In this document: positions 1 to 64,000 of the stretch, one piece after another
Layout: each line of letters opens with the position of its first letter
How positions within the stretch are numbered: the first letter of the stretch is position 1
Source: Acrocarpospora corrugata
Lineage (GTDB): Bacteria; Actinomycetota; Actinomycetes; Streptosporangiales; Streptosporangiaceae
NCBI RefSeq assembly: GCF_009687845.1
Contig: NZ_BLAD01000038.1
Coordinates: 1 to 64,000 of the forward strand
Length of the DNA: 64,000 bases
Reading direction: 5' to 3'
Translations under genes and position numbers: made by a program
The notes under the pieces: model-generated
Told to the model about the DNA's origin: nothing
The model's input: only the letters and a program-made list of their open reading frames with translations
Databases searched by the model: none

Positions 1-136
1 CTCCCAACCCCACCCCTACCCCCGGCGCCAACACCATCGCCCACCCCGCCACCCGCCGATCAACCTCCCGCACCCGCACCGGAAACACACTCAACATCCC
101 CACCGCCAACAACCACCCCGCCCAAACCACCCGCAT
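1..136 (-). CDS. cobS: adenosylcobinamide-GDP ribazoletransferase, N-terminal part (runs off window)
   Basis: Only the first 45 codons are present; the gene continues past base 1. The translation starts MRVVWAGWLLAVGMLSVFPV, followed by a VREVDRRVAGWAMVLAPGVG-type stretch. That is the usual CobS opening: a hydrophobic helix ending in a L-P-V motif, then a charged segment and the A-P-G/V-G start of the next membrane helix. CobS is the membrane enzyme that joins adenosylcobinamide-GDP to alpha-ribazole in the last steps of cobalamin synthesis. The ATG at 134-136 overlaps the stop of the preceding ORF (TGATG), implying translational coupling. Function follows from the short N-terminus plus the adjacent cobU. 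Confidence 0.72.
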   Translation of the reverse strand, partial: MRVVWAGWLLAVGMLSVFPVRVREVDRRVAGWAMVLAPGVGVGLG

Positions 137-645
137 CACTTCCCCACCTCCACGAGGAGGCGAGTCGGGGCACGAGGGTCGGGAGCGAAAGGTCCCCATG
201 ACGTGGTGGCATCGGGGTTTCCGGGCTCTGCCGGTGAGTCAAGCTCTGGGCGGCCAGGTGCGGGCGTGGCGGCATTGGGGGGCCCGGGCGGTAGGTCAGA
301 CTCGGAGCGGCCAGGTGCGGGCGCCGAGGGCATGGCATCCGGATGCCCGGGCCCGGCCGGTAGGCCAAGCACGGTGCGGCCAGGTGCGGGGGGCGAAGCC
401 GTAGCGGCATCGGGTTTTCCGGAGGCCATGGACGGGACGGGCCGTGTCGCGCCGATCGTCTGGAACACCGGGGTGTGGACCAAGACATCGTCGGCGCTCT
501 TGGCGATGGTCACCGCGGCTACGGAGGCCATGCCGGCGGAGACCAGGGGTCGGCCGTCCGATTGGCGATGGCGGCGAGGCGGCACGTCGCGTTGGGGGAG
601 AGGTGCTCGGGGGTGTGGCGCGTTCGGAGGGGGGAGGGTGGGCAT
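136..645 (-). CDS. unknown repeat-containing ORF between cobU and cobS
   Basis: A 169-residue reading frame exactly fills the space between cobU and cobS. Its ATG (643-645) overlaps the cobU stop as TGATG, and its own stop overlaps the cobS ATG in the same way, so coupling supports real translation. Residues 1-35 are Pro/Arg-rich. Residues about 36-70 look protein-like (SAGMASVAAVTIAKSADDVL, then HTPVFQTIG). Residues about 80-150 hold three imperfect 19-23-residue repeats around P-A-P-G-R. I do not recognise the family. In related actinobacteria cobT often sits next to cobS, but no CobT motif is visible here. It could be a fast-evolving accessory protein, or degenerate sequence kept open by base composition. 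Confidence 0.5.
   Translation of the reverse strand: MPTLPPPNAPHPRAPLPQRDVPPRRHRQSDGRPLVSAGMASVAAVTIAKSADDVLVHTPVFQTIGATRPVPSMASGKPDAATASPPAPGRTVLGLPAGPGHPDAMPSAPAPGRSESDLPPGPPNAATPAPGRPELDSPAEPGNPDATTSWGPFAPDPRAPTRLLVEVGK
251..390. repeat. imperfect ~57-69 bp tandem repeats inside the cobU-cobS intervening ORF
   Basis: The core CGGCCAGGTGCGGG recurs at 251-264, 308-321 and 377-390, spaced by 57 and 69 bp. The flanking GGTAGG and GGCAT segments are also partly repeated. All spacings are multiples of three, so copy changes keep the overlapping minus-strand frame open and encode the P-A-P-G-R repeats. Confidence 0.75.
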
Positions 646-1703
646 CAGAGTGGGAGGGGGAGGACGCGGCCTGCGGTGATCAGGGCGGATTCTTCTGAGG
701 CGGTGGTGAGGTGTTGGTTGAGGGCGCCGAGGAGGTCGCGGAAGAGGCGGCCGGCGGGGGGGGTGGGGACGATGCCCTGGCCGACCTCGTCGGTGATGGC
801 GATGACGTGGGCGGTGGTCTGGCGCCAGGCTTCGAGGAGGGCGTCGCATTCGGCGTGGACGGCTTCGGGGGTGGCGGGTGGCCAGGCGGCGTGGGCGTCG
901 ATGACGGCGGCGAGCCAGGTGCCGAGGCCGTCGATGAGGAGGACGCCGGTGGCGGTGGTCAGGAGTTCGCTGAGGTCGGTGGTTTCGAGGGTTCGCCAGT
1001 GGGCGGGGCGGCGGGCCTGGTGAGTTTTGACGCGGGCCAGCCATTCGGGGTCGTCGTGGCCGGGGGAGCCGGTGGCCACGTAGGTCACCTCGGGTTCGGC
1101 GGCCAGGCGTAGTTCGGCTTCGGCGGATTTGCCGGAGCGGGAGCCGCCGATCAGGAGCGTCCGGCGGGGGAGCGACCGGGGGCGCACGCGAGCCAGGGGC
1201 GCCCCGGTGTCCAAGCCGGTGTCCAAGCCGGTGTCCAAGCCGGTGTCCGGGCCAGCGCCCGGACCGGTGTCCAGGATCGTGCCGTCAGGGACGGTGATCG
1301 CACCCCAGAAGCGGAGTCGCCGGTCGAGTTCGGCCTCGGAGGGCGCGCGGTGGTCGAGGCCGACCGCGACGATCTGGGTGGCCTCGCCGACCAGGCCGCG
1401 GCGGCGCAGGTCGCCCAGGTGGTCGGGGCGCTCCAGGAGATCGATGAGCACGATGTCGTAGGGTTCGCCGCCCTCGCCGTTCACCCGGTCGCCGTTGGCG
1501 AAGAGCAGCCGCCCCCCGTCGGGGCTCACCACGGAGTCGCCGTCGGGCGTGCGGGCGAGTTCGTGGCCGGAGAGCGGGACGTTGTCGTCGATGACCACGG
1601 AGAACGGCCGGCGAGCGGTCTGGACCCCTCCGCAGGACGCACAGCGGCATCCCGGCTCCGGCCAGCCCCCGGCTCCCGCGGTCCCGGTCAACTGCACCTT
1701 CAT
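645..1703 (-). CDS. cobU: bifunctional adenosylcobinamide kinase / adenosylcobinamide-phosphate guanylyltransferase
   Basis: A 352-residue protein. The C-terminal half is CobU/CobP: a P-loop GGSRSGKS at about 186-193, then TYVATG, the HQARRPAHWRTLE segment and LLIDGLGTWL. These phosphorylate adenosylcobinamide and transfer GMP from GTP. Residues 1-145 resemble the start of an MBL-fold protein (LTGTAGAGGWPEPGCRCASC), an N-terminal extension known in actinobacterial CobU proteins. The linker, about 150-168, is built from DTGL repeats. The ATG at 1701-1703 was preferred over one ten codons upstream because the conserved beta strand begins there. It heads the coupled series cobU-ORF-cobS. Confidence 0.88.
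   Translation of the reverse strand: MKVQLTGTAGAGGWPEPGCRCASCGGVQTARRPFSVVIDDNVPLSGHELARTPDGDSVVSPDGGRLLFANGDRVNGEGGEPYDIVLIDLLERPDHLGDLRRRGLVGEATQIVAVGLDHRAPSEAELDRRLRFWGAITVPDGTILDTGPGAGPDTGLDTGLDTGLDTGAPLARVRPRSLPRRTLLIGGSRSGKSAEAELRLAAEPEVTYVATGSPGHDDPEWLARVKTHQARRPAHWRTLETTDLSELLTTATGVLLIDGLGTWLAAVIDAHAAWPPATPEAVHAECDALLEAWRQTTAHVIAITDEVGQGIVPTPPAGRLFRDLLGALNQHLTTASEESALITAGRVLPLPL
1207..1254. repeat. 12-bp tandem repeat in cobU linker
   Basis: Three exact copies of GTGTCCAAGCCG (1207-1242) are followed by a diverged fourth copy. On the minus strand they encode the DTGL repeats between the N-terminal extension and the kinase domain of CobU, a likely slippage-prone flexible linker. Confidence 0.9.
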
Positions 1704-2110
1704 ACGTCCCCCGTCTCCCCTGCCCCCCCACATGCGCGAGGAGATCGCAGGCCATCACCACCCGTGCCCCGCAGGTGCGCGGAGGTCGTCCCAGCCCATA
1801 CCGCATGGAACTCCGGCTCCTGCCCCCCGCAGGCGCGCGGAGATCGCCCTGGACGCCACGCTTGGCCAGGTGTCGCCGCCGGACCCGGGAATGATATCGA
1901 CGCCGCCGGGAGTCATCGCTTGGGCCTGTGGATAACCGTGCCGGGAACGGGCTCCGTGTTTGGGGGGTACCTCAGGGTTATAGGGTTCGCTGGACCCGAA
2001 GCTCGTTCAGGCCCGCCGAAGAGGCCCGGCGGTGCTCTTCCGGGGTGTTCGCGGGATTCCGCTGAGTTATCTCTGGGGCGACCCGGAGCGCGCGATAAGG
2101 AGCGTATGGC
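1704..2110. other. 407-bp intergenic region upstream of cobU and the 68-codon gene
   Basis: No convincing gene was seen. It must hold the divergent promoters of the cobU series and of the gene at 2111. I looked for cobalamin riboswitch conserved boxes on the cobU strand and did not find them. It contains three diverged direct repeats (1721-1848). The 3' end has an AAGG ribosome-binding stretch near 2097 serving the gene at 2111. Confidence 0.6.
1721..1848. repeat. three imperfect direct repeats upstream of cobU
   Basis: Related segments of the type TGCCCC-CGCAGGCGCGCGGAGATCGCC lie at 1721-1748, 1765-1790 and 1821-1848. Each is about 27 bp, separated by unrelated sequence. They lie in the cobU upstream region, so they could be regulator sites or decayed duplications. 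No known operator consensus was recognised. Confidence 0.6.
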
Positions 2111-2317
2111 ATGACATGGCGTTGGCGTTATGAAAACGCGAACGGCGGTGAGGTGACCGACCATCCCTTGCCGCGGGAGGTCTTCACCAGCCAGGCCGAT
2201 GCCGAGTCATGGCTCGGTGAGATCTGGCGCGACCTGCTGGAATCCGGGGTTGAGCAGGTGAGCTTGCTGGAGGACGACCGGACCGAATACACCGGCATGT
2301 CATTGCGCCCCCAATAA
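2111..2317 (+). CDS. small conserved actinobacterial protein, function unknown
   Basis: A 68-residue acidic, soluble protein starting MTWRWRYENANGGEVTDHPL, with no signal peptide or membrane segment. The conserved-looking centre is FTSQADAESWLGEIWRDLLE and the end is EYTGMSLRPQ. The ATG at 2111 follows an AAGG stretch near 2097. An ATG at 2106 is excluded because it stops after two codons. The gene stands alone and is closed by a strong terminator. The pattern is typical of short hypothetical proteins conserved in actinomycetes; I cannot assign a role. Confidence 0.75.
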   Translation: MTWRWRYENANGGEVTDHPLPREVFTSQADAESWLGEIWRDLLESGVEQVSLLEDDRTEYTGMSLRPQ

Positions 2318-2332
2318 CCCGGAAGAAAACAG

Positions 2333-2376
2333 AGCCCACTGGATACTCCGGAAGTGGAGTGATCCAGTGGGCTTTT
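2333..2376. terminator. strong stem-loop terminator
   Basis: A 12-bp stem (AGCCCACTGGAT / ATCCAGTGGGCT) encloses a second 5-bp stem (ACTCC/GGAGT) and runs into TTTT at 2373-2376. It ends the gene at 2111 and lies at the 3' end of the convergent aldo/keto reductase gene. Confidence 0.9.
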
Positions 2377-2381
2377 GCTAC

Positions 2382-3380
2382 TTAGGGGCGCTTGCTGGGG
2401 CTCATGGTCTTGGCGGGGTCGCGCTCGACCACGGAGCCGAGCACCTCGTCGATCTGCTTCAGCGCGTCGGCGTCGAGCTTCACGCCGGCCGCCTTCACGT
2501 TGTCGCGGACCTGCTCCGGCTTGGTGGCGCCGACGATGGCCGAGGAGACGTTCGGGTTCTGGAGCACCCAGGCGACCGCCAGCTGGGCCATGGTGAGGCC
2601 GTGGTCGGCGGCGATCGGCTTGAGGTCCTGGACCCGGCGGAGCACCTCGTCGCCCATCAGCCGGTCGATGAAGCCGGACCCGGACGGGTCGGTGGCCCGC
2701 GAGCCCGCCGGCGGCGGCTGGCCGGGCAGGTACTTGCCGGTCAGCACCCCCTGCGCGATCGGCGACCAGACGATCTGGCCGATGCCCTCACGCTCCGACA
2801 CCGGGACGACCTCGGCCTCGATGACCCGCCACAGCATGGAGTACTGCGGCTGGTTGGAGACCAGACGGTCGAAGCCCATCTCATCGGCGATCTTCACGGC
2901 CCGGGAGATCTGGTCGGCCGTCCACTCGCTGACGCCGACATAGAGGACCTTGCCCTGCCGTACCAGATCGTCGAAAGCGCGGAGGGTCTCCTCCAGCGGG
3001 GTCTCCACGTCGAAACGGTGAGCCTGGTAAAGGTCGACATAGTCGGTGCGCAGGCGGCGCAGCGAGCCGTTGATCGACTCCATGATGTGCTTGCGGGACA
3101 GGCCACGGTCGTTCTGGCCGGAGCCGGTCGGCCAGTAGACCTTGGTGAAGATCTCCAGTGACTCGCGCCTGAGCCCGTTCAGGGCACGGCCGAGAACCTC
3201 CTCGGCCCGGGTGCCCGCATAGACGTCGGCGGTGTCGAAAGTGGTGATGCCCTCGTCGAGGGCGGCCCGCACGCACTCGTGCGCGGCCTCCTCCTCGACC
3301 TGGGAGCCATGGGTGATCCAGTTGCCGTAACTGATCTCGCTGACGAGTAGACCACTGCGGCCAAGGTGACGAAATTCCAT
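2382..3380 (-). CDS. aldo/keto reductase (KCNAB-like family)
   Basis: A 332-residue cytosolic NADPH-dependent oxidoreductase of the AKR TIM-barrel superfamily. The catalytic tetrad is visible: D49 and Y54 in FDTADVY, K80 in FTKVY and H121 in YQAHRFD. The substrate is not predictable. The SEISYGNWITHG N-terminus and the VGATKPEQV cofactor-binding segment near residue 285 match the voltage-gated potassium channel beta-subunit-like group, widespread in actinomycetes. The length is normal. It is monocistronic, followed by the terminator at 2333-2376. Confidence 0.92.
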   Translation of the reverse strand: MEFRHLGRSGLLVSEISYGNWITHGSQVEEEAAHECVRAALDEGITTFDTADVYAGTRAEEVLGRALNGLRRESLEIFTKVYWPTGSGQNDRGLSRKHIMESINGSLRRLRTDYVDLYQAHRFDVETPLEETLRAFDDLVRQGKVLYVGVSEWTADQISRAVKIADEMGFDRLVSNQPQYSMLWRVIEAEVVPVSEREGIGQIVWSPIAQGVLTGKYLPGQPPPAGSRATDPSGSGFIDRLMGDEVLRRVQDLKPIAADHGLTMAQLAVAWVLQNPNVSSAIVGATKPEQVRDNVKAAGVKLDADALKQIDEVLGSVVERDPAKTMSPSKRP

Positions 3381-3400
3381 TACCGCACCCTAAGACAGGC

Positions 3401-4018
3401 TCACCGCTTGACCGGCACCGGCTTCCCCCCTGGCAGCACCACCGGCTTCGGGAAGCGCAGCCGGCGGATCTGGGACGAGCGCATGGCCGCGTAGAAGCCG
3501 ACGCCCTTCAGGTTCTCGCCGGGGTGCCTCGCCGCCGCCTCCTTCTTGACCCGACCGGCCACGTAGAAGGAGCTCACCAGCACCAGGATCATGACCAGGG
3601 GCAGTGACATGGTGTAGAGCGTCAGGACCCACTTACGGATCTCCGGCGGGAACGGGACCATCGACGCCAGCATGATCAGCAGCACGGCGGGCAGGAAGTA
3701 CTGCCCCGGCAGCCGACGCGAGTCGACGAAGTCCCTGGCCAGCTTTCTGACCGGGCCACGGTCACGGGCGGGCAAATATTTCTCCTCGCCGCGCAGCATG
3801 CCCTCTCTGGCGCGGTCCCGCGTTAGTCGGTCCCGCTCTCTGGCCTGCTTGTAGGCCTCTTTGCGGTTGGACGGCGCCGTCACCGGCGACCTGCGGCGGC
3901 CCTGCGCCTCGCTCCGCTTCGGGGTTGGACGCCCCTTGGCAGGAGTCCCCTGGGCCTTAGGATCTTCCACAGGGACGGGGGAGTCGTCCGTGGTGGACTG
4001 GGTACGACGTCGGAACAC
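3401..4018 (-). CDS. DUF3043 membrane protein
   Basis: A 205-residue protein. Residues 1-75 are a charged, Pro/Arg/Lys-rich cytoplasmic segment. The conserved core follows (EKYLPARDRGPVRKLARDFV, DSRRLPGQYFLP), then two adjacent membrane helices at about 108-128 and 135-155 and a basic tail ending KPVPVKR. This is the layout of the actinobacterial DUF3043 family, whose function is unknown. It is divergent from the Psp operon, so the 4019-4163 gap carries both promoters. Confidence 0.85.
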   Translation of the reverse strand: MFRRRTQSTTDDSPVPVEDPKAQGTPAKGRPTPKRSEAQGRRRSPVTAPSNRKEAYKQARERDRLTRDRAREGMLRGEEKYLPARDRGPVRKLARDFVDSRRLPGQYFLPAVLLIMLASMVPFPPEIRKWVLTLYTMSLPLVMILVLVSSFYVAGRVKKEAAARHPGENLKGVGFYAAMRSSQIRRLRFPKPVVLPGGKPVPVKR

Positions 4019-4163
4019 GTTGTCCAGCGTACCGGGAGTGCAACTTAGTGACGCCCCCGTGCGTTATGCGTAGGGTGAACCTAGGCGGTCAACCCGCTTT
4101 TCGGGGCAAGGGAACGACTGGGGTTACCCACGCACAACCTTAAGAAGGGGACGGCCGACGCGC

Positions 4164-4949
4164 ATGAGCGTGATGAAGAGACTTTCCATGATCTTCAAGT
4201 CCAAGGCCAACAAGGCCCTGGACAAAATGGAGGATCCGCGGGAGACCCTGGACTACTCCTACCAGCGTCAGCTGGAATTGCTGCAGAAGGTGCGCCGGGG
4301 CGTGGCCGATGTGGCGACCAGCCGCAAGCGGGTCGAATTGCAGATCAACCAGGCTGAGGCCGAGGCCGCCAAGCGTGAGCAGCAGGCCAAGGCCGCCTTG
4401 TCGTCGGGCCGGGAGGATCTGGCCCGGGAGGCGCTGGCCCGCCGCGGCACGATCCAGACCCAGGTAGCCGATCTGCGGATTCAGTACAACAACCTGCAGG
4501 GCGAAGAGGAGAAGCTGACCCTCGCCAGCCAGCGGCTCCAGGCCAAGGTGGACTCCTTCCGTACCCGGAAAGAGACGATCAAGGCCACCTACACCGCCGC
4601 CGAGGCGCAGACGCGCATCAACGAGGCGTTCTCGGGTATCTCCGAGGAGATGGGGGACGTCGGTCTGGCCATCCAGCGGGCCGAGGACAAGACCGCTCAG
4701 ATGCAGGCCAGGGCCGGTGCCATCGACGAACTGCTGGCCAGTGGCGCGCTCGACGACTTCACCGGGCAGCGCGACGACATCCAGGCCGAACTCGACCGGA
4801 TGGGCGGCGGCAGCGACATCGAACTGGAAATCGCGAAGATGAAGGCGGAACTGGGACAGGCGCCGGCGCCGAAGAGCGCGATCGAGCAAGGTCAGCCTGC
4901 CGGGCAGCAGCACACCCAGCAGGTCCGCCACCCGGGGGAGGCGCAGTGA
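4164..4949 (+). CDS. pspA: PspA/IM30 (phage shock protein A) family protein
   Basis: A 261-residue, almost wholly helical coiled-coil protein starting MSVMKRLSMIFKSKANKALD, then DPRETLDYSY, the diagnostic actinobacterial PspA opening with its N-terminal amphipathic membrane-binding helix. Residues about 20-220 are heptad-rich. PspA oligomerises on stressed membranes and stabilises them (family knowledge). It is the first gene of a four-gene operon whose partners are PspAA, an HtpX-like protease and PspAB. The tail after residue 235 is Gln/Ala-rich and probably disordered. Confidence 0.93.
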   Translation: MSVMKRLSMIFKSKANKALDKMEDPRETLDYSYQRQLELLQKVRRGVADVATSRKRVELQINQAEAEAAKREQQAKAALSSGREDLAREALARRGTIQTQVADLRIQYNNLQGEEEKLTLASQRLQAKVDSFRTRKETIKATYTAAEAQTRINEAFSGISEEMGDVGLAIQRAEDKTAQMQARAGAIDELLASGALDDFTGQRDDIQAELDRMGGGSDIELEIAKMKAELGQAPAPKSAIEQGQPAGQQHTQQVRHPGEAQ

Positions 4950-5224
4950 TCGTCCGTATCATGGGGGAGGGCCAGGTTCAGATCGCCGACGGTGATCTCG
5001 ACACCCTGAACGCCCTGGACAGCGAAGTCGAGAAGGCCATCGAGGTCGGCGACGAAGCGATTTTCCGTACCAAACTGCATGCGTTGCTGGACAAGGTCCG
5101 GCACGTGGGCAAGGCGCTCCCGGACGACTCGCTGGAGCCGTCCGAGCTGATCCTGCCGCCCGCGGACGCCTCAATCGAGGAGGTCCGGGAGATGCTCGGG
5201 GACTCGGGGCTCATCCCGGGGTGA
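4946..5224 (+). CDS. pspAA: PspA-associated protein PspAA
   Basis: A 92-residue protein starting at GTG 4946, overlapping the pspA stop by 4 bp. It begins with a beta-rich MIVRIMGEGQVQIADGDLDTL segment and is then helical (LDSEVEKAIEVGDEAIF). The ELILPPADASIEEVREML segment and terminal GLIPG match the PspAA family, a partner of PspA in actinobacteria and other phyla. Translational coupling implies near-stoichiometric production with PspA. The molecular role is not established. Confidence 0.88.
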   Translation: MIVRIMGEGQVQIADGDLDTLNALDSEVEKAIEVGDEAIFRTKLHALLDKVRHVGKALPDDSLEPSELILPPADASIEEVREMLGDSGLIPG

Positions 5225-5234
5225 TGAGGTCGCG

Positions 5235-6122
5235 ATGACCAGGTTCGAACCGGATCGGGGGCTGACCGGGCGCATGGTCCTGACCATGTTCCTGCTCGGG
5301 CTGCTGTACGTCGCGTTCATGGCGGTGCTGATCGCCGTCGGGACGCAGGCGATCGTCGTGCTGGTGATCGCCGTGGGCTTCCTGCTGGTGCAGTACTTCC
5401 TGTCCGATCGGATCGCGCTGTTCGCGATGCACGGGCGGGAGGTCTCGCCGCAGGAGGCCCCCGAGCTGCACGGGGTGATCGACCGGCTGAGCGCCTTGGC
5501 CGACATGCCGAAACCGCGGGTCGCCATCGCCGACTCGGATACGCCCAACGCCTTCGCCACCGGGCGTAACCAGAAGAACGCCGTCGTCTGCGTGACGACC
5601 GGCCTGCTGCGGCGGCTGGAACCGGACGAGCTGGAGGGCGTGCTCGCCCACGAGCTGTCCCATGTCGCCCACCGCGACGTCGCCGTCATGACCATCGCCT
5701 CGTTCCTGGGCGTGCTGGCGGGGCTGATCACGCGGTTCACGCTGTACTCGGGGCTCGGGCGGAGCCGGAACCAGAACGGGCCGCCGATCGGGCTGATCAT
5801 CCTGCTGGTGTCCGGGATCGTGTACGCGGTGAGTTTCCTGCTCACCCGCCTGCTGTCGCGCTACCGCGAGCTGGCCGCCGACCGGGCCGGGGCGCTGCTC
5901 ACCCAGCGGCCGTCCGCGCTGGCCAGCGCGCTGACGAAGGTCACCGGGGAGATCGCCAGGATTCCGACCAGGGATCTGCGGGCGCAGCAGTCGTTCAACG
6001 CGTTCTACTTCGTGCCCGCGCTGTCCGGGGCCAGCATCGCCGCGCTGTTCGCGACGCATCCGCCGCTGGAGCGCCGGCTGGAGCAGCTGGCCAGGATCTC
6101 GGCCGAACTGGGCCGCCGCTGA
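5235..6122 (+). CDS. membrane M48 zinc metalloprotease (HtpX-like)
   Basis: A 295-residue protein with two N-terminal membrane helices (about 15-35 and 38-58). The zinc site HELSH lies in the VLAHELSHVAHRD segment near residue 137. Two further hydrophobic segments (about 155-170 and 185-208) precede YRELAADRAG, which supplies the third ligand Glu. These are M48B/HtpX features: a membrane protease that removes damaged membrane proteins. It starts 10 bp after pspAA and ends with a TGATG overlap into pspAB, so it is a built-in part of this Psp operon. Confidence 0.92.
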   Translation: MTRFEPDRGLTGRMVLTMFLLGLLYVAFMAVLIAVGTQAIVVLVIAVGFLLVQYFLSDRIALFAMHGREVSPQEAPELHGVIDRLSALADMPKPRVAIADSDTPNAFATGRNQKNAVVCVTTGLLRRLEPDELEGVLAHELSHVAHRDVAVMTIASFLGVLAGLITRFTLYSGLGRSRNQNGPPIGLIILLVSGIVYAVSFLLTRLLSRYRELAADRAGALLTQRPSALASALTKVTGEIARIPTRDLRAQQSFNAFYFVPALSGASIAALFATHPPLERRLEQLARISAELGRR

Positions 6123-6670
6123 TGGGGTGGTTCGACGCGCTGCTCGGCCGTACCAAACCCGCCAAGCCGGACCTGGACGCGCTGTTCGCGCTGCCGTCGG
6201 CGGCGATCAGCCTGCAGGTTTCGATGGCCTCCGCGCCCACCGGCCAGGGCTCGGTCTGCTTCCGCGCCGCCGAAGGCGCCGCGTTCGCCGAGATCCAGGC
6301 GGACATCCAGGCCCTGCTCGGCAAGGTCCAGGTTTCTCAGGACTCGTACGGCTACACCTGGCTGCTCGCCCAAAACGACGATATTTCGGGACTCGTCACC
6401 GATCTGCACGCGGTCAACTCCACTCTGGAGTCCAACGGCTTCGGCCCGTCCCTGCTGTGCACCCTGGTCTCGTTCGCCGACCCGGCCGGCCGCCGTCTCG
6501 CCCTCGTCTACCTGTACAAGCAGGGCACCTTCTACCCGTTCGCCCCCCTCCCCGGCGAACGCCGCGACAACGCCCTGGAACTCCAGGCTCGCGGCGTGCT
6601 GGCCGGCGAGCTGAAGATCGAGCCGGATCTGTCGCGATGGTTCCCGGTGTGGGGCGCTCCCGGCCTCTGA
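6122..6670 (+). CDS. pspAB: PspA-associated protein PspAB
   Basis: A 182-residue soluble protein starting MGWFDALLGRTKPAKPDLDA and continuing with the ALPSAAISLQ segment. The middle has DSYGYTWLL and the end is WFPVWGAPGL. This layout matches PspAB, a family tied to PspA-PspAA operons in actinobacteria. Its ATG overlaps the protease stop (TGATG), making it the last member of the operon. The biochemical activity is unknown; a role in membrane-stress sensing with the protease is inferred from context. Confidence 0.85.
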   Translation: MGWFDALLGRTKPAKPDLDALFALPSAAISLQVSMASAPTGQGSVCFRAAEGAAFAEIQADIQALLGKVQVSQDSYGYTWLLAQNDDISGLVTDLHAVNSTLESNGFGPSLLCTLVSFADPAGRRLALVYLYKQGTFYPFAPLPGERRDNALELQARGVLAGELKIEPDLSRWFPVWGAPGL

Positions 6671-6711
6671 TGGTGTGGAATGGCTCCATCGCCTGATGCC
6701 GGGGAGGCACT

Positions 6712-7464
6712 GTGAAGGCTTGGACCCACGCCGCGCACACCGACGCGATCGCCGCCGAGGTGGCCCGCATGGCGAAAGCCGTACGGGACCGGAATCCGGC
6801 CACGCCCGTGCCCACCTGTCCCGCCTGGGACCTGAGGGAGCTCGTCGTGCACACCGGCGGCATCCACCGCTGGGTCACCGCCATGGTCACCGACCTCGCC
6901 CAGACGCGTTACAAACGGGCCGAGATGGACCTGGGCATCCCCGAGGCCGCCGGCGCGCACGTCGCCTGGCTGGAGGCGGGCGCGGCCCCGCTGGCCGAGG
7001 CGCTGCGGTCGCGGGAGCCGGACGCGGCCATGTGGTCCTGGGGCGAGGACCAGCAGGTCCGGTTCTGGTCCAGGCGGCAGCTGCACGAGACCGTCATCCA
7101 CCGGGTGGACGCCGAACTGGCCGTCGGGGTCACGCCCGAGATCGACGAGCACATCGCGGTCGACGGGGTCGAGGAGTTCCTGGCCGTGCTGCCGTACGCG
7201 CGCTGGCGGCCGGAGCTGGCCGACCTGCACGGCGGCGGCGACACCATCGCCTGGCAGGCCGACACCGGCGTGGCCTGGCTGATCACCCTCACCCCGAGCG
7301 GGTTCCGGTACGAGCGCTCGGCCGCCCCCGGCGACGTCACCGTGCGCACGGCCACCGCCGCCGACCTGATGATGCTGGCCTGGGGGCGGCGCAGCCACCA
7401 GGACTACGCGGTCGAGGGGGACGTCAAGCTGCTGCAGTGGTGGGTCGACCGGTCCGCAATCTGA
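6712..7464 (+). CDS. maleylpyruvate isomerase-family mycothiol-dependent enzyme (MDMPI/DinB-like)
   Basis: A 250-residue protein of the MDMPI N-terminal / DinB-like four-helix family. Diagnostic features are PTCPAWDLRELVVHTGGIHRW (residues 34-54) with a metal-ligand His, and the QLHETVIHRVDAELAVG segment with the other two His ligands. A C-terminal domain ends in DLMMLAWGRRSH. Such enzymes use mycothiol, the actinobacterial thiol, and a divalent metal; the substrate is unknown. Start GTG 6712 follows GGGGAGG with good spacing. It may be transcribed with the Psp operon 40 bp upstream. Confidence 0.85.
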   Translation: MKAWTHAAHTDAIAAEVARMAKAVRDRNPATPVPTCPAWDLRELVVHTGGIHRWVTAMVTDLAQTRYKRAEMDLGIPEAAGAHVAWLEAGAAPLAEALRSREPDAAMWSWGEDQQVRFWSRRQLHETVIHRVDAELAVGVTPEIDEHIAVDGVEEFLAVLPYARWRPELADLHGGGDTIAWQADTGVAWLITLTPSGFRYERSAAPGDVTVRTATAADLMMLAWGRRSHQDYAVEGDVKLLQWWVDRSAI

Positions 7465-7522
7465 TCGCCAAGAGCGCGTGGCGGTCCCCTGGCCCCGGTC
7501 CCGCCGCTGATGTGATCCGCCC

Positions 7523-8236
7523 ATGATCAACCTAAGGCACGCGGCCGCCGCCGCTTTCGTCGTGACCGGACTGCTCAGCACGCCCGCGTTCGCAGCTTCG
7601 CCAGGCGGGTATGCCGATGTGGTGGTAAAAGGTTCGCAGATCTCCGTGACCGGTCAGGGCAACGTCTCCGCCCCGCCGGATCTGATGCGCCTGCAGGCCG
7701 GGGTGGAGGTGCGCCGCGCCACGGCAGGGGAGGCGTTCAAGGCCGCCAGGCTGGCCGCGGCCAAGCTCACCAAGGCGCTGCTCGGCAGCGGCCTGGCCGA
7801 GAAGGACCTGCGCACCAGCGAGCTGACGCTGGGCCCCGAGTACGAGAACTACCCCAAGATCGTCGGTTACCGGGCCACCCAGGGCGTCGAGGCGGTCGTC
7901 CGCGACCTGACCAAGGCCGACAAGGTCATCGACGCCGCCGCCGCGGTGGGCGAGGACGCCCGCCTGAACGGCATCTCCTTCGAGATCTCCGACCAGAACG
8001 CCATCCTGGTGGCCGCCCGCGACGCCGCCTACCGCGACGCCACCGCCAAGGCCGAGCACTACGCCAAGCTGACCGGCCGCAAGCTCGGCAAGATCCTCAC
8101 CGTCCGCGAGGACGGCGGCCACGCCCCCGGCCCGATCCCGTTCCACGGCGCGATGGCCATGGCCGACAAGGCGTCGATCTCCCCCGGCCAGCAGGCGGTC
8201 GGGCTGACGGTCGACATCACGTTCGAGCTGAAGTAG
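7523..8236 (+). CDS. secreted SIMPL-domain (DUF541) protein
   Basis: A 237-residue exported protein. A signal peptide (INLRHAAAAAFVVTGLLSTP, cleavage near AFA-AS) precedes a SIMPL domain: ISVTGQGNVSAPPDLMRLQA at about 36-55, LTLGPEYENY in the middle and VGLTVDITFELK at the end. SIMPL proteins are periplasmic or extracytoplasmic and poorly characterised, some linked to stress protection. It is bounded by a strong convergent hairpin with nadA. No role follows from context. Confidence 0.88.
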   Translation: MINLRHAAAAAFVVTGLLSTPAFAASPGGYADVVVKGSQISVTGQGNVSAPPDLMRLQAGVEVRRATAGEAFKAARLAAAKLTKALLGSGLAEKDLRTSELTLGPEYENYPKIVGYRATQGVEAVVRDLTKADKVIDAAAAVGEDARLNGISFEISDQNAILVAARDAAYRDATAKAEHYAKLTGRKLGKILTVREDGGHAPGPIPFHGAMAMADKASISPGQQAVGLTVDITFELK

Positions 8237-8246
8237 TTCCGCCGGT

Positions 8247-8276
8247 GCGCTCGGCTGGAGTGTTCCAGCCGAGCGC
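8247..8276. terminator. convergent terminator hairpin between SIMPL gene and nadA
   Basis: A perfect 13-bp stem (GCGCTCGGCTGGA / TCCAGCCGAGCGC) with a 4-nt loop sits between two convergent stop codons. There is no U-run, as is common for actinobacterial terminators. Confidence 0.8.
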
Positions 8277-8284
8277 CGGGAGCC

Positions 8285-9433
8285 TTACGGCAGGGCGAGC
8301 ATGCGGTCCAATGCGACCTTCGCCCAGTGCGTGGTGTCCGGGTCGACCGTGATCTGGTTGACGACGTGGCCGTCGGCGAGGGATTCGAGGGCCCAGACCA
8401 GGTGGGGCAGGTCGATGCGGTTCATGGTGGAGCAGTAGCAGACGGTCTTGTCGAGGAAGGTGACCGTCTTGTCGGGGAACATGGCGCCCAGCCGCTTGAC
8501 CAGGTTCAGTTCGGTGCCGACCGCCCACGAGGAGCCGGCCGGGGCCGCTTCGAGGGTCTTGATGATGTATTCGGTGGAGCCGACGAAATCGGCCTTCGTG
8601 ACGACCTCGTGCCGGCATTCGGGGTGGACCAGGACGTTCACCCCGGGCACCCGGGCCCGTACGTCGTCCACGCACTCGGCCGTGAAGCGGCCGTGCACCG
8701 AGCAGTGGCCCTTCCAGAGGATCATCTTGGCGTCCCGCAGCGCGCTCCCGGTGAGGCCGCCGTTCGGCCGGTGCGGGTTGTAGAGGACGCAGTCGTCCAG
8801 GCCGAAGCCCATCTCCAGCACGGCGGTGTTGCGCCCGAGATGCTGGTCGGGCAGGAACAGCACCTGGCGGCCCTGCTCGAAGGCCCACTCCAGCGCCCGG
8901 CGCGCGTTCGAGGAGGTGCATACCGCGCCCCCGTGCCGCCCGCAGAAGGCCTTGATGTCCGCGCTGGAGTTCATGTACGTGATCGGCACCACCTGGTCGG
9001 CGATGCCGGCGTCCTCCAGCGCCTCCCAGCACTCCTCGACCTGGTTGAAGGTCGCCATGTCCGCCATCGAGCACCCGGCCGCCAGATCGGGCAGCACGAC
9101 CCGCTGCGCGTCCCCGGTGAGGATGTCGGCCGACTCGGCCATGAAGTGCACCCCGCAGAACACGATGTACTCCGCGTCCGGCCGGGCCGCCGCCTCGCGG
9201 GCCAGCTTGAACGAGTCGCCGGTCACGTCCGCGAATTGGATCACCTCGTCCCGCTGGTAGTGGTGCCCCAGCACGAACAGTTTGTCGCCGAGTCGCTCCT
9301 TGGCCGCCCTGGCCCGCGCCACCAGCGTCGGGTCGGAGGACGGCGGCAGCTCACCGGGACAGTCCACGCCGCGTTCGCTGTGCGGATCGGTGCCCTGGCC
9401 GAGCACGAAGAGCGGAAGACTCGTGGTCGTCAC
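8285..9433 (-). CDS. nadA: quinolinate synthase
   Basis: A 382-residue NadA, which condenses iminoaspartate with dihydroxyacetone phosphate to quinolinate for NAD synthesis, using a [4Fe-4S] cluster. Visible motifs are LFVLGHHYQRDEV, the FCGVHFMAESADIL segment with one cluster Cys, the VCTSSNA segment, VLVHPECRHEV and CYCSTMNRIDLPHL. Start GTG 9433 was chosen over a much longer upstream frame because AAGGGGG lies about 7 bases upstream and homology begins there. nadB and nadC do not follow. It diverges from erpA, which may help deliver its cluster. Confidence 0.93.
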   Translation of the reverse strand: MTTTSLPLFVLGQGTDPHSERGVDCPGELPPSSDPTLVARARAAKERLGDKLFVLGHHYQRDEVIQFADVTGDSFKLAREAAARPDAEYIVFCGVHFMAESADILTGDAQRVVLPDLAAGCSMADMATFNQVEECWEALEDAGIADQVVPITYMNSSADIKAFCGRHGGAVCTSSNARRALEWAFEQGRQVLFLPDQHLGRNTAVLEMGFGLDDCVLYNPHRPNGGLTGSALRDAKMILWKGHCSVHGRFTAECVDDVRARVPGVNVLVHPECRHEVVTKADFVGSTEYIIKTLEAAPAGSSWAVGTELNLVKRLGAMFPDKTVTFLDKTVCYCSTMNRIDLPHLVWALESLADGHVVNQITVDPDTTHWAKVALDRMLALP

Positions 9434-9455
9434 TGACCACACCCCCTTCGGGGAC

Positions 9456-9478
9456 TTATCGTCGAACTGACGACTAAT
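9456..9478. promoter_or_regulatory. inverted repeat in nadA-erpA divergent promoter region
   Basis: TCGTC-GAACT-GACGA (9459-9473) is a perfect 5-bp inverted repeat, partly extended outward to TTA...TAA. It lies 26 bases upstream of the nadA start. An operator for a NAD- or Fe-S-responsive repressor is plausible, but I do not recognise the consensus. Confidence 0.4.
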
Positions 9479-9625
9479 AATTACATACGGATCTGCCCTG
9501 TTATTCCCGGGGGTAGCGCCAGGGGGAATGTGGCGCATGGCGCAGGTGTTGGTAGCGTCTGAGTACGACGACATCAAGCGACCGCTCCCCGAAGGGCGGC
9601 CGACCCAGACGGTGGGAGTCACCAC

Positions 9626-9982
9626 ATGACGGTTGAGAGCAGCGAAACCACCACGCGACAGGGGCTTTTGCTGACTGACGCGGCCGCCGCGAAGGTCAAG
9701 AGCCTGCTGGACCAGCAGGGCGAGGAAGGGCTGCAGCTGCGCGTGGCCGTGCAGCCGGGCGGCTGTTCCGGTCTCCGCTACCAGCTCTACTTCGACGACC
9801 GCTCGATGGACGGGGACGTCGTGTCCGACTTTGACGGCGTCGGCGTCGTCACCGACCGGATGAGCGCGCCCTACCTGATCGGCGCCACGGTGGACTTCGT
9901 GGACACGATCGAGAAGCAGGGCTTCACGATCGACAACCCGAACGCCACCGGCTCCTGCGCCTGCGGCGACTCGTTCAACTAA
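9626..9982 (+). CDS. erpA: A-type iron-sulfur cluster insertion protein
   Basis: A 118-residue HesB/IscA-family carrier. The three cluster-binding cysteines are present: PGGCSGLRY at about residue 45, and the C-terminal CACGDSF motif. The family receives Fe-S clusters from the SUF machinery and passes them to apoproteins. A likely client is the divergent NadA, 190 bp away; that link is inferred from position. The M. tuberculosis counterpart Rv2204c also lies near adoK, as here. Confidence 0.93.
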   Translation: MTVESSETTTRQGLLLTDAAAAKVKSLLDQQGEEGLQLRVAVQPGGCSGLRYQLYFDDRSMDGDVVSDFDGVGVVTDRMSAPYLIGATVDFVDTIEKQGFTIDNPNATGSCACGDSFN

Positions 9983-10009
9983 CGGGGAAACCAACGGGGC
10001 GAGTCTCGT

Positions 10010-10039
10010 CACCCTGTGCGGCGTGTGCCGTACAGGGTG
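10010..10039 (+). terminator. hairpin after erpA
   Basis: The CACCCTGT / ACAGGGTG stem (8 bp) has an inner CGGC/GCCG stem and lies 28 bp after the erpA stop. There is no clear U-run. Confidence 0.65.
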
Positions 10040-10150
10040 GAGGCATTTCCTTCAGGGGCGGTTCGCCGTCGGCGTGAAGTCGCGTATTCTTGCGTGGCTC
10101 GCGATCCGGCGGGCGTTTGAAGCGCTGCTGACAACGAGGAGAATGACCCC

Positions 10151-11137
10151 GTGCGCATCGCCGTCACCGGCTCCATCGCCACCGACCAACTGATGACCTT
10201 CCCCGGCCGGTTCGGGGACCAGCTCATCGCCGAGCAGCTGGACCGCGTCTCGCTGTCCTTCCTGGTCGACGACCTGCAGATCCGCCGGGGCGGCTGCGCG
10301 GCCAACATCGCGTTCGGCATGGGCTGCCTGGGTCTGTCCCCGGTCCTGGTCGGCGCGGTCGGAGCCGACTTCGCCGACTACCGCTCCTGGCTGGAGCGCC
10401 ACGGCGTGGACTGCGCCTCGGTGCGCGTCTCCGAGCTGCGGCACACCGCGCGCTTCCTGTGCACCACCGACGAGGAGCACAACCAGATCGCGTCCTTCTA
10501 CACCGGCGCGATGGCCGAGGCCCGCGAGATCGAGCTTGGCCCGATCACCGACCGGCTGGGCGGCCTGGACCTGGTCCTGGTCAGCCCGAACGACCCCGAC
10601 GCGATGCTCAGGCACACCGAAGAGGCCCGCACCCGCGGCATCCCGTTCGCGGCCGACCCGTCCCAGCAGCTGGCCCGGATGCCCGGCGACCAGATCCGCC
10701 AGCTCATCGAGGGCGCGGCGTATCTGTTCAGCAACGACTACGAAAAGGGCATGATCGAGCAGAAGACCGGCTGGTCCGACGAGGAGGTGCTGGCCAAGGT
10801 CGGCGTCCGGATCACCACGCTCGGCCCGAAGGGCGCCAGGATCGACCGCGCCGGCGAGCCCTCGCTGCACATCTCGCCCGCCCCCGAGCTGGGCAAGGCC
10901 GACCCGACCGGCGTCGGCGACGCGTTCCGGGCCGGTTTCCTGTCCGCCCTGGCCTGGGGCCTCTCACTGGAGCGCTGCGGCCAGGTCGGCAACCTCACCG
11001 CCACCCACGTCCTGGAGCGCGTCGGCTGCCAGGAGTACGAGCTGGGCCAGCAGGACTTCCTCGACCGATTCTCCGGCGCGTACGGCAAGGACGCCGCCGC
11101 CGAGGTCGCCGGGCACCTGCGCTGCCACCACCCGTAG
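10151..11137 (+). CDS. adoK: PfkB-family carbohydrate kinase, probable adenosine kinase
   Basis: A 328-residue ribokinase-family enzyme. Residues 1-60 include MRIAVTGSIATDQLMTFPGR and GGCAANIAFGMG, the first PfkB signature. The anion-hole/catalytic motif DPTGVGDAFRAGF is near residue 255. The order erpA-adoK matches M. tuberculosis Rv2204c-Rv2202c, where Rv2202c is adenosine kinase, so adenosine is the favoured substrate; other nucleosides or sugars are possible. Start GTG 10151 has GAGGAG about 10 bases upstream. Confidence 0.87.
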   Translation: MRIAVTGSIATDQLMTFPGRFGDQLIAEQLDRVSLSFLVDDLQIRRGGCAANIAFGMGCLGLSPVLVGAVGADFADYRSWLERHGVDCASVRVSELRHTARFLCTTDEEHNQIASFYTGAMAEAREIELGPITDRLGGLDLVLVSPNDPDAMLRHTEEARTRGIPFAADPSQQLARMPGDQIRQLIEGAAYLFSNDYEKGMIEQKTGWSDEEVLAKVGVRITTLGPKGARIDRAGEPSLHISPAPELGKADPTGVGDAFRAGFLSALAWGLSLERCGQVGNLTATHVLERVGCQEYELGQQDFLDRFSGAYGKDAAAEVAGHLRCHHP

Positions 11138-11147
11138 GGATCCGCCC

Positions 11148-11175
11148 GAGCGGGCCACCGGTCCGTGGCCCGCTC
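11148..11175. terminator. convergent terminator hairpin adoK / CBS gene
   Basis: A perfect 11-bp stem (GAGCGGGCCAC / GTGGCCCGCTC) with a 6-nt loop lies between the adoK stop and the stop of the convergent CBS gene. Confidence 0.8.
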
Positions 11176-11182
11176 CGCGGTG

Positions 11183-11602
11183 TCAGTTCTGCGCGTAGAT
11201 CTGGCCGACCGTCATGGCCAGCTTCTCGTCCGGCAGGTGCGCGGCCAGGTCGGCTTCGCTGATCATGCCGACCAGCCGGTGGTCCTCCATCACCGGCAGC
11301 CGCCGGATCTGGTTCTCCCGCATGGCCATCAGCGCGTCGTCGACGTCCGCGTCGCAGTTCACCCAGACGAGCGTGCCGTCGGTCAGGTCGCCGCAACGGA
11401 CCCTGGCCGGGTCGTGGCCGGCGGCGACGCAGCGCAGCACGATGTCCCGGTCGGTGATGATCCCCTTGAGCCGGTCGTCGCTCCCGCACACCGGCAGTGA
11501 CCCGACGTCCAGCTCGCGCATCATCTTGGCGGCGACGTCGATGGTCTCGTTCTCGCTCACGCACTCCACCCCGAAGTGCATGATGTCCCGTGCCGTAGTC
11601 AT
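11183..11602 (-). CDS. two-CBS-domain protein
   Basis: A 139-residue protein made only of a CBS pair. CBS1 includes ARDIMHFGVECVSENETI...LPVCGSDDRLKGIITDRDIV. CBS2 includes DALMAMRENQIRRLPVMEDH and LVGMISEADLA. CBS pairs bind adenosyl ligands (AMP, ATP, SAM) and act as energy or redox sensors. This stand-alone form resembles actinobacterial hypoxia/stress CBS proteins. It is monocistronic, with GGGGGG before the start. No target can be named. Confidence 0.9.
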   Translation of the reverse strand: MTTARDIMHFGVECVSENETIDVAAKMMRELDVGSLPVCGSDDRLKGIITDRDIVLRCVAAGHDPARVRCGDLTDGTLVWVNCDADVDDALMAMRENQIRRLPVMEDHRLVGMISEADLAAHLPDEKLAMTVGQIYAQN

Positions 11603-11669
11603 GTCGATTTCCCCCCTTTTGTCCGCTTCTAACGCTACGTACCCCGTCAGCGGCGGTTAACCGGAGAAA

Positions 11670-11975
11670 TCAGTAGTTACGCCGTACGTGGATGGACCAG
11701 CCGCCCTGCGGGAGCTCGTAACTGGCCACGTGCTCGTGCGACTTGAGGCGGCACCAGGCGGGGATGTCGGTGAAGGCCGCCGGGTCGTCGGCCAGGACCG
11801 CGACGACCGCGCCCAGTCCGACCGCGTTGATCTGGTCGGCCAGCATGATGATGGGGATGGGGCACTTGCGGCCCATGGCGTCGATGGTGAGGGCGGTGGC
11901 CGGGGGAGCGGCGGGCCGGGCCGCGGTGGCCGCGGCCTCCTGCGGGGTCTCCCTGGCGGGCTTGCGGCGCCACAT
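11670..11975 (-). CDS. TusA-family sulfur carrier
   Basis: A 101-residue protein. After an Ala/Pro-rich 30-residue extension it has the TusA fold with the sulfur-accepting Cys in GRKCPIPIIMLADQIN (C-P-x-P motif) and the conserved VLADDPAAFTDIPAWC segment. It lies 35 bp downstream of a cysteine desulfurase on the same strand, so the desulfurase probably charges this carrier with persulfide sulfur for tRNA thiolation or cofactor synthesis. The ATG at 11975 is preferred over the GTG just upstream; GGGGGATC precedes both. Confidence 0.88.
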   Translation of the reverse strand: MWRRKPARETPQEAAATAARPAAPPATALTIDAMGRKCPIPIIMLADQINAVGLGAVVAVLADDPAAFTDIPAWCRLKSHEHVASYELPQGGWSIHVRRNY

Positions 11976-12010
11976 CACTGGATCCCCCGGATGATGTTGT
12001 CCCCGAACAT

Positions 12011-13144
12011 CTAGTGCACTCCCAGGCTCTGACGAATGCGGCGCACGATATCCGGGAGAACGGTGAGGAACCTGTCCACATCCTCCGCGGAAACGCCACG
12101 GGGCAGCGATACCCGGACGTTCCCGTGTGTAAGCACACCCATCGCCTCCAGCACATGTGACGGTCGAAGCGTACTCGCCGTGCAGGAACTCCCTGACGAC
12201 ACCGCGAAACCCGCCTTGTCCAGCTCGGTAAGGAGTGCCTCACCTTCTACATAGAGGCAGGAAAATGTCACCAGGTGGGGAAGGCGTTCTACCGGGTCGC
12301 CGATCACCTCGACATCCGGCACCAGCCGGGGCACCTCGTGGCGGATCCGCTCGATCAGCGCGGACAGCCGGGCCGACTCGGTCGCCGCCTCGGCGACGCG
12401 GGCACGCAGGGCCGCCGCGGCGGCCACCACCGCGGGCACGTTCTCGAAGCCGGGCACCCGGCGGCTCTCCCGCTCGTCCTCGGGGTACGGCGAGCGCCAC
12501 CGCACCCCCTTCCGGATCGCCAGCACCCCCACGCCCGCCGGGCCGCCCCATTTGTGCGCGCTGGCGGCCAGGATCGACCATCCCGGCGGGATCGGCAGCC
12601 GGCCGGCCGACTGGGCGGCGTCCACGAACAGCGGCACCCCCGCCGCCCGGCAGGCCTCGGCCGCCTCGGCGATCGGCTGCAGGGTGCCGACCTCGTGGTT
12701 GGCGGTCTGCAGGCAGGCGACAGCCGTACCGGGCTGGGCCACGGCGGCGGCGAAGTCGGCGGGGGAGACCCGGCCGGTGCGTTCGACGCCGACCGTCTCG
12801 ACCGTGCCGCCGTCGCGCTCGTGCACCCCGGCCGCGTGCAGCACGCTGGAGTGCTCGACCGCGCTCGCGACCAGGTGCCGCCCGGCGCGTTTGCGGCCGG
12901 CCAGCGCGCCGAGCACGCCCAGGTGCACGGCCTGGGTGCCGGAGGGGGTGAAGGAGAGCTCGTCGGGCCGGGCGCCCAGGATCTCGGCCACCTCGGCCCT
13001 GGCCTGGTCGAGCAGAAGCCGGGCCCGGCGGGCCGAGCCGTACAGGCGGGCGGGGTCGGCCCAGCCGACGTCCAGCGCCGCCATGAGGGCCTCGCGGGCC
13101 GCGGGATGCAGCGGTTCTGTGGAAGCCGCGTCGAGGTACGCCAC
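12011..13144 (-). CDS. cysteine desulfurase (class V aminotransferase)
   Basis: A 377-residue PLP enzyme of the NifS/IscS fold. It starts AYLDAASTEPLHPAAREAL. ASAVEHSSVLHA carries the PLP-stacking His, and SAHKWGGPAGVGVL carries the Schiff-base Lys. The mobile loop SSGSSCTASTLRPSHVL near residue 330 carries the catalytic Cys with the RPSHVL motif of IscS-like enzymes. With the TusA protein downstream it forms a sulfur-mobilising pair. The same pair beside ctaC recurs in actinomycetes. It is divergent from ctaC. Confidence 0.9.
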   Translation of the reverse strand: MAYLDAASTEPLHPAAREALMAALDVGWADPARLYGSARRARLLLDQARAEVAEILGARPDELSFTPSGTQAVHLGVLGALAGRKRAGRHLVASAVEHSSVLHAAGVHERDGGTVETVGVERTGRVSPADFAAAVAQPGTAVACLQTANHEVGTLQPIAEAAEACRAAGVPLFVDAAQSAGRLPIPPGWSILAASAHKWGGPAGVGVLAIRKGVRWRSPYPEDERESRRVPGFENVPAVVAAAAALRARVAEAATESARLSALIERIRHEVPRLVPDVEVIGDPVERLPHLVTFSCLYVEGEALLTELDKAGFAVSSGSSCTASTLRPSHVLEAMGVLTHGNVRVSLPRGVSAEDVDRFLTVLPDIVRRIRQSLGVH

Positions 13145-13318
13145 AGTGAGGACATTAACGGGGGCTGCTCAGAGGGGCAGTGCCAGTCCGCGCTAATGTG
13201 TCCCCCAGCATTGAAGTGAATCAAGTAAAGCGGGCGAGAAGATCTCCCGTTTGTAGTGGAATCTGAGAAACGCCCAGGGGAAGAGTCCTTTGGGCTTCAT
13301 CTGTGGGGTAGGCGATCC

Positions 13319-14137
13319 GTGAGTCCGACCCGCCGTACGACACGGCGACCGTTGGCCCGCCGCCGGTTGCCCAGCCTCGCCGTGGTGGCGTTGCTGGTGG
13401 CGTCCGCGTCGGCGTGTAGTGCCGAAGAATGGTCCCGCGGGGCCATGCCCGAGCCGCAGACCCACCAGGGCAACACGATGCTGGACCTGTGGCTGGGCTC
13501 CTGGATCGCCGCGCTCGCGACCTTCGTCGTCGTCTTCGGTCTGATCATCTGGTCCGTGATCTTCCATCGGAAGCGGAAGCACTCCGATCAGGAACTGCCG
13601 CCGCAGGTGCGGTACAACCTGCCGATCGAGATGCTCTACACACTCGTGCCGCTGGTCATGGTGGCCGTGTTCTTCTACTTCACCGCGCGGGACGAGACCG
13701 AGATCATGAAGGTCTCCGGGACGGCGCCGGTGAAGGTCAAGGTCGAGGGTTTCCAGTGGAGCTGGCGCTTCACCACCGAATACCAGGGCAAGACGGTCGT
13801 CGTCGCCGGGGTTCCGGTCGACCTGGCCAAGCAGAGCCTGGAGAACCCGCAGGGCCCGCAGCTGGTGCTGCCGACCGGGACCAAGGTGGAGTTCCTGCTC
13901 AACTCGCCGGACGTCATCCACTCGTTCTGGGTGCCGGCCTTCCTGTTCAAGCAGGACGTGATGCCCGGCTTCCACAACAAGTTCGAGATCGACACGCTCA
14001 ACAACACCGGCACGTTCTTCGGCCGCTGCGCGGAACTCTGCGGCGTCGACCACAGCAAGATGCTGTTCTCGGTGAAGCTCGTCCCGCAGGCCGAATTCGA
14101 TCAGTACGTCGCTAGTCAGGCGGGGGGCGCCCAGTGA
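13319..14137 (+). CDS. ctaC: aa3-type cytochrome c oxidase subunit II
   Basis: A 272-residue lipoprotein. After an Arg-rich N-terminus, a lipobox-like LVASASAC marks lipidation. Two membrane helices follow (about 50-75, 95-115). The cupredoxin domain has [10 protein letters not shown], the [12 protein letters not shown] His ligand and the CuA site [16 protein letters not shown]. It accepts electrons from the bc1 complex's cytochrome c subunit. Start GTG 13319 is preferred over GTG 13256 because it gives a compact signal peptide and follows GGGGTAGG. It is coupled to ctaD (GTGA). Confidence 0.94.
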
Positions 14138-15795
14138 CCGCCATTTCGGAGCCGGCCGCGCTGCCCGCGCGGCCGTACCGCAAGGGCCGGCTCATCGCGA
14201 GCTGGCTGTCCACCACGGACCACAAGGTGATCGGGCACCTCTACCTGATCACGTCGTTCGTGTTCTTCCTCATCGGCGGCGTGATGGCGCTGGTGATGCG
14301 GGCCGAGCTGGCCCAGCCGGGCATGGAGTTCGTCTCCAACGAGCAGTTCAACCAGCTGTTCACGATGCACGGCACGATCATGCTGCTGATGTTCGCGACC
14401 CCGCTGTTCGCCGGCTTCGCCAACGAGCTGATGCCGCTCCAGATCGGCGCGCCCGACGTGGCGTTCCCGCGGCTGAACATGGTCAGCTACTGGCTCTACC
14501 TGTTCGGCAGCACCATCGCGGTCGGCGGATTCTTCACCCCGGGCGGCGCGGCCTCCTTCGGCTGGACCGCCTACTCGCCGCTGTCCAACGCGGTCACCTC
14601 GCCGGGGCTCGGCGCCGACCTGTGGATCATGGGTCTGGCCCTGTCCGGCCTGGGCACGATCCTGGGCGCGGTCAACTTCATCACCACGATCATCACGATG
14701 CGCGCGCCGGGCATGACCATGTTCCGGATGCCGATCTTCACCTGGAACATCCTGCTCACCAGCATCCTGGTGCTGCTGGCCTTCCCGGTGCTGGCGGCGG
14801 CGCTGCTGGTGCTGGAGGCGGACCGAAAACTCGGGGCGCACGTGTTCGACTCCGCCACCGGCGGGGCGATGCTCTGGCAGCACCTGTTCTGGTTCTTCGG
14901 GCATCCCGAGGTCTACATCATCGCGCTGCCGTTCTTCGGCATCATCACCGAGGTGCTGCCGGTCTTCAGCCGCAAGCCGATCTTCGGCTACATCGGCCTG
15001 GTCGGCGCGACCATCGCCATCGCCGGTCTGTCGGTGACGGTGTGGGCGCACCACATGTTCGTCACCGGGCAGGTCCTGCTGCCGTTCTTCTCGTTCATGA
15101 CGTTCCTGATCGCGGTGCCGACCGGGGTGAAGTTCTTCAACTGGATCGGCACGATGTGGCGAGGCCATCTCTCCTTCGAGACACCGATGCTGTTCGCGGT
15201 GGGCTTCCTCATCACCTTCCTGCTGGGCGGCCTGACCGGCGTCATCCTGGCCTCGCCGCCGCTGGACTTCCAGATCAGTGACTCCTACTTCGTGGTGGCG
15301 CACTTCCACTACGTGGTGTTCGGCACGGTGGTGTTCGCGATGTTCGCGGGCTTCTACTTCTGGTGGCCCAAGTTCACCGGCAAGATGCTCAACGACAAGC
15401 TCGGCAAGTGGCACTTCTGGACGCTGTTCATCGGCTTCCACCTGACCTTCCTGGTGCAGCACTGGCTAGGCGTCGTGGGCATGCCCCGGCGGTACGCGAA
15501 CTACTCGGCCGTGGACGGGTTCACCGACCTGAACATGGTCTCCTCGGTGGGCGCGTTCCTGCTCGGCGCCTCCACGCTGCCGTTCCTGTACAACGTCTGG
15601 CACACCCACCGGCACGCGCCCAAGGTGCTCGTCGACGACCCGTGGGGCTACGCGGGCTCGCTGGAGTGGGCCACCTCGTGCCCGCCGCCGCGGCACAACT
15701 TCCATGAGCTGCCCAGGATCAGGTCCGAGCGCCCGGCGTTCGACGCCAAGTATCCCCATCTGCCGGCCAAGCCGGCCATCGAGGAGAAAGTATGA
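14134..15795 (+). CDS. ctaD: cytochrome c oxidase subunit I
   Basis: A 553-residue, twelve-helix catalytic subunit of the aa3 terminal oxidase. It has [14 protein letters not shown] at the N-terminus, [15 protein letters not shown] with a heme a ligand, and [17 protein letters not shown] with the CuB His/cross-linked Tyr. [12 protein letters not shown]-type and [12 protein letters not shown] His pairs are also present. It starts at GTG 14134, overlapping ctaC by 4 bp, and ends overlapping ctaF by 4 bp. It reduces O2 while pumping protons. Confidence 0.97.
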
Positions 15796-16187
15796 AGGTC
15801 CAGGGGTGGATGTTCATCCTCTGCGGTGTCTTCTTCGCCGCGGCGGACCTGGTCTACTGGTTCTGGTCCAAGGAAGTGACCGGCACCACCGCGATGGCGA
15901 TCTCGGTCGGGCTCGCCTTCATGATCGGCTACTACCTGCTCTTCACGGCCCGCCGGATCGGCGACCAGCCCGAGGACGACAAGGAAGCCGAGATCAGCGA
16001 CGGCGCCGGGGAGCTGGGCTTCTTCAGCCCGCACAGCTGGTGGCCGCTGTTCGTCACTCTGTCCGCGGCGCTGGCCTTCTTCGGCTTCGTCATCGGCTGG
16101 TGGCTCTTCATGATCGGCATGTTCGCGATCATCATGAGCACGATCGGATTCGTCTTCCAGTACTACCGGGGGAACTTCTCGCACTGA
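15792..16187 (+). CDS. ctaF: cytochrome c oxidase subunit IV (actinobacterial)
   Basis: A 131-residue protein with four predicted membrane helices (about 5-22, 33-50, 75-95, 98-120), starting [20 protein letters not shown]. It contains the [18 protein letters not shown] segment typical of the actinobacterial CtaF family, and ends YYRGNFSH. It is a structural subunit of the aa3 oxidase in the bc1-aa3 supercomplex. It is coupled to ctaD by ATGA and followed by a strong terminator. Confidence 0.93.
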
Positions 16188-16232
16188 TCTTGCACTGATC
16201 CTGAACTGGGGTCCTTTACCAGGGTTTCAAGG

Positions 16233-16272
16233 AGTCCCGGCGTGCCGATAGGTACGCCGGGACTTTTCTTTT
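16233..16272 (+). terminator. rho-independent terminator of ctaCDF
   Basis: An 11-bp stem AGTCCCGGCGT / ACGCCGGGACT is followed by TTTCTTTT (16265-16272). It is the most canonical terminator in the window. Confidence 0.93.
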
Positions 16273-16352
16273 ACCCGCCCACGGGACGAACTCTCCGCAA
16301 CTGGGTAATAACGCTATGAAAGCGTTCAAATGCCGCAGGGGGGAGTACGCAC

Positions 16353-17516
16353 GTGCGAGCTACTGGTGCTGGGGCGCTTGCCCTGGTGATGGCGACGGGG
16401 TGCGCGGCCGCGTCCGCGGGGGAGAACGGTGCCAAAAAGGTCGCGGCGGTGGTCCCGTACATCTCTCCGGTGAACGGGGCCAGGGATCTGACCCCGGGGG
16501 TCCCGATCAGGATCGGCTCCGCCAACGGCGCTCTGACGGCCGTCACGGTGACGGCCAAGGGAGTGGCCGTGCCGGGGGTGTTCAGCGCCGACAGGACCCG
16601 CTGGCGCAGCGTACGGCCCATGCTGGCCGACACCGAGTACAGCGTGACCGCGACGACCGCGTCGGGATCGGCCCGCAGCACGTTCACCACGCTCAAGCCG
16701 AAGAGCACCTTCAGCATCGACCAGATCGTCCCCAACAAGGACATCTCCGGTCTGACGGTGGGGGTCGGCATGCCCATCATGGTCAGCTTCGACAAGGAGA
16801 TCACCGACCGCGTCTCGGTGGAGCGCAACCTGTTCGTGCAGGCGTCGCGGCCGGTCGAGGGCGCCTGGCACTGGTTCGACAACAAGACCATCGCCTACCG
16901 GCCGAAGACCTTCTGGCCGCCGCGCACCAGCGTCCGCTTCACCGCCCGCCTCTCCGGCGTGCGCGGCGCCGACGGCATGTACGGCATGAAGGACTTCGTC
17001 CGCGACTTCAAGATCGGGCGCTCCCAGATCAGCACGGCCAGCGTGGTGACCCACATGATGAAGATCAAGCGGGACGGCAAGCTGATCCGCAGCGTCCCGA
17101 TCAGCGCCGGCAAGGGCGGAGTGATGAAATATCACACCACCAGCGGCGTGCACCTGGCTATGTCCCGCGAGCCCGTCACCGTGATGACCTCACCCGACGC
17201 CGGCCCCGGCAGCCCCGGCTACTACTCGCAGACCGTCTACAACACCGTCCGCATCTCCAACAGCGGGGAGTACGTGCACTCCGCGCCCTGGTCGGTCGGC
17301 TCGCAGGGCAACTCCAACGTCAGCCACGGCTGCGTGAACATCAGCCCGGCCAACGCCAAATGGTTCATCGACAACACCCTGATCGGCGACCCGATCATCG
17401 TCACCGGCAGCCCGCGGATGCTGGAGCCGCTGAACGGCTGGGGGCACTGGCAGCAGTCCTGGCCCGACTGGCTGAAGTGGAGCAGGCTGCGCGAAGCGGA
17501 GACCGACAGCATGTGA
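16353..17516 (+). CDS. L,D-transpeptidase lipoprotein with Ig-like domains
   Basis: A 387-residue exported peptidoglycan cross-linking enzyme. The signal peptide ends in lipobox ATGC (Cys about 17). Two Ig-like regions follow (PVNGARDLTPGVPIRI; VGVGMPIMVSFDKEI). The YkuD catalytic domain covers about 230-355, with HSAPWSVGSQGNSNVSHGCV containing the catalytic SHGCVN. The C-terminal Trp-rich tail matches the LdtMt2-type architecture. It forms 3-3 cross-links and is the target class of carbapenems. Start GTG 16353 follows GGGGGGAG. Confidence 0.93.
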   Translation: MRATGAGALALVMATGCAAASAGENGAKKVAAVVPYISPVNGARDLTPGVPIRIGSANGALTAVTVTAKGVAVPGVFSADRTRWRSVRPMLADTEYSVTATTASGSARSTFTTLKPKSTFSIDQIVPNKDISGLTVGVGMPIMVSFDKEITDRVSVERNLFVQASRPVEGAWHWFDNKTIAYRPKTFWPPRTSVRFTARLSGVRGADGMYGMKDFVRDFKIGRSQISTASVVTHMMKIKRDGKLIRSVPISAGKGGVMKYHTTSGVHLAMSREPVTVMTSPDAGPGSPGYYSQTVYNTVRISNSGEYVHSAPWSVGSQGNSNVSHGCVNISPANAKWFIDNTLIGDPIIVTGSPRMLEPLNGWGHWQQSWPDWLKWSRLREAETDSM

Positions 17517-17517
17517 A

Positions 17518-17548
17518 AAGGCCCGGAGCGTGAAGCTCCGGGCCTTTT
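17518..17548. terminator. bidirectional terminator between ldt and qcrB
   Basis: A perfect 12-bp stem (AAGGCCCGGAGC / GCTCCGGGCCTT) has a 5-nt loop and T-runs on both strands. It ends both the L,D-transpeptidase gene and the convergent qcr operon. Confidence 0.93.
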
Positions 17549-17558
17549 CGGCGTCTGG

Positions 17559-19241
17559 CTAGTGCACTTCCTTGTGGTCACCCTCACCCGGGCCGAGGGC
17601 GGCGTGGCCGTGGCCGTGACCGTCCTCTTCGAGCGGGATGTGCTCGGTGCCGTACTTCTTGCTCATCATGGCCCGCGCCTTGCCCAGGATCGAACGGGCG
17701 CCCTTCGGCGGGATGCCCTCGCTGTCCGCCTCGCCGGGCACGATCGGGATCAGCGCCTTGCCCCGCAGGTGGTCGGCGATGTCCTCGGCCGGGGGCACGT
17801 GCACCTCGATGTACTGCCCGTTCGGCATCCGCTTGATCACACCCGACTCCACGCCGTGCGACATGACGTCCGCGTCCTTGCGCTGCAGCCCCATGCAGAT
17901 CCGGTAGGTGATGGCGTACGCCAGCGCCGGACCCAGGATGATGGCGAAGCGACCGAAGATCGTCGTGTGGTACAGGTCGATGTGGAAGAACGCCGAGATC
18001 TCGTCGTTCGCGCCCAGCAGCCACAGGATGCCGTAGAACGTGACCGCCGAGATGCCGATCGAGGTGCGGTGCGGGTTATTGCGGGGACGGTCGGCGATGT
18101 GGTGCTCCCGCCGGTCCCCGGTGACCCACTGCTCGAGGAACGGATAGAGCGCCAGCCCCGTCATCACGATGCCCATCGGCACCAGGGCCGGTATCAGCAC
18201 GCTCAGCGGCAGTGTGTACCCGAGGAAGTTGATCTCCCAGGCGGGCATTATTCGCAGCGCGCCCTCCAGGAAGCCCATATAGAAGTCCGGTTGCGACCCC
18301 GCCGAGATATCCGACGGCGTGTATGGACCGAACAACCAGATCGGGTTGATCTGCGCGAACGTCCCCAGCCCCGCGATGGCCGTGAACGTGAACAGGAAGT
18401 ACGCCCCCGCCTTCAGCATGAAGGCCGGGTAGAACGGCGCCCCCACCACGTTGGTGTTGCTCCGCCCGGTCCCCGGCATCTGGGTGTGCTTCTGCACCCA
18501 CATCAGGATCATGTGCGCCGAGATCAGCGCCAGCAGGATGCCCGGGATCAGCAGGATGTGCAGCGAGTAGAAGCGCGCGATCACATCCTCACCCGGATAC
18601 TCCCCGCCGAACAGGAAGAACGTCAGGTACGTCCCGATCAGCGGCAACGAGATCGCGACACCTTCGGTGATCCGCAGACCGGCTCCGGAGAGCAGGTCGT
18701 CGGGGAGGGAGTAGCCGGTCAGGCCCTCGGCCAGCGCCAGCGTCAGCAGCAGGACACCGATGATCCAGTTCAGCTCGCGCGGCTTGCGGTACGCGCCGGT
18801 GAAGAACACCCGGAGCATGTGCACCATCATGCCGGCCACGAACAGCAGCGCCGCCCAGTGGTGCATCTGCCGCATCAGCAGACCACCCCGGACCTCGAAG
18901 CTGATCTTCAGCGTCGAGGCGTACGCCTCCGACATCGTGACCCCGCGCAGCTGCTGGTACGGGCCGTCGTACACGACGTGACCCATCCCCGGCTTGAACC
19001 AGAACGTCAGGAACGTGCCGGTGAGCAGCAGGATGATGAACGAGTACAGCGCGATCTCGCCGAGCAGGAACGACCAGTGGTCCGGGAAGACCTTGCGGAG
19101 GTTCCGCTTGAGGAAGCTGCCCGCGCCCAGCCGGTCGTCCAGGTAGGAGGCCGTGCCGGCGATCGGCTTGGGCGTCTCCTTCAGGGCCGCGCCGTTCAGG
19201 GTGGCGTTGTTCAGGGTGGCGTTGTTCAGGGTTGTGGTCAT
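17559..19241 (-). CDS. qcrB: cytochrome bc1 complex cytochrome b subunit
   Basis: A 560-residue heme b protein with eight or nine membrane helices. The first four-helix bundle has paired His ligands (MRQMHHWAALLFVAGMMVHM and YSLHILLIPGILLALISAH), and LTGYSLPDDLLSG is present. Long C-terminal extensions are typical of actinobacterial QcrB, the target of Q203-class inhibitors; this tail ends His-rich (GHGHGHAALG). The N-terminus has a 15-bp repeat (19194-19232) giving LNNAT repeats. Coupled to qcrA by ATGA, it is the last gene of ctaE-qcrC-qcrA-qcrB. Confidence 0.96.
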   Translation of the reverse strand: MTTTLNNATLNNATLNGAALKETPKPIAGTASYLDDRLGAGSFLKRNLRKVFPDHWSFLLGEIALYSFIILLLTGTFLTFWFKPGMGHVVYDGPYQQLRGVTMSEAYASTLKISFEVRGGLLMRQMHHWAALLFVAGMMVHMLRVFFTGAYRKPRELNWIIGVLLLTLALAEGLTGYSLPDDLLSGAGLRITEGVAISLPLIGTYLTFFLFGGEYPGEDVIARFYSLHILLIPGILLALISAHMILMWVQKHTQMPGTGRSNTNVVGAPFYPAFMLKAGAYFLFTFTAIAGLGTFAQINPIWLFGPYTPSDISAGSQPDFYMGFLEGALRIMPAWEINFLGYTLPLSVLIPALVPMGIVMTGLALYPFLEQWVTGDRREHHIADRPRNNPHRTSIGISAVTFYGILWLLGANDEISAFFHIDLYHTTIFGRFAIILGPALAYAITYRICMGLQRKDADVMSHGVESGVIKRMPNGQYIEVHVPPAEDIADHLRGKALIPIVPGEADSEGIPPKGARSILGKARAMMSKKYGTEHIPLEEDGHGHGHAALGPGEGDHKEVH

Positions 19242-20311
19242 GATGCCTTCTCCCTGGCTTCCCTGGCGTCCGCCTCGGCGTCGCCGCGTTCCCAGAAGCT
19301 CGGCCCGACCGGCACGTCGAAGTCGGCCTGGGCGACGAGGTAGCCCTCGCCGTCCACGCCGATGGGCAGCTGCGGCAGCGGCCGGGCGGCCGGGCCGAAG
19401 ATGACCCGCGCGCCGTCGGTCGCGTCGAACGTCGACTGGTGGCAGGGGCAGAGAATGTGGTGGGTCGTCTGCTCGTACAGGGCGGCGGGGCAGCCCACGT
19501 GCGTGCAGATCTTGGAGTAGGCCACGATGCCGTCGTGGGTCCAGTTCTTGATCGTGCCCGCCTTGAACTGGTCGGGGCGGAACTTGATCAGGATCAGGGT
19601 GGCCTTGGCGAGCGCGTTCAGGTCGTGCTCGTAGCCCTGCGGCACCACCGAGAGGATGCCGCCGGGGGAGTTGAAGTCGGCGGCCCTGATCGGGGCGCCG
19701 GTGCCCTCCACGACCAGGCGGAGGCCCTTCTTCCAGACCGTGTGCCGCAGCGAGGTGCCGGGCAGCGGGCCCAGGTCCTTCAGCAGCACCAGCGGGGCCA
19801 GGCCCAGCGGCGCGGCGGCCAGCAGCAGCGTGCGGCGGAGCAGCTTGTGCCGGACGAAGCCGCTCTCGTTGGCGCCCGCCACGAAGGTGTCGGCCACGTA
19901 CTCCCGGGTGTCGGAGCCGGAGGCCATCGGGTGGCGCTCCTGGACCAGCGTGTACTTCGGCATGATCCGGCGGACCCAGAGCACGATGCCGGAGGCCAGC
20001 GAGAGCAGGGCCAGCGTGAGGCTGCCGCCCAGCGCCAGGTTGGAGGCCGCGGTGCTGTTCACCGTGCCGACCTGGAAGATCACGTACGACGCGATGAACG
20101 CGACGCCGGACAGGAAGGTGACCAGGAAGAGCAGGGCGACGAGGCGCTCGGCCTTCCTGGCCGCGATCGGGTCCGGATAGACGACGGCCGGGTCCTCGGC
20201 GGGAGCCGGCGGCGGCGAGTCGCCGAGCACCGCGGTGCCCGCGGCGGGGGTGCCGATGACGCGCCTGGGCACGCGCGCGTCCTCTTCGTGGCTCGATTGC
20301 TCGTTGGTCAT
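19238..20311 (-). CDS. qcrA: cytochrome bc1 complex Rieske iron-sulfur subunit
   Basis: A 357-residue protein. It has a Glu/Asp-rich N-terminus, three membrane helices (about 52-72, 88-108, 165-185; the three-helix form typical of actinobacteria) and a C-terminal Rieske domain. The [2Fe-2S] ligands are in CTHVGCPAALY and HILCPCHQSTFD. It transfers electrons from menaquinol to the diheme cytochrome QcrC. It overlaps both neighbours by 4 bp. Confidence 0.96.
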   Translation of the reverse strand: MTNEQSSHEEDARVPRRVIGTPAAGTAVLGDSPPPAPAEDPAVVYPDPIAARKAERLVALLFLVTFLSGVAFIASYVIFQVGTVNSTAASNLALGGSLTLALLSLASGIVLWVRRIMPKYTLVQERHPMASGSDTREYVADTFVAGANESGFVRHKLLRRTLLLAAAPLGLAPLVLLKDLGPLPGTSLRHTVWKKGLRLVVEGTGAPIRAADFNSPGGILSVVPQGYEHDLNALAKATLILIKFRPDQFKAGTIKNWTHDGIVAYSKICTHVGCPAALYEQTTHHILCPCHQSTFDATDGARVIFGPAARPLPQLPIGVDGEGYLVAQADFDVPVGPSFWERGDAEADAREAREKAS

Positions 20312-21132
20312 TTCTTACGCTTCTTCGCGGTGATCCAGATGGCGGTCAGAGACATGAAGCTGAGACCGGCGATCCAGACGACGAGGCCTTCGGTCACCGG
20401 GCCGATCCGGCCGAGGCCGAACCCTCCCGGGTCCTTCAACTCACGCATCTGCACGATGTAAGCGATCATGTTCCGCTTGTCCTCGGGCGTGATCGTCGAG
20501 TCGTTGAAGACCGGCATCGCCTGCGGGCCGGTGACCATCGCCTCGTAGATCTGCTCGGGCGTGGACTCGTTCAGGTTCGGCGCGTACTTGCCGTAGGTGA
20601 GCGCGCCGCCGGCGCCGACGAAGTTGTGGCACTGGATGCAGTTGGCGCGGAACAGCTCGCCACCCTTGGCCGCGTCTCCCTTGGCCGGGTCCACCATCTC
20701 GGCCGACGGCCGCTGCGGGCCGCCCCCGAGGGACATGATGTAGGCGGACAGCTGGTTGATCGCCTCCGGCGTCACCCACTCCCCGAGCGGCTTCCGCTGC
20801 ATCTGCGGACCCGGGTTGGCGGCCGGCATGCGCCCACTGCTCACCTGGAAGTCTACCGCCGCCGCGCCGACGCCCACCAAGGGCGGACCCATGGGGGTGC
20901 CCTCGGCGTTCATGCCGTGACAGCTCGAACAGTGGGCGACGAACAGGCTCTTGCCCTCGGCCACGTCATCGGCCTTGCCGGACGCGATCGCCGCGTCCGC
21001 TGAGTTGCTCGGCGCGAACAGGGCGTATCCTCCGCCGAGGAGGCCCAGCGCGAGCGCCACGACGGCGAGACGCGCGAGGGGATGCCGCCGTCGCGCGGTG
21101 ATCGAGTTCACCGATATCCCCGTTCCGATCAT
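20308..21132 (-). CDS. qcrC: cytochrome bc1 complex diheme cytochrome c subunit
   Basis: A 274-residue membrane-anchored cytochrome cc. An N-terminal helix (about 21-40) precedes two c-type heme sites, CSSCH (68-72) and CIQCH (165-169). A C-terminal membrane helix (about 245-265) is followed by a Lys-rich end. The fused diheme domain replaces a soluble cytochrome c and hands electrons directly to CtaC in the supercomplex. The ATG overlaps the ctaE stop. Confidence 0.96.
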
Positions 21133-21746
21133 TTGATGATGTAGATGGTCGCGAAAAGGCCGATCCAGACGACATCGACGAAGTGCCAGTAGTAGGACAC
21201 GACGATGGCGCTGGTGGCCTGCTCATGCGTGAAGCGCTTCGCGGCGTACGTGCGTCCCAGCATGAACAGGAACGCGATCAGTCCACCCGTGACGTGCAGC
21301 CCGTGGAAGCCCGTGGTCAGGTAGAACACCGAGCCGTAGGCGTCGGAGGAGAGCGTCGTGCCCTCGTGCACCAGTGCGTTGTACTCGTACAGCTGTCCGC
21401 CGACGAAGACGGCGCCCATGAGGAAGCTGACGATGTACCAGAACCGGAGCTTCTTGACCTGGCCCTTCTCCGCGGCCCAGACGCCGAACTGGCAGGTCAC
21501 ACTGGACAAAACCAGAATGATGGTGTTTGCCGTCGCGAACGGGATGTTCAGGTCGGCGTTCGGCCAGGGCAGTCCCTGGTCGAGGCTGACCGATCGGATG
21601 GTGAAGTACATCGCGAACAGCGCCGCGAAGAACATGAGCTCAGAGGACAACCAGACGATCGTCCCCACCGCGACCAGGTTCGGCCGGCGGGACGAGTGCG
21701 GTGTCGTCGTCGTTGTAATTGCGGATGCTGTCGCCACGCCCAGCAT
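21129..21746 (-). CDS. ctaE: cytochrome c oxidase subunit III
   Basis: A 205-residue protein with five membrane helices. Family motifs include [20 protein letters not shown] (Glu in the second turn), [20 protein letters not shown] and [18 protein letters not shown]. It starts at ATG 21746, well inside a longer open frame; homology and the [18 protein letters not shown]-terminus support this start. It is the first gene of the ctaE-qcrCAB operon, separate from ctaCDF as in mycobacteria. Its promoter lies in the 123-bp gap to the divergent gene at 21870. Confidence 0.94.
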
Positions 21747-21869
21747 TATTGCGGCTAACCTGCCCGGTCGCCTCTCCGGGGGGCGGTGTTGCCGGGTACG
21801 GTCGCGCGCGGGGGGCCGGGCGGGGCCGATACCATCGGCTTGACCACAGGCGGTTAGGGAGTGTGCGAC

Positions 21870-22256
21870 GTGAAGGTTCTCGTCTACAGCGATGACGCGA
21901 GCACCCGGGAGAAGGTGCGGCTGGCGATCGGGCGGCGGCCCGCGGCCGACATCCCCGAGGTGGAGATCGTGGAGTGCGCCACCCAGCCGGCGGTGCAGCG
22001 CTACCTGGACGCGGGCGACGTCGACCTGGCCGTCCTCGACGGCGAGGCCGCGCCGGCCGGCGGCATGGGGATCGCCAGGCAGGCCAAGGACGAGGTGCAC
22101 AACTGCCCGCCGATCCTGCTGATCATCGCCCGCCGGGACGACCGCTGGCTGGCCAACTGGTCGCGCGCCGACGCGGTCGTGTCCCAGCCGCTGGACCCCA
22201 TGACGGTCGCAGAGACCGTGGCGGATCTGCTCCGCCGCCGCCTGCCGGTCTCCTGA
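21870..22256 (+). CDS. response-regulator receiver-like protein
   Basis: A 128-residue single domain with CheY-like layout: [10 protein letters not shown] at the start, then [20 protein letters not shown] in the phosphoacceptor region (Asp in VLDGE), [10 protein letters not shown] and [20 protein letters not shown] at the end. The acidic pair is shifted (SDD) and the switch Lys is not obvious, so phosphorylation is uncertain. Start GTG 21870 is preferred to GTG 21861 because AGGGAG then has normal spacing. It precedes trpD by 35 bp and diverges from ctaE. Confidence 0.75.
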
Positions 22257-22291
22257 TCAGTCCGTCTCCGCTTCGCTAGCCAAGGAACGTC

Positions 22292-23335
22292 ATGGACGCT
22301 CGCACCACCTGGCCGTCGCTTCTCACCGCGTTGCTCTCCGGCGAGCACCTGACCGCCGATGAGACCGCGTGGGCGATGGGCGAGATCATGTCCGGCGCGG
22401 CGACCCCGGCGCAGATCGCGGCCTTCGTGGTCGCGCTGCGGGCCAAGGGGGAGACGGTCGCGGAGGTGTCCGGGCTGGCCCGGACCATGCTGGCCCGCGC
22501 CACCCGGGTCACCGTCGAGGGCCCAACCGTCGACGTGGTCGGCACCGGCGGGGACCGCGCGCACACCGTCAACGTCTCGACGATGGCGGCGATCGTGGCC
22601 GCCGCGGCGGGCGCGCGGGTGACCAAGCACGGGAACCGGGCGGCGTCCTCCCTGTGCGGGGCCGCCGACGTGCTCGAACAGCTCGGCGTGGTGATCGACG
22701 CCTCCGCCGAGGCGACGGCCAGGGTGATGGCCGAGGCCGGGATCGCGTTCTTCTTCGCGCCCGTCTACCACCCGTCGTTCCGTTTCGCGGGCCCGCCGCG
22801 CAAGGAGATCGGCGTCCCCACCGTCTTCAACTTCCTGGGCCCGCTCACCAACCCGGCCCAGCCGGCCGCCCAGGCGATCGGCGTCTTCGACGCCCGGATG
22901 CTCCCGGTCGTGGCCGGCGTCTTCGCCGAGCGCGGCGTCTCTGCCCTGGTCTTCCGCGGCGACGACGGCCTCGACGAACTCTCCACCGCCGCCCCCTCCA
23001 CGGTGTACGTCGTGCGGGACGGCGTGGCCACCAGGACCACCTTCGACCCGCTGGACATCGGCATCCCCCGCTCCCAGCCGGGCGACCTGCGCGGCGGCGA
23101 CCCCGAGTTCAACGCGGGCGCCGTGCACGACCTGCTCCGCGGCAAGACCGGCCCGATCAGGGACGCGGCCCTGCTCAACGCCGCCGCCGCGCTGACCGCC
23201 CTGGAAGGCCCCGCCGCCGACGGCCTCGCCGACCAGCTCAGGGCCAACTACGCCCGCGCCGCCCAGGCCGTGGACTCCGGCGCGGGCGCCGCCACCCTGG
23301 ACCGCTGGATCGAGATCAGCCGGGCCACCAAGTAG
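22292..23335 (+). CDS. trpD: anthranilate phosphoribosyltransferase
   Basis: A 347-residue enzyme of tryptophan synthesis that transfers phosphoribose from PRPP to anthranilate. Signatures are [20 protein letters not shown] (PRPP loop GTGGD), [40 protein letters not shown] and GPLTNPAQP. It stands apart from other trp genes, as in M. tuberculosis, where trpD (Rv2192c) lies next to ctaE-qcrCAB. Confidence 0.95.
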
Positions 23336-23416
23336 CCGCCCGTCAGTCCGCAGGGGGATGACCGGTCCCTCTGCGAGCGGACGAAATCAGCGGGACGGCC
23401 GATTTAGGTTGCCCGC

Positions 23417-24091
23417 ATGATGCGTCTTCTTGTGTCCCGGCTCGCGTCGCGGGCCGTTCGTCGCTGGCTGGTGGATTCGACGGACGCGCTGGCCAGGGAG
23501 CGGCTGCGGATCGCCTGCGAGCTGCACGACGTGGTGGCCCACGACCTGAGCGTGATGACGCTGGGGGTGGGCGCCGGGCGGGTCATCATGGACCGGGACC
23601 CCGAGCGGGCCAGGGAGACGCTGCGGGCGGCCGAGGAGTCGGGCCGGCAGGTCCTCAGCGACCTGCAGCGGATGCTCGGGCTGCTCCGGGTGGACGGGGT
23701 GAGCAGGGGACCGCAGCCGAGGCTGGCGGACCTGCCCGCGCTGGTCGACGGCTACCGGGCCGGCGGGCTCGCGGTGACCCTGCGGGAGGACGGCGTCCGG
23801 GCCGGCGGCCCGGTGCTCGAACTGTCGGTGTACCGGATCGTGGAGGAGACGCTGCGCAACGCGGTGCTGTACGGGAACGCGACGGTGGCCACGGTCGAGC
23901 TGCGGTGGCTGGGCGGGGTGCTGGAGGTCGGCGTGCGGGACGACGGGCTGCCCCGGGAGCGGCTGCTCGGGATCTGGGAGCGAGCCGCCCTGTTCGGGGG
24001 TTCGGTGGCGGCGCGGCCGGTCGCCGGCGGTTTCGAGGTGCGGGTGCGGCTGCTGATCAGCCGGAAACCGGCGATCAGTCCGAATCGCTGA
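23417..24091 (+). CDS. cytoplasmic histidine kinase-like protein without sensor domain
   Basis: A 224-residue protein with only the kinase core of a NarL-type (HisKA_3) sensor kinase: DHp helix RLRIACELHDVVAHDLSVM with the phospho-His, then an HATPase_c domain with ETLRNAVLYGNATVATVELR (N box) and VGVRDDGLPRERL (G1-like box). There is no membrane segment, no sensor and no adjacent response regulator; the usual second Gly box is weak. It could be an orphan kinase or a reduced regulator. It overlaps the convergent AsnC-type gene by 17 bp. Confidence 0.75.
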   Translation: MMRLLVSRLASRAVRRWLVDSTDALARERLRIACELHDVVAHDLSVMTLGVGAGRVIMDRDPERARETLRAAEESGRQVLSDLQRMLGLLRVDGVSRGPQPRLADLPALVDGYRAGGLAVTLREDGVRAGGPVLELSVYRIVEETLRNAVLYGNATVATVELRWLGGVLEVGVRDDGLPRERLLGIWERAALFGGSVAARPVAGGFEVRVRLLISRKPAISPNR

Positions 24092-24362
24092 GACCGATGG
24101 AGAAGGCCGCGTCCAGGTCGTGGCGGGAGTAGGCGCGGAAGGCGATGTGGGTCTCGGTGTGCAGCACGCCGGGCACCTTGTTGAGGCGGCCGGGCACGAC
24201 CTCGGCGATCTGCTCGTAGTCGCTCACCCGGACCATGGCCAGCAGGTCGAACTCGCCGGTGATCGAGTAGACTTCGCTGACGCCGTCGAGTTCGGCGATG
24301 CTCTGGGCGACCTCGGGGATCCGATCGACATCGGCGTTGATGTGCACGATCGCGGTGACCAT
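24075..24362 (-). CDS. stand-alone Lrp/AsnC ligand-binding (RAM) domain protein
   Basis: A 95-residue protein with only the C-terminal RAM domain of Lrp/AsnC regulators (AIVHINADVDRIPEVAQSIA, LDGVSEVYSITGEFDLLAMV, GVLHTETHIAFRAYS). It has no DNA-binding helix-turn-helix. Such small RAM proteins form beta-sandwich dimers that bind amino acids and may modulate full-length Lrp proteins. It lies 38 bp upstream of the nuclease gene at 24401-26134 on the opposite transcriptional exit, so no operon is implied. Confidence 0.88.
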   Translation of the reverse strand: MVTAIVHINADVDRIPEVAQSIAELDGVSEVYSITGEFDLLAMVRVSDYEQIAEVVPGRLNKVPGVLHTETHIAFRAYSRHDLDAAFSIGLSDSD

Positions 24363-24400
24363 CGAACTCTCCTCCTGCGGGATTGCGGGTGATCCTCAAC

Positions 24401-26134
24401 TTAGCGCAGCGGCCTGCCCTCTCTCGGCTGGCGGGCGCGCAGGCTCTCGTAGGCCCGGTCGATCCGCTTCTTCAGCCGCCCGGCCCCGTACGCGGGCAGG
24501 CTCCAGGTGCCGCCCTCGACGCGGACCAGGCGGACGCCGGGGGTGTCCAGCCAGCGCAGGATGGTCTCGGTCTCCTCGGCGCTGGCGGCCGGGGTCGGGC
24601 CAGGGCCGGGGATCACCGTCTCCGCGGTGGCGACCAGGGCCTCCACATACGGCACCGGGTGGGCGCCGCGGGGCATCACGCCGGCGGCGGTCAGGCGGCC
24701 GTGCCGGATGACGTGGATGTCCCAGTCGCCGTTGAAGGCGGGGCTGGCGGCCACCATCTGCTCGATCCGGGTGAGCGAGAGCAGGCGCTGCATCCGGGCC
24801 GCCGTCCGGACGTAGGCCGCGAGGCGGTCGCGGTCGACGGCGGCCTCCTCGTAGCGCTGTTCGGCGGAGAGGCGGTCCATTCTGGCCTCCACGGCGGAGA
24901 AGACCAGGCCGGCGTCCTGTTCCATCGCGTGGCGGGCCTGGGCGACGTGCACGCCGTAGGCCGCCCGGCTCTGGCGGCCGTCGCAGGGGGCGCCGCATTT
25001 GCCCAGGTCGGCCAGGGTGCAGGCGCTGCGGAAGACGTTCGGCGATAATCGTTCCGCGCACTGCCGGAGCGGCAGCGCCTCGTGGATGGCGGTGCGGGCC
25101 TCGTCGGCGGTGCGGCTGCTGCCGAACGGGCCCAGGTAGGTGCCGCCGTCGTCCTTGAGCTCGCGGACGATGCTCAGGCGGGGGAACGGCTCGTTGGTCA
25201 GTTTCAGCCAGACGACGCGTTCGGGGAAGCGGGATCGCCGGTTGTAGCGGGGTTTGGTGGCCCCGATCAGGCGGAGTTCGCGGATCTCGGCTTCCAGCGC
25301 GGTCGCGCAGACGATGGTGCGGACCCGTTCGGCGATGCCGATCATCTCGCGCACGCGCGGGCGGGTCTCGCTGGCGGTGAAGTAGCTGCGGACCCGGTTG
25401 CGCAGGTTGGAGCTCTTGCCGACGTAGAGGGCCTCGCCGCGCGCGTCCTCGAAGATGTAGACCCCGGGATTGGCGGGCACACCCTCGGACAGGTGGCGTT
25501 TGCGCTGCTGCTCCGGGGTCGGCATGCGGACGAAGCCGCGCAGGTCCTCCAGGGTGTGCACGCCCAGCGAGCCGACCCGGCCGATCAGGCCGTGCAGCAC
25601 GTCGACGGTGGCGCGGGCGTCGGCCAGCGCCCGGTGGCACGGCTCGGTGCCGCTGCGGAAGAAGCGGGCCAGGGTGCCGAGCTTGCAGTTGGGCGTCTCG
25701 TCGCGGTTGAGCACCCTGCGGGCCAGGTCGGCGGTGTCGACCACCGGGTTGACCGGCGGCGGATAGCCCTGACCGGCGCAGGCCGCCTTGATGAAGCCCA
25801 TGTCGAAGGGGGCGTTGTGGGCGACCAGCGTGCAGCCGCGGATGAACTCCAGGAAGCTCGGCAGCACCTCCGTCATCCGGGGCGCGGCCATCACCATCGC
25901 GTCGGTGATCCCGGTCAGCACCGAGATGAACGGCGGGATCGGGCCGCCAGGATCCACCAGGGTGGCGAACTCGCCGAGCACCTCGCCGGCGCGCACCTTG
26001 ACCGCGCCGATCTCGGTGATGCCGTGCTCGGACGTCGTCACGCCGGTGGTCTCCAGGTCGAAGACGACGAACGTCACGCCGGAGAGCGGAGTCCCGAGAT
26101 CATCTAGAGTGCCCTGTTCCACGTCCACGACCAT
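24401..26134 (-). CDS. DEDDh exonuclease fused to GIY-YIG (UvrC/Cho-like) nuclease
   Basis: A 577-residue fusion. Residues about 18-180 are a DnaQ-like 3'-5' exonuclease: VVFDLETTG (Exo I), LVAHNAPFDMGFI (Exo II) and CHRALADARATVDVL (Exo III, His-Asp). Residues about 215-300 are a GIY-YIG domain: NPGVYIFEDARGEALYVGKS, then LRNRVRSYF. The rest is a UvrC-like C-terminal region (AAVDRDRLAAYVRTAARM). This matches the M. tuberculosis Rv2191 type near trpD, proposed to act in DNA repair. The start is uncertain: ATG 26134 is used, with GTG 26152 the alternative; neither has a good Shine-Dalgarno. Confidence 0.9.
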   Translation of the reverse strand: MVVDVEQGTLDDLGTPLSGVTFVVFDLETTGVTTSEHGITEIGAVKVRAGEVLGEFATLVDPGGPIPPFISVLTGITDAMVMAAPRMTEVLPSFLEFIRGCTLVAHNAPFDMGFIKAACAGQGYPPPVNPVVDTADLARRVLNRDETPNCKLGTLARFFRSGTEPCHRALADARATVDVLHGLIGRVGSLGVHTLEDLRGFVRMPTPEQQRKRHLSEGVPANPGVYIFEDARGEALYVGKSSNLRNRVRSYFTASETRPRVREMIGIAERVRTIVCATALEAEIRELRLIGATKPRYNRRSRFPERVVWLKLTNEPFPRLSIVRELKDDGGTYLGPFGSSRTADEARTAIHEALPLRQCAERLSPNVFRSACTLADLGKCGAPCDGRQSRAAYGVHVAQARHAMEQDAGLVFSAVEARMDRLSAEQRYEEAAVDRDRLAAYVRTAARMQRLLSLTRIEQMVAASPAFNGDWDIHVIRHGRLTAAGVMPRGAHPVPYVEALVATAETVIPGPGPTPAASAEETETILRWLDTPGVRLVRVEGGTWSLPAYGAGRLKKRIDRAYESLRARQPREGRPLR

Positions 26135-26185
26135 AGAGACGCGGACCGACACTTCCCGGGATTGCCGCCGTCAGGAGTGCCGTGT

Positions 26186-26746
26186 CTACGGGAGTTCGTC
26201 CCATTCGCGGCGCAGCATCGCGTAGACGATCTCGTCGGTCCACTCGCCCTTGACCATCTCGTTCTCGATCAGGTGCGCCTCCTTGCGCATCCCGAGCCGC
26301 TCCATCACCCGGGCGGAGGCGGCGTTGCGGCCGTCGGCGCGGGCCGTGATGCGATGCAGCTCCAGGCCGTCGAAGCCGAGCCTGAGCATCTGCCTGGCGG
26401 CCTCGGTGGCGTAGCCCTTGCCGTGGTGGGCGGGGTGGAACATGTATCCGATCTCGCCCTGCCGGTGCTCGCGGCTGTGCCAGAACAGCAGGCTCTCGCC
26501 GACCAGCGCGCCGGTCGCCCGCTCGCACACCGCCAGGGCGAGCACCTGCCCCGCGTCGGTGAGCTCCCGTACCTGCGACTTCTCCTCGACGCTGGCCCGG
26601 ACCTTGTCGAGGTCGCGGGGCTCCCAGTAGAGGTAGCGGGTCACTTCGGGCAGGGAGTGGAACGCGTGTGCGGCGGGGACGTCGTCAGTTTCGAAGGGGC
26701 GCAGGAGCAGGCGCGGAGTCTCGATGGGGTAAGCGGGCTTGAGCAT
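26186..26746 (-). CDS. GNAT N-acetyltransferase (RimJ/RimL type)
   Basis: A 186-residue acetyltransferase. It starts YPIETPRLLLRPFETDDVPA, a typical RimJ/RimL N-terminus. The acetyl-CoA loop is HHGKGYATEAARQMLRLGF (R/Q-x-x-G-x-G/A variant), followed by ARADGRNAASARVMERLGM. Substrates in this group are N-terminal amines of proteins or small molecules, not predictable here. It has the normal length and is not in an operon. Confidence 0.9.
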   Translation of the reverse strand: MLKPAYPIETPRLLLRPFETDDVPAAHAFHSLPEVTRYLYWEPRDLDKVRASVEEKSQVRELTDAGQVLALAVCERATGALVGESLLFWHSREHRQGEIGYMFHPAHHGKGYATEAARQMLRLGFDGLELHRITARADGRNAASARVMERLGMRKEAHLIENEMVKGEWTDEIVYAMLRREWDELP

Positions 26747-26803
26747 CCGACCACCGTAAATGACGCCATTCCGCTCACGCGAGCGTATTTCGGACTTGGT
26801 GGC

Positions 26804-26843
26804 GGACCTCCGCCGTGGCCGCAGCTGCGCACGGCGGAGGTCC
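26804..26843. terminator. terminator hairpin downstream of phosphotransferase gene
   Basis: A perfect 14-bp stem GGACCTCCGCCGTG / CACGGCGGAGGTCC with a 12-nt loop lies in the 26747-26870 gap, just after the minus-strand gene ending at 26871. There is no U-run. Confidence 0.75.
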
Positions 26844-26870
26844 TAACTGCACGGTATGTGATAGATCGTC

Positions 26871-27971
26871 CTAGTTGGTTGGGGGGGTGGTGGTTAGCAG
26901 GGTTTCGATGGTGGCGCGGTGCATGACCAGGTCGTTGGGGTCCTCGGGCATGGGCTGCTCGCCGAAGTGGATCCGGCGGTGCCAGACCCTGGCCATCACG
27001 ATGCCGTGGCGCAGGGCGGCGTACATCTCGTAGAACGGCATGTCCCGGGGCTGGTGGCCGGAGAAGTCGGCGTAGGCCGCGCAGACGTCGGCCGGGGTCA
27101 TGAAGTCGGGCATGCCGGGAAGTTCCATGAGCTCGGTGAGGTCCTGGAAGAAACGGTGCAGGAAGATCATCCAGCCGAGGTCGACCTCCCGCGGCGCGAT
27201 CCCCGCCATCTCCCAGTCGAGTACGGCGACCGGGGTGAAATCCCGGTAGATCACGTTGCCGATCCGGGCGTCGCCCCAGCTCGGCGCGTCCGGCCCCGGG
27301 TCGGCCGGCCAGTGGGCGTCCAGCCAGTCGAAGGCCTGTTCCAGGATCGGGATGGGCATCGCGCCGTGCGCCCAGGTGTAGTAGGCCCGCTGCTCGTTCA
27401 CATGCCGCCGCAGCGCGGACTCGCCGGGGTAGCCGTTCGCCAGGAACGGCACCGCCGACACCGGCACCGAGTGCACCTTGGCCAGGACCTCGACGGTCTG
27501 GTCCTGCAGCCGCCGCCGATCGGCCGCGCAGGCGTCCATGAGCCAGCTCCCGAACGTGTACGGCATGACGTCCGGCGGCACCTCGCCCGACTCCCGTTCC
27601 ATCACGAAGAACGGCGTCCCGATCGGATCCGGATCGGGCTCGAACCAGAGCGGCCGGGGCGCGGGCACCCCCGCCAGGTCCCGGACCGCCCGCATGATCT
27701 CGAACTGTTTGCCGAGATCGTAGGCCGGGAACACCGGGACCGCCTCGGCGGAGGGCGCCAGCCGGGCCACGCACGCGGTCGTCCGGCCCGCCCAGGTGGC
27801 GTCGAACAGCAGCGTCTCGCTGGACAGCCCGTTGGCCTCCGGCGTGCCCAGGTCGGACAACTCGACCTCGGCCCTGACCTTGCCGGTCAGCCAGACGCGC
27901 AGGGGTTCTCGGAGTTTTCGCAGGTCGCGGGTGGAAGTGCGCATTTCGCCCGGGCCATCCACGGTCGCCAT
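26871..27971 (-). CDS. APH-fold phosphotransferase (ACAD10-like kinase family)
   Basis: A 366-residue protein-kinase-like-fold enzyme. Features: NGLSSETLLFDATW (nucleotide-binding loop), the ARLAPSAEAVPVFP segment, the Brenner-type catalytic loop PSWGDARIGNVIYRD (Trp-Gly-Asp instead of His-Gly-Asp) and the metal-binding VAVLDWEMAG. This is the branch annotated as phosphotransferase or ACAD10-like, often beside acyl-CoA metabolism genes; antibiotic resistance is unlikely. ATG 27971 starts a normal-length protein; a longer frame upstream lacks homology. Confidence 0.85.
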   Translation of the reverse strand: MATVDGPGEMRTSTRDLRKLREPLRVWLTGKVRAEVELSDLGTPEANGLSSETLLFDATWAGRTTACVARLAPSAEAVPVFPAYDLGKQFEIMRAVRDLAGVPAPRPLWFEPDPDPIGTPFFVMERESGEVPPDVMPYTFGSWLMDACAADRRRLQDQTVEVLAKVHSVPVSAVPFLANGYPGESALRRHVNEQRAYYTWAHGAMPIPILEQAFDWLDAHWPADPGPDAPSWGDARIGNVIYRDFTPVAVLDWEMAGIAPREVDLGWMIFLHRFFQDLTELMELPGMPDFMTPADVCAAYADFSGHQPRDMPFYEMYAALRHGIVMARVWHRRIHFGEQPMPEDPNDLVMHRATIETLLTTTPPTN

Positions 27972-28159
27972 GCGCCAGTCGTATACCGCGAACCAAGCGC
28001 TTGTCCATACGGCGTTTACCCCTGATTTACCGGGCAAGGGCGGTTGCTGGTGAAATCCAGTGTTTCGGGCGGTGGGGGATGGCAAGTCGCGGAAAGTGAT
28101 GTGGCGGAGCCGCAGAGCCGTACCCTTGAATGAAAGACCAGGACGAGGAGCGACCAGGG

Positions 28160-29476
28160 ATGAGTTCAGCCGGAGAGGGCCTGTCTCGTCCCCTGCCCGA
28201 GCAAGTGCGGGCGCATGTCGTCGAGCTGGCGGCGCAGGTGCTCGGCGGGATGCCGAGTGGGACGATTCCGCCGCCGTTGCGGGGGATCGCCAAGTTCGAT
28301 CCCCGGAAGCGGGCGCGGCTGGGCAGCGCGCCCATCGCCGCGCAGCTGGAGAACGACAAGGAGTTCCGCGAGCTGGTCGCGGAGGCGCTCACCGCGGCCT
28401 GGCCGGAGCTGGTGTCCGCGCTGGCCGAGGAGACCGTGCCGCCCGCCGCCGAGCCGGTGCTGGTGGCCGCCGCCGCCTATCTGACCAGGCCGCCAGGCTG
28501 GGCCGAGCTGGTCGAGCGGGCGCGGGAGGACCTGGACCGGGCCGCCGCGCTGGGCAGCCAGCGGGAGCAGGCCGAGATCCGGCTGCGCGAGCAGCTGGCG
28601 GCGCAGCGGACCGCGGCCAAGGAGGAGATCGACCGGGTCCGCGAGCAGCTGCGGGCCGCCCGGTCGGAGAACGCCGACCTGCGGCGCAAGCTGCACGACG
28701 CCAGGGAGCGGGCCAAGGCGGCCGAGGCGCGGGCCCAGGAGCTGGACGCGGCCACCGCCGAGGCGCGCCACCGGGTGGCCGGCGCCGGGGCCGCCGCCGA
28801 GACGGAGCTGCGCAAGCTGAAGGAGCGGCTGGCCGAGGCGGAACGGCATCTGGAGGCCAGCCGCCGGGCCGCGCGGGAGGGCCGCAGCGTCGAGGACGCG
28901 CGGATCCGGGTGCTGGTGGACGCGCTGGAGGACGCCGCGAAGGGCCTGCGCAAGGAGCTGTCGCTGCCCACGTCGATCAGCCGGCCCGCCGACTACGTGA
29001 CGGCGGTGACGCCGGGGCCGCCGAGCGTGCGGGCCGTGCCGGCGCGGGCGCTGGCCGACGACGATCCGCAGCTGCTGGACCAGTTGCTGGCGATCCCCAA
29101 CCTGCACTTGATCATAGACGGCTACAACGTCACCAAGACCGGATACGGCACGCTGACGCTGGTGGACCAGCGCAGCCGGCTGCTGACCGGGCTGGGCGGG
29201 CTGGCCGTCCAGGTCCGGGTGGAGATCACGTGTGTGTTCGACGGGGCCGAGCTGGACGGTCCCGTGCAGGTGTCGGCGCCGCGCGGGGTGCGGGTGGCGT
29301 TCAGCGCGCCCGGGCAGATCGCGGACGACCTGATCAGGCAGCTGGTCCGGATCGAGCCGCCCGGCCGGGCCATCGCGGTGGTGTCCGCCGATCGGGAGGT
29401 GGCCGAGTCGGTCCGGCGGATGGGGGCCAGGCCGGTGCCGGCCACGCTGCTGCTGCGCAGGCTTGGCCGTGCGTGA
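28160..29476 (+). CDS. coiled-coil protein with C-terminal NYN (YacP-like) RNase domain
   Basis: A 438-residue protein. Residues 1-120 are helical (LPEQVRAHVVELAAQVLGGM). Residues about 125-270 are a long charged coiled coil. The C-terminal NYN/PIN-like domain starts LHLIIDGYNVTKTGYG with the first acidic residue, continues ITCVFDGAELDG and ends VVSADREVAESVRRMGARPV, giving the three or four acidic positions of the fold. YacP/Rae1-type NYN domains cleave RNA. ATG 28160 is preferred to ATG 28130 because GAGGAG lies 11 bases upstream. Confidence 0.85.
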   Translation: MSSAGEGLSRPLPEQVRAHVVELAAQVLGGMPSGTIPPPLRGIAKFDPRKRARLGSAPIAAQLENDKEFRELVAEALTAAWPELVSALAEETVPPAAEPVLVAAAAYLTRPPGWAELVERAREDLDRAAALGSQREQAEIRLREQLAAQRTAAKEEIDRVREQLRAARSENADLRRKLHDARERAKAAEARAQELDAATAEARHRVAGAGAAAETELRKLKERLAEAERHLEASRRAAREGRSVEDARIRVLVDALEDAAKGLRKELSLPTSISRPADYVTAVTPGPPSVRAVPARALADDDPQLLDQLLAIPNLHLIIDGYNVTKTGYGTLTLVDQRSRLLTGLGGLAVQVRVEITCVFDGAELDGPVQVSAPRGVRVAFSAPGQIADDLIRQLVRIEPPGRAIAVVSADREVAESVRRMGARPVPATLLLRRLGRA

Positions 29477-29587
29477 TCGGTTGATCGCTATGAGTGACGA
29501 ACTGGGCAAATAGCCCGAATCGGTTGAGCCAGCAAGATCGCTTCACTAGAGTTCCCGTCCAGGTCTGTCCGTCTGGAAGGGGTCCAA

Positions 29588-30550
29588 GTGCGTGGGCGAG
29601 CATCGGTCGCGGCGGGTTTGGCCGCAGCCGTCATCCTCCTTCCGGTAGTCGGCGCGCAAGCCGACCCGAAGCCCACGCTCGCGGAGGCGAAGGCCAAGCT
29701 GACCAAGCTCAACAAGCAGATGGACGACATCGTCGACGACTTCAACGCCGCCAACGAGAAGTGGAAGAAGGCGAAGAAGCAGTACGACAAGGTCAACGTC
29801 GCCTTCAAGAAGCAGGACACCCAGGTCCAGGCGTTACGGGCGGGAGTCGTCGGGGTCGCGGTCACCAACTACCAGACGGGTGACTTCCGGACGCTGAGCG
29901 GCCTGTTCACGGCCGAGAACCCGGACGCGATGCTGCAGACCATGGCGTTGATCGACCAGCTGGCCGTGGGGCGCTCCAAGTCGCTGACCGAGTTCGAGAC
30001 GGCCATCAAGGGCCTGCGGACCCAGCGCGAGGCCAAGAAGAAGACCTACCAGGACGCCGCCGGGGTCAAGGACGAGCTGGTCAAGAAGAAGAAGAAAGCC
30101 GACCGGATGGTGGCCGAGCAGGTGAAGCTGCTCCGCGAGATGGGCGCGTACAACCCCGGCAACACCAACAGCGCGGGACAGATCTACACGGGCCCGGCGT
30201 CGGGGAACGCCCTGGCGGCCCTTGAGTTCGCGTATGCGCAGATTGGGAAGCCGTACCGCTACGGGGGGACGGGTCCGGGCTCCTGGGACTGCTCAGGGCT
30301 TGTGCAGGCCTCCTGGGCCAAGGGCGGGGTCAACCTGCCGCGCACGAGCTACGAGATGTGGTCCTGGGGGGCGAGCCGCCGGGTGTCGGTGAACGCCCTG
30401 GAGCCGGGCGATCTGGTGTGGCACAGCGGGTTCGGCCATGTCGGTCTGTACGCCGGCGACAACAAGGTGGTCCATTCGCCGCAGACGGGTGACGTCGTCA
30501 AGATCACCTCGCTCAGCGAGTACAACCCGGACAAGGCCGTCCGCCCCTGA
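29588..30550 (+). CDS. secreted NlpC/P60 cell-wall hydrolase with N-terminal coiled coil
   Basis: A 320-residue exported protein. A signal peptide (VAAGLAAAVILLPVVGAQA) is followed by a long Lys-rich coiled coil (about 28-190) resembling the autoinhibitory region of Rip-type endopeptidases. The C-terminal NlpC/P60 domain (about 210-320) has catalytic Cys in GSWDCSGLVQASW and His in GFGHVGLYAG. It cleaves gamma-D-Glu-mDAP bonds in peptidoglycan (family knowledge). Start GTG 29588 lies after GGAAGGGG. It corresponds in position to the M. tuberculosis Rv2190c gene. Confidence 0.93.
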   Translation: MRGRASVAAGLAAAVILLPVVGAQADPKPTLAEAKAKLTKLNKQMDDIVDDFNAANEKWKKAKKQYDKVNVAFKKQDTQVQALRAGVVGVAVTNYQTGDFRTLSGLFTAENPDAMLQTMALIDQLAVGRSKSLTEFETAIKGLRTQREAKKKTYQDAAGVKDELVKKKKKADRMVAEQVKLLREMGAYNPGNTNSAGQIYTGPASGNALAALEFAYAQIGKPYRYGGTGPGSWDCSGLVQASWAKGGVNLPRTSYEMWSWGASRRVSVNALEPGDLVWHSGFGHVGLYAGDNKVVHSPQTGDVVKITSLSEYNPDKAVRP

Positions 30551-30617
30551 TCGCCGGGCCCGGCCAAAATCGGACGAACATCACTTTTTCATTACATCTG
30601 TGCCTATTTCGGCATGT

Positions 30618-30633
30618 GGGGAAGCGCTTCCCC
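30618..30633. promoter_or_regulatory. 16-bp perfect palindrome, LacI-type operator candidate
   Basis: GGGGAAGCGCTTCCCC is a perfect palindrome with the central GCGC and flanking purine/pyrimidine arms seen in LacI-family operators. It lies 68 bp after the first NlpC/P60 gene. It may instead contribute to termination. Confidence 0.4.
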
Positions 30634-30714
30634 GGGTGCGCGTTGGAACGATCTTCGGTGGCCCGTGGGGTCTATGTGACTGGTGTGGTCACGTTCGGCT
30701 GATGAGTCGTCATG

Positions 30715-30730
30715 TGTGACCAGAGTCACA
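30715..30730. promoter_or_regulatory. CRP-family binding site
   Basis: TGTGACCAGAGTCACA fits the CRP consensus TGTGA-N6-TCACA exactly and is a full inverted repeat. A weaker site with GTGAC/GTCAC halves lies at 30676-30692. In mycobacteria and Streptomyces, CRP homologues use this consensus upstream of rpfA-type cell-wall genes. The site is about 200 bp before the riboswitch core, a plausible promoter-proximal position. Confidence 0.65.
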
Positions 30731-30929
30731 TTCGGCATTGAAATGCCTGTGTATGCAGGGTTTTTACGATCAATTTCTAGTTATCTGATCTTTATCTTTG
30801 GAGAAAGCTTTGCCGAAACGGGGGAAAGCTCGGTAGTTTCTGCCCCCGACGCACAAGCCATGGCGTCGGGCTCATCTCAGCCGAATGGGCTGATGTCTCC
30901 AAAAAGATCCATGTGTCGTATGTCACAAA

Positions 30930-31083
30930 TGCGACCAGCCGAGTCCATGCAGTCAGGAGGCATGGAGCCGGGGACCCAAAAGGCCCTGTCCGCAGGTGCC
31001 AAGGGGTGAATCGGTGTGAATTACACCGTAGGGCGACTTCCCCGCCCGAATCCGTCAGCTAACCCGGTAGGCGTCAGAGGAAG
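30930..31083 (+). promoter_or_regulatory. ydaO-yuaA class cyclic di-AMP riboswitch
   Basis: The leader has the conserved ydaO blocks in order: CCGGGGACCCAA (about 30968-30979), AAGGGGTGAATCGG (31001-31014), GTAGGGCGACTTCCCCGCCC (31028-31047) and ATCCGTCAGCTAACCCGGTA (31050-31069), then GGCGTCAGAGG. This class binds c-di-AMP and usually switches transcription off. In actinobacteria it precedes cell-wall hydrolase genes (rpf, NlpC/P60), exactly the context here. The 5' boundary is approximate. Confidence 0.9.
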
Positions 31084-31098
31084 ATCATAGGAGCGATC

Positions 31099-31746
31099 CT
31101 GTCCACCACCCCCGCATGTCTGTCCCGTCTTGCCCGCGTCTCCCTGGGCGGCGTCGCTCTCACGGCCTCGGTCGGAGTGCTCATGGCGCAACCTGTGGCG
31201 GCAGACACGACGACTGTCACGCTCACCACGACCGACACGGCTGACCAGACCACCGCCGGGAACGTTCCCGACGACCCGCCGGGAGTCCAGATCCCCGGCA
31301 GCAGCCTCCTCCCCGCGGCCGGCCCCGCCAAGACCAAGAGCTCCGCGAAGAAGAGCGGCACCGTGAGCAAGGCCGCGCGCCAGCGGTCCAAGGCTCAGGT
31401 GGCCGTCGCGGCGGCCAAGAAGCAGCTCGGCGACCCGTACCAGTGGGGAGCCACCGGGCCCGGCTCGTTCGACTGCTCCGGTCTGGCCGTGTTCGCCTGG
31501 CGTAAGGCAGGCGTGAAGCTCCCGCGAACCACGTACTCCCAGCTCAGCGCGGTGAAGAAGAAGATCTCCTGGAAGAACCTGGAACCGGGGGACCTGATCT
31601 TCACCAGCGGTGGCGGGCATGTGGGCATCTATGTCGGCGACGGCAAGATGATTCACTCCCCGCATGCTGGGGCCAACGTTCGTATCGACAAGCTGAACGA
31701 CTACCGCAAGCAGACCTTCGTCGGTGCGGTTAGACCCGGTCTCTGA
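31099..31746 (+). CDS. riboswitch-controlled secreted NlpC/P60 hydrolase (apparent CTG start)
   Basis: A 215-residue exported hydrolase. With a CTG start at 31099 the N-terminus is (M)STTPACLSRLARVSLGGVAL, a complete signal peptide cleaved near PVAA-D. AGGAG lies 6 bases upstream of the CTG. The only other usual start, GTG 31177, falls inside the hydrophobic core and would destroy the signal, and an in-frame TAA at 31060 excludes earlier starts. The C-terminal NlpC/P60 domain (about 105-215) has Cys in GSFDCSGLAVFAW and His in GGGHVGIYVG. It lacks the long coiled coil of its upstream paralogue. Confidence 0.88.
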   Translation: MSTTPACLSRLARVSLGGVALTASVGVLMAQPVAADTTTVTLTTTDTADQTTAGNVPDDPPGVQIPGSSLLPAAGPAKTKSSAKKSGTVSKAARQRSKAQVAVAAAKKQLGDPYQWGATGPGSFDCSGLAVFAWRKAGVKLPRTTYSQLSAVKKKISWKNLEPGDLIFTSGGGHVGIYVGDGKMIHSPHAGANVRIDKLNDYRKQTFVGAVRPGL

Positions 31747-31761
31747 CCGTTCGTGGCACAA

Positions 31762-31800
31762 GGCGGCCCTGTCCCGCTCCCTGAGCGGGGCAGGGCCGCC
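31762..31800 (+). terminator. long hairpin after second NlpC/P60 gene
   Basis: An 18-bp stem with one G-T pair (GGCGGCCCTGTCCCGCTC / GAGCGGGGCAGGGCCGCC) and a 3-nt loop lies 15 bp after the stop. There is no U-run. Confidence 0.8.
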
Positions 31801-31809
31801 CCGCATACC

Positions 31810-32757
31810 ATGCCTCCCATGCGCGTACGGCTGACCGCCGCCCTCCTGGCGGCCATGCTGACGGCATTGGCGTCGGCGTCCGCGCCTGTCGACACCTTGC
31901 TCGCCCAGGCCCGCGCGATCGCCCGCGAACACCCTGGAATCTGGGCGGACGCCACGATCGTCCGAACCGACAACACGCTCGTGCTGATCGCCAAAGGCGC
32001 GCCACTCGTCTCGGTCGCCCCCGCCGCGCGGCCCACTGACTCGGCCGTTACCCCCGCGGCGCCGCCCACCGACTCGGCCGTTGCCCCCGACGCGCCGTTC
32101 ACTGACTCGGCTGAGGTGGGATTCGCGTTCGCGGGAGAGGTCGAGCGCGCCAGGCGGGCCGTCACCCGGGTATGGGCGCTGGCCGGGGTCGTGGTGCTGG
32201 TGCCGAAGTCGACGGAGGAGGCGGCCGTGCTGGCCGTGCCCGCCGGGGTGCGGGGGATGGCGGCGCTGGCGGACGTGGATCATGTGATCATCGAGCCCGG
32301 GGGGTTCGGGCGGCTCTCCGAGGTGGGCCGCCGGGTCGTCCTGTCGCACGAGCTGACGCACGTCGCGACGGGGGCCGCCATGAGCGGCGAGATGCCGATG
32401 TGGCTGATCGAGGGCTTCGCCGACTATGTCGGATATCTGGACAGCGGGCTTCCGGTCCGGGTGGTCGCGTCCGAACTCGCCGAGGAGGTCCGCGCGGGGG
32501 TGCTGCCCCGGCGGCTGCCGGGACGGGACGCGTTCGGGGCCGGCTCGAAACGCCTGGCGCAGGCGTATGAGGAGGCCTGGCTGGCATGTCGTTATATATC
32601 CGAGCGCTTCGGAGTCGACCGGCTGGTGGAGCTGTACCGGACCGCTCGGGACGGGGATCCGGGCACCGCCGTGGAACGCACACTTGGGGTGAGTATGGGG
32701 GAGCTCACCGACGGCTGGCGTGATTACCTGCGGCGGCGGCTTGTCGGGCCGGTGTGA
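31810..32757 (+). CDS. exported gluzincin-type metallopeptidase (peptidase MA-like)
   Basis: A 315-residue protein with a signal peptide (RLTAALLAAMLTALASASA). The zinc motif is in VVLSHELTHVATG near residue 180 and a downstream Glu ligand in MWLIEGFADYVGY, the HExxH...E gluzincin arrangement of peptidase-MA-like proteins. Residues about 69-101 are three 11-residue V-A-P-x-A-x-P-T-D-S-A repeats. Start ATG 31810 lies just after the terminator hairpin with no clear Shine-Dalgarno (ATG 31819 is possible), suggesting a leaderless mRNA. It is coupled to the M48 gene by GTGA. Confidence 0.82.
   Translation: MPPMRVRLTAALLAAMLTALASASAPVDTLLAQARAIAREHPGIWADATIVRTDNTLVLIAKGAPLVSVAPAARPTDSAVTPAAPPTDSAVAPDAPFTDSAEVGFAFAGEVERARRAVTRVWALAGVVVLVPKSTEEAAVLAVPAGVRGMAALADVDHVIIEPGGFGRLSEVGRRVVLSHELTHVATGAAMSGEMPMWLIEGFADYVGYLDSGLPVRVVASELAEEVRAGVLPRRLPGRDAFGAGSKRLAQAYEEAWLACRYISERFGVDRLVELYRTARDGDPGTAVERTLGVSMGELTDGWRDYLRRRLVGPV
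32014..32112 (+). repeat. three 33-bp tandem repeats in metallopeptidase gene
   Basis: Three in-frame 33-bp units (32014-32046, 32047-32079, 32080-32112) encode V-(A/T)-P-(A/D)-A-x-(P/F)-T-D-S-A. They form a Pro/Thr-rich linker within the peptidase. Confidence 0.9.
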
Positions 32758-34043
32758 TACGAAGGTCTGCGAGTCGGGGGAGGTGGCGGGTGGAACGATC
32801 GGGGACGCGGGGGGCCGCGTTCGCGCTGGCCGGGCTTGGCGTGGTGCTGGTCGCGGTGGTGGCGGTGACGACGCCGTGGCGGGTCCTGGCGGACGCGCCG
32901 GCGGCGGAGCCGGATCCGGTGCGCGACTTCAGCGCTCAGGAGATCGCCCGCGCCCAGGCTTTCGACCTGGCGACCAGCGTGCCGTCCTACCTGTCGCTGG
33001 GCGTGACGCTGCTGGTGGCCGGGGTGCTGGTGGCGACGCCGCTGGGCGCGCGGCTGCTGGCGCGGCTGAGAGGCCCGTGGTGGCTGCGCACCCTGATCGG
33101 GGTGGTCGGCGTCTACGCCGTCTCGCTGGCGCTGAAATGGCCGCTCGGGATGTGGTTCGAGACCGTGCTGCGCGACTACGGCCTGTCCACCCAGACGTGG
33201 GCGGCCTGGTCGGGGGACCGGCTCAAGAACTTCGGCCTCCAGGTGGCGCTGTCGGCCGTCACCATCCTCGTCGTGGTCGCGCTGGCCAGGAAATGGCCGA
33301 GACGGTGGTGGATTCCGGCGTCGGCGGGCGCCTTCCTCCTCACCGTCGGGCTGTCGTTCGCGTATCCGGTGCTGGTCGAGCCCGTCTTCAACGACTTCAC
33401 GCCGCTCCCGGCCGGGCAGCTGCGCGACGATCTGCTGGCCATGGCGGATCGGGACGGCGTTCCGGTGCGGGACGTCCTGGTCGCGGACGCGTCCCGGCGG
33501 ACGACGGCGCTCAACGCGTACGTGTCGGGGTTCGGGGCGACGCGGCGGATCGTCGTGTACGACACGCTGCTCAAGGAGCCGCCGAAGGAGACCGAGCTGA
33601 TCGTGGCGCACGAGCTCGGTCACGCCAAGAACGGTGACGTCCTGTACGGCACGCTGGTCGGCGGGCTGGGGGCGGCCCTCGGCACCTGCCTGCTGTTCCT
33701 GCTGGCCCAGGGGCTGCGCCGCCGGACGGCCGTGCCCGCGCTGGGGGATCCCCGCGCGGCCGGCCTGCTGGTCGGGCTCATCTCGCTCGGGACGATCGTC
33801 TCCGGGCCCGCCCAGAACCTGGTGAGCAGGCACATCGAGGCCCGCGCCGACGCCCACGCCCTGGAGCTGACCCAGGATCCTGTCACCTTCATCGCCATGC
33901 AGAAACGCCTGGCCACCCGCAACATCTCGGACCTGACCCCGGACCCGCTGGAGTACGTGCTCTACGTGTCCCACCCGACCGCTCCGCAGCGCATCGGCAT
34001 GGCGCGCTCCTGGGCGTTGCTCAACAGCGCCGAAGAACCGTGA
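32754..34043 (+). CDS. M48A (Ste24/CAAX protease-like) membrane metallopeptidase
   Basis: A 429-residue protein with about six membrane helices (including 23-42, 80-100, 110-130, 165-180). The zinc motif HELGH is in ELIVAHELGHAKNGDVLYG near residue 285, with the third ligand in SRHIEARADAHALELT. YVSGFGATRRIVVYDTLL is typical of the Ste24 branch. It cleaves unknown membrane or lipidated substrates. GTG 32754 overlaps the preceding peptidase stop by 4 bp, so two membrane/exported metalloproteases are co-translated. Confidence 0.9.
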   Translation: MIRRSASRGRWRVERSGTRGAAFALAGLGVVLVAVVAVTTPWRVLADAPAAEPDPVRDFSAQEIARAQAFDLATSVPSYLSLGVTLLVAGVLVATPLGARLLARLRGPWWLRTLIGVVGVYAVSLALKWPLGMWFETVLRDYGLSTQTWAAWSGDRLKNFGLQVALSAVTILVVVALARKWPRRWWIPASAGAFLLTVGLSFAYPVLVEPVFNDFTPLPAGQLRDDLLAMADRDGVPVRDVLVADASRRTTALNAYVSGFGATRRIVVYDTLLKEPPKETELIVAHELGHAKNGDVLYGTLVGGLGAALGTCLLFLLAQGLRRRTAVPALGDPRAAGLLVGLISLGTIVSGPAQNLVSRHIEARADAHALELTQDPVTFIAMQKRLATRNISDLTPDPLEYVLYVSHPTAPQRIGMARSWALLNSAEEP

Positions 34044-34057
34044 CCAGGGCCACCAGC

Positions 34058-34153
34058 GGTGGCGCGGACGGTGGCGCGGACGGTGGCGCGGACGGTGACA
34101 TAGACAGTGGCGCGGACGGTGACACAGACGGTGGCGCGGACGGTGGCGCGGAC
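34058..34153. repeat. 12-bp minisatellite between M48 protease gene and pimB
   Basis: Eight consecutive 12-bp units based on GGTGGCGCGGAC (five exact; three variants such as GGTGACATAGAC, AGTGGCGCGGAC and GGTGACACAGAC) fill almost the whole 120-bp gap. In the pimB frame they read as T-V-A-R repeats, which could be mis-annotated as a longer N-terminus. Confidence 0.95.
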
Positions 34154-34163
34154 GGGGGCACAT

Positions 34164-35288
34164 GTGGGCAGGACGCTGATCGTCACCAACGACTTCCCGC
34201 CCCGGCCAGGGGGCATCCAGTCCTTCGTGCACGCGCTCGCCGTCCGCCGTCCGCCGGGGTCGGTGGTCGTGTACGCGCCCCGCTGGCCGGGGGACGGGGA
34301 GTTCGACGCGTGCCAGCCGTACGAGGTGGTGCGGCATCCGGGCAAGCTGATGCTGCCGACCAGGGATGTGGCGCGGCGGGCGGCCCGGCTGGTGGAGCCG
34401 GGCACCACGGTCGTGTTCGGCGCCGCCGCGCCGCTCGGGCTGCTCGCGCCCACCCTCCGGGCGGCCGGAGCCGAGCGAGTGATCATGCTCACCCACGGCC
34501 ACGAGGCGTCCTGGGCGCGGCTGCCGATCGCGCGGGACCTGCTCCGCAGGATCGGCGAACACGCCGACATCGTCACCTACCTCGGGCCCTACACCCACGC
34601 CCACCTCACCACCCAGATCCCCGAAGACAAGCTGGTGCGGCTCGCGCCGGGCGTCGACACCGCGCTGTTCCGGCCAGGGGCGGGCGGCGATCAGGTCAGG
34701 GCCGCCCTCGGGCTGACCGGACGGCCGGTCGTCGTCTGCGTCTCCCGCCTGGTTTCGCGCAAGGGCCAGGACATGCTGATCAAAGCCTGGCCGCTCGTGC
34801 TCGGCCGGGTGCCCGACGCCGCGCTGCTGCTCGTCGGGGGCGGTCCGGCGCGGAAGTCGCTGGAACGCGCCGCCGCCGAGTATCACGGCAGCGTCGTCAT
34901 CACGGGGGCCGTTCCCTGGTCCGCGCTGCCCGCGCACTACGACGCCGGTGACGTGTTCGCCATGCCGTGCCGTACCCGGCTGGCGGGCATCGACGTCGAG
35001 GGCCTGGGCATCGTCTATCTCGAAGCCTCCGCCACCGGGCTTCCGGTCGTGGCCGGGTCCTCCGGCGGGGCCCCCGACGCCGTCCGCCACGGGGACACCG
35101 GGCTCGTCGTCGACGGCGGCGACGAGCGCGACATCGCCGCCGCGCTCCTCACCCTCCTCCAGGACCCGGCCGCCGCCCGCGCCATGGGCGCCCGCGGGCG
35201 CGACTGGATCGAACGCGAATGGACCTGGAACCAGGTCGCCGCCCGCTTCGCCACCCTGCTGCTGGATCGGCGCTCCGGCGTCGCCTGA
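34164..35288 (+). CDS. pimB: GT4 mannosyltransferase, probable PimB' (phosphatidylinositol mannoside synthesis)
   Basis: A 374-residue GT-B glycosyltransferase. The N-terminal domain has RTLIVTNDFPPRPGGIQSFV. The C-terminal domain has VVVCVSRLVSRKGQDMLIKA (GDP-mannose phosphate contacts), LLLVGGGPARKSLE and the E-x7-E-like EGLGIVYLEASATGLPVVAG motif. The order relative to fadD15 and the SRPBCC/ArsA genes matches M. tuberculosis PimB' (Rv2188c), which adds the second mannose of PIM. Start GTG 34164 (GGGGG 6 bases before) is chosen because upstream in-frame codons are just the 12-bp minisatellite. Confidence 0.9.
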   Translation: MGRTLIVTNDFPPRPGGIQSFVHALAVRRPPGSVVVYAPRWPGDGEFDACQPYEVVRHPGKLMLPTRDVARRAARLVEPGTTVVFGAAAPLGLLAPTLRAAGAERVIMLTHGHEASWARLPIARDLLRRIGEHADIVTYLGPYTHAHLTTQIPEDKLVRLAPGVDTALFRPGAGGDQVRAALGLTGRPVVVCVSRLVSRKGQDMLIKAWPLVLGRVPDAALLLVGGGPARKSLERAAAEYHGSVVITGAVPWSALPAHYDAGDVFAMPCRTRLAGIDVEGLGIVYLEASATGLPVVAGSSGGAPDAVRHGDTGLVVDGGDERDIAAALLTLLQDPAAARAMGARGRDWIEREWTWNQVAARFATLLLDRRSGVA

Positions 35289-35387
35289 CCGCGGACGGAA
35301 GCCAGGCGTTCCGTACCATCGGCTGCGGCCTGAAGGCGGTCAAGGACCGCGGCGTCGTCCGGAGCCGGTTCTTGGTCTCTTGGAAGC

Positions 35388-37136
<1,749 letters not shown>

Positions 37137-37323
37137 GGTCACTCCTTTGGGGCACCGCTGGGTAAGTTTGCACCGGACGCTACCGCGAGAAGTTACGCGT
37201 TGGTAGATCCGTCACCCAGGCGTTATCCGGGCAATTTCACGCTATCAGCCTGCATTTGGATCACCCTCGCGGCGCACAGGCGGGGCCGGAGGCAAGCGCT
37301 TGGTGGCAAGTAGGATGACGGGC

Positions 37324-38091
37324 ATGCGGATCAATGTCGTCAGCGACGTCCACGGGCGGGCCGACGCGCTGGCCCGCGCGGGCGACGGCGCCGACGCGCT
37401 GATCTGCCTGGGTGATCTGATCCTGTTCGTCGACTACGCCGACCACTCGCAGGGGATCTTCCCCGACCTGTTCGGCGCGGTCCGGGCCAGGGAGTTCATC
37501 GATCTGCGCACGGCCGGCCGGTTCGACGAGGCCAGAACCCTCTCGGCGGGGCTCTGGGCCGGGCTCGGCGGCGATCCGCGCGAGCACATCGAGACCGCGG
37601 TCCGCGCGCAGTACGCGGAGATATTCGCCGCAATGCCCACCCCCGCCTATCTCACCTACGGCAATGTGGATCTGCCCAGGTTGTGGGGCGAATACGCGCG
37701 CCCCGGCCATCACATCCTGGACGGGCAGACGGCCGAGATCGGCGGCCTGACCTTCGGGTTCGTCGGGGGCGGGCTGCGGACCACCTACCGAACGCCGTAC
37801 GAGATCGACGACGAGGAGTACGCGGGCAAGGTCGACGCGCTCGGCCCGGTGGACGTGCTCTGCAGCCACATCCCGCCCGCCATCCCCGACCTGCTGTACG
37901 ACACGGTGGCCAGGCGGTTCGAGCGCGGCAGCGAGGCCACGCTGGCGGCGATCCGCCGTACCCAGCCGAAGTACGCGCTGTTCGGGCACGTGCACCAGCC
38001 GCTGGTCCGCAGGACCAGGATCGGGCGCACGGAATGCGTGAACGTCGGGCATTTCCGCGGTCGGGGGACGCCGTTCACTCTCGAATGGTGA
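37324..38091 (+). CDS. calcineurin-type metallophosphoesterase
   Basis: A 255-residue phosphoesterase. Metal-site motifs in order: NVVSDVHGRADAL (D-x-H), LICLGDLILFVDY (GDxx), YLTYGNVDLPRLW (GN), VDVLCSHIPPAIPD (H) and YALFGHVHQPLVRR (GHxH). The substrate is unknown (nucleotides, phosphoproteins or phospholipids are possible). ATG 37324 begins the first conserved strand. It heads a tight run with the SRPBCC, ArsA, DUF5304 and glk genes. Confidence 0.9.
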   Translation: MRINVVSDVHGRADALARAGDGADALICLGDLILFVDYADHSQGIFPDLFGAVRAREFIDLRTAGRFDEARTLSAGLWAGLGGDPREHIETAVRAQYAEIFAAMPTPAYLTYGNVDLPRLWGEYARPGHHILDGQTAEIGGLTFGFVGGGLRTTYRTPYEIDDEEYAGKVDALGPVDVLCSHIPPAIPDLLYDTVARRFERGSEATLAAIRRTQPKYALFGHVHQPLVRRTRIGRTECVNVGHFRGRGTPFTLEW

Positions 38092-38105
38092 AGTACGGTT
38101 GGGCC

Positions 38106-38543
38106 ATGGCTGATCGCACCACGTCGAGCATCACGATCGGCGCCGGCCGGTCGACAATCATGACCGTGATCGCGGATTTTCCCGCGTACCCGGAGTGGGC
38201 CGGTCAGGTGAAGTCGGCGCAGGTCCTGAGCAGCGACGCGGCGGGCCGCCCGCAGACGGTCAAGTTCGTCCTGGACGCGGGCGTGATCAGCGACGAGTAC
38301 ACGCTGGCCTACGACTGGGCCGACGAGGACGCGGTGAGCTGGCGCATCGTGGACAGCGGCCGGATGGTGTCCGGGCTCACCGGCAGTTACCGGCTGGCCG
38401 AGCGGGGCGAGGCCACCGAGGTGACCTACGAGCTGGCGGTCGACCTCAAGGTGCCGATGATCGGCATGATCAAGCGCAAGGCCGAGAAGGTCATCATCGA
38501 CACGGCCCTGAAAGGGCTGAAGAAACGCGTCGAGAGCGCATGA
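38106..38543 (+). CDS. SRPBCC (START/polyketide cyclase-like) lipid-binding protein
   Basis: A 145-residue helix-grip protein: SSITIGAGRSTIMTVIADFP, AYPEWAGQVKSAQVLSSD, a central beta sheet and a long C-terminal helix (RKAEKVIIDTALKGLKKRVE). The cavity fold binds hydrophobic ligands. It is coupled by ATGA to the ArsA-like ATPase, the same pairing as M. tuberculosis Rv2185c-Rv2184c, which suggests joint work on a lipid or membrane protein; this is inferred. Confidence 0.88.
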   Translation: MADRTTSSITIGAGRSTIMTVIADFPAYPEWAGQVKSAQVLSSDAAGRPQTVKFVLDAGVISDEYTLAYDWADEDAVSWRIVDSGRMVSGLTGSYRLAERGEATEVTYELAVDLKVPMIGMIKRKAEKVIIDTALKGLKKRVESA

Positions 38544-39688
38544 GGGTCCTGCTCTTCACGGGGAAGGGCGGCGTCGGCAAGACCACGGCCGCCGCGGCCA
38601 CCGCCACGCTCGCCGCCCGGCGCGGCCTGAAGACGCTGGTGGTGTCCACCGACACGGCCCACTCGCTGGCCGACGCGCTGGACGTGCCGCCCTCGGAGGA
38701 GCCGGTCGAGGCCGCCCCCGGCCTCTACCTGCAGCAGGTCGACACCCAGCGCTCGCTCGAACGGCACTGGGGCGAGCTGCAGGAGTTCGCCAGGAACGCG
38801 TTCGCCGAGCTCGGCCTGGACGAGATCACCTCCGAGGAGGTGACCGTGCTGCCCGGCGCGGAGGAGATCATCGCGCTGCTGGAGTTACGCGAGCAGGCCC
38901 GCACCGGCCGGTGGGACGTGATCGTGGTGGACTGCGCGCCCACCGCCGAGACGCTCCGCCTGCTGGCCCTGCCGGAGGCGCTGGACTGGCACGTCAGCCG
39001 CCTGCTCCCGATCGGGCGGCGGCTGCTGAAGGCGCTCGGCCCGATGTTCCGGGCGGTCGCCAAGGTCAGCGCCCCCGAGGAGAAGGTGATCTCGGCCGGG
39101 GAACGCCTGCACCGCGGCCTGCTGGCCGTCCGCGAACTCCTCACCGGCGACAACGCCTCGGTGCGCCTGGTCCTCACCCCCGAGGCCGTGGTGGTCGCCG
39201 AGGCCCGCCGCACCCTCACCTCCCTCAGCCTGTACGGCTACCGCGTGGACGCCGTCATCGCCAACCGCGTCTTTCCCGCGGAAGGCGCCGACGAATGGCG
39301 CGCCCGCTGGGTCGAGGCCCAGACCAGGCAGCTGGCCGACGTGCACGACTCGTTCGCGCCGCTGCCGGTGCTGACCGTGCCGTACCTGCCGGCCGAACCG
39401 GTCGGCATCGACGCCCTCGCCCAGGTCGGCGAAGCCCTGTACGGCGACCTCGACCCCTTCGCCCCGCCCACCGGCGACCCCCCGATGCGGGTCAGCGCCG
39501 ACGAACTCACCCTCTGGCTCCCGCTGGCCGACAAATCCGAGGTCGACCTGGCCCGCAAGGGCGAGGAGCTGATCGTCACCGCCGGCTCCTACCGCCGGGT
39601 CATCGCCCTGCCCGCCGCACTCGCCCGCAGGACGGTGGCCTCGGCGGCGCTCCAGGACGGCCACCTCCGGGTAACGTTCGAGATATGA
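38540..39688 (+). CDS. ArsA/Get3-family ATPase
   Basis: A 382-residue SIMIBI ATPase. The deviant Walker A is in RVLLFTGKGGVGKTTAAAAT, switch I VVSTDTAHSLADAL, switch II VIVVDCAPTAETLRLLALPE and the A-loop-like VFPAEGADEW. The C-terminal 70 residues are beta-rich, ending VIALPAALARRTVASAALQD. Arsenite transport is unlikely: no ArsB neighbour. It resembles the Get3-like paralogues conserved beside fadD15 in actinobacteria. It overlaps the SRPBCC gene upstream and the DUF5304 gene downstream by 4 bp each. Confidence 0.9.
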   Translation: MRVLLFTGKGGVGKTTAAAATATLAARRGLKTLVVSTDTAHSLADALDVPPSEEPVEAAPGLYLQQVDTQRSLERHWGELQEFARNAFAELGLDEITSEEVTVLPGAEEIIALLELREQARTGRWDVIVVDCAPTAETLRLLALPEALDWHVSRLLPIGRRLLKALGPMFRAVAKVSAPEEKVISAGERLHRGLLAVRELLTGDNASVRLVLTPEAVVVAEARRTLTSLSLYGYRVDAVIANRVFPAEGADEWRARWVEAQTRQLADVHDSFAPLPVLTVPYLPAEPVGIDALAQVGEALYGDLDPFAPPTGDPPMRVSADELTLWLPLADKSEVDLARKGEELIVTAGSYRRVIALPAALARRTVASAALQDGHLRVTFEI

Positions 39689-40101
39689 CGGAAAGCAATG
39701 ATCGGCCGGATCCGCTGGGTTCCGCCGCGGAAGAGGCGATGAAGTTCCTCGACTCGCTCCAGCAGCGGGTGGGCCGGGAGCTGGGCAAAGGGTTCGTCAA
39801 GGGCGCGGGCAGCGGGATCGGCACCGCGTTCGGCAGCGGCGGAAGCCGTTCCCGCCCGCAGCAGGATGTGTGGGGGGAGGCGGTTTCAGGGCATGATCAT
39901 GAGGAGTACATCTGCCGGGCCTGCCCGGTCTGCCGGGTGATCGCCGCGCGCCGCGAGTCGGGCGGCGACGTCACCGACCACCTCATCGCGGCGGGCGGCG
40001 AGCTGTTCGCCGCCTTCCGGCAGGCGGTCGACGCACTGCAGCGCCCGTCGACGTCCCGGCGGCATGATGACTCGCGAGTGGAGCACATCGACCTGGGCTG
40101 A
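39685..40101 (+). CDS. DUF5304-like small protein with CxxC pair
   Basis: A 138-residue protein. The N-terminus is charged (EEAMKFLDSLQQRVGRELGK) and followed by a Gly/Ser-rich linker. YICRACPVCRVIAARRES contains a CxxC pair that could bind metal or be redox-active. A C-terminal helix holds HLIAAGGELFAAFRQAVDAL. Position between the ArsA-like ATPase and glucokinase and the sequence suggest the actinobacterial DUF5304 group. Its function is unknown. ATGA-coupled start. Confidence 0.75.
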   Translation: MTESNDRPDPLGSAAEEAMKFLDSLQQRVGRELGKGFVKGAGSGIGTAFGSGGSRSRPQQDVWGEAVSGHDHEEYICRACPVCRVIAARRESGGDVTDHLIAAGGELFAAFRQAVDALQRPSTSRRHDDSRVEHIDLG

Positions 40102-40123
40102 GCCCCCGCGGGAAAGGGACGTC

Positions 40124-41068
40124 ATGACGCTGACCATCGGCATCGACATCGGCGGGACGAAGGTGGCGGCCGGAGTGGTGGACGACGCCGGCAAGATCGT
40201 CGAAAGCCTGCTCAGGCCCACGCCCGCCGACAGTCCGGAACTGGTGGCGGGCGTCGTGGCCGAAGCGATCAAGGAACTGGCGTCCAGGCACGAGGTCGAG
40301 GCCGTGGGCGTCGGCGCCGCCGGGTTCGTGGACGAGACGCGGTCGGTGGTCCGGTTCGCGCCCAACCTGGCCTGGCGCGAGGAGCCCCTGCAGAAGAAGG
40401 TCGCCGACCTGGTCGGGCTGCCGGTGGTGGTGGAGAACGACGCCAACGCGACGGCCTGGGGCGAGTACCGGTTCGGGGCCGGGCGCGGCGAGACGCACGT
40501 GGTCTGCGTCACGGTCGGCACCGGCATCGGCGGCGGCATCGTCGTCGGCGGCGCGCTCTACCGGGGCCGGTGGGGGATGGGCGGCGAACTGGGCCACCTC
40601 CAGAGCGTGCCGGACGGCAAGCTCTGCGGCTGCGGCAACCTCGGCTGCTGGGAGCAGTACGCCAGCGGCAACGCCATGGTCGCCGAGGCCCGCCGCCTGG
40701 CCACCGCCGACCCCGGCCGCGCCGCCGTCCTGCTGGAGATCGCCGGTGGCGGGCCGGAGGAGATCGAGGGCCGCGAGGTCACCGAGGCCGCCCGCGCGGG
40801 CGACCCGGTCGCGCTCGAAGCCTTCGCGTCGATGGCGGCCTGGCTCGGCCAGGGCCTCGCGGATCTGGCCGCCGTGCTGGATCCCGGCTGCTTCATCATG
40901 GGCGGCGGCGTCTCCCAGGCCGCCGACCTGTGGTTGGACGGCGTCAAGGCCGCGTTCGCCGAACGCCTGACCGGCCGCGGCCACCGCCCGCTCGCCGACA
41001 TCCGGATCGCCGAACTCGGCGCGTCGGCCGGACTGGTGGGGGCGGCCGATCTCGCGCGAATGCCGTGA
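40124..41068 (+). CDS. glk: ROK-family glucokinase
   Basis: A 314-residue glucose kinase. ATP site LTIGIDIGGTKVAAGVVDDA; catalytic Asp in VVVENDANATAWGEYRFGAG; sugar-binding GELGHLQ; ROK zinc site CGCGNLGCWEQYASGNAM. In Streptomyces the orthologous glkA also mediates carbon catabolite repression and lies in the same neighbourhood as pfkA/macRS. ATG 40124 follows GGAAAGGGA, 22 bp after the preceding gene. Confidence 0.94.
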   Translation: MTLTIGIDIGGTKVAAGVVDDAGKIVESLLRPTPADSPELVAGVVAEAIKELASRHEVEAVGVGAAGFVDETRSVVRFAPNLAWREEPLQKKVADLVGLPVVVENDANATAWGEYRFGAGRGETHVVCVTVGTGIGGGIVVGGALYRGRWGMGGELGHLQSVPDGKLCGCGNLGCWEQYASGNAMVAEARRLATADPGRAAVLLEIAGGGPEEIEGREVTEAARAGDPVALEAFASMAAWLGQGLADLAAVLDPGCFIMGGGVSQAADLWLDGVKAAFAERLTGRGHRPLADIRIAELGASAGLVGAADLARMP

Positions 41069-41078
41069 ACCCCCCTCG

Positions 41079-41783
41079 ATGATCAGGGTCGCCACCTACA
41101 ACGTGCGCGCGCTCCGCGATGATCGCGGCGCGCTGTCCCGGGTCATCGCCGCGCTCCGCCCCGACGTCCTGTGCGTGCAGGAGGTGCCGCGCTTCGCCGT
41201 GGGGTGGCGGCGCGCCCTGGCCCAGGTCACCGGGATGACCCTGGCGGCGGGCGGCCGCGCCGCCGGGGTGGCCGTCCTGACCGGCCCCCGCGCCACGGTC
41301 CTGCACGCCGAGCAGCACCGGCTGCGCCGGTTCCTGGGCCTGGAGTGGCGGGCGATGGCCGTCGCGATCGTGGAGATCGAGGGCACCCGCCTGGCCGTCG
41401 GCTCGGTCCATCTGGACCTGCACTCCGGCGCCCGGATGTGGCACATCGTCGAGGTCGCCACCCGGATCGGGACCGTCGCCGCCGGCCACGGCGCCCGGCC
41501 CGTGCTGGCCGGCGACTTCAACGAGCAGCCCGACGATCCGGCCTGGCAGTACCTGTCCCGCCGTTTCACCGACGGCTACGCCGCCGCCCCCCGCGGTGAC
41601 GGCTCCACGTTCCCGGCCGCGAACCCGGGCAAGCGGATCGACGCGGTCTTCACCGGGCCCGGCCTGACCGTGCACGCCTGCGGCGACTCCGACGACATCC
41701 CCGCTCTGGAGGACCTGCGCGCGGCCACCGACCACCGTCCGGTGATCGCCGAGATCTCCGCGGCGGGGATTCGGTCGGAGTGA
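41079..41783 (+). CDS. endonuclease/exonuclease/phosphatase-family protein
   Basis: A 234-residue EEP-fold protein. Motifs: RVATYNVRALR (Asn metal ligand), DVLCVQEVPRF (Glu), VGSVHLDLHSGARM (His), VLAGDFNEQPDDPAW (D-x-N) and a terminal ATDHRPVIAEI (D-H pair). These give a metal-dependent phosphodiesterase/phosphatase whose substrate (DNA, lipid or nucleotide) is not evident. No signal peptide is present. It lies 10 bp after glk and may be in the same transcript. Confidence 0.88.
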   Translation: MIRVATYNVRALRDDRGALSRVIAALRPDVLCVQEVPRFAVGWRRALAQVTGMTLAAGGRAAGVAVLTGPRATVLHAEQHRLRRFLGLEWRAMAVAIVEIEGTRLAVGSVHLDLHSGARMWHIVEVATRIGTVAAGHGARPVLAGDFNEQPDDPAWQYLSRRFTDGYAAAPRGDGSTFPAANPGKRIDAVFTGPGLTVHACGDSDDIPALEDLRAATDHRPVIAEISAAGIRSE

Positions 41784-41854
41784 TCTGTCTCGCTTCGGGG
41801 GCGGAAATGGCGTCTCTCACCCCCTGAGCGGGTGCCGACCCGTACGATTTGCTC

Positions 41855-42985
41855 ATGGCCCGTTGCCTGACCCGGCGCGTGGTGCCGTTGTGTGGGCTTC
41901 TCGTCGGTCTTCTGGCCGGGCAAATACCTCACGTCACATCGGTCGCGCACGCCCAGCCAAGTCCCTCCCGCCCCCGGGCGGTCGCCGACGAGATCGTCCG
42001 GCAGGCCGCTTCGGCGAGCCTGGGGAACGGGAGCTCGCTCTCCGATGTCGCCGCGCTGTCCGAAAACGACGTGTGGGCGGTGGGGCAGGAGGGGATCTGG
42101 GACGTCTGGCAGAACCGCGGGGTGGTCACCCGGTGGGACGGCCGGTCCTGGACCGAAGTCGGCGCGCGCGGAGATGTCACGGGGGTCGGGCCGCTGCGGT
42201 CGATCAGCGCGGTTTCCGCCACCGAGCTGTGGGTGGTGGGGGACGGGCACGACGGCGTGCCGTACATCGGGAAGGGCGGCAGGGGCGGGTTCGACCGGGT
42301 GATCGTGCCGCCGATCCGGGGCGGCGACTGGCTGCGCGCGGTGGCGGCGCAGCCGGGCAAGGTGGTCGCGGTCGGCAGCCGGGGCGGGCACAGCCTGATC
42401 GCCACCGGAGCCGGCGGCTGGACGGCCGCGCTCGGCCCCGCGGGCGCGCTGCACGGGGTGGCGCTGGCCGGCAAGGACGGCTGGGCGGTGGGCGACACCG
42501 GCTCCCGCCCGCTGGTGATGCGCCTGACCGGGAGCGGCTGGAAGCCGGTGTCGGTGCCCGCGATCAAGGGCGGCTACCTGCGCGACGTCTACATCCAGAG
42601 CGCCAAGCGGGCGGTCGCGGTGGGCGGGGTGTTCCACGGCGCCGACGGCGTCGAGCCGCTGATCCTGCGCTGGGACGGCAAACGCTGGAAGAAGGACAAA
42701 CTCCCCATCGCCGAAGCCGAACTGTACGGCGTGACCGGCGACGGCAAGGGCGGCTTCTGGGCCTCCGGCTACGACCCGGCCCGCCCCGACGCCGGGTTCC
42801 TGGTCAAGTTCACCGGCCGCCGCTGGGAACCGCTCCGCGGCGAATCCGCGGACAGCCCCCGCACGGTGCGGCTCCAGGCGGTCACCCGCGTCGGCGACCT
42901 CACCATGGCCGTCGGCCACGTCCTGGACGAGGACAACCGCTACGGCGACCTGGTCGAGACCTTCGGCCCCGTCGCCAAGCGGTGA
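41855..42985 (+). CDS. secreted beta-propeller protein
   Basis: A 376-residue exported protein. Signal peptide RVVPLCGLLVGLLAGQIPHV, cleaved near AHA-QP. The remainder is at least six W-x-V-G/V-W-A-V-G blades (ALSENDVWAVGQEGIWDVW, ATELWVVGDGHDG, GKDGWAVGDTG, KRAVAVGGVFHG, GGFWASGYDPA, LTMAVGHVLDE), each preceded by a DV/S-A segment. The pattern resembles Ycf48/sialidase-like propellers. No catalytic residues are recognised; it probably binds protein or polysaccharide at the cell surface. Confidence 0.8.
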   Translation: MARCLTRRVVPLCGLLVGLLAGQIPHVTSVAHAQPSPSRPRAVADEIVRQAASASLGNGSSLSDVAALSENDVWAVGQEGIWDVWQNRGVVTRWDGRSWTEVGARGDVTGVGPLRSISAVSATELWVVGDGHDGVPYIGKGGRGGFDRVIVPPIRGGDWLRAVAAQPGKVVAVGSRGGHSLIATGAGGWTAALGPAGALHGVALAGKDGWAVGDTGSRPLVMRLTGSGWKPVSVPAIKGGYLRDVYIQSAKRAVAVGGVFHGADGVEPLILRWDGKRWKKDKLPIAEAELYGVTGDGKGGFWASGYDPARPDAGFLVKFTGRRWEPLRGESADSPRTVRLQAVTRVGDLTMAVGHVLDEDNRYGDLVETFGPVAKR

Positions 42986-43003
42986 CATGCGGTGACATGT
43001 GAC

Positions 43004-43468
43004 TCAGACGACCGCGCCGTCGTCCCACCCGTCGCTGGGCGGCCCGTCGCCCATCCGCACCACCAGCGCGACAAAGCCGCCGATGAACGCGGCCACCGCG
43101 GTGAACACGATCCACGGCGCCATCGACCAGTTCAGCAGCGCGGCCAGCAGCAGATAGGCGGGCCCGCCGAAGAGCGCCAGCCAGGACGCCTTGGTGAGCG
43201 CGTCCGCCTTGGGCAGCGGCGCGGGCGGCGGCGGGATGTAGTGATCGTGGTCCTCGTCGTCCTCTTCCGCTTCGGCCGGCTCGGCCTCGTCCGCCTCGCC
43301 GGACCCGGCCGGGACGGCGGGTTCCGGGTCGGCCACGTCGGTCGCCGGGCTGGCCGGCACGTTCTCCCGATCCGGCCATGGCTGATCAGCCGAACTGTCG
43401 TCGGCTGTCTGGTTGTAAGAGGCGATGATCTGACGCCAGACCTCGTCCTCATCACTCTGTGGCGTCAC
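43004..43468 (-). CDS. conserved membrane protein with acidic N-terminus
   Basis: A 154-residue protein. Residues 1-82 are disordered and very acidic (EADEAEPAEAEEDDEDHDHY) followed by a poly-Pro stretch. Two membrane helices follow (about 95-113 and 118-137), with ALFGGPAYLLLAALLNW and WIVFTAVAAFIGGFVALVVRM. It starts MTPQSDEDEVWRQIIASYNQ. This is a common actinobacterial conserved hypothetical layout; function unknown. It ends 18 bp from the stop of the convergent propeller gene. Confidence 0.8.
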   Translation of the reverse strand: MTPQSDEDEVWRQIIASYNQTADDSSADQPWPDRENVPASPATDVADPEPAVPAGSGEADEAEPAEAEEDDEDHDHYIPPPPAPLPKADALTKASWLALFGGPAYLLLAALLNWSMAPWIVFTAVAAFIGGFVALVVRMGDGPPSDGWDDGAVV

Positions 43469-43480
43469 ATCGATCCCAGG

Positions 43481-44245
43481 TCAAGAGTCCTTAGTCAAGG
43501 GTACAGACGCGTATCGGCGGATGAAGTCGAGGCTCCCCGAGAAGATGGCCGGAGCGTCGTTGTCCAGGGTCGCGACGTGGTAGCTGTCCACGCATTCCCG
43601 GACCTCCAGATTGTCCCCCATTCGCGCCCGGAGCAACTCCACGTTAGCCGGTTTCAGCACGTGGTCCTCCGTGCTCAGGAAGACCAGCACCGGTTGGCTG
43701 ATCTTGTCAAGCTCGGACTGCACCAGCTTCCAGAGCCGGGGTAGCGTCGCGGCGGCCCGCACCGGCGTGCGGTCGTAGGCCAGTTCCACGCTGCCGGGCT
43801 TCTTGATGTCGCTGCCGAACCCGGGCACCGACGGCAGCACCCATTTCAGCAGCGGCGCCAGCAGCAGGATCGGCGTGTCGTTGACCACCGACGGGTTGAC
43901 GATCACCAGCCCGCGGATGGCGGGGCCGTGCACCTCGGCCAGGCGCAGCGCCATGCAGCCGCCCATGGACAGGCCCATCACGAAGACCTCGGCGCAGGTG
44001 GCCTTCAGTTCGGCGAAGGCCCGGTCGAGCTCGGCGTACCAGTCTTCCCAGCGGGTCCTGTTCATCTCCTGCCAGGTGGTGCCGTGGCCGGGCAGCCGGG
44101 GCAGCGAGACGGTGATCCCGGCCTCGGCCAGGAACTCGCCCCACGGCCGGAGCGACTGCGGCGTCCCGGTGAATCCATGGCAGAGCAGTACGCCGATCTG
44201 GCCGCCTTCGTGGTGGTACGGCTCGGCACCCGGCAGCAGCGGCAT
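43481..44245 (-). CDS. alpha/beta hydrolase (carboxylesterase / monoacylglycerol lipase type)
   Basis: A 254-residue hydrolase. Oxyanion-hole strand IGVLLCHGFTGTPQSLRPWG, nucleophile elbow VFVMGLSMGGCMALRLAE (Ser of GLSMG), the acid in STEDHVLKPANVE and His in DSYHVATLDNDAP. The match is to Est30-type carboxylesterases and MAGL-like lipases. ATG 44245 follows GGAGGGG. It is divergent from a PlsC-type acyltransferase, a context pointing to glycerolipid turnover. Confidence 0.9.
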   Translation of the reverse strand: MPLLPGAEPYHHEGGQIGVLLCHGFTGTPQSLRPWGEFLAEAGITVSLPRLPGHGTTWQEMNRTRWEDWYAELDRAFAELKATCAEVFVMGLSMGGCMALRLAEVHGPAIRGLVIVNPSVVNDTPILLLAPLLKWVLPSVPGFGSDIKKPGSVELAYDRTPVRAAATLPRLWKLVQSELDKISQPVLVFLSTEDHVLKPANVELLRARMGDNLEVRECVDSYHVATLDNDAPAIFSGSLDFIRRYASVPLTKDS

Positions 44246-44359
44246 GTCCCCTCCAAAACTGGAAAGATTGCCCGATAGTCGCACGTTACGCTCCCGTCGT
44301 GCGAGGGGGTCGGGCGTGCGAAGATGACTCCACTGAGAAACGACAGAAGGAGCGCCCGA

Positions 44360-45061
44360 GTGTTCTACTGGGTGGTGAAGGCCATCCTGTGGCCGTTCCT
44401 CCATTTCGTGTTCCGCCCGTGGGCGGAGGGAGTGGAGAACGTGCCGAAGGAGGGGCCGGTCATCCTGGCCGGGAACCACCTGTCCTTCGCCGACCACTTC
44501 TTCGGGGCGCTCTTCCTGCCGCGCAAGGTCATCTCGCTCGGCAAGTCCGACTACTTTACCGGCCGCGGCATAAAAGGCCTGCTCAGCCGCGCCTTCTTCT
44601 CCGGCGTCGGCACGGTTCCCATCGATCGCAGCGGCGGGAAGGCCAGCGAGGCCGCGCTCCGCACCGGCCTGCGGGTCCTCAACGAGGGCAGCGTGCTGGG
44701 CATCTACCCGGAGGGCACCCGCTCGCCCGACGGCCGCCTCTACAAGGGCAAGACCGGCGTCGCCCGGCTGGCCCTGGAGTCGCGCGCGCCCGTCATCCCG
44801 TGGGCGATGGTCAACACCTTCGAGATGATGCCGCCCGGCCGCCCGATCCCCAAGTTCGGCATCCGCCCTGGCGTCAAGTACGGCAAGCCGCTGGACTTCT
44901 CCCGCTACTACGGGATGGAGAACGACTTCCTGGTCCTGCGCGCCGTCACCGACGAGATCATGTACGCGCTGATGGAACTCTCCGGCCAGGAATACGTCGA
45001 CAAGTACGCCGCCAGCGCGAAGATCGAGATGATCCGCGCGGCCCGCGAGAACCGCGCCTAG
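44360..45061 (+). CDS. 1-acylglycerol-3-phosphate acyltransferase (PlsC family)
   Basis: A 233-residue membrane-associated acyltransferase. N-terminal hydrophobic helix (FYWVVKAILWPFLHFVF), catalytic NHLSFADHFF (the HxxxxD motif), GTVPIDRSGG, LGIYPEGTRSPDGRLYKGKT and VPIIP-like APVIPWAMV. It transfers an acyl chain to lysophosphatidate or a related acceptor in phospholipid synthesis. GTG 44360 is chosen because AGAAGGAG lies 7 bases upstream; ATG 44324 has no such signal. M. tuberculosis Rv2182c occupies the corresponding position. Confidence 0.9.
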   Translation: MFYWVVKAILWPFLHFVFRPWAEGVENVPKEGPVILAGNHLSFADHFFGALFLPRKVISLGKSDYFTGRGIKGLLSRAFFSGVGTVPIDRSGGKASEAALRTGLRVLNEGSVLGIYPEGTRSPDGRLYKGKTGVARLALESRAPVIPWAMVNTFEMMPPGRPIPKFGIRPGVKYGKPLDFSRYYGMENDFLVLRAVTDEIMYALMELSGQEYVDKYAASAKIEMIRAARENRA

Positions 45062-45070
45062 CCCGGCCGC

Positions 45071-45103
45071 CACCAGGGGCCGGATCTCCGGTGACCCCTG
45101 GTG
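45071..45103. terminator. hairpin between plsC-like gene and VIT-VWA gene
   Basis: The CACCAGGGG / CCCCTGGTG stem contains an inner CCGGA/TCCGG stem. It lies between two convergent stop codons. Confidence 0.75.
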
Positions 45104-45124
45104 CGGCTTCGTCATGATCGCAGT

Positions 45125-47575
45125 CTACGTGCGCTTCCAGAACGGCCGGCGGGCGCGGGTCGATTCCTCCGGCGCGGGCGTCCCCGCCTGGCCGCCGGTG
45201 AGGCGGGCGAGCAGGTCGGCGGCGCGCTGCCAGAGCCGGGCCAGATCCGCCTCGGCCCGCTCGGCCCCCTCCAGTTCGGCCGCCAGCGCCCCCAGTTCGG
45301 CGTGGCCGCCCACCATCTGGTCGATCACCCGCAGCCGGCTGGCCAGGTCGGCCAGGTAGCGGCGGCGCTCCTGATCGGGCCGCCCGGCAGCGGCGCGCAG
45401 CCGGACCAGTTCCTCGCCGAGCAGGGCGCGCACCCCGTCCAGGCTGGTCTGCGGAGCCCGCTCCCGGCCGGGATGCGGCTGCATCCCTGGGTAGGGAACG
45501 GCGGACTCGTCAGCGCGGCGGCGGGCCGGCTTCGGCGCGGGCGCGCCGCCCGGCCGCATGGCGAACGGCGCGGCGGCCCGGGGCGCGGCGGGCATCCGGG
45601 GCGCCTGGGCGGGCGGCGGCGGAGGCGTGGGCCCGCCGGGGGCCGCGCCGCCGAAGGCGTCGTCGGCGGCGAAGGAGACCCTCTGCATCCGGGGCGAGGC
45701 GGCGGCCGTCATGTTCATCGTCGGCATCTCCCAGCCGCTGGGCTGCTCGACCGGCTGGATCACGTGGTGCTCCGGCCCGCCGTCCGCGACCACCCGCGAG
45801 TCCACCGCGACGAACGCGGTGAACCGGCACAGCACGCCGAACCGCAGCGACGTCGCCACGATCCGCGACTCCAGCTGCCGTTCGCCGATGGTGTACCGGT
45901 CCTCCAGCCGCCGTACTTCGGCGCGGGCCCACACCGCCCGCGCGGCGGGCGCGTCCACGCTGCGGCCTTCGGCCCTGTTCTCCCACGGCCTGCCTTCCGC
46001 CGTCCCCCGTACGGTGATCGCCGGGCTCCCGCCACGACCACGGAACCGTCCCGACACCACCAGCGGCACTCCGGTGAAGAGCGACCCCGCATGGGTGATC
46101 GTGTCCGGCACCAGGTCGAGGTCCGCGGCGTCCAGGGTGAGGTCGGTGACCAGCGGGGAGCCAATCCTGCGGTGGATGTGCTCCATCGCCTCGTCCAGCC
46201 GATCCTCCGACTCGACCAGCTCGCACCGGCCGGAGCCGAGCAGGGCCAGCCGCCCGAGGAACCCGGCGTTGACGGCCCGGTCGATGCCGACCGTGTGGAG
46301 CCGGATCCCGGACTGGGCGGTGAGCTGCGTGCCGGCCCGCTCGACGATCTGGTCCTCGTTGCCGACCTGCCCGTCGGTCACCAGGACCATGACCCGGTCC
46401 CTGCCGGGGTCGCCGAGCAGCCGGAGGGCCTCCTCGATGGGGGCCAGGAGTTCTGTGCCGCCGCGCGCGTCCAGCCGGGACAGGTGCTCGACCGCCCGGT
46501 AGCGGTTCCGGTCGCTCGCCTCGACCAGACCGGCGGGGAAGGCGCGCTCGATGTCGTGGTCGAAGGAGAGCACGGCCAGCCGGTCGTGCGCGGTCAGCGT
46601 GTCCACGATCCGGGCGGCGGCGCGGCGGGCGGCGACCATCTTCCAGCCGGTCATGCTGCCGGAACGGTCGAGTAGCAGCACCACGTCGCGGGGCTTCGGG
46701 GCCTCGGCGACGTCGGCCGGGGGAGTCATGGTCAGGGTGAACGTGCCCTCCTCGCCGTCCTCGTCCGGGGTCAGGGCCAGGGCGGTGGAGGCGTCGAAGG
46801 CCAGGCGCAGGATGAAGTCGCGGTCGAGGCGCTCGCCGGGCCGCACCTGGACTGTCCGGGTCTCGCCTTCGGTGGTGTCCACGGTGTGCAGGCTGGAGCG
46901 GATCTCGCGCAGGTCGAGGCCGGCCGGGTCGATGGCGGCGGTCAGCGACAGCCGGACCGGATTGGGGAAGCCCGGCAGCAGGACCGGCGGGGTGATCCGG
47001 GACGCGTCGGGGACGGCGTCGGTGTCCTCGGCCGCGCCGGCGCCGGACTGGGTGCCGTCCAGTGGCGCGCCGGGGATGTAGCGGGGGGCCACGACCAGCG
47101 GGAAGCGGAATTCGGCGGACCCGTCCTCGTAGGGCAGCGGCTGGCTGAGCGTCAGGCGGACGGTCACTCGCTCGCCGGGCACGATGTTGCCGACCCGGAT
47201 GCTGAACACGTCCGGCCGGTCCTCCTCGGCGATGGCTGCTCGGCGGCCTTGCGCCAGCGCCCGGTCATAGTCCGCCCTGGCCTGGCCGCGCTCCTTGAGC
47301 AGGCCCGCCACGACGCGGTCGTCGGCCTCCATGCTGAAAGCGGTCACCGCGGCACGGGGCGGCAACGGGAACACGTAGGTGGCCTCAAGCGACACGTCGT
47401 ACGGATTGCGGAAGCCCTGGGCCACCTCCACGCCCGCGGTCAGGCCGCTGAGCTGGGCTGTCACCGTGACGCTCTCCAGCGGCAGGTTGCCCCTCTCGGT
47501 CTCCAGGGCGCCCAGCCCGGCATCGGGCACCGGCACGTACTCCTCCGGCCGCAGCGGAGTGATGGGAACGGTCAT
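45125..47575 (-). CDS. VIT domain plus von Willebrand factor A domain protein
   Basis: An 816-residue protein without signal peptide. The N-terminal VIT domain has LPLESVTVTAQLSGLTAGVE, YVFPLPPRAAVTAFSM and NIVPGERVTVRLTLSQPL. The central VWA domain is PRDVVLLLDRSGSMTGWKM (MIDAS DxSxS), with DRLAVLSFDHDIERAFPA and RVMVLVTDGQVGNE. A Pro/Ala-rich low-complexity region and a helical C-terminal tail follow (REERRRYLADLASRLRVID-like). This is the bacterial inter-alpha-trypsin-inhibitor-like architecture, of unknown function. It is ATGA-coupled to a MerR-type regulator. Confidence 0.92.
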   Translation of the reverse strand: MTVPITPLRPEEYVPVPDAGLGALETERGNLPLESVTVTAQLSGLTAGVEVAQGFRNPYDVSLEATYVFPLPPRAAVTAFSMEADDRVVAGLLKERGQARADYDRALAQGRRAAIAEEDRPDVFSIRVGNIVPGERVTVRLTLSQPLPYEDGSAEFRFPLVVAPRYIPGAPLDGTQSGAGAAEDTDAVPDASRITPPVLLPGFPNPVRLSLTAAIDPAGLDLREIRSSLHTVDTTEGETRTVQVRPGERLDRDFILRLAFDASTALALTPDEDGEEGTFTLTMTPPADVAEAPKPRDVVLLLDRSGSMTGWKMVAARRAAARIVDTLTAHDRLAVLSFDHDIERAFPAGLVEASDRNRYRAVEHLSRLDARGGTELLAPIEEALRLLGDPGRDRVMVLVTDGQVGNEDQIVERAGTQLTAQSGIRLHTVGIDRAVNAGFLGRLALLGSGRCELVESEDRLDEAMEHIHRRIGSPLVTDLTLDAADLDLVPDTITHAGSLFTGVPLVVSGRFRGRGGSPAITVRGTAEGRPWENRAEGRSVDAPAARAVWARAEVRRLEDRYTIGERQLESRIVATSLRFGVLCRFTAFVAVDSRVVADGGPEHHVIQPVEQPSGWEMPTMNMTAAASPRMQRVSFAADDAFGGAAPGGPTPPPPPAQAPRMPAAPRAAAPFAMRPGGAPAPKPARRRADESAVPYPGMQPHPGRERAPQTSLDGVRALLGEELVRLRAAAGRPDQERRRYLADLASRLRVIDQMVGGHAELGALAAELEGAERAEADLARLWQRAADLLARLTGGQAGTPAPEESTRARRPFWKRT

Positions 47576-48162
47576 GACGGTGTCCCTTCGGATTTCGTGA
47601 TGAGAAGGCCGAGCTCGATCAGGGCCGCCAGCAGCGGCCCGGCCGCAGCGGTGAGCACGGCCAGGTCCGCGTCCGACGGCGCCCGGTTCGCGCCGTCGAG
47701 CATCAGTCCAACGCCGGGAGCGAGCCGCACCCCGTGAATGCGCCCGCCGACCGGCGGTGAGTTCCGTGCCGCCGGCGCGTGGTCGGCCGAAGCGGCCCAG
47801 AAGCGGGCGCGCCGGTGTTCCGGGGAGGCGTGTTCCGGTTCCGCCGGGTCGGTGGCGGGGAGGCCGGCGATGTTCTGGAGGGTGGCGTCGGGGGCTCCGG
47901 CCAGTTCGATCTGGATGTCCGCGATGGAGCGGCCGGCCGCCTGGCGGCGTTTGACCGCGACGAGTTGCAGCAGGTGGCGCGGGCCGTAGAGGGCGACCCG
48001 GCCGCGCCGGGCCAGCGGCGGATCGAGCAGGCCGATCGTCGCGTACCACCGGATCAGGCGTTCGTTCGGGATGTCCCGGACCCGCCCGTTGACGCGGCCG
48101 TCCGAGCCGAGCGCGTCAGCCGCGCGCTCGGCCAGCTCGCCGATGGTCCAGGTCTCGCTCAT
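47572..48162 (-). CDS. MerR-family transcriptional regulator
   Basis: A 196-residue regulator. The N-terminal winged helix-turn-helix has TWTIGELAERAADALGSDGR, IPNERLIRWYATIGLLDPPL and RVALYGPRHLLQLVAVKRRQ, the MerR R-x-Y-x-x-x-G-L-L motif, with an unusual insertion in the first helix region. The C-terminal half is a non-standard effector region ending LLAALIELGLLIT. No Cys pattern for metal sensing is seen. Cotranscription with the VIT-VWA gene and a perfect operator just upstream (48172-48196) suggest autoregulation. Confidence 0.88.
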   Translation of the reverse strand: MSETWTIGELAERAADALGSDGRVNGRVRDIPNERLIRWYATIGLLDPPLARRGRVALYGPRHLLQLVAVKRRQAAGRSIADIQIELAGAPDATLQNIAGLPATDPAEPEHASPEHRRARFWAASADHAPAARNSPPVGGRIHGVRLAPGVGLMLDGANRAPSDADLAVLTAAAGPLLAALIELGLLITKSEGTPS

Positions 48163-48171
48163 AGCTCCAAC

Positions 48172-48196
48172 AGTGACACTGTCACGATGACAGTGT
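48172..48196. promoter_or_regulatory. perfect inverted repeat operator between MerR gene and dps
   Basis: TGACACTGTCA-CGA-TGACAGTGTCA is a perfect 11-bp inverted repeat with a 3-bp spacer; each arm is itself nearly palindromic. It starts 9 bp upstream of the MerR-family start codon and 68 bp upstream of dps. It is the best candidate binding site of the MerR-type regulator and may control both directions. Confidence 0.75.
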
Positions 48197-48264
48197 CAAC
48201 TTAGGAACAGATTCGGTCCTTTTCGGGTTGTCTGTAAAAGTCCATCTCGATGGAAGGAATCAGC

Positions 48265-48735
48265 ATGGCTCCGATTACCAGCCTTCTGACCGCCGAGAAC
48301 AAGAAGATCACCGGAACCGCCCTGCAGGGCGCCCTCGTAGACCTCCTCGATCTCGCGCTGGTGGGCAAGCAGGCGCACTGGAACCTCACCGGGCGCTTCT
48401 TCCGCACGATCCACCTCCAGCTCGACGACATCGTGTCGATGGCCAGGAAGAAGGCCGACGCGGTGGCCGAGCGCGCCGTCGCCATCGGCGTCAACCCGGA
48501 CGGCCGGGCCCAGACGGTCGCCAACGACAGCCACGTGCCGCACCTGGAGGCCGGGCCGATCGAGGACGGCAAGGCGATCGCCGCGATGACCGACATCCTG
48601 GAGTCGATCATCCGGCGGATGCGGGAGCGGATCGAGGCCACCGAGCGCCCCGACCCGGTCAGCCAGGACCTGATCATCGGTCTCACCCGGGACCTGGAGA
48701 AGCACCACTGGATGATCCAGGCCCAGCTCCGCTAG
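48265..48735 (+). CDS. dps: Dps-family DNA-protection ferritin
   Basis: A 156-residue Dps/starvation ferritin. Ferroxidase-site residues are in VGKQAHWNLTGRFFRTIHLQ (His-Trp-Asn) and LDDIVSMARKKADAVAERAV (Asp/Glu). The ALQGALVDLLDLALVGKQAH helix is typical. Dodecamers oxidise Fe(II) with H2O2 and protect DNA. ATG 48265 is preferred over ATG 48250 because AAGGA lies 7 bases upstream. It shares CTAG stop bases with the convergent KAP gene. Confidence 0.93.
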   Translation: MAPITSLLTAENKKITGTALQGALVDLLDLALVGKQAHWNLTGRFFRTIHLQLDDIVSMARKKADAVAERAVAIGVNPDGRAQTVANDSHVPHLEAGPIEDGKAIAAMTDILESIIRRMRERIEATERPDPVSQDLIIGLTRDLEKHHWMIQAQLR

Positions 48736-51644
48736 AGCAGGCGTTTGGCCAGGTCGGCGACCGGAGGGTCGGAGGCGAGCAGGGCTCGCAGCGCCGCGCT
48801 CGCCTCGGCGGGGAGGCCGACCTGCGGGGCGACCTCCGCCCAGCGGTCCGCCCGCGCGGCCTGCTCCAGCAGGCCGAGCGTGCTGTCCCGGTGGAGCGGG
48901 CAGTCCCGGGTCAGCAGGGAGAGCAGATGCGGCCAGCGCACGGTGAGGGCGGCCAGTTTGGCCACCTCGGCGTCGCTGGCCGCACGCGCGCCGGCCAGCC
49001 GCTGGCGGTAGGTGACGAACGAGTAGAACCGGAACACGTTGACATACCGCTTGAGTTCGCGCGGGTTGCTGGCGGACAGCGCGGGCAGCGCGACCTCGAT
49101 CGCCCGGTAGGCGTTCTCGTCGCTGTACAGGTCGTCGAAGACCCGGTCGGCGGCCGCGCGCGTCTCCACCCACAGGCCGCCGAGGGTCTCGGCGTCCCCG
49201 GCGGGGGCGCCGACGACGCGCTGGGTGGCGCGGGCGATCTGGTCGAGGGTGTCGGCCTGCGGACGCCGGGCGCGGATGGCGTGTTCGAGCCGGCGGACCA
49301 GTTCGTGGTCGAGCGGCTTCGCGGCGGGCCGCTGCCGGGGGAGGCTGACGGCGGCTTTCGGCGTGCTGTCCGAAATTCCCATCAATGCTCGGACATATGC
49401 CGGTAGGCGGGTGCTGTCGTCCAGGACCGGCACCGACAGCGGGAGTTGCACGATCTTCTCCAGGAACCGCCAGCCGATGCCCTGCCGGAGGCTCTCCGGC
49501 ATCGACTCCACCAGCTCGCGGTAGGCCAGCTCGACGTGGGCGGCGACCACGTCGGGCTCCATGGCCAGCACGAAGACGCAGTCGGGGAACTCGCCGGCCA
49601 GGAACAGGTTGATCGCCTCGATCACCTGGGCGACCGTGCCGGACGAGCAGCGGTCCAGGTCGTCCACGAACACCACCAGCGGGCGTTCCTCCGTCGCGAC
49701 CAGGCCGAGCACGTGGCGCATGTCGGTCTGGACCATGTGCAGGAAGCCGGTCCTGGCGCCGTACCCGGGTTCCGCCACCAGTTCGGTGCCCTCGGGCGGG
49801 GTGGAGAACAGGTCGGGCGGGCGGACCAGGGTGGTGAAGGCGGTGTCGGCGGATTCGGTGAGGAAGCGCGCGAGCCGTACCCAGCCTGTGGCTACCGCCG
49901 CCAGCGCGCCCAGCGACGAGATCGCGGCAGCGGTGCCTTCCAAGGCCGGGAGCAGTGGGGTCGCCAGTTCGGAGGCACCCGCCAGGACCAGCGCCATGCC
50001 CAGGCCGAGCGCGGCGGGGGCCAGCCGCAGCACCGCCAGCCGGTACGCCCGACGCCTGACCGCCTCGCGGTCGATCCTGGCCAGGTTGAGGCGCAGCCAG
50101 AAGCGTTCCCGCTCTCCCCGGGGCAGCCGCTCGGTGACCTGGGTGATGATCTCGTGGGCGAGACCGGCCCACACCTGCTCCCCGTTCTGGTACATCCACG
50201 GGTTGAACCACACCGTCGGCCGCCACCCGGTCACCCCGGCCGCCGCCTCTGGCAGCGGCTCCGGCGGCCTTTTCGCCCAGCTGCGGACCTCCGCGTTGGT
50301 CACCCGGTCGGGTTTGGCCATCGCGTCCGGCCACAGCCGCCCCACCAGCCTCAGCAGCCGCGACGGCGGCCGGGACGGCAGCGGCCTGGGCAGGTGGATC
50401 GGCCCGGGATCGCCGGTCGCCGCGCCCGGGTCCAGATCGTTCTGGATCATCCGCATCAGCGAGGTCTTGCCGGTTCCCCACGGGCCCTTGATCCCGATCG
50501 TCAGCGGCGGCCTGGTCTCGGGGTGGCGGACGAACGCCGCGATCGCCTCCGCGTACACCCGATGCCCGAGATGGTCGTCGATGGTCCAGCGGTCGGGGGT
50601 GAGCCGGGCCCGGGGCTGCACGGTCCGCTGCCCGGCCCGCCAGCGGCGCAGCACGCCGGGCGTCTCGTCGAGCTCGGCCGGGGTGAGCCTGGCCCGGCCG
50701 GCCCGCGCCACGCTGGGGTGGGCGAACGGCGCGCCGTGCCCCAGTAGCCGCCATTCCGCCAGCTCCGCCCGCGCCTCCGGGTGGCCGGTCAGCAGCCGGG
50801 CCACCTCCGGCGTCAGCTCCTCGTCGTCGGCCAGCAGCGACGCGCGCCGCAGCAGCGTCTGGGCCTCCGCGCTCAGGTACTCGTCGTACACCATGCCGAC
50901 CAGGCGCTCCGCGGAGGAGGGGTGGCCGCCGACCCGGCCGTGCGCGTGCGCGAGCTCGGGCGGGATGCCGGAGCCTGCCGTGGGCGCGGTGGGGGCGACC
51001 GCGATGTCCATGCCCTCGGCGGAGGTGAGCAGGTGCGGCTGGAACTCGGCGTCCTCGCCGAACACGGCCAGCGCGTGCGCGAGCAGGTCGCCGACCGAGA
51101 CCATCCCGTCCCGGTCCAGGTCGGCCTCGCCGTCCAGCAGGCCGGTCGCCACCACCTCGGTCAGGGACAGGCTGCCGGGCCGTACCTCCTCGCCGATGGT
51201 GAGGCCGGTGGTGAGGGCGGCGGCGGCCACGCCCGGCGGGGTGAGCAGGGTGCTGACCGTGGGCTCGTCCACCGAGGCGCTGCCGATCCAGCCGAAGTCG
51301 ACCACCATCAGCAGGGCCGCCGCCGCCGAGTCGCCGGCCCTGGCCGCGAACCGGCGGATCAGCCGGGTGAAGTCGCTGCCGCTCCAGCGCGCCGTCCTGG
51401 GCCAGCGCACCAGCAGCAGCTCGCCCGGCCCGCCCGACTCCAGGAACGCGCTCAGCCGCTGGTGGTCGCGGCTGTCCAGGCTCTGCTGGGCGTCCACCTC
51501 GAAGCCGCAGCCGCGCAGCGCGCTCACCAGCCGGCGCGCCGGTTCCGGGGCGCGCCGCCCGGGTTCTTCTGGGTCGAGGAAGACCAGCGCCCGCCGCCGG
51601 GTGATCGTGGGCGAGCTGGTTCTGTCGGTGATCGCGCTGGTCAT
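48732..51644 (-). CDS. pseudo-caspase / EF-hand / KAP P-loop NTPase fusion protein
   Basis: A 970-residue protein. Residues about 17-215 follow the bacterial caspase (C14) domain layout: RRALVFLDPEE, ALRGCGFEVDA, GELLLVRW, LLMVVDFGWIGS (111-122), LSLTEVVATGLLDGEADLDR and the C-terminal FQPHLL. The catalytic His (usually GHG) and Cys (usually DCCYSG) are replaced. An EF-hand-like loop D-L-D-R-D-G-M-V-S-V-G-D sits at 175-186. Residues about 350-970 are a KAP NTPase: Walker A GIKGPWGTGKTS (384-395), WFNPWMYQN (479-487), two membrane helices (about 537-558, 570-588) and Walker B PLVVFVDDLDRC (655-666). ATG 51644 follows GGAG. KAP NTPases often mediate membrane-linked defence or signalling; the role here is inferred. 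Confidence 0.85.
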   Translation of the reverse strand: MTSAITDRTSSPTITRRRALVFLDPEEPGRRAPEPARRLVSALRGCGFEVDAQQSLDSRDHQRLSAFLESGGPGELLLVRWPRTARWSGSDFTRLIRRFAARAGDSAAAALLMVVDFGWIGSASVDEPTVSTLLTPPGVAAAALTTGLTIGEEVRPGSLSLTEVVATGLLDGEADLDRDGMVSVGDLLAHALAVFGEDAEFQPHLLTSAEGMDIAVAPTAPTAGSGIPPELAHAHGRVGGHPSSAERLVGMVYDEYLSAEAQTLLRRASLLADDEELTPEVARLLTGHPEARAELAEWRLLGHGAPFAHPSVARAGRARLTPAELDETPGVLRRWRAGQRTVQPRARLTPDRWTIDDHLGHRVYAEAIAAFVRHPETRPPLTIGIKGPWGTGKTSLMRMIQNDLDPGAATGDPGPIHLPRPLPSRPPSRLLRLVGRLWPDAMAKPDRVTNAEVRSWAKRPPEPLPEAAAGVTGWRPTVWFNPWMYQNGEQVWAGLAHEIITQVTERLPRGERERFWLRLNLARIDREAVRRRAYRLAVLRLAPAALGLGMALVLAGASELATPLLPALEGTAAAISSLGALAAVATGWVRLARFLTESADTAFTTLVRPPDLFSTPPEGTELVAEPGYGARTGFLHMVQTDMRHVLGLVATEERPLVVFVDDLDRCSSGTVAQVIEAINLFLAGEFPDCVFVLAMEPDVVAAHVELAYRELVESMPESLRQGIGWRFLEKIVQLPLSVPVLDDSTRLPAYVRALMGISDSTPKAAVSLPRQRPAAKPLDHELVRRLEHAIRARRPQADTLDQIARATQRVVGAPAGDAETLGGLWVETRAAADRVFDDLYSDENAYRAIEVALPALSASNPRELKRYVNVFRFYSFVTYRQRLAGARAASDAEVAKLAALTVRWPHLLSLLTRDCPLHRDSTLGLLEQAARADRWAEVAPQVGLPAEASAALRALLASDPPVADLAKRLL

Positions 51645-51820
51645 CGGGGTGCTCCGCTGGCTGGCCTGGAACGGATCACTGTAGGTGCCTGCCGCCGGGG
51701 CGGGGCCCACGATTTGCGCAAAGTTTGAGCGCAAGAACCGTGCGGATTCCCCGGGTGTTCATGCGGGTTCGATCGACTGGCGGGACCCGTCGCGCGTAGC
51801 GTGCCCTGTGGGAGGAGACT

Positions 51821-53014
51821 ATGTTGCGCCGCACGTTCGTCCGCTCGGGGGCTTTGGCCGCGCTCACCGGCTCACTTTGGCGGTCCGCCTGCGCGGCGCC
51901 CGCCGTCCCCGGTGCCGCGCCGTCGCCCGTTTCGTCGTCCGCTTCGCCGCCAGTTCCCTCGCCGACTCCCACCGGTGACGCAGTCCGCGGCAAAGGGCCT
52001 TACGGCGCGCTCGCCAAACCCGACAAGAACTCCATCGCCCTGGCCGAAGGCTTCACCAGCCGTGTGGTCGGCCGCTCCGGCCAGCGCGTCGGCGGCCTGA
52101 CCTGGCATCCCGCCCCCGACGGCGGCGCATGCTTCGCCGACGGTGACGGCTGGATCTACGTCTCCAACTCCGAGGTCCCCGTGGTCGGCGGCGTCTCCGC
52201 GCTCCGGTTCGGCCCGGACGGCTCGATCAAGACCGGCTACCGCATCCTGTCCGGCACCGACCGCAACTGCGCGGGCGGCGCGACGCCGTGGAACACCTGG
52301 CTGTCCTGCGAGGAGACCGTCCGCGGCCGCGTCTTCGAATGCGACCCGTACGGCTACCGCGCCGCCGCCCCCCGCCTCGCCATGGGCCGGTTCAAGCACG
52401 AGGCCGCCGCCTGCGACCCCGACCGCGAGGTCGTCTACCTCACCGAGGACGAACCGGACGGCTGCTTCTACCGGTTCCGCCCGGAAGACTGGGGCGACCT
52501 CACCACCGGCATCCTGGAGGTCATGGTCGGCGACGGCGCGGGCCCGGTCCGGTGGCGGCGGATCCCGAACCCGTCCGCCTCGCACGAGCCGACCCGCGAC
52601 CAGGTCGAGGGCGCGATCCGCTTCAACGGCGGCGAAGGCTGCTACTACTCCGGCGGCTTCTGCTACTTCACCACCAAGGGCGACAACCGCGTCTGGGCCT
52701 ACGACGCGGCCGCCCGGGAACTATCGGTGCTCTACGATGCCAACGCCCCGCTCAAAGGCGTCGACAACGTCTTCGTCTCCCGCTCGGGCGACCTGTTCGT
52801 CGCCGAGGACGGCGGCAACATGGAGATCAACATCATCACCGCCGACGGCGTCGTCGCTCCCTTCCTCCGGCTGGTCGGCCACAGCAGATCCGAGATCACC
52901 GGCCTTGCTTTCGCCCCGGAGGGCGATCGCCTCTACTTCTCGTCCCAGCGCGGCACCACGGGTTCCAACCGTTCCGGCGTCACCTACGAGGTGATGGGGC
53001 CGTTCCGGGCCTGA
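51821..53014 (+). CDS. PhoX-like (DUF839) secreted protein
   Basis: A 397-residue exported protein with a twin-Arg-like N-terminus (MLRRTFVRSGALAALTGSLW) and a Pro/Ser-rich spacer. The body is a beta-propeller of the PhoX/DUF839 family: GGLTWHPAPDGGACFADGDG, GGATPWNTWLSCEETVRGRV, RFKHEAAACDPDREVVYLTE, GCFYRFRPEDWGD and LFVAEDGGNMEINII. PhoX enzymes are Ca/Fe alkaline phosphatases exported by Tat. TWLSCEE retains the Cys/Glu pair, but full active-site identity cannot be judged by eye. GGGAGGAG precedes the start. It overlaps the convergent ABC ATPase remnant by 31 bp. Confidence 0.85.
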   Translation: MLRRTFVRSGALAALTGSLWRSACAAPAVPGAAPSPVSSSASPPVPSPTPTGDAVRGKGPYGALAKPDKNSIALAEGFTSRVVGRSGQRVGGLTWHPAPDGGACFADGDGWIYVSNSEVPVVGGVSALRFGPDGSIKTGYRILSGTDRNCAGGATPWNTWLSCEETVRGRVFECDPYGYRAAAPRLAMGRFKHEAAACDPDREVVYLTEDEPDGCFYRFRPEDWGDLTTGILEVMVGDGAGPVRWRRIPNPSASHEPTRDQVEGAIRFNGGEGCYYSGGFCYFTTKGDNRVWAYDAAARELSVLYDANAPLKGVDNVFVSRSGDLFVAEDGGNMEINIITADGVVAPFLRLVGHSRSEITGLAFAPEGDRLYFSSQRGTTGSNRSGVTYEVMGPFRA

Positions 53015-53607
53015 GCCGCCGCCTTGACCACCTCGGTCGGCCGCTCCCGCATCTCCGCGAAGCCAGGATCGGCCCGGGGATGCTCCAGCGCCGGCAGTTT
53101 GGACCGCTCGTCCAGCACGATCACCCCCGGTGATCCGCTCAGCGCGACCACCCGCGTGCCCAAGTAGACCGCTTCGTCCACGCTGTGCGTCACGAACAGC
53201 ACGGTCGTCCCGGTTCGCTGCCACAGCGCCCTGACCTCGTCCTGCATGCGCTCCCGGGTGAAGGCCACCCGCTCCCGGCGCGTGGCCTTCGGCAGCGAGC
53301 GCAGCACGAAAGCCACGTTGGCCGCCACCGACAGCCACGGGAACAGCCTTGGCTGCTGGAAGACCACCCCACGGGACGGATCCGGCCCCGCCACCGGCTC
53401 GCCGAAGGCGCGTACCGACCCCTCGTCCGGGCCGGCGAACCCGGCGACCAGCCCGAGCAGCGTGCTCTTCCCGCACCCGGACGGCCCGACGAGCGTGACG
53501 AACTCGCCGGACTCGACCACCAGATCCACCGGACCCAGCGCCGGCCGCCCCCGGAACGACTTCGTCACCCCCAGGACCTCGAAGGCCTCAGCTCCCGGCG
53601 AAGGCAT
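52984..53607 (-). pseudogene. sulfonate/nitrate-type ABC ATPase with internal deletion
   Basis: A 207-residue open frame resembling SsuB/TauB. Walker A GPSGCGKST (41-49), Q-loop VVFQQPRLFPWLSVAANVAF and the H-loop TTVLFVTHSVDEAVYLG (about 134-150) are intact. RSLPKATRRERVA passes directly into FTRERMQDEV at about residues 114-117 (genomic about 53260). In the family about 50-55 residues lie between these, holding the LSGGQ signature and Walker B aspartate. Without them ATP hydrolysis is not expected. The frame is preserved, so a shortened protein may still be made, but I regard it as inactivated. It overlaps the binding-protein remnant by 20 bp. Confidence 0.85.
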
Positions 53608-54058
53608 CCGCGAGTTCCCTGGTGGCCAGGCCCTGCTGGAACACGCCCAACTCCGGCACCGTGTCCACCTTCTGCTGAGATTTCAGGAACTCGGCCGCGC
53701 TGTGGAGGTTCTCGGCCAGTTTGCCGGGAGCCTCCGGAGTGCCCAGATACTCCGGCGACCGCTGCTCGGCCGCGTCCAGCAGCACCAGCTGGCCGAGCTG
53801 CCTGGCGGCCTCCGCCGGAGCCAGGTTGAGCTGCCGCCCGATCGCCGCCGCGGCGGCCACGTCGTCGGTCCTGGCCAGCTTGACCGCCCGGTCCTGCTGC
53901 CGCAGCCACACCTTCAGCGCCTCCGGATACTGCTTCGCGAACTCGGTCCTGACCACCGCCAGGTCGGCGGTGAGCTTGCCCCGCCCGGCCAGGTCCTAGC
54001 TGGTGACCAGCACCGCGCCGTCCTTCTCCAGCTCGGTCGGAATCGGCGTCCACTCAGT
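53588..54058 (-). pseudogene. remnant of aliphatic-sulfonate/taurine ABC substrate-binding protein with in-frame stop
   Basis: Only the C-terminal half remains. TEWTPIPTELEKDGAVLVTS is followed by a TAG at 53996-53998, then in the same frame DLAGRGKLTADLAVVRTEFA, QYPEALKVWLRQQDRAVKLA and LGTPEAPGKLAENLHSAAEF. This is the typical SsuA/TauA-like C-terminal domain. The N-terminal domain and signal peptide are missing; sequence upstream belongs to the MarR-GNAT gene, whose stop is only about 10 bp away. No permease gene is present. A shorter 122-residue frame (start 53956) could be mistaken for an intact gene. Confidence 0.87.
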
Positions 54059-54068
54059 AAAGAGGGAA

Positions 54069-54968
54069 CTACAGCGGGCGCTCCCAGAACTGTTCGGTGA
54101 AGGCTTCCGCGGGCTCTTCGGAGACCAGGGTGAAGCCGGCGGATGCGTAGATTTTTCCGGCGGTGGTGAGGACGTCGCGGGTCCAGAGCATGATGTCGCG
54201 GTAGCCGGCGGCGCGGGCGAAGCGCAGGCATTCCTGGACCAGGCGGGAGCCGATGCCGAGGCCGCGGGCGGTGGGTTCGACCAGGAGCAGGCGGAGCTGG
54301 GCGGTGGTGGCGTCTTTGCGTACGCAGAAGACGCAGCCCGCGGGGGCGCCGTCGACTTCGGCGATCCAGCCGGACTGGCCGGGGTCGGACTGGTTGTCCA
54401 GGAAGTCGGCGCAGATGCGGGCGACCAGAGCCTCGAAGTCGGGGCCCCAGCCGTACTCGCGGGCGTAGAGGGCGCCGTGGCGGCCGACGACCCAGCCGAG
54501 ATCGCCGGGGCGCGGGGGCCTGATGACGTAGGGGGCTCGATCGGGTTTCTCGCCGAGGATCGTGCGGATGGTGGCCATGCTGGCGACCAGGCGGGCCCGG
54601 TCCTCCTCGGTGAGGGCGTCGAGCAGGGCGCCGACTTCGGCGTCGGAGGATTCGTCCAGGCGGGCATAGGTGTCGCGGCCGTGGGCGGTGAGGGCGACGA
54701 CCTGGCGGCGGGCGTCGGCGGCCGAGCGTTCGCGCTCGATCAGGCCGTCGCCTTCCAGGCGGGCCAGGACGCGGCTGAGGTAGCCGCCGTCCAGGGAGAG
54801 CAGGCGTTTGATCTCGCCCACTTCGACGTCCCCGGCGGCGCGGCCGAGCTCGAAGAGCACCCGCGCCTCGGTGAGCGAATACGGCGAGTCGTGCATCCCC
54901 GCGCGGAGCATCCCGATCACCGCCGTGTAGAAGCGGTTGAAGGCCCGGACCTCGGCGATCATATCCAT
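54069..54968 (-). CDS. MarR-type regulator fused to GNAT acetyltransferase
   Basis: A 299-residue fusion. Residues 1-140 are a MarR winged helix: AEVRAFNRFYTAVIGMLRAG, YSLTEARVLFELGRAAGDVE, IKRLLSLDGGYLSRVLARLE and GLIERERSAADARRQVVALT. Residues 150-299 are a GNAT domain: LVARICADFLDNQSDPGQSG, LRLLLVEPTARGLGIGSRLV (acetyl-CoA loop R-G-L-G-I-G) and YRDIMLWTRDVLTTAGKIYA. ATG 54968 follows GAGGAG; a TTG further upstream is less likely. Fusions of this kind are widespread in actinobacteria; the substrate is unknown. Palindromes at 54978-55003 suggest autoregulation. Confidence 0.92.
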   Translation of the reverse strand: MDMIAEVRAFNRFYTAVIGMLRAGMHDSPYSLTEARVLFELGRAAGDVEVGEIKRLLSLDGGYLSRVLARLEGDGLIERERSAADARRQVVALTAHGRDTYARLDESSDAEVGALLDALTEEDRARLVASMATIRTILGEKPDRAPYVIRPPRPGDLGWVVGRHGALYAREYGWGPDFEALVARICADFLDNQSDPGQSGWIAEVDGAPAGCVFCVRKDATTAQLRLLLVEPTARGLGIGSRLVQECLRFARAAGYRDIMLWTRDVLTTAGKIYASAGFTLVSEEPAEAFTEQFWERPL

Positions 54969-54977
54969 TGCTCTCCT

Positions 54978-55003
54978 CAACGAATCCGTTGCCTGAAGCA
55001 ACG
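54978..55003. promoter_or_regulatory. overlapping palindromes upstream of MarR-GNAT gene
   Basis: CGTTGC-CTGAA-GCAACG (54987-55003) is a perfect 6-bp inverted repeat, and CAACG-AATC-CGTTG (54978-54991) overlaps it. The TTGC...GCAA spacing suits a MarR dimer. The site is 10 bp from the start codon, so it is likely the autoregulatory operator; the lactonase gene at 55066 could share it. Confidence 0.65.
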
Positions 55004-55065
55004 ATAGCCTGGATTGCCCCGGTGGGCTAATGTGCGGCCCTGTCGGCCTAAATGAGGAGTTCAGC

Positions 55066-55998
55066 GTGGGTGTGTACGTCGGTGGCTATGAGCCGAAGGT
55101 CTCCGTGGTGGACGGCACTCTGACCGTCGTGGGAGAGCTCCCGGTGACCGCACCATCGTTCCTGGCAGCGCATCCGAAACTTTCAATCCTGTACGTCGTC
55201 AGCGAGGTCGAAAACGGCCAGATCTCGATATTTCAGGACGCCGAGAAGGTCGACGCGCGCTCCAGCGGAGGCGCCTCCCCCTGCCATGCCGCCGTGAACC
55301 CCGCCGGCACCTGGCTCGCCGTCACCAACTACATGGACGGCGTCCTCAGCCTGCACCGCCTCGACGCCGACGGCCGCTTCGACGGCCCCGCCCTGGAGTT
55401 CCCGCACCAGGGCTCCGGCCCGGACCGGGACCGGCAGCTCGGCCCGCACGCCCACCAGGCCGTCTTCGACGCCGACGACATCCTGCACGTCAGCGACCTC
55501 GGCACCGACGAGATCCGCCGCTACCGGCTGGACGACGAGGTCGAGGTCCTTCCCCCGATCAAGCTCACCCCGGGCTCAGGCCCCCGGCACATGGACTGCC
55601 GGGACGACCGCTGGTACCTGGTGGGCGAGCTCGACGGCCAGGTCAGGGCGTACGACACGGACTGGAACGAACTGGCCAGCACCCCCGCGACCCGCTCCGC
55701 GGCCGGGAACCACCCCTCCCACCTCCAGCTGCACGGCGGCCGCCTGTACGTCGGCAACCGCGGTCCGGACACCATCTCCGTCTTCGACCCGGACACCCTC
55801 GACCTGATCGCCGAAGTCCCGAGCGGAGGCAGCTGGCCCAGGCACTTCGCCTTCGCCGACGGCAAGGTCTACGTCGCCAACCAGCACTCCGGCCAGGTCA
55901 CAGAGTTCCGCCTCGACGGCGGCGTGCCGGAACCGACCGGCGCGGTGCTCGCGGTGGAGTCGCCGAGCTGCGTGGTGGACTCAGGCCCAGGCGCGTGA
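55066..55998 (+). CDS. lactonase-family seven-bladed beta-propeller protein
   Basis: A 310-residue cytosolic propeller of the YbhE/6-phosphogluconolactonase (Lactonase) family: SVVDGTLTVVGELPVTAPSF, SGGASPCHAAVNPAGTWLAV, NYMDGVLSLHRLD, LGPHAHQAVFDADDILHVSD, SGPRHMDCRDDRWYLVGELD and NHPSHLQLHGGRLYVGNRGP. The recurring H-x-x-x and GNRG motifs are diagnostic. The substrate may be 6-phosphogluconolactone or another lactone. GTG 55066 follows GAGGAG with 6-nt spacing. Its 3' end overlaps the convergent kinase gene by 18 bp. Confidence 0.88.
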   Translation: MGVYVGGYEPKVSVVDGTLTVVGELPVTAPSFLAAHPKLSILYVVSEVENGQISIFQDAEKVDARSSGGASPCHAAVNPAGTWLAVTNYMDGVLSLHRLDADGRFDGPALEFPHQGSGPDRDRQLGPHAHQAVFDADDILHVSDLGTDEIRRYRLDDEVEVLPPIKLTPGSGPRHMDCRDDRWYLVGELDGQVRAYDTDWNELASTPATRSAAGNHPSHLQLHGGRLYVGNRGPDTISVFDPDTLDLIAEVPSGGSWPRHFAFADGKVYVANQHSGQVTEFRLDGGVPEPTGAVLAVESPSCVVDSGPGA

Positions 55999-57414
55999 GC
56001 GTTCGACGGCACGCTGCCAGCGGGCGTAAGCCGTGCCGTCCTCGCCGGCCGGTTCGAAGCGCCGGTCCAGCCGCCAGGTCTTCCTGAGCTCCTCCGGCGA
56101 GGACCAGACGCCGGTCCCGAGCCCGGCCAGGAAGGCCGCGCCGAGCGCCGTCGTCTCCTGGACCACCGGGCGCTCCACCGGGATGCCCAGCTGGTCGGCC
56201 TGCAACTGGAGTAGCAGGTCGTTGGCGCTGCCGCCGCCGTCGGCCTTCAGCACGGTGACGTCCATGGTCTCGACGATGTCGCGCACCTCGAACGCGATCG
56301 CCTCCAGGGTGGCGCGGACCAGGTGCGCCCGCGTCGTCCCCCGGGTCAGGCCGAGGATGGTGCCGCGCGCCTCCGGGTCCCAGTGCGGCGCGCCGAGGCC
56401 GGTCAGCGCGGGCACGAACACCACGCCGCCGGAGTCGGGCACCGACCTGGCCACCGCCTCGGACTCGGCGGCCGTGTCCAGGATGCCGAGCCCGTCCCTG
56501 AGCCACTGCACGGCCGCGCCGGTCACGAAGATCGCGCCCTCCAGCGCGTACGTCCGGTGGCCCGCCGGATCCTGCCAGGCCACCGTGGTGAGCAGTCCCG
56601 CGTCGGAGCGGACCGGCTGGTCGCCGGTGTTGACCAGGATGAAGGACCCGGTGCCGTAGGTGCACTTCACGTCGCCGGGGGTGAAGCAGGTCTGCCCGAA
56701 CAGCGCCGCCTGCTGGTCCCCGGCCAGCCCGCTGATCGGCAGGTCCAGCCCGAGGAACGCGCCGGGGTCGGTCCGCCCGACCTCCCCCCAGTTGGGCACC
56801 AGCTCCGGCAGGGCGTGCATCGGCACGCCGAACAGCTCGCACAGCTCTTCCGACCAGGCGCCGGCGACGATGTCGTACAGGAGCGTCCTGGACGCGTTGG
56901 ACGGATCGGTCACATGCCGCGCGCCTGCCGTGAGCCGGGCGATCAAGTACGAATCCACCGTTCCGATGGCCGGATCGCCGTCCACCGGATCGTTCTCCGC
57001 GAGCCAGGTCAGCTTCGTCGCGGTGAAGTACGGATCAAGCCGCAGCCCCGTGAGTTCCGTCACACGGGGCTCGTGCCCAGCCTCCCGCAGTCGCGCGCAG
57101 ATCGCCGAAGATCGCCGGTCCTGCCACACGATCGCGCGCCTCGGCGCGGCCAGTGAACGCCGGTCCCAGAGCACCGCGGTCTCCCGCTGGTTGGTCAGAC
57201 CGACGCACCGGGGCGCGGTGCTTGCCTGGTCAAGCGCGGTGCGGCAGGCTGCGAGCGTCGCCTGCCAGATCTCCTCTGGGGCGTGTTCCACCCAGCCGGG
57301 CTCCGGGAAATGCTGGGCGAACTCCGCGTACCCGCGGGCCTCGATTCGCCCGTCCTCGGTCACTATGAGAGCGGTGACCCCGGTCGTACCCGCGTCTATC
57401 GCCAAAACACCCAC
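55981..57414 (-). CDS. glpK: FGGY kinase, probable glycerol kinase
   Basis: A 477-residue sugar kinase. LAIDAGTTGVTALIVTEDGR (phosphate 1), VGLTNQRETAVLWDRRS (the GlpK-type N-Q-R-E-T motif), GTVDSYLIARLTAG, SGLAGDQQAALFGQTCFTPG, KCTYGTGSFILVNTG and VLKADGGGSANDLLLQLQAD. It phosphorylates glycerol to sn-glycerol 3-phosphate. No glpF or glpD is adjacent. A DasR-type palindrome lies 14 bp upstream of the GTG start, suggesting control by a GntR/DasR-like repressor. Confidence 0.9.
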   Translation of the reverse strand: MGVLAIDAGTTGVTALIVTEDGRIEARGYAEFAQHFPEPGWVEHAPEEIWQATLAACRTALDQASTAPRCVGLTNQRETAVLWDRRSLAAPRRAIVWQDRRSSAICARLREAGHEPRVTELTGLRLDPYFTATKLTWLAENDPVDGDPAIGTVDSYLIARLTAGARHVTDPSNASRTLLYDIVAGAWSEELCELFGVPMHALPELVPNWGEVGRTDPGAFLGLDLPISGLAGDQQAALFGQTCFTPGDVKCTYGTGSFILVNTGDQPVRSDAGLLTTVAWQDPAGHRTYALEGAIFVTGAAVQWLRDGLGILDTAAESEAVARSVPDSGGVVFVPALTGLGAPHWDPEARGTILGLTRGTTRAHLVRATLEAIAFEVRDIVETMDVTVLKADGGGSANDLLLQLQADQLGIPVERPVVQETTALGAAFLAGLGTGVWSSPEELRKTWRLDRRFEPAGEDGTAYARWQRAVERSRAWA

Positions 57415-57427
57415 GGAGCCTCACTTT

Positions 57428-57441
57428 ATGGTCTAGACCAT
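57428..57441. promoter_or_regulatory. DasR-type (dre) operator
   Basis: ATGGTCTAGACCAT is a perfect 14-bp palindrome with the core TGGTCTAGACCA of DasR/GntR-HutC responsive elements in actinomycetes. It lies 14 bp upstream of glpK and 81 bp upstream of pfkA, so one or both may respond to an amino-sugar-sensing regulator. Confidence 0.75.
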
Positions 57442-57521
57442 TGTTGTCAGCAGGAGGCAGAATGCCTCCCGTCAGCGTCCCGACTCAGTCTGGCCGCGTA
57501 ATCCCATATGGAGGAACCGAC

Positions 57522-58547
57522 ATGCGTATTGGAGTGCTCACCGGTGGTGGGGACTGTCCCGGCCTGAACGCGGTGATCCGCGCGGTGGTCCGGAAGGGCG
57601 CCGGCGTCTACGGTCACGAGTTCGTCGGATTCCGGGACGGCTGGAGAGGTCCCCTGGAAGGCGAGACGATGCCGCTGGACGTCCAGGCGGTGCGCGGCAT
57701 CCTGCCGCGTGGCGGCACCATCCTGGGTTCGTCCCGGACCAACCCGATCAAGATCGAGGGTGGCGTCGAGCGGATCAAGGAAAACCTTGAGACCCACGGA
57801 GTGGACGCGCTGATCGCCATCGGCGGTGAGGACACGCTGGGCGTGGCCAAGCAGCTCTACGACCGGGGCGTGAAGGTCGTCGGCGTGCCGAAGACGATCG
57901 ACAACGACCTGAACGCGACCGACTACACCTTCGGTTTCGACACGGCCGTCAATATCGCGATGGAGGCCATCGACCGCCTGCACACCACCGCCGAGTCCCA
58001 CCACCGCGCGCTCATCTGCGAGGTCATGGGCCGGCACGCGGGCTGGATCGCGCTGCACGCCGGCATGGCCGCCGGCGCGAACGTGATCCTCATCCCGGAG
58101 AAGCCGTTCGACATCGACAAGGTCTGCGAGTACGTCGAGTCCCGCTTCAAGACCCGCTACTCCCCGATCATCGTGGTGGCCGAGGGCGCGCACCCGATCG
58201 AGGGCCAGATGGAGGTCCAGACCGGCGATCTGGACGCGTTCGGGCACGTCCGCCTCGGCGGCGTCGGCGAGCGCCTGGCCCACGAGATCGAGCGCCGCAC
58301 CGGCAAGGAGGCCCGCACCACCGTGCTCGGCCACATCCAGCGCGGCGGCACCCCGACCGCGTACGACCGGGTGCTGGCCACCCGCTTCGGCCTGGCCGCG
58401 ATCACCGCCGTGCACGACGGCGACTACGGCAAGATGGTCGGCCTGCAGGGCACCGAGATCGTCCGGGTCGGGCTGGACGCCGCGACCGCCGAGCTCAAGA
58501 CGGTTCCGGTGCACCGCTACGAGGAGGCCGAGGTCTTCTTCGGCTAG
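57522..58547 (+). CDS. pfkA: 6-phosphofructokinase with PPi-type active-site residues
   Basis: A 341-residue PFK that phosphorylates fructose 6-phosphate at C1. MRIGVLTGGGDCPGLNAVIR; IAIGGEDTLGVAKQLYD; VVGVPKTIDNDLNATDYTFG; ALICEVMGRHAGWIALHAGM; TTVLGHIQRGGTPTAYDRVL. Positions 104 and 124 are Asp and Lys, the pair found in PPi-dependent enzymes (E. coli ATP-PFK has Gly at both). The actinobacterial PPi-PFK of Amycolatopsis shows this pattern, so PPi dependence is likely. ATG 57522 follows GGAGG with 7-nt spacing. Confidence 0.92.
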   Translation: MRIGVLTGGGDCPGLNAVIRAVVRKGAGVYGHEFVGFRDGWRGPLEGETMPLDVQAVRGILPRGGTILGSSRTNPIKIEGGVERIKENLETHGVDALIAIGGEDTLGVAKQLYDRGVKVVGVPKTIDNDLNATDYTFGFDTAVNIAMEAIDRLHTTAESHHRALICEVMGRHAGWIALHAGMAAGANVILIPEKPFDIDKVCEYVESRFKTRYSPIIVVAEGAHPIEGQMEVQTGDLDAFGHVRLGGVGERLAHEIERRTGKEARTTVLGHIQRGGTPTAYDRVLATRFGLAAITAVHDGDYGKMVGLQGTEIVRVGLDAATAELKTVPVHRYEEAEVFFG

Positions 58548-58559
58548 ATCGACACCCAT

Positions 58560-58592
58560 GGCCTGCGCCCGAAGCCGGGCGCGGGCCTTTCT
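58560..58592 (+). terminator. terminator hairpin after pfkA
   Basis: A 12-bp stem with one G-T pair (GGCCTGCGCCCG / CGGGCGCGGGCC), a 4-nt loop and a short T-rich tail lies 13 bp after the pfkA stop, at the 3' side of the convergent MHYT gene. Confidence 0.85.
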
Positions 58593-59445
58593 ATTGGTTG
58601 CGCGGGGTGAACAGGGAGCCGCTCTGCCTGGCCTCCGGCTCCGCGCCGGGCGGCGGCGGCGGCAGGGTCACGTTCTTGCGGCGGTCCTCCAGCTTGGCCA
58701 GGATGGCCGCGTCCTCGCGCAGTTCGGCGGCGGACGGGGACAGCAGCACCGCCAGCAGCAGGCCCACGGTCAGCAGGCTGATGCCGACCAGCAGCGGCAT
58801 CAGGAAGTCGATCGCCTCCGCGCCGCCCGGGACGAGGCCGTCCTGGAGCTTCACGCTCATCGCGTACATGCCGGTGAAGTGCATGCCGCACACGGCGACG
58901 CCCATCATCAGGGCCGCGCCGGCGGTGGCCAGCGCGCCGTCGACGCGCACCGTGAACCAGAGCGCGACGGTGGCGGCCACGATGGCGATCAGCACCGAGA
59001 GCAGCACCACCAGGGGGTCGTAGTTCACCTGGCCGGACATGTTCATCGCGAACATCCCCATGTAGTGCATGCCGACCACGCCGATGCCGGTGATCAGGCC
59101 GCCCACCAGCAGCGGGGCCGCCCGGCCGCCGCCGCGCGACACCACCACCAGGCCGACGCCGACGACCACCACGGAGACCAGGAAGGACGCGGCGGTGAGC
59201 GGCACGTCGAACCGGATCACGGTGCCGGTCACGTCGAAGCCCATCATCGCGATGAAGTGCATGACCCAGATGCCGGTGCCGCCGATCGAGAGCGCGCCGC
59301 CGACCAGCCACCGCACCCGCGCCGGGCCCTCCGCCGACCTGGCCCGCGCCGTGAGAAGCAGCCCCAGGAACGATCCAACGACGGACATGAGGTACGCGAG
59401 CACGGGCGTCACCCAACCATAAGCAAAGTGGTTGATATGGGACAT
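58591..59445 (-). CDS. MHYT-domain integral membrane sensor
   Basis: A 284-residue protein with seven membrane helices and three MHYT-type repeats: GIWVMHFIAMMGFDVTG (near 58-74), VGMHYMGMFAMNMSG (near 123-137) and CGMHFTGMYAMSVK (near 182-195). The Met/His/Tyr residues are proposed to bind copper and sense O2, CO or NO. Usual MHYT proteins carry a GGDEF/EAL output; this one ends in a short cytoplasmic tail with poly-Pro and no output domain, as often in actinomycetes. AAGGAG precedes the ATG. Confidence 0.92.
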   Translation of the reverse strand: MSHINHFAYGWVTPVLAYLMSVVGSFLGLLLTARARSAEGPARVRWLVGGALSIGGTGIWVMHFIAMMGFDVTGTVIRFDVPLTAASFLVSVVVVGVGLVVVSRGGGRAAPLLVGGLITGIGVVGMHYMGMFAMNMSGQVNYDPLVVLLSVLIAIVAATVALWFTVRVDGALATAGAALMMGVAVCGMHFTGMYAMSVKLQDGLVPGGAEAIDFLMPLLVGISLLTVGLLLAVLLSPSAAELREDAAILAKLEDRRKNVTLPPPPPGAEPEARQSGSLFTPRNQ

Positions 59446-59622
59446 GCGTGCTCCTTTTCATTGCGGAATTCGGATTATGTCAGCCAAAACTGAGGCATAT
59501 GGCCGTGATTGATTACGTTTTGTCATACTTCTGGGCTACACGGGATGTCAGAGGCTTTATGTGATCATTGTCGACTTGTCGGGATTGGTTGTCGGAGTCG
59601 TACATTTGGAACGGAGGTGGCG

Positions 59623-60789
59623 ATGGGGATCGAAGGGCCGTTCTGGCGGGCCATCGCGGTCTTCCGGATCGCGTCGCTGGGATACGCGGCCGTGCTGCTG
59701 CTCCAGGCCGGGGGATACGCCCACCCGGTGATCGGGTGGGCCGTCATCGGGGTGATGGCGGCCTGGACCGCCGCGTCGACCTACGCGTACTCGATCGTGG
59801 CGTGGCGCGGCTGGTGGCTGCTCACCATGGACCTGCTGGTCAGCGCCGGGTGCCTGCTGGCCACGCCGTTCGTGCAGGGGCCCACGGCCACCATCGGGAC
59901 CATGCCGATCACCGCGACCTGGGTGGCCGCCCCCGTCCTGGCCTGGGGCGTGTACGGCGGGCGGCGCACCGGCGCGGTCGCGGCGGCGCTGATGTCGGTG
60001 GCCGACCTGTGGCTGCGCGGTGTGCGCGGCGTCGACCTGTCCGCCGTGCCGGTCAACGGCGCGGTGCTGATGTTCCTGGCCGGGATCGTGATCGGGCACG
60101 TGGCCCGGCTGGCCAAGCAGGCCGAGGAGCGCATGCAGCGGGCCATCGAGATCGAGGCCGCCGGGCGGGAGCGGGAACGGCTGGCCCGCGACATCCACGA
60201 CTCGGTGCTCCAGGTGCTCGCGCTGGTGCAGCGGCGCGGCGCGGAGATCGGCGGCGAGGCGGCCGAGCTGGGCCGGCTGGCCGGCGAGCAGGAGGCGGTC
60301 CTGCGCGAACTGGTCCGCTCGGCCCCCCGCCCCGACCGCGCCACCGGCCCGCGCCGCCGCCTCATCCCGTCCCGCCGCCCCCCGGCCGCCGCCGTCCCGT
60401 GGACCGACCTGTCCGCGGCCCTGCGCCGGTACGGCTCCGCCCAGGTCACCGTGGCCGCCCCCGCCGACCCCGTGCAGCTGGCCCCGCGCACCGTGGACGA
60501 ACTGACCGCCGCCGTCGGGAACGCGCTCGACAACGTGCGCAGGCACTGCGGCGCGGCGGCCAGGGCCTGGATCCTGGTGGAGAACGAGACCGACCGGGTG
60601 GTGGTGACCGTACGGGACGACGGCCCCGGCATCCCCGCCGGGCGGCTGGAGGCGGCGGCGGCCGACGGCCGGCTGGGCGTCTCGCAGTCGATCCGGGGCC
60701 GGGTGGCGGACCTCGGCGGCGGCGTCACGATCCTGTCCTCCGCGGAGGGGACCGAGATCGAGATGTGGGTGCCGGCGGGGCTATCGTGA
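59623..60789 (+). CDS. macS: MacS-like sensor histidine kinase
   Basis: A 388-residue kinase. Residues 1-165 have about five membrane helices (the DUF5931/MacS sensor). The DHp helix ERERLARDIHDSVLQVLALV contains the phospho-His. The HATPase_c domain has TVDELTAAVGNALDNVRRHC (N box), VVVTVRDDGPGIPAGRLEAA (G1) and a terminal GGGVTILSSAEGTEIEMWVP. ATG 59623 follows GGAGG. The cognate regulator follows by 5 bp, and the pfkA neighbourhood matches the Streptomyces macRS locus, linked to actinomycete development. Confidence 0.9.
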   Translation: MGIEGPFWRAIAVFRIASLGYAAVLLLQAGGYAHPVIGWAVIGVMAAWTAASTYAYSIVAWRGWWLLTMDLLVSAGCLLATPFVQGPTATIGTMPITATWVAAPVLAWGVYGGRRTGAVAAALMSVADLWLRGVRGVDLSAVPVNGAVLMFLAGIVIGHVARLAKQAEERMQRAIEIEAAGRERERLARDIHDSVLQVLALVQRRGAEIGGEAAELGRLAGEQEAVLRELVRSAPRPDRATGPRRRLIPSRRPPAAAVPWTDLSAALRRYGSAQVTVAAPADPVQLAPRTVDELTAAVGNALDNVRRHCGAAARAWILVENETDRVVVTVRDDGPGIPAGRLEAAAADGRLGVSQSIRGRVADLGGGVTILSSAEGTEIEMWVPAGLS

Positions 60790-60794
60790 CGGGC

Positions 60795-61457
60795 ATGAGC
60801 GGGCTGCGGGTCATGGTGGTTGACGATCATCCGATGTGGCGCGAGGGCGTCGCGCGCGACCTCGCCGAGGCGGGGTACGAGATCGTCGCGACCGCGGGGG
60901 AGGGGCGGCAGGCGCTGCGGATCGCCGCGGCCGTGCGCCCTGACCTGGTGATCCTCGATCTTCAGCTGCCGGATCTGCCGGGGGTCGAGGTGGCGCGCGG
61001 GCTGGGGGCCTCCGAGCATCCGCCCCGGGTGCTGGTGCTGTCGGCCAGCGGCGAGCAGGAGGACGTCCTCGAAGCCGTGAAAGCCGGCGCGTCCGGATAT
61101 TTGGTGAAATCGGCGAGCCAGGAGGAGTTCCTGGACGCGGTCAAGCGGACCGCCGACGGGGACGCGGTGTTCACCCCCGGCCTGGCCGGGCTGGTGCTGG
61201 GCGAGTACCGGCGGCTGGCCGCCCAGCCCAAGGCCGCCGCCGCCGAGGAGGAGGGCCCGCGCCTCACCGAGCGGGAGACCGAGGTCCTCCGGCTGGTGGC
61301 CAAGGGCCTGTCCTACCGCCAGATCGCCGAACGCCTGGTGCTGTCCCACCGCACGGTCCAGAACCACGTCCAGAACACGCTGAGCAAACTCCAGCTGCAC
61401 AACCGGGTGGAGCTGGTCCGGTACGCGATCGAGAAGGGTCTGGCGGACCTGGACTGA
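60795..61457 (+). CDS. macR: NarL/LuxR-family response regulator (MacR-like)
   Basis: A 220-residue regulator. Receiver domain: LRVMVVDDHPMWREGVARDL (acidic pair), PDLVILDLQLPDLPGVEVAR (phosphoacceptor Asp), VLVLSASGEQ and GYLVKSASQ (switch Lys). The GerE/LuxR helix-turn-helix is LTERETEVLRLVAKGLSYRQ and IAERLVLSHRTVQNHVQNTL. It is the partner of the kinase 5 bp upstream. Confidence 0.93.
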   Translation: MSGLRVMVVDDHPMWREGVARDLAEAGYEIVATAGEGRQALRIAAAVRPDLVILDLQLPDLPGVEVARGLGASEHPPRVLVLSASGEQEDVLEAVKAGASGYLVKSASQEEFLDAVKRTADGDAVFTPGLAGLVLGEYRRLAAQPKAAAAEEEGPRLTERETEVLRLVAKGLSYRQIAERLVLSHRTVQNHVQNTLSKLQLHNRVELVRYAIEKGLADLD

Positions 61458-61506
61458 GCGTAAAGTGGGAAGGTCGCGAGCCGGACCCCCTCGGAGGATC
61501 GCAGTA

Positions 61507-62703
61507 ATGACCATGACCGCTCTGGGCGAGCCCTGTGTGCTGCTCAAGCTGGGCGAAATCATCCTCAAGGGCAAGAACCGCGAGGTCTTCGAGCAGCGAC
61601 TCCGCGCCAACATCAAACTCGCGCTGAAGGACTACCAGGTCGACATCCGGCAGCGGCACGGCGTGGTCGCCCTGTTCCTGCCCGAGGGCACCGGCGTCGA
61701 GGTCGCCGAGGCGGTCGCGGCCCGGGTCAGCGAGGTCTTCGGCATCGTGCTGGTGCACCTGGCCTGGCGGGTCGACAAGGACCCCTCGGTGGTCACCAAG
61801 GCCGCGCTCGAACTGGTCGCCGACACCCCCGAGGTGGCCCGCAAGGCCCCCTTCGCGGTCCGCTCCCGGCGCCGGGACAAGCGCTTCCCGCTGCGCTCCA
61901 GCGAGCTGGACCGCCTGGTCGGCGGTGAGCTCCACGACGCCTACGGGCTGCCGGTCAACCTGAGCAACCCCGAACTCACCGTCTCCATCGAGGTCGACCG
62001 CGATGAGGTCTTCCTCTACACCAACGGCCGTCCCGGCCAGGGCGGCCTGCCGGTCGGCTCCAGCGGGCGCGGCCTGGTCCTGATGTCCGGCGGGATCGAC
62101 TCCCCGGTGGCCGCCTACCGGATGATGCGCCGCGGCCTGCGGGTCGACTTCCTGCACTTCTCCGGCATCCCCTTCACCACCTCCGAGTCCATATACAAGG
62201 CCTATGCGCTGGTCCGCCGCCTGGACGCGTTCCAGGGCAGGTCCCGCCTCTGGGTGGTGCCGTTCGGCAAGGCCCAGCAGTCCATCCGCGCCTCCGGCCA
62301 GGACCGCCTCGCCGTCATCGCGCAGCGCCGCCTGATGCTCAAGACCGCCGCCGAGGTGGCCCGCAGGCACAAGGCCAGCGCCCTGGTCACCGGCGACTCG
62401 CTCGGCCAGGTCTCCTCGCAGACGATGGCCAACATCGCCGCCCAGGAGAGCGCGGTGGACCTGCCGATCCTGCGCCCGCTGATCGGCATGGACAAATTGG
62501 AAGTGATTTCCGAGGCGCGCAGAATCGGCACGCTGGAGATCTCCGAACTTCCGGACGAGGATTGCTGCACCCTTTTGTCGGCCCGTAACCCGGAACTCGC
62601 CGCCAAAATCGAAGACCTGAAACTCATCGAGCGCCGGCTTGACGCGGATGAACTCGCCTCCCAGCTCGCCGATTCGATTCAGGCGTACAAACTCGACTCC
62701 TGA
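61507..62703 (+). CDS. thiI: tRNA 4-thiouridine synthase ThiI
   Basis: A 398-residue enzyme. N-terminal ferredoxin-like and THUMP domain (about 5-170, LLKLGEIILKGKNREVFEQR). PP-loop ATPase GLVLMSGGIDSPVAAYRMMR (SGGIDS at about 194-199). RLMLKTAAEVARRHKASALV, then TGDSLGQVSSQTMANIAAQE and LEISELPDEDCCTLLSARNP. It adenylates U8 of tRNA and inserts sulfur supplied by a cysteine desulfurase. It lacks the C-terminal rhodanese domain of the E. coli enzyme, so the persulfide is held internally or by another carrier; the TusA/desulfurase pair at 11670-13144 is one possible source. GGAGG lies 10 bases upstream. Confidence 0.95.
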   Translation: MTMTALGEPCVLLKLGEIILKGKNREVFEQRLRANIKLALKDYQVDIRQRHGVVALFLPEGTGVEVAEAVAARVSEVFGIVLVHLAWRVDKDPSVVTKAALELVADTPEVARKAPFAVRSRRRDKRFPLRSSELDRLVGGELHDAYGLPVNLSNPELTVSIEVDRDEVFLYTNGRPGQGGLPVGSSGRGLVLMSGGIDSPVAAYRMMRRGLRVDFLHFSGIPFTTSESIYKAYALVRRLDAFQGRSRLWVVPFGKAQQSIRASGQDRLAVIAQRRLMLKTAAEVARRHKASALVTGDSLGQVSSQTMANIAAQESAVDLPILRPLIGMDKLEVISEARRIGTLEISELPDEDCCTLLSARNPELAAKIEDLKLIERRLDADELASQLADSIQAYKLDS

Positions 62704-62721
62704 GCCCCGCCGGAGCGGGGC
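62704..62721. terminator. short convergent hairpin thiI / aroF
   Basis: A perfect 7-bp GC-rich stem (GCCCCGC / GCGGGGC) with a 4-nt loop starts right at the thiI stop and lies 10 bp before the aroF stop on the other strand. Confidence 0.6.
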
Positions 62722-62730
62722 CAGGGATCG

Positions 62731-63768
62731 TCAGGCGGTGGGCAGCACGTCCGAGACCTGCGTCCGGCCCAGCAGCGGCGGGAACAGCCGCATGATCTCG
62801 GCGAGGTCGTGCAGGTCGGCGTCGACCAGGGCCTGCGGGCCGTCGCAGAGCGCCTGCTCCGGGTGCGGGTGCACGTCGATGATGACGCCGTCCGCCCCGA
62901 CCGCGATGGCCGCCCGGGTGAGCGGGAGCACCAGGTCGCGGCGCCCGCCGGAGTGCGACGGGTCGATCACGACCGGCAGGTGGGACAGCCGCTGCGCGAC
63001 CGGCACGGCGGAGACGTCCAGCGTGTTGCGGGTGGCGGTCTCGAAGGTGCGGATGCCGCGCTCGCACAGCACGATGTCCAGGTTGCCGCGCTGGGCGATG
63101 TACTCGGCCGACATCAGCCACTCCTCGATCGTGCCGCTCATGCCGCGCTTGAGCATGACCGGCTTGCCGGCCTTGCCGACCGCCTGGAGCAGCGCGAAGT
63201 TCTGCGTGTTCCTGGTCCCCACCTGCAGCATGTCGGCGTAGGAGGCGACCAGCGGCACGTCCCGCGCGTCCATCACCTCGGTCACGATCGGCAGCCCCGT
63301 CCGCTCCCCGATCTCCGCCAGGATCCGCAGCCCCGCCTCGCCCAGCCCCTGGAACGCGTACGGCGAGGTCCGCGGCTTGTACGCGCCGCCCCGCAGCAGG
63401 GTCGCCCCCGCCGCCTTCGCCATCTCGGCCGCCTCCAGCGTCTGCTGCGGCGTCTCCACCGCGCACGGCCCCGCGATCAGGGTCACCGTGTCCGGCCCGA
63501 TCGGCACCCCGCCCACCCGGATCGTCGACCGTTCCGGATGATTCTCCCGGCTCACCAGCTTGAACGGCGTCGACACCCGCATCACCTCGGCGACCCCGCG
63601 CTGCCCGCCCAGGTTGAGCGCCGCGAACCGCTCGACATCCCCGATGAGCCCGATGATGGTACGGCTCACGCCGCGCGACACGAACGCCTCACCCCCCGCC
63701 GTGCCGACCAGCGAGACGATCTCCTCGATGTCCTCAGCGGTGGCCGTGGGGGCCATGACGATGACCAT
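62731..63768 (-). CDS. aroF: 3-deoxy-7-phosphoheptulonate synthase (type I beta)
   Basis: A 345-residue DAHP synthase, first enzyme of the shikimate pathway. Residues 1-75 form the ferredoxin-like regulatory domain ([36 protein letters not shown]). The TIM barrel carries [20 protein letters not shown] (metal Cys), [75 protein letters not shown] and [22 protein letters not shown] 63768 follows AGGAGAG. The leader upstream forms two strong hairpins, suggesting RNA-level control. Confidence 0.95.
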
Positions 63769-63789
63769 GATTTCTCTCCTCATACGCAG

Positions 63790-63864
63790 AAGCCCCGGGT
63801 CCGATATCCGGACCCGGGGCTTTCGTTCGCCGTTGGCTGCTAGCGCAACACTCGGTGGCGAACG
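63790..63864 (-). promoter_or_regulatory. two-hairpin leader of the DAHP synthase gene
   Basis: On the minus strand the first hairpin pairs CGTTCGCC (63857-63864) with GGCGAACG (63824-63831), with further pairing of GTTG/CAAC inside. The second is a perfect 14-bp stem, 63809-63822 with 63790-63803 (AAGCCCCGGGTCCG on one arm) and a 5-nt loop. The second ends 21 bp before the start codon, and the Shine-Dalgarno follows directly. This could be an attenuator or translation-control element. No U-run follows it. Confidence 0.55.
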
Positions 63865-64000
63865 GTCCTCACGGGTCCGTCGCCATACCAAAACGAGAAA
63901 GCGCTACGCATGCCAGGAAATATATCGCACTACCCCAGCCCGCTCCACCACGTTGATCAACATCTGGCCGTTTGTTCACGTGTCGTTTTCCGATGATGTG
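63865..64000. other. terminal intergenic sequence, no gene seen
   Basis: 136 bp upstream of the DAHP synthase leader, with lower G+C than the genes. It probably contains that gene's promoter. No coding region, tRNA or clear operator was recognised before the window ends. Confidence 0.5.

Follow-up and report, generated by a model that had tools for sequence, protein, structure and literature searches.

A predicted caspase-like domain without catalytic residues and with a conserved DFGW motif on a KAP NTPase of Acrocarpospora corrugata

The 64,000-nucleotide stretch of the soil actinomycete Acrocarpospora corrugata that was analysed here (contig NZ_BLAD01000038.1, in the following "the window") contains a gene whose product joins a caspase-like N-terminal domain, a helical domain and a KAP NTPase (Table 1). 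According to profile comparison and structure prediction, the N-terminal domain has a caspase fold, and according to the alignments it should be catalytically dead. We consider it moderately probable that the protein represents a membrane-associated KAP ATPase switch, which carries the pseudo-caspase in the N-terminal effector position.

Table 1. Location of the pseudo-caspase-KAP gene, its domains and motifs, and its direct neighbors in the window.
Feature	Position	Strand	Basis
Whole gene: pseudo-caspase, helical domain, KAP NTPase (970 aa)	48732..51644	-	ORF, Pfam, start codon of homologue L003, Ka/Ks
Putative pseudo-caspase domain, residues 13-222	50979..51608	-	
RWP, residues 80-82, end of strand 3, beside the site of the lost catalytic His	51399..51407	-	
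DFGW, residues 116-119, replacing DCC(Y/F)	51288..51299	-	41/41 distinct proteins
EF-hand-like loop DLDRDGMVSVGD, residues 175-186	51087..51122	-	canonical in the window protein
Helical domain, residues 229-339	50628..50960	-	full-length model, pLDDT blocks 78-94 over residues 231-340
KAP NTPase domain	49026..50558	-	Pfam PF07693; fold like RdrA, ORC, CED-4
Walker A, GPWGTGKTS, residues 387-395	50460..50486	-	G-(P/A)-WG-(T/A)-GKTS in 21/21 rows
Two long helices, likely membrane hairpin between Walker A and B	49857..50042	-	model, hydropathy
Walker B, VVFVDDLD, residues 657-664	49653..49676	-	VFVDDLDRC in 21/21 rows
Ferritin-like Dps-type gene (dps), convergent neighbor	48250-48735	+	PF00210, E 8.4e-18
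PhoX-type gene, divergent neighbor	51821-53014	+	PF05787, E 1.4e-35

The open reading frame, which runs from an ATG at 51644 to a stop at 48732, is a real gene. Its start codon is backed by a homologue (L003), whose frame begins 8 residues upstream of the same MTSAITDRTS, and the nearest named relatives of the protein, from A. macrocephala, A. pleiomorpha, A. phusangensis and A. catenulata, share 76-87% identity with it. Ka/Ks was calculated for eight hand-picked species pairs and was below 1 for all three domains in 8/8 pairs, with values of 0.18-0.45 for the pseudo-caspase domain and 0.11-0.29 for KAP. By this calculation, the gene is under purifying selection, whereby the pseudo-caspase domain is less constrained than KAP, since its ratio was the higher one in 6/8 pairs.

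The first-pass annotation of this DNA had aligned the N-terminus with bacterial caspases by eye, and profile comparison as well as structure prediction now agree with it, despite the lack of a C14 library match. In hhalign, the domain matched active EF-type caspases (alignment A4) with 98.6% and an E value of 5.7e-16, while shuffle controls, which were run against A4 only, reached a maximum of 8.1%. The match to A4 is favored, because its rows were picked for carrying the EF-type segment (11 of the 27 loci of alignment A3; one row, L057, was extended the wrong way and lacks most of its tail). The C-terminal 61 columns alone yielded 98.7% and represent the bulk of the profile signal; without them, the match to A4 was still 90.2%, but only 3.5% against the broader caspase set A3, which consists of 25/30 caspase loci (L070-L074 omitted) together with L031 and L041. 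The domain alignment A1 comprises the window and 21/29 homologue loci (22 rows), from which near-duplicates (L003, L007, L008, L024, L030), a protein with a long insert (L011), an N-truncated one (L023) and one with a different N-terminus (L027) were omitted; alignments A2 and A6 contain the window with 20/29 and 14/29 loci, respectively. A template-free model of the N-terminal domain confidently predicted a caspase fold over the whole domain, and a Foldseek search with it led to 10 matches at E 0.001. The full-length model (pTM 0.41, poor between domains) gave nothing at E 0.001 in Foldseek, the best match being MALT1 at 0.11. In the PDB profile search, the matches (best E 0.0099) were pieces of P-type ATPases as well as EF hands of the calmodulin type, which we attribute to chance plus the EF loop. 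It could also be that the domain is not a caspase at all, but a convergent Rossmann-like domain bearing an EF-hand-like tail. This would be in line with the low match to A3 after removal of the tail, with the looseness of the Foldseek alignments (top match TM about 0.55, rmsd 7.6) and with the Pfam/NCBIfam searches, in which C14 (PF00656, NF047832) was matched neither by 22 domains including that of the window (maximum E 10) nor by the whole protein (maximum E 1). We regard this explanation as barely conceivable.

In the hhalign alignment, DFGW falls onto the DCC(Y/F) of active caspases, which is where the catalytic Cys had been placed before. The catalytic His had been assigned to RWPR (residues 80-83), which is near the site but not on it: the alignment puts RWP at the end of the strand that precedes the site, and it shows a gap for the H-G of the active caspases. 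From RWP to DFGW there are 33 residues in the window protein versus 49 in the active relative L041. In the domain model, RWP closes strand 3 and DFGW lies within a long strand, in its latter half (model residues 98-110), whereas in the full-length model this strand stops just ahead of DFGW. We take the edge formed by RWP and DFGW to be the place where caspases carry their active site. Both DFGW and the Arg of RWP are kept in 41/41 distinct proteins (42 rows), and none of these rows has a Cys around the DFGW columns or a His in the columns past strand 3, so that the claimed loss of both catalytic residues holds true in all of these homologues. Across the 22 A1 rows, 33 columns are invariant, including Arg80, Trp87 and D-F-G-W; in the wider set, Trp87 is present in most proteins and missing from a few (e.g., L043, L044, L049). 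From a Q-x-P motif that had also been pointed out, the P is conserved in homologues but the rest is not. As far as can be computed from these alignments, the catalytic dyad is lost and its DFGW replacement is invariant in the proteins read. Because the replaced site is identical in the relatives examined, the pseudo-caspase probably binds rather than cuts, and the former active-site edge may now constitute a putative binding pocket. It might be argued that a domain with lost catalytic residues and a Ka/Ks above that of KAP in most pairs is simply decaying, i.e., a remnant without function, attached to a KAP ATPase that still works. However, the preservation of DFGW in all 41 proteins, the 33 invariant columns, a Ka/Ks that does not exceed 0.45, the confidently predicted fold and the occurrence in ten genera speak against decay, which we thus consider highly improbable.

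The EF-hand-like segment, which had been read at residues of about 165-180, is present, but the true loop comprises residues 175-186 and only overlaps that range. The idea that the domain was retained as a calcium sensor, in which the EF-hand loop would gate the KAP ATPase, fits the canonical loop of the window protein and of 29/41 proteins in total, as well as the EF-hand models and calmodulin-type loops among the weak matches of the N-terminal domain. However, the loop is non-canonical or shortened in the other 12/41, all of which keep DFGW: seven Herbidospora proteins have lost the ligand at position 3, and the loop is shortened or broken in two Nonomuraea proteins and three from two further genera. 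Moreover, active EF-type caspases carry the same type of loop, which is therefore probably inherited and was not gained with the loss of catalysis. Both observations suggest that calcium sensing is at most accessory. The sensor idea is weakened accordingly, and we consider it quite improbable.

The C-terminal part had been described as a complete KAP NTPase, and this was confirmed by Pfam (PF07693 KAP_NTPase, E 4.1e-30, 105.5 bits versus a cut-off of 20). Judged by sequence, the ATPase motifs are intact in both Walker regions. The definition of KAP NTPases includes membrane helices that are placed between the two Walker motifs. Of the two membrane helices proposed for this protein, two adjacent long helices (residues 526-561 and 566-596) were indeed predicted, but hydropathy rises above 1.5 only in the first one (peak 2.05); short stretches outside both helices (107-125 and 677-695) also exceed this value. 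A membrane hairpin at this position is likely. When the full-length model was searched with VIA, the KAP part resembled RdrA, ORC and CED-4. KAP NTPases of conflict systems (RdrA, QatA, PifA) share a P-loop domain and both Walker motifs with the window protein, whose best stretches in PADLOC matches to QatA and PifA lie within the KAP part; against the NCBIfam equivalog of QatA, it scored 94.9 bits versus the 600 required. Between the caspase-like and the KAP part there is the helical domain, which the first-pass annotation had overlooked. Searches of PDB and Pfam with residues 229-339 gave no notable match; by eye, one might guess at a STAND winged-helix-like domain. In one homologue (L025) the helical domain is absent, while the dead caspase and KAP are retained. 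The nearest KAP protein from outside the family that was compared, L027 from Amycolatopsis (8783-11992), is 46% identical over KAP, and its N-terminus differs from the pseudo-caspase and has no Pfam match; by eye, this unrelated N-terminus looks TIR-like. Within the family, L046 (1226-4813) encodes a trypsin-like, an nSTAND5-type and a KAP domain in one protein, which presents another stacking of peptidase and NTPase. Since L027 and L046 carry other N-termini, the position ahead of KAP looks exchangeable and thus may be effector-like.

A search with the domain profile led to strong matches (E 9.1e-27 or better) in 50/341 genomes of the family from ten genera. A further 56 genomes had weaker matches only, mostly to the C-terminal part, and those examined individually (e.g., L041, L063) were active caspases. 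In a sample of 394 genomes from the class, three carriers were identified, all of them Streptosporangiaceae. Beyond the family, none was found at a threshold of E 1e-20 for the KAP part or 1e-12 for A1, an absence that is weak because the sample is shallow and because, in the matches listed, scoring covered 3 candidates per genome with the KAP part and 7 with A1. In the loci examined, 92/124 KAP ORFs carry the pseudo-caspase domain (duplicates included; many ORFs are cut by locus ends), all strong matches of this domain fall within KAP ORFs, and with the active-caspase profile no KAP ORF was matched except the pseudo-caspase ones.

The gene stands alone beside dps, as had been noted before. 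Among 23 neighborhoods (the window and 22 loci), dps was found nearby in 19, a VIT/vWA gene in 18 and PhoX in 13. In 30 dps loci, the fusion is located within the flank in 16, while in three carriers (L121, L129, L130) it lies farther off. In five fusion-free genomes, the distance between dps and PhoX is 0.19-0.93 kb, so these present empty sites; in one locus PhoX is on the opposite side of dps, and five have neither, one of which is from the carrier G062, where the fusion lies on another contig than dps. The idea of an operon or a partner gene was rejected, as dps, MerR-type and VIT/vWA genes border the site whether or not the fusion is present. By this comparison, the fusion is mostly a settled chromosomal gene, and its site is mostly the same between genera. 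In the window, a MerR-type gene followed by a gene for a VIT + vWA protein (45125-48162, minus strand) lies beside dps; such genes occur there with or without the pseudo-caspase gene. An alignment of 12 hand-picked upstream regions yielded a conserved block in some genera, which can be attributed to neither gene since it lies between two divergent ones. Upstream of the PhoX gene, at 51757-51778 (plus strand), there is the sequence GTTCATGCGGGTTCGATCGACT, a putative PhoP (PHO-box) repeat judging by its resemblance to the consensus. It is conserved in the Acrocarpospora upstream rows and partly in those of Herbidospora. The region beside the PhoX gene (52984-53956, minus strand) could be read by eye as an ABC importer in decay, with a short ATPase ORF (207 aa, PF00005) and a 122-aa ORF without Pfam match that resembles the end of a substrate-binding protein; no permease ORF was seen there.

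RdrA, CED-4 and ORC, the fold relatives of the KAP part, oligomerize into rings. For the favored membrane-associated switch, binding of ATP would likewise let the KAP part assemble into a ring, and at the membrane the pseudo-caspase domains would thereby be clustered. The remodeled former active-site edge could then bind a peptide or a partner protein, so that the pseudo-caspase would act as scaffold, decoy or sensor and not as protease; the output might be the partner that has been gathered, or else KAP with its membrane part. What speaks against this reading is that no operon partner was found, that the pseudo-caspase domain is less constrained than KAP, that the bulk of its profile signal stems from the C-terminal columns, and that the full-length model is poor between domains. 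A further-reaching reading, which we put forward only tentatively and as possible rather than probable, is that the caspase became a non-catalytic recognition module, whose invariant Arg80 + DFGW pocket would read a ligand or partner and gate the membrane KAP ATPase, and which would have been kept vertically at one chromosomal site outside of mobile defence islands. Alternatively, the pseudo-caspase might form pairs with one of the cell's own active EACC1-type caspases, and so either switch it on or block it. The animal protein c-FLIPL, which has death-effector domains and no ATPase, would be the model for such a regulator. With its solved structure (3h13), it is one of the closest known systems. 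The genome of the window itself has three C14 caspases. EACC1-type caspase matches do co-occur in 34/50 carriers (NF047832, E 1e-5); this profile was used for the count because PF00656, which finds C14 in 25/50 carriers, undercounts (in G033, none versus three by NF047832). However, the remaining 16/50 carriers have no such match at this threshold, there is no clear enrichment compared to the family sample (24/41 genomes at the looser E 1e-3, carriers included), and the gene is not physically linked to an active caspase gene. A c-FLIP-like role is therefore possible but not favored, and we hold it to be unlikely. One carrier, G051, has 14 EACC1-type caspase matches and at the same time the weakest of the 50 strong pseudo-caspase-KAP matches.

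The closest profile match are the active EACC1-associated caspases of actinomycetes (NF047832; PMC7159879), whose EF-type subset shares the C-terminal segment. They own the His and DCC(Y/F), whereas the pseudo-caspase has neither His nor Cys, and in the loci examined a fusion to KAP was seen for none of them. They are described as the second gene after a small EACC1 gene (PMC7159879); no such neighbor was recognized here, where the adjacent genes read as ferritin-like (Dps-type) and PhoX. For vWA-MoxR conflict systems, the same source reports that caspases in the effector position are inactive in about 70% of cases, and its authors suggest dominant-negative or peptide-binding roles (PMC7159879). 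These dead caspases also occupy the effector position, but are fused to a vWA component, whereas here the fusion is to KAP in a stand-alone gene. Pseudo-orthocaspases (PMC6426788, PMC3501461) have in common with our protein a bacterial caspase fold without catalytic dyad. Their catalytic residues are substituted (mostly by Y, S) within an HMM-detected p20 domain, while here the His falls into a gap and Pfam C14 is silent. According to the 2019 survey, one or both of the catalytic residues are missing from 858/9,994 orthocaspases, and sequences gapped at His or Cys were discarded (PMC6426788). KAP is known to replace the STAND NTPase in some conflict systems (PMC8195603) and to be among DGR targets (PMC10907252), and a pseudo-caspase on KAP is not described in the available part of the former source. 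The earlier view that the fusion is unusual thus stands in part: neither a pseudo-caspase-KAP fusion nor the DFGW replacement and its conservation was found in the accessible portion of the open-access literature, but inactive caspases as such are common in bacteria (PMC6426788) and are reported from conflict systems (PMC7159879).

Overall, the data point to a dead caspase that is missed by the C14 models tried, has its active site replaced by an invariant motif, and is found on one ATPase subfamily only in the loci examined. This suggests that surveys which drop sequences gapped at catalytic residues would miss such proteins. Because there is one gene at one locus with conserved, mutable residues, the role of bacterial pseudo-caspases becomes directly testable here. 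If the caspase did become a recognition module, it would present a bacterial counterpart of pseudo-caspase signalling with an origin independent from the known bacterial and animal dead caspases.
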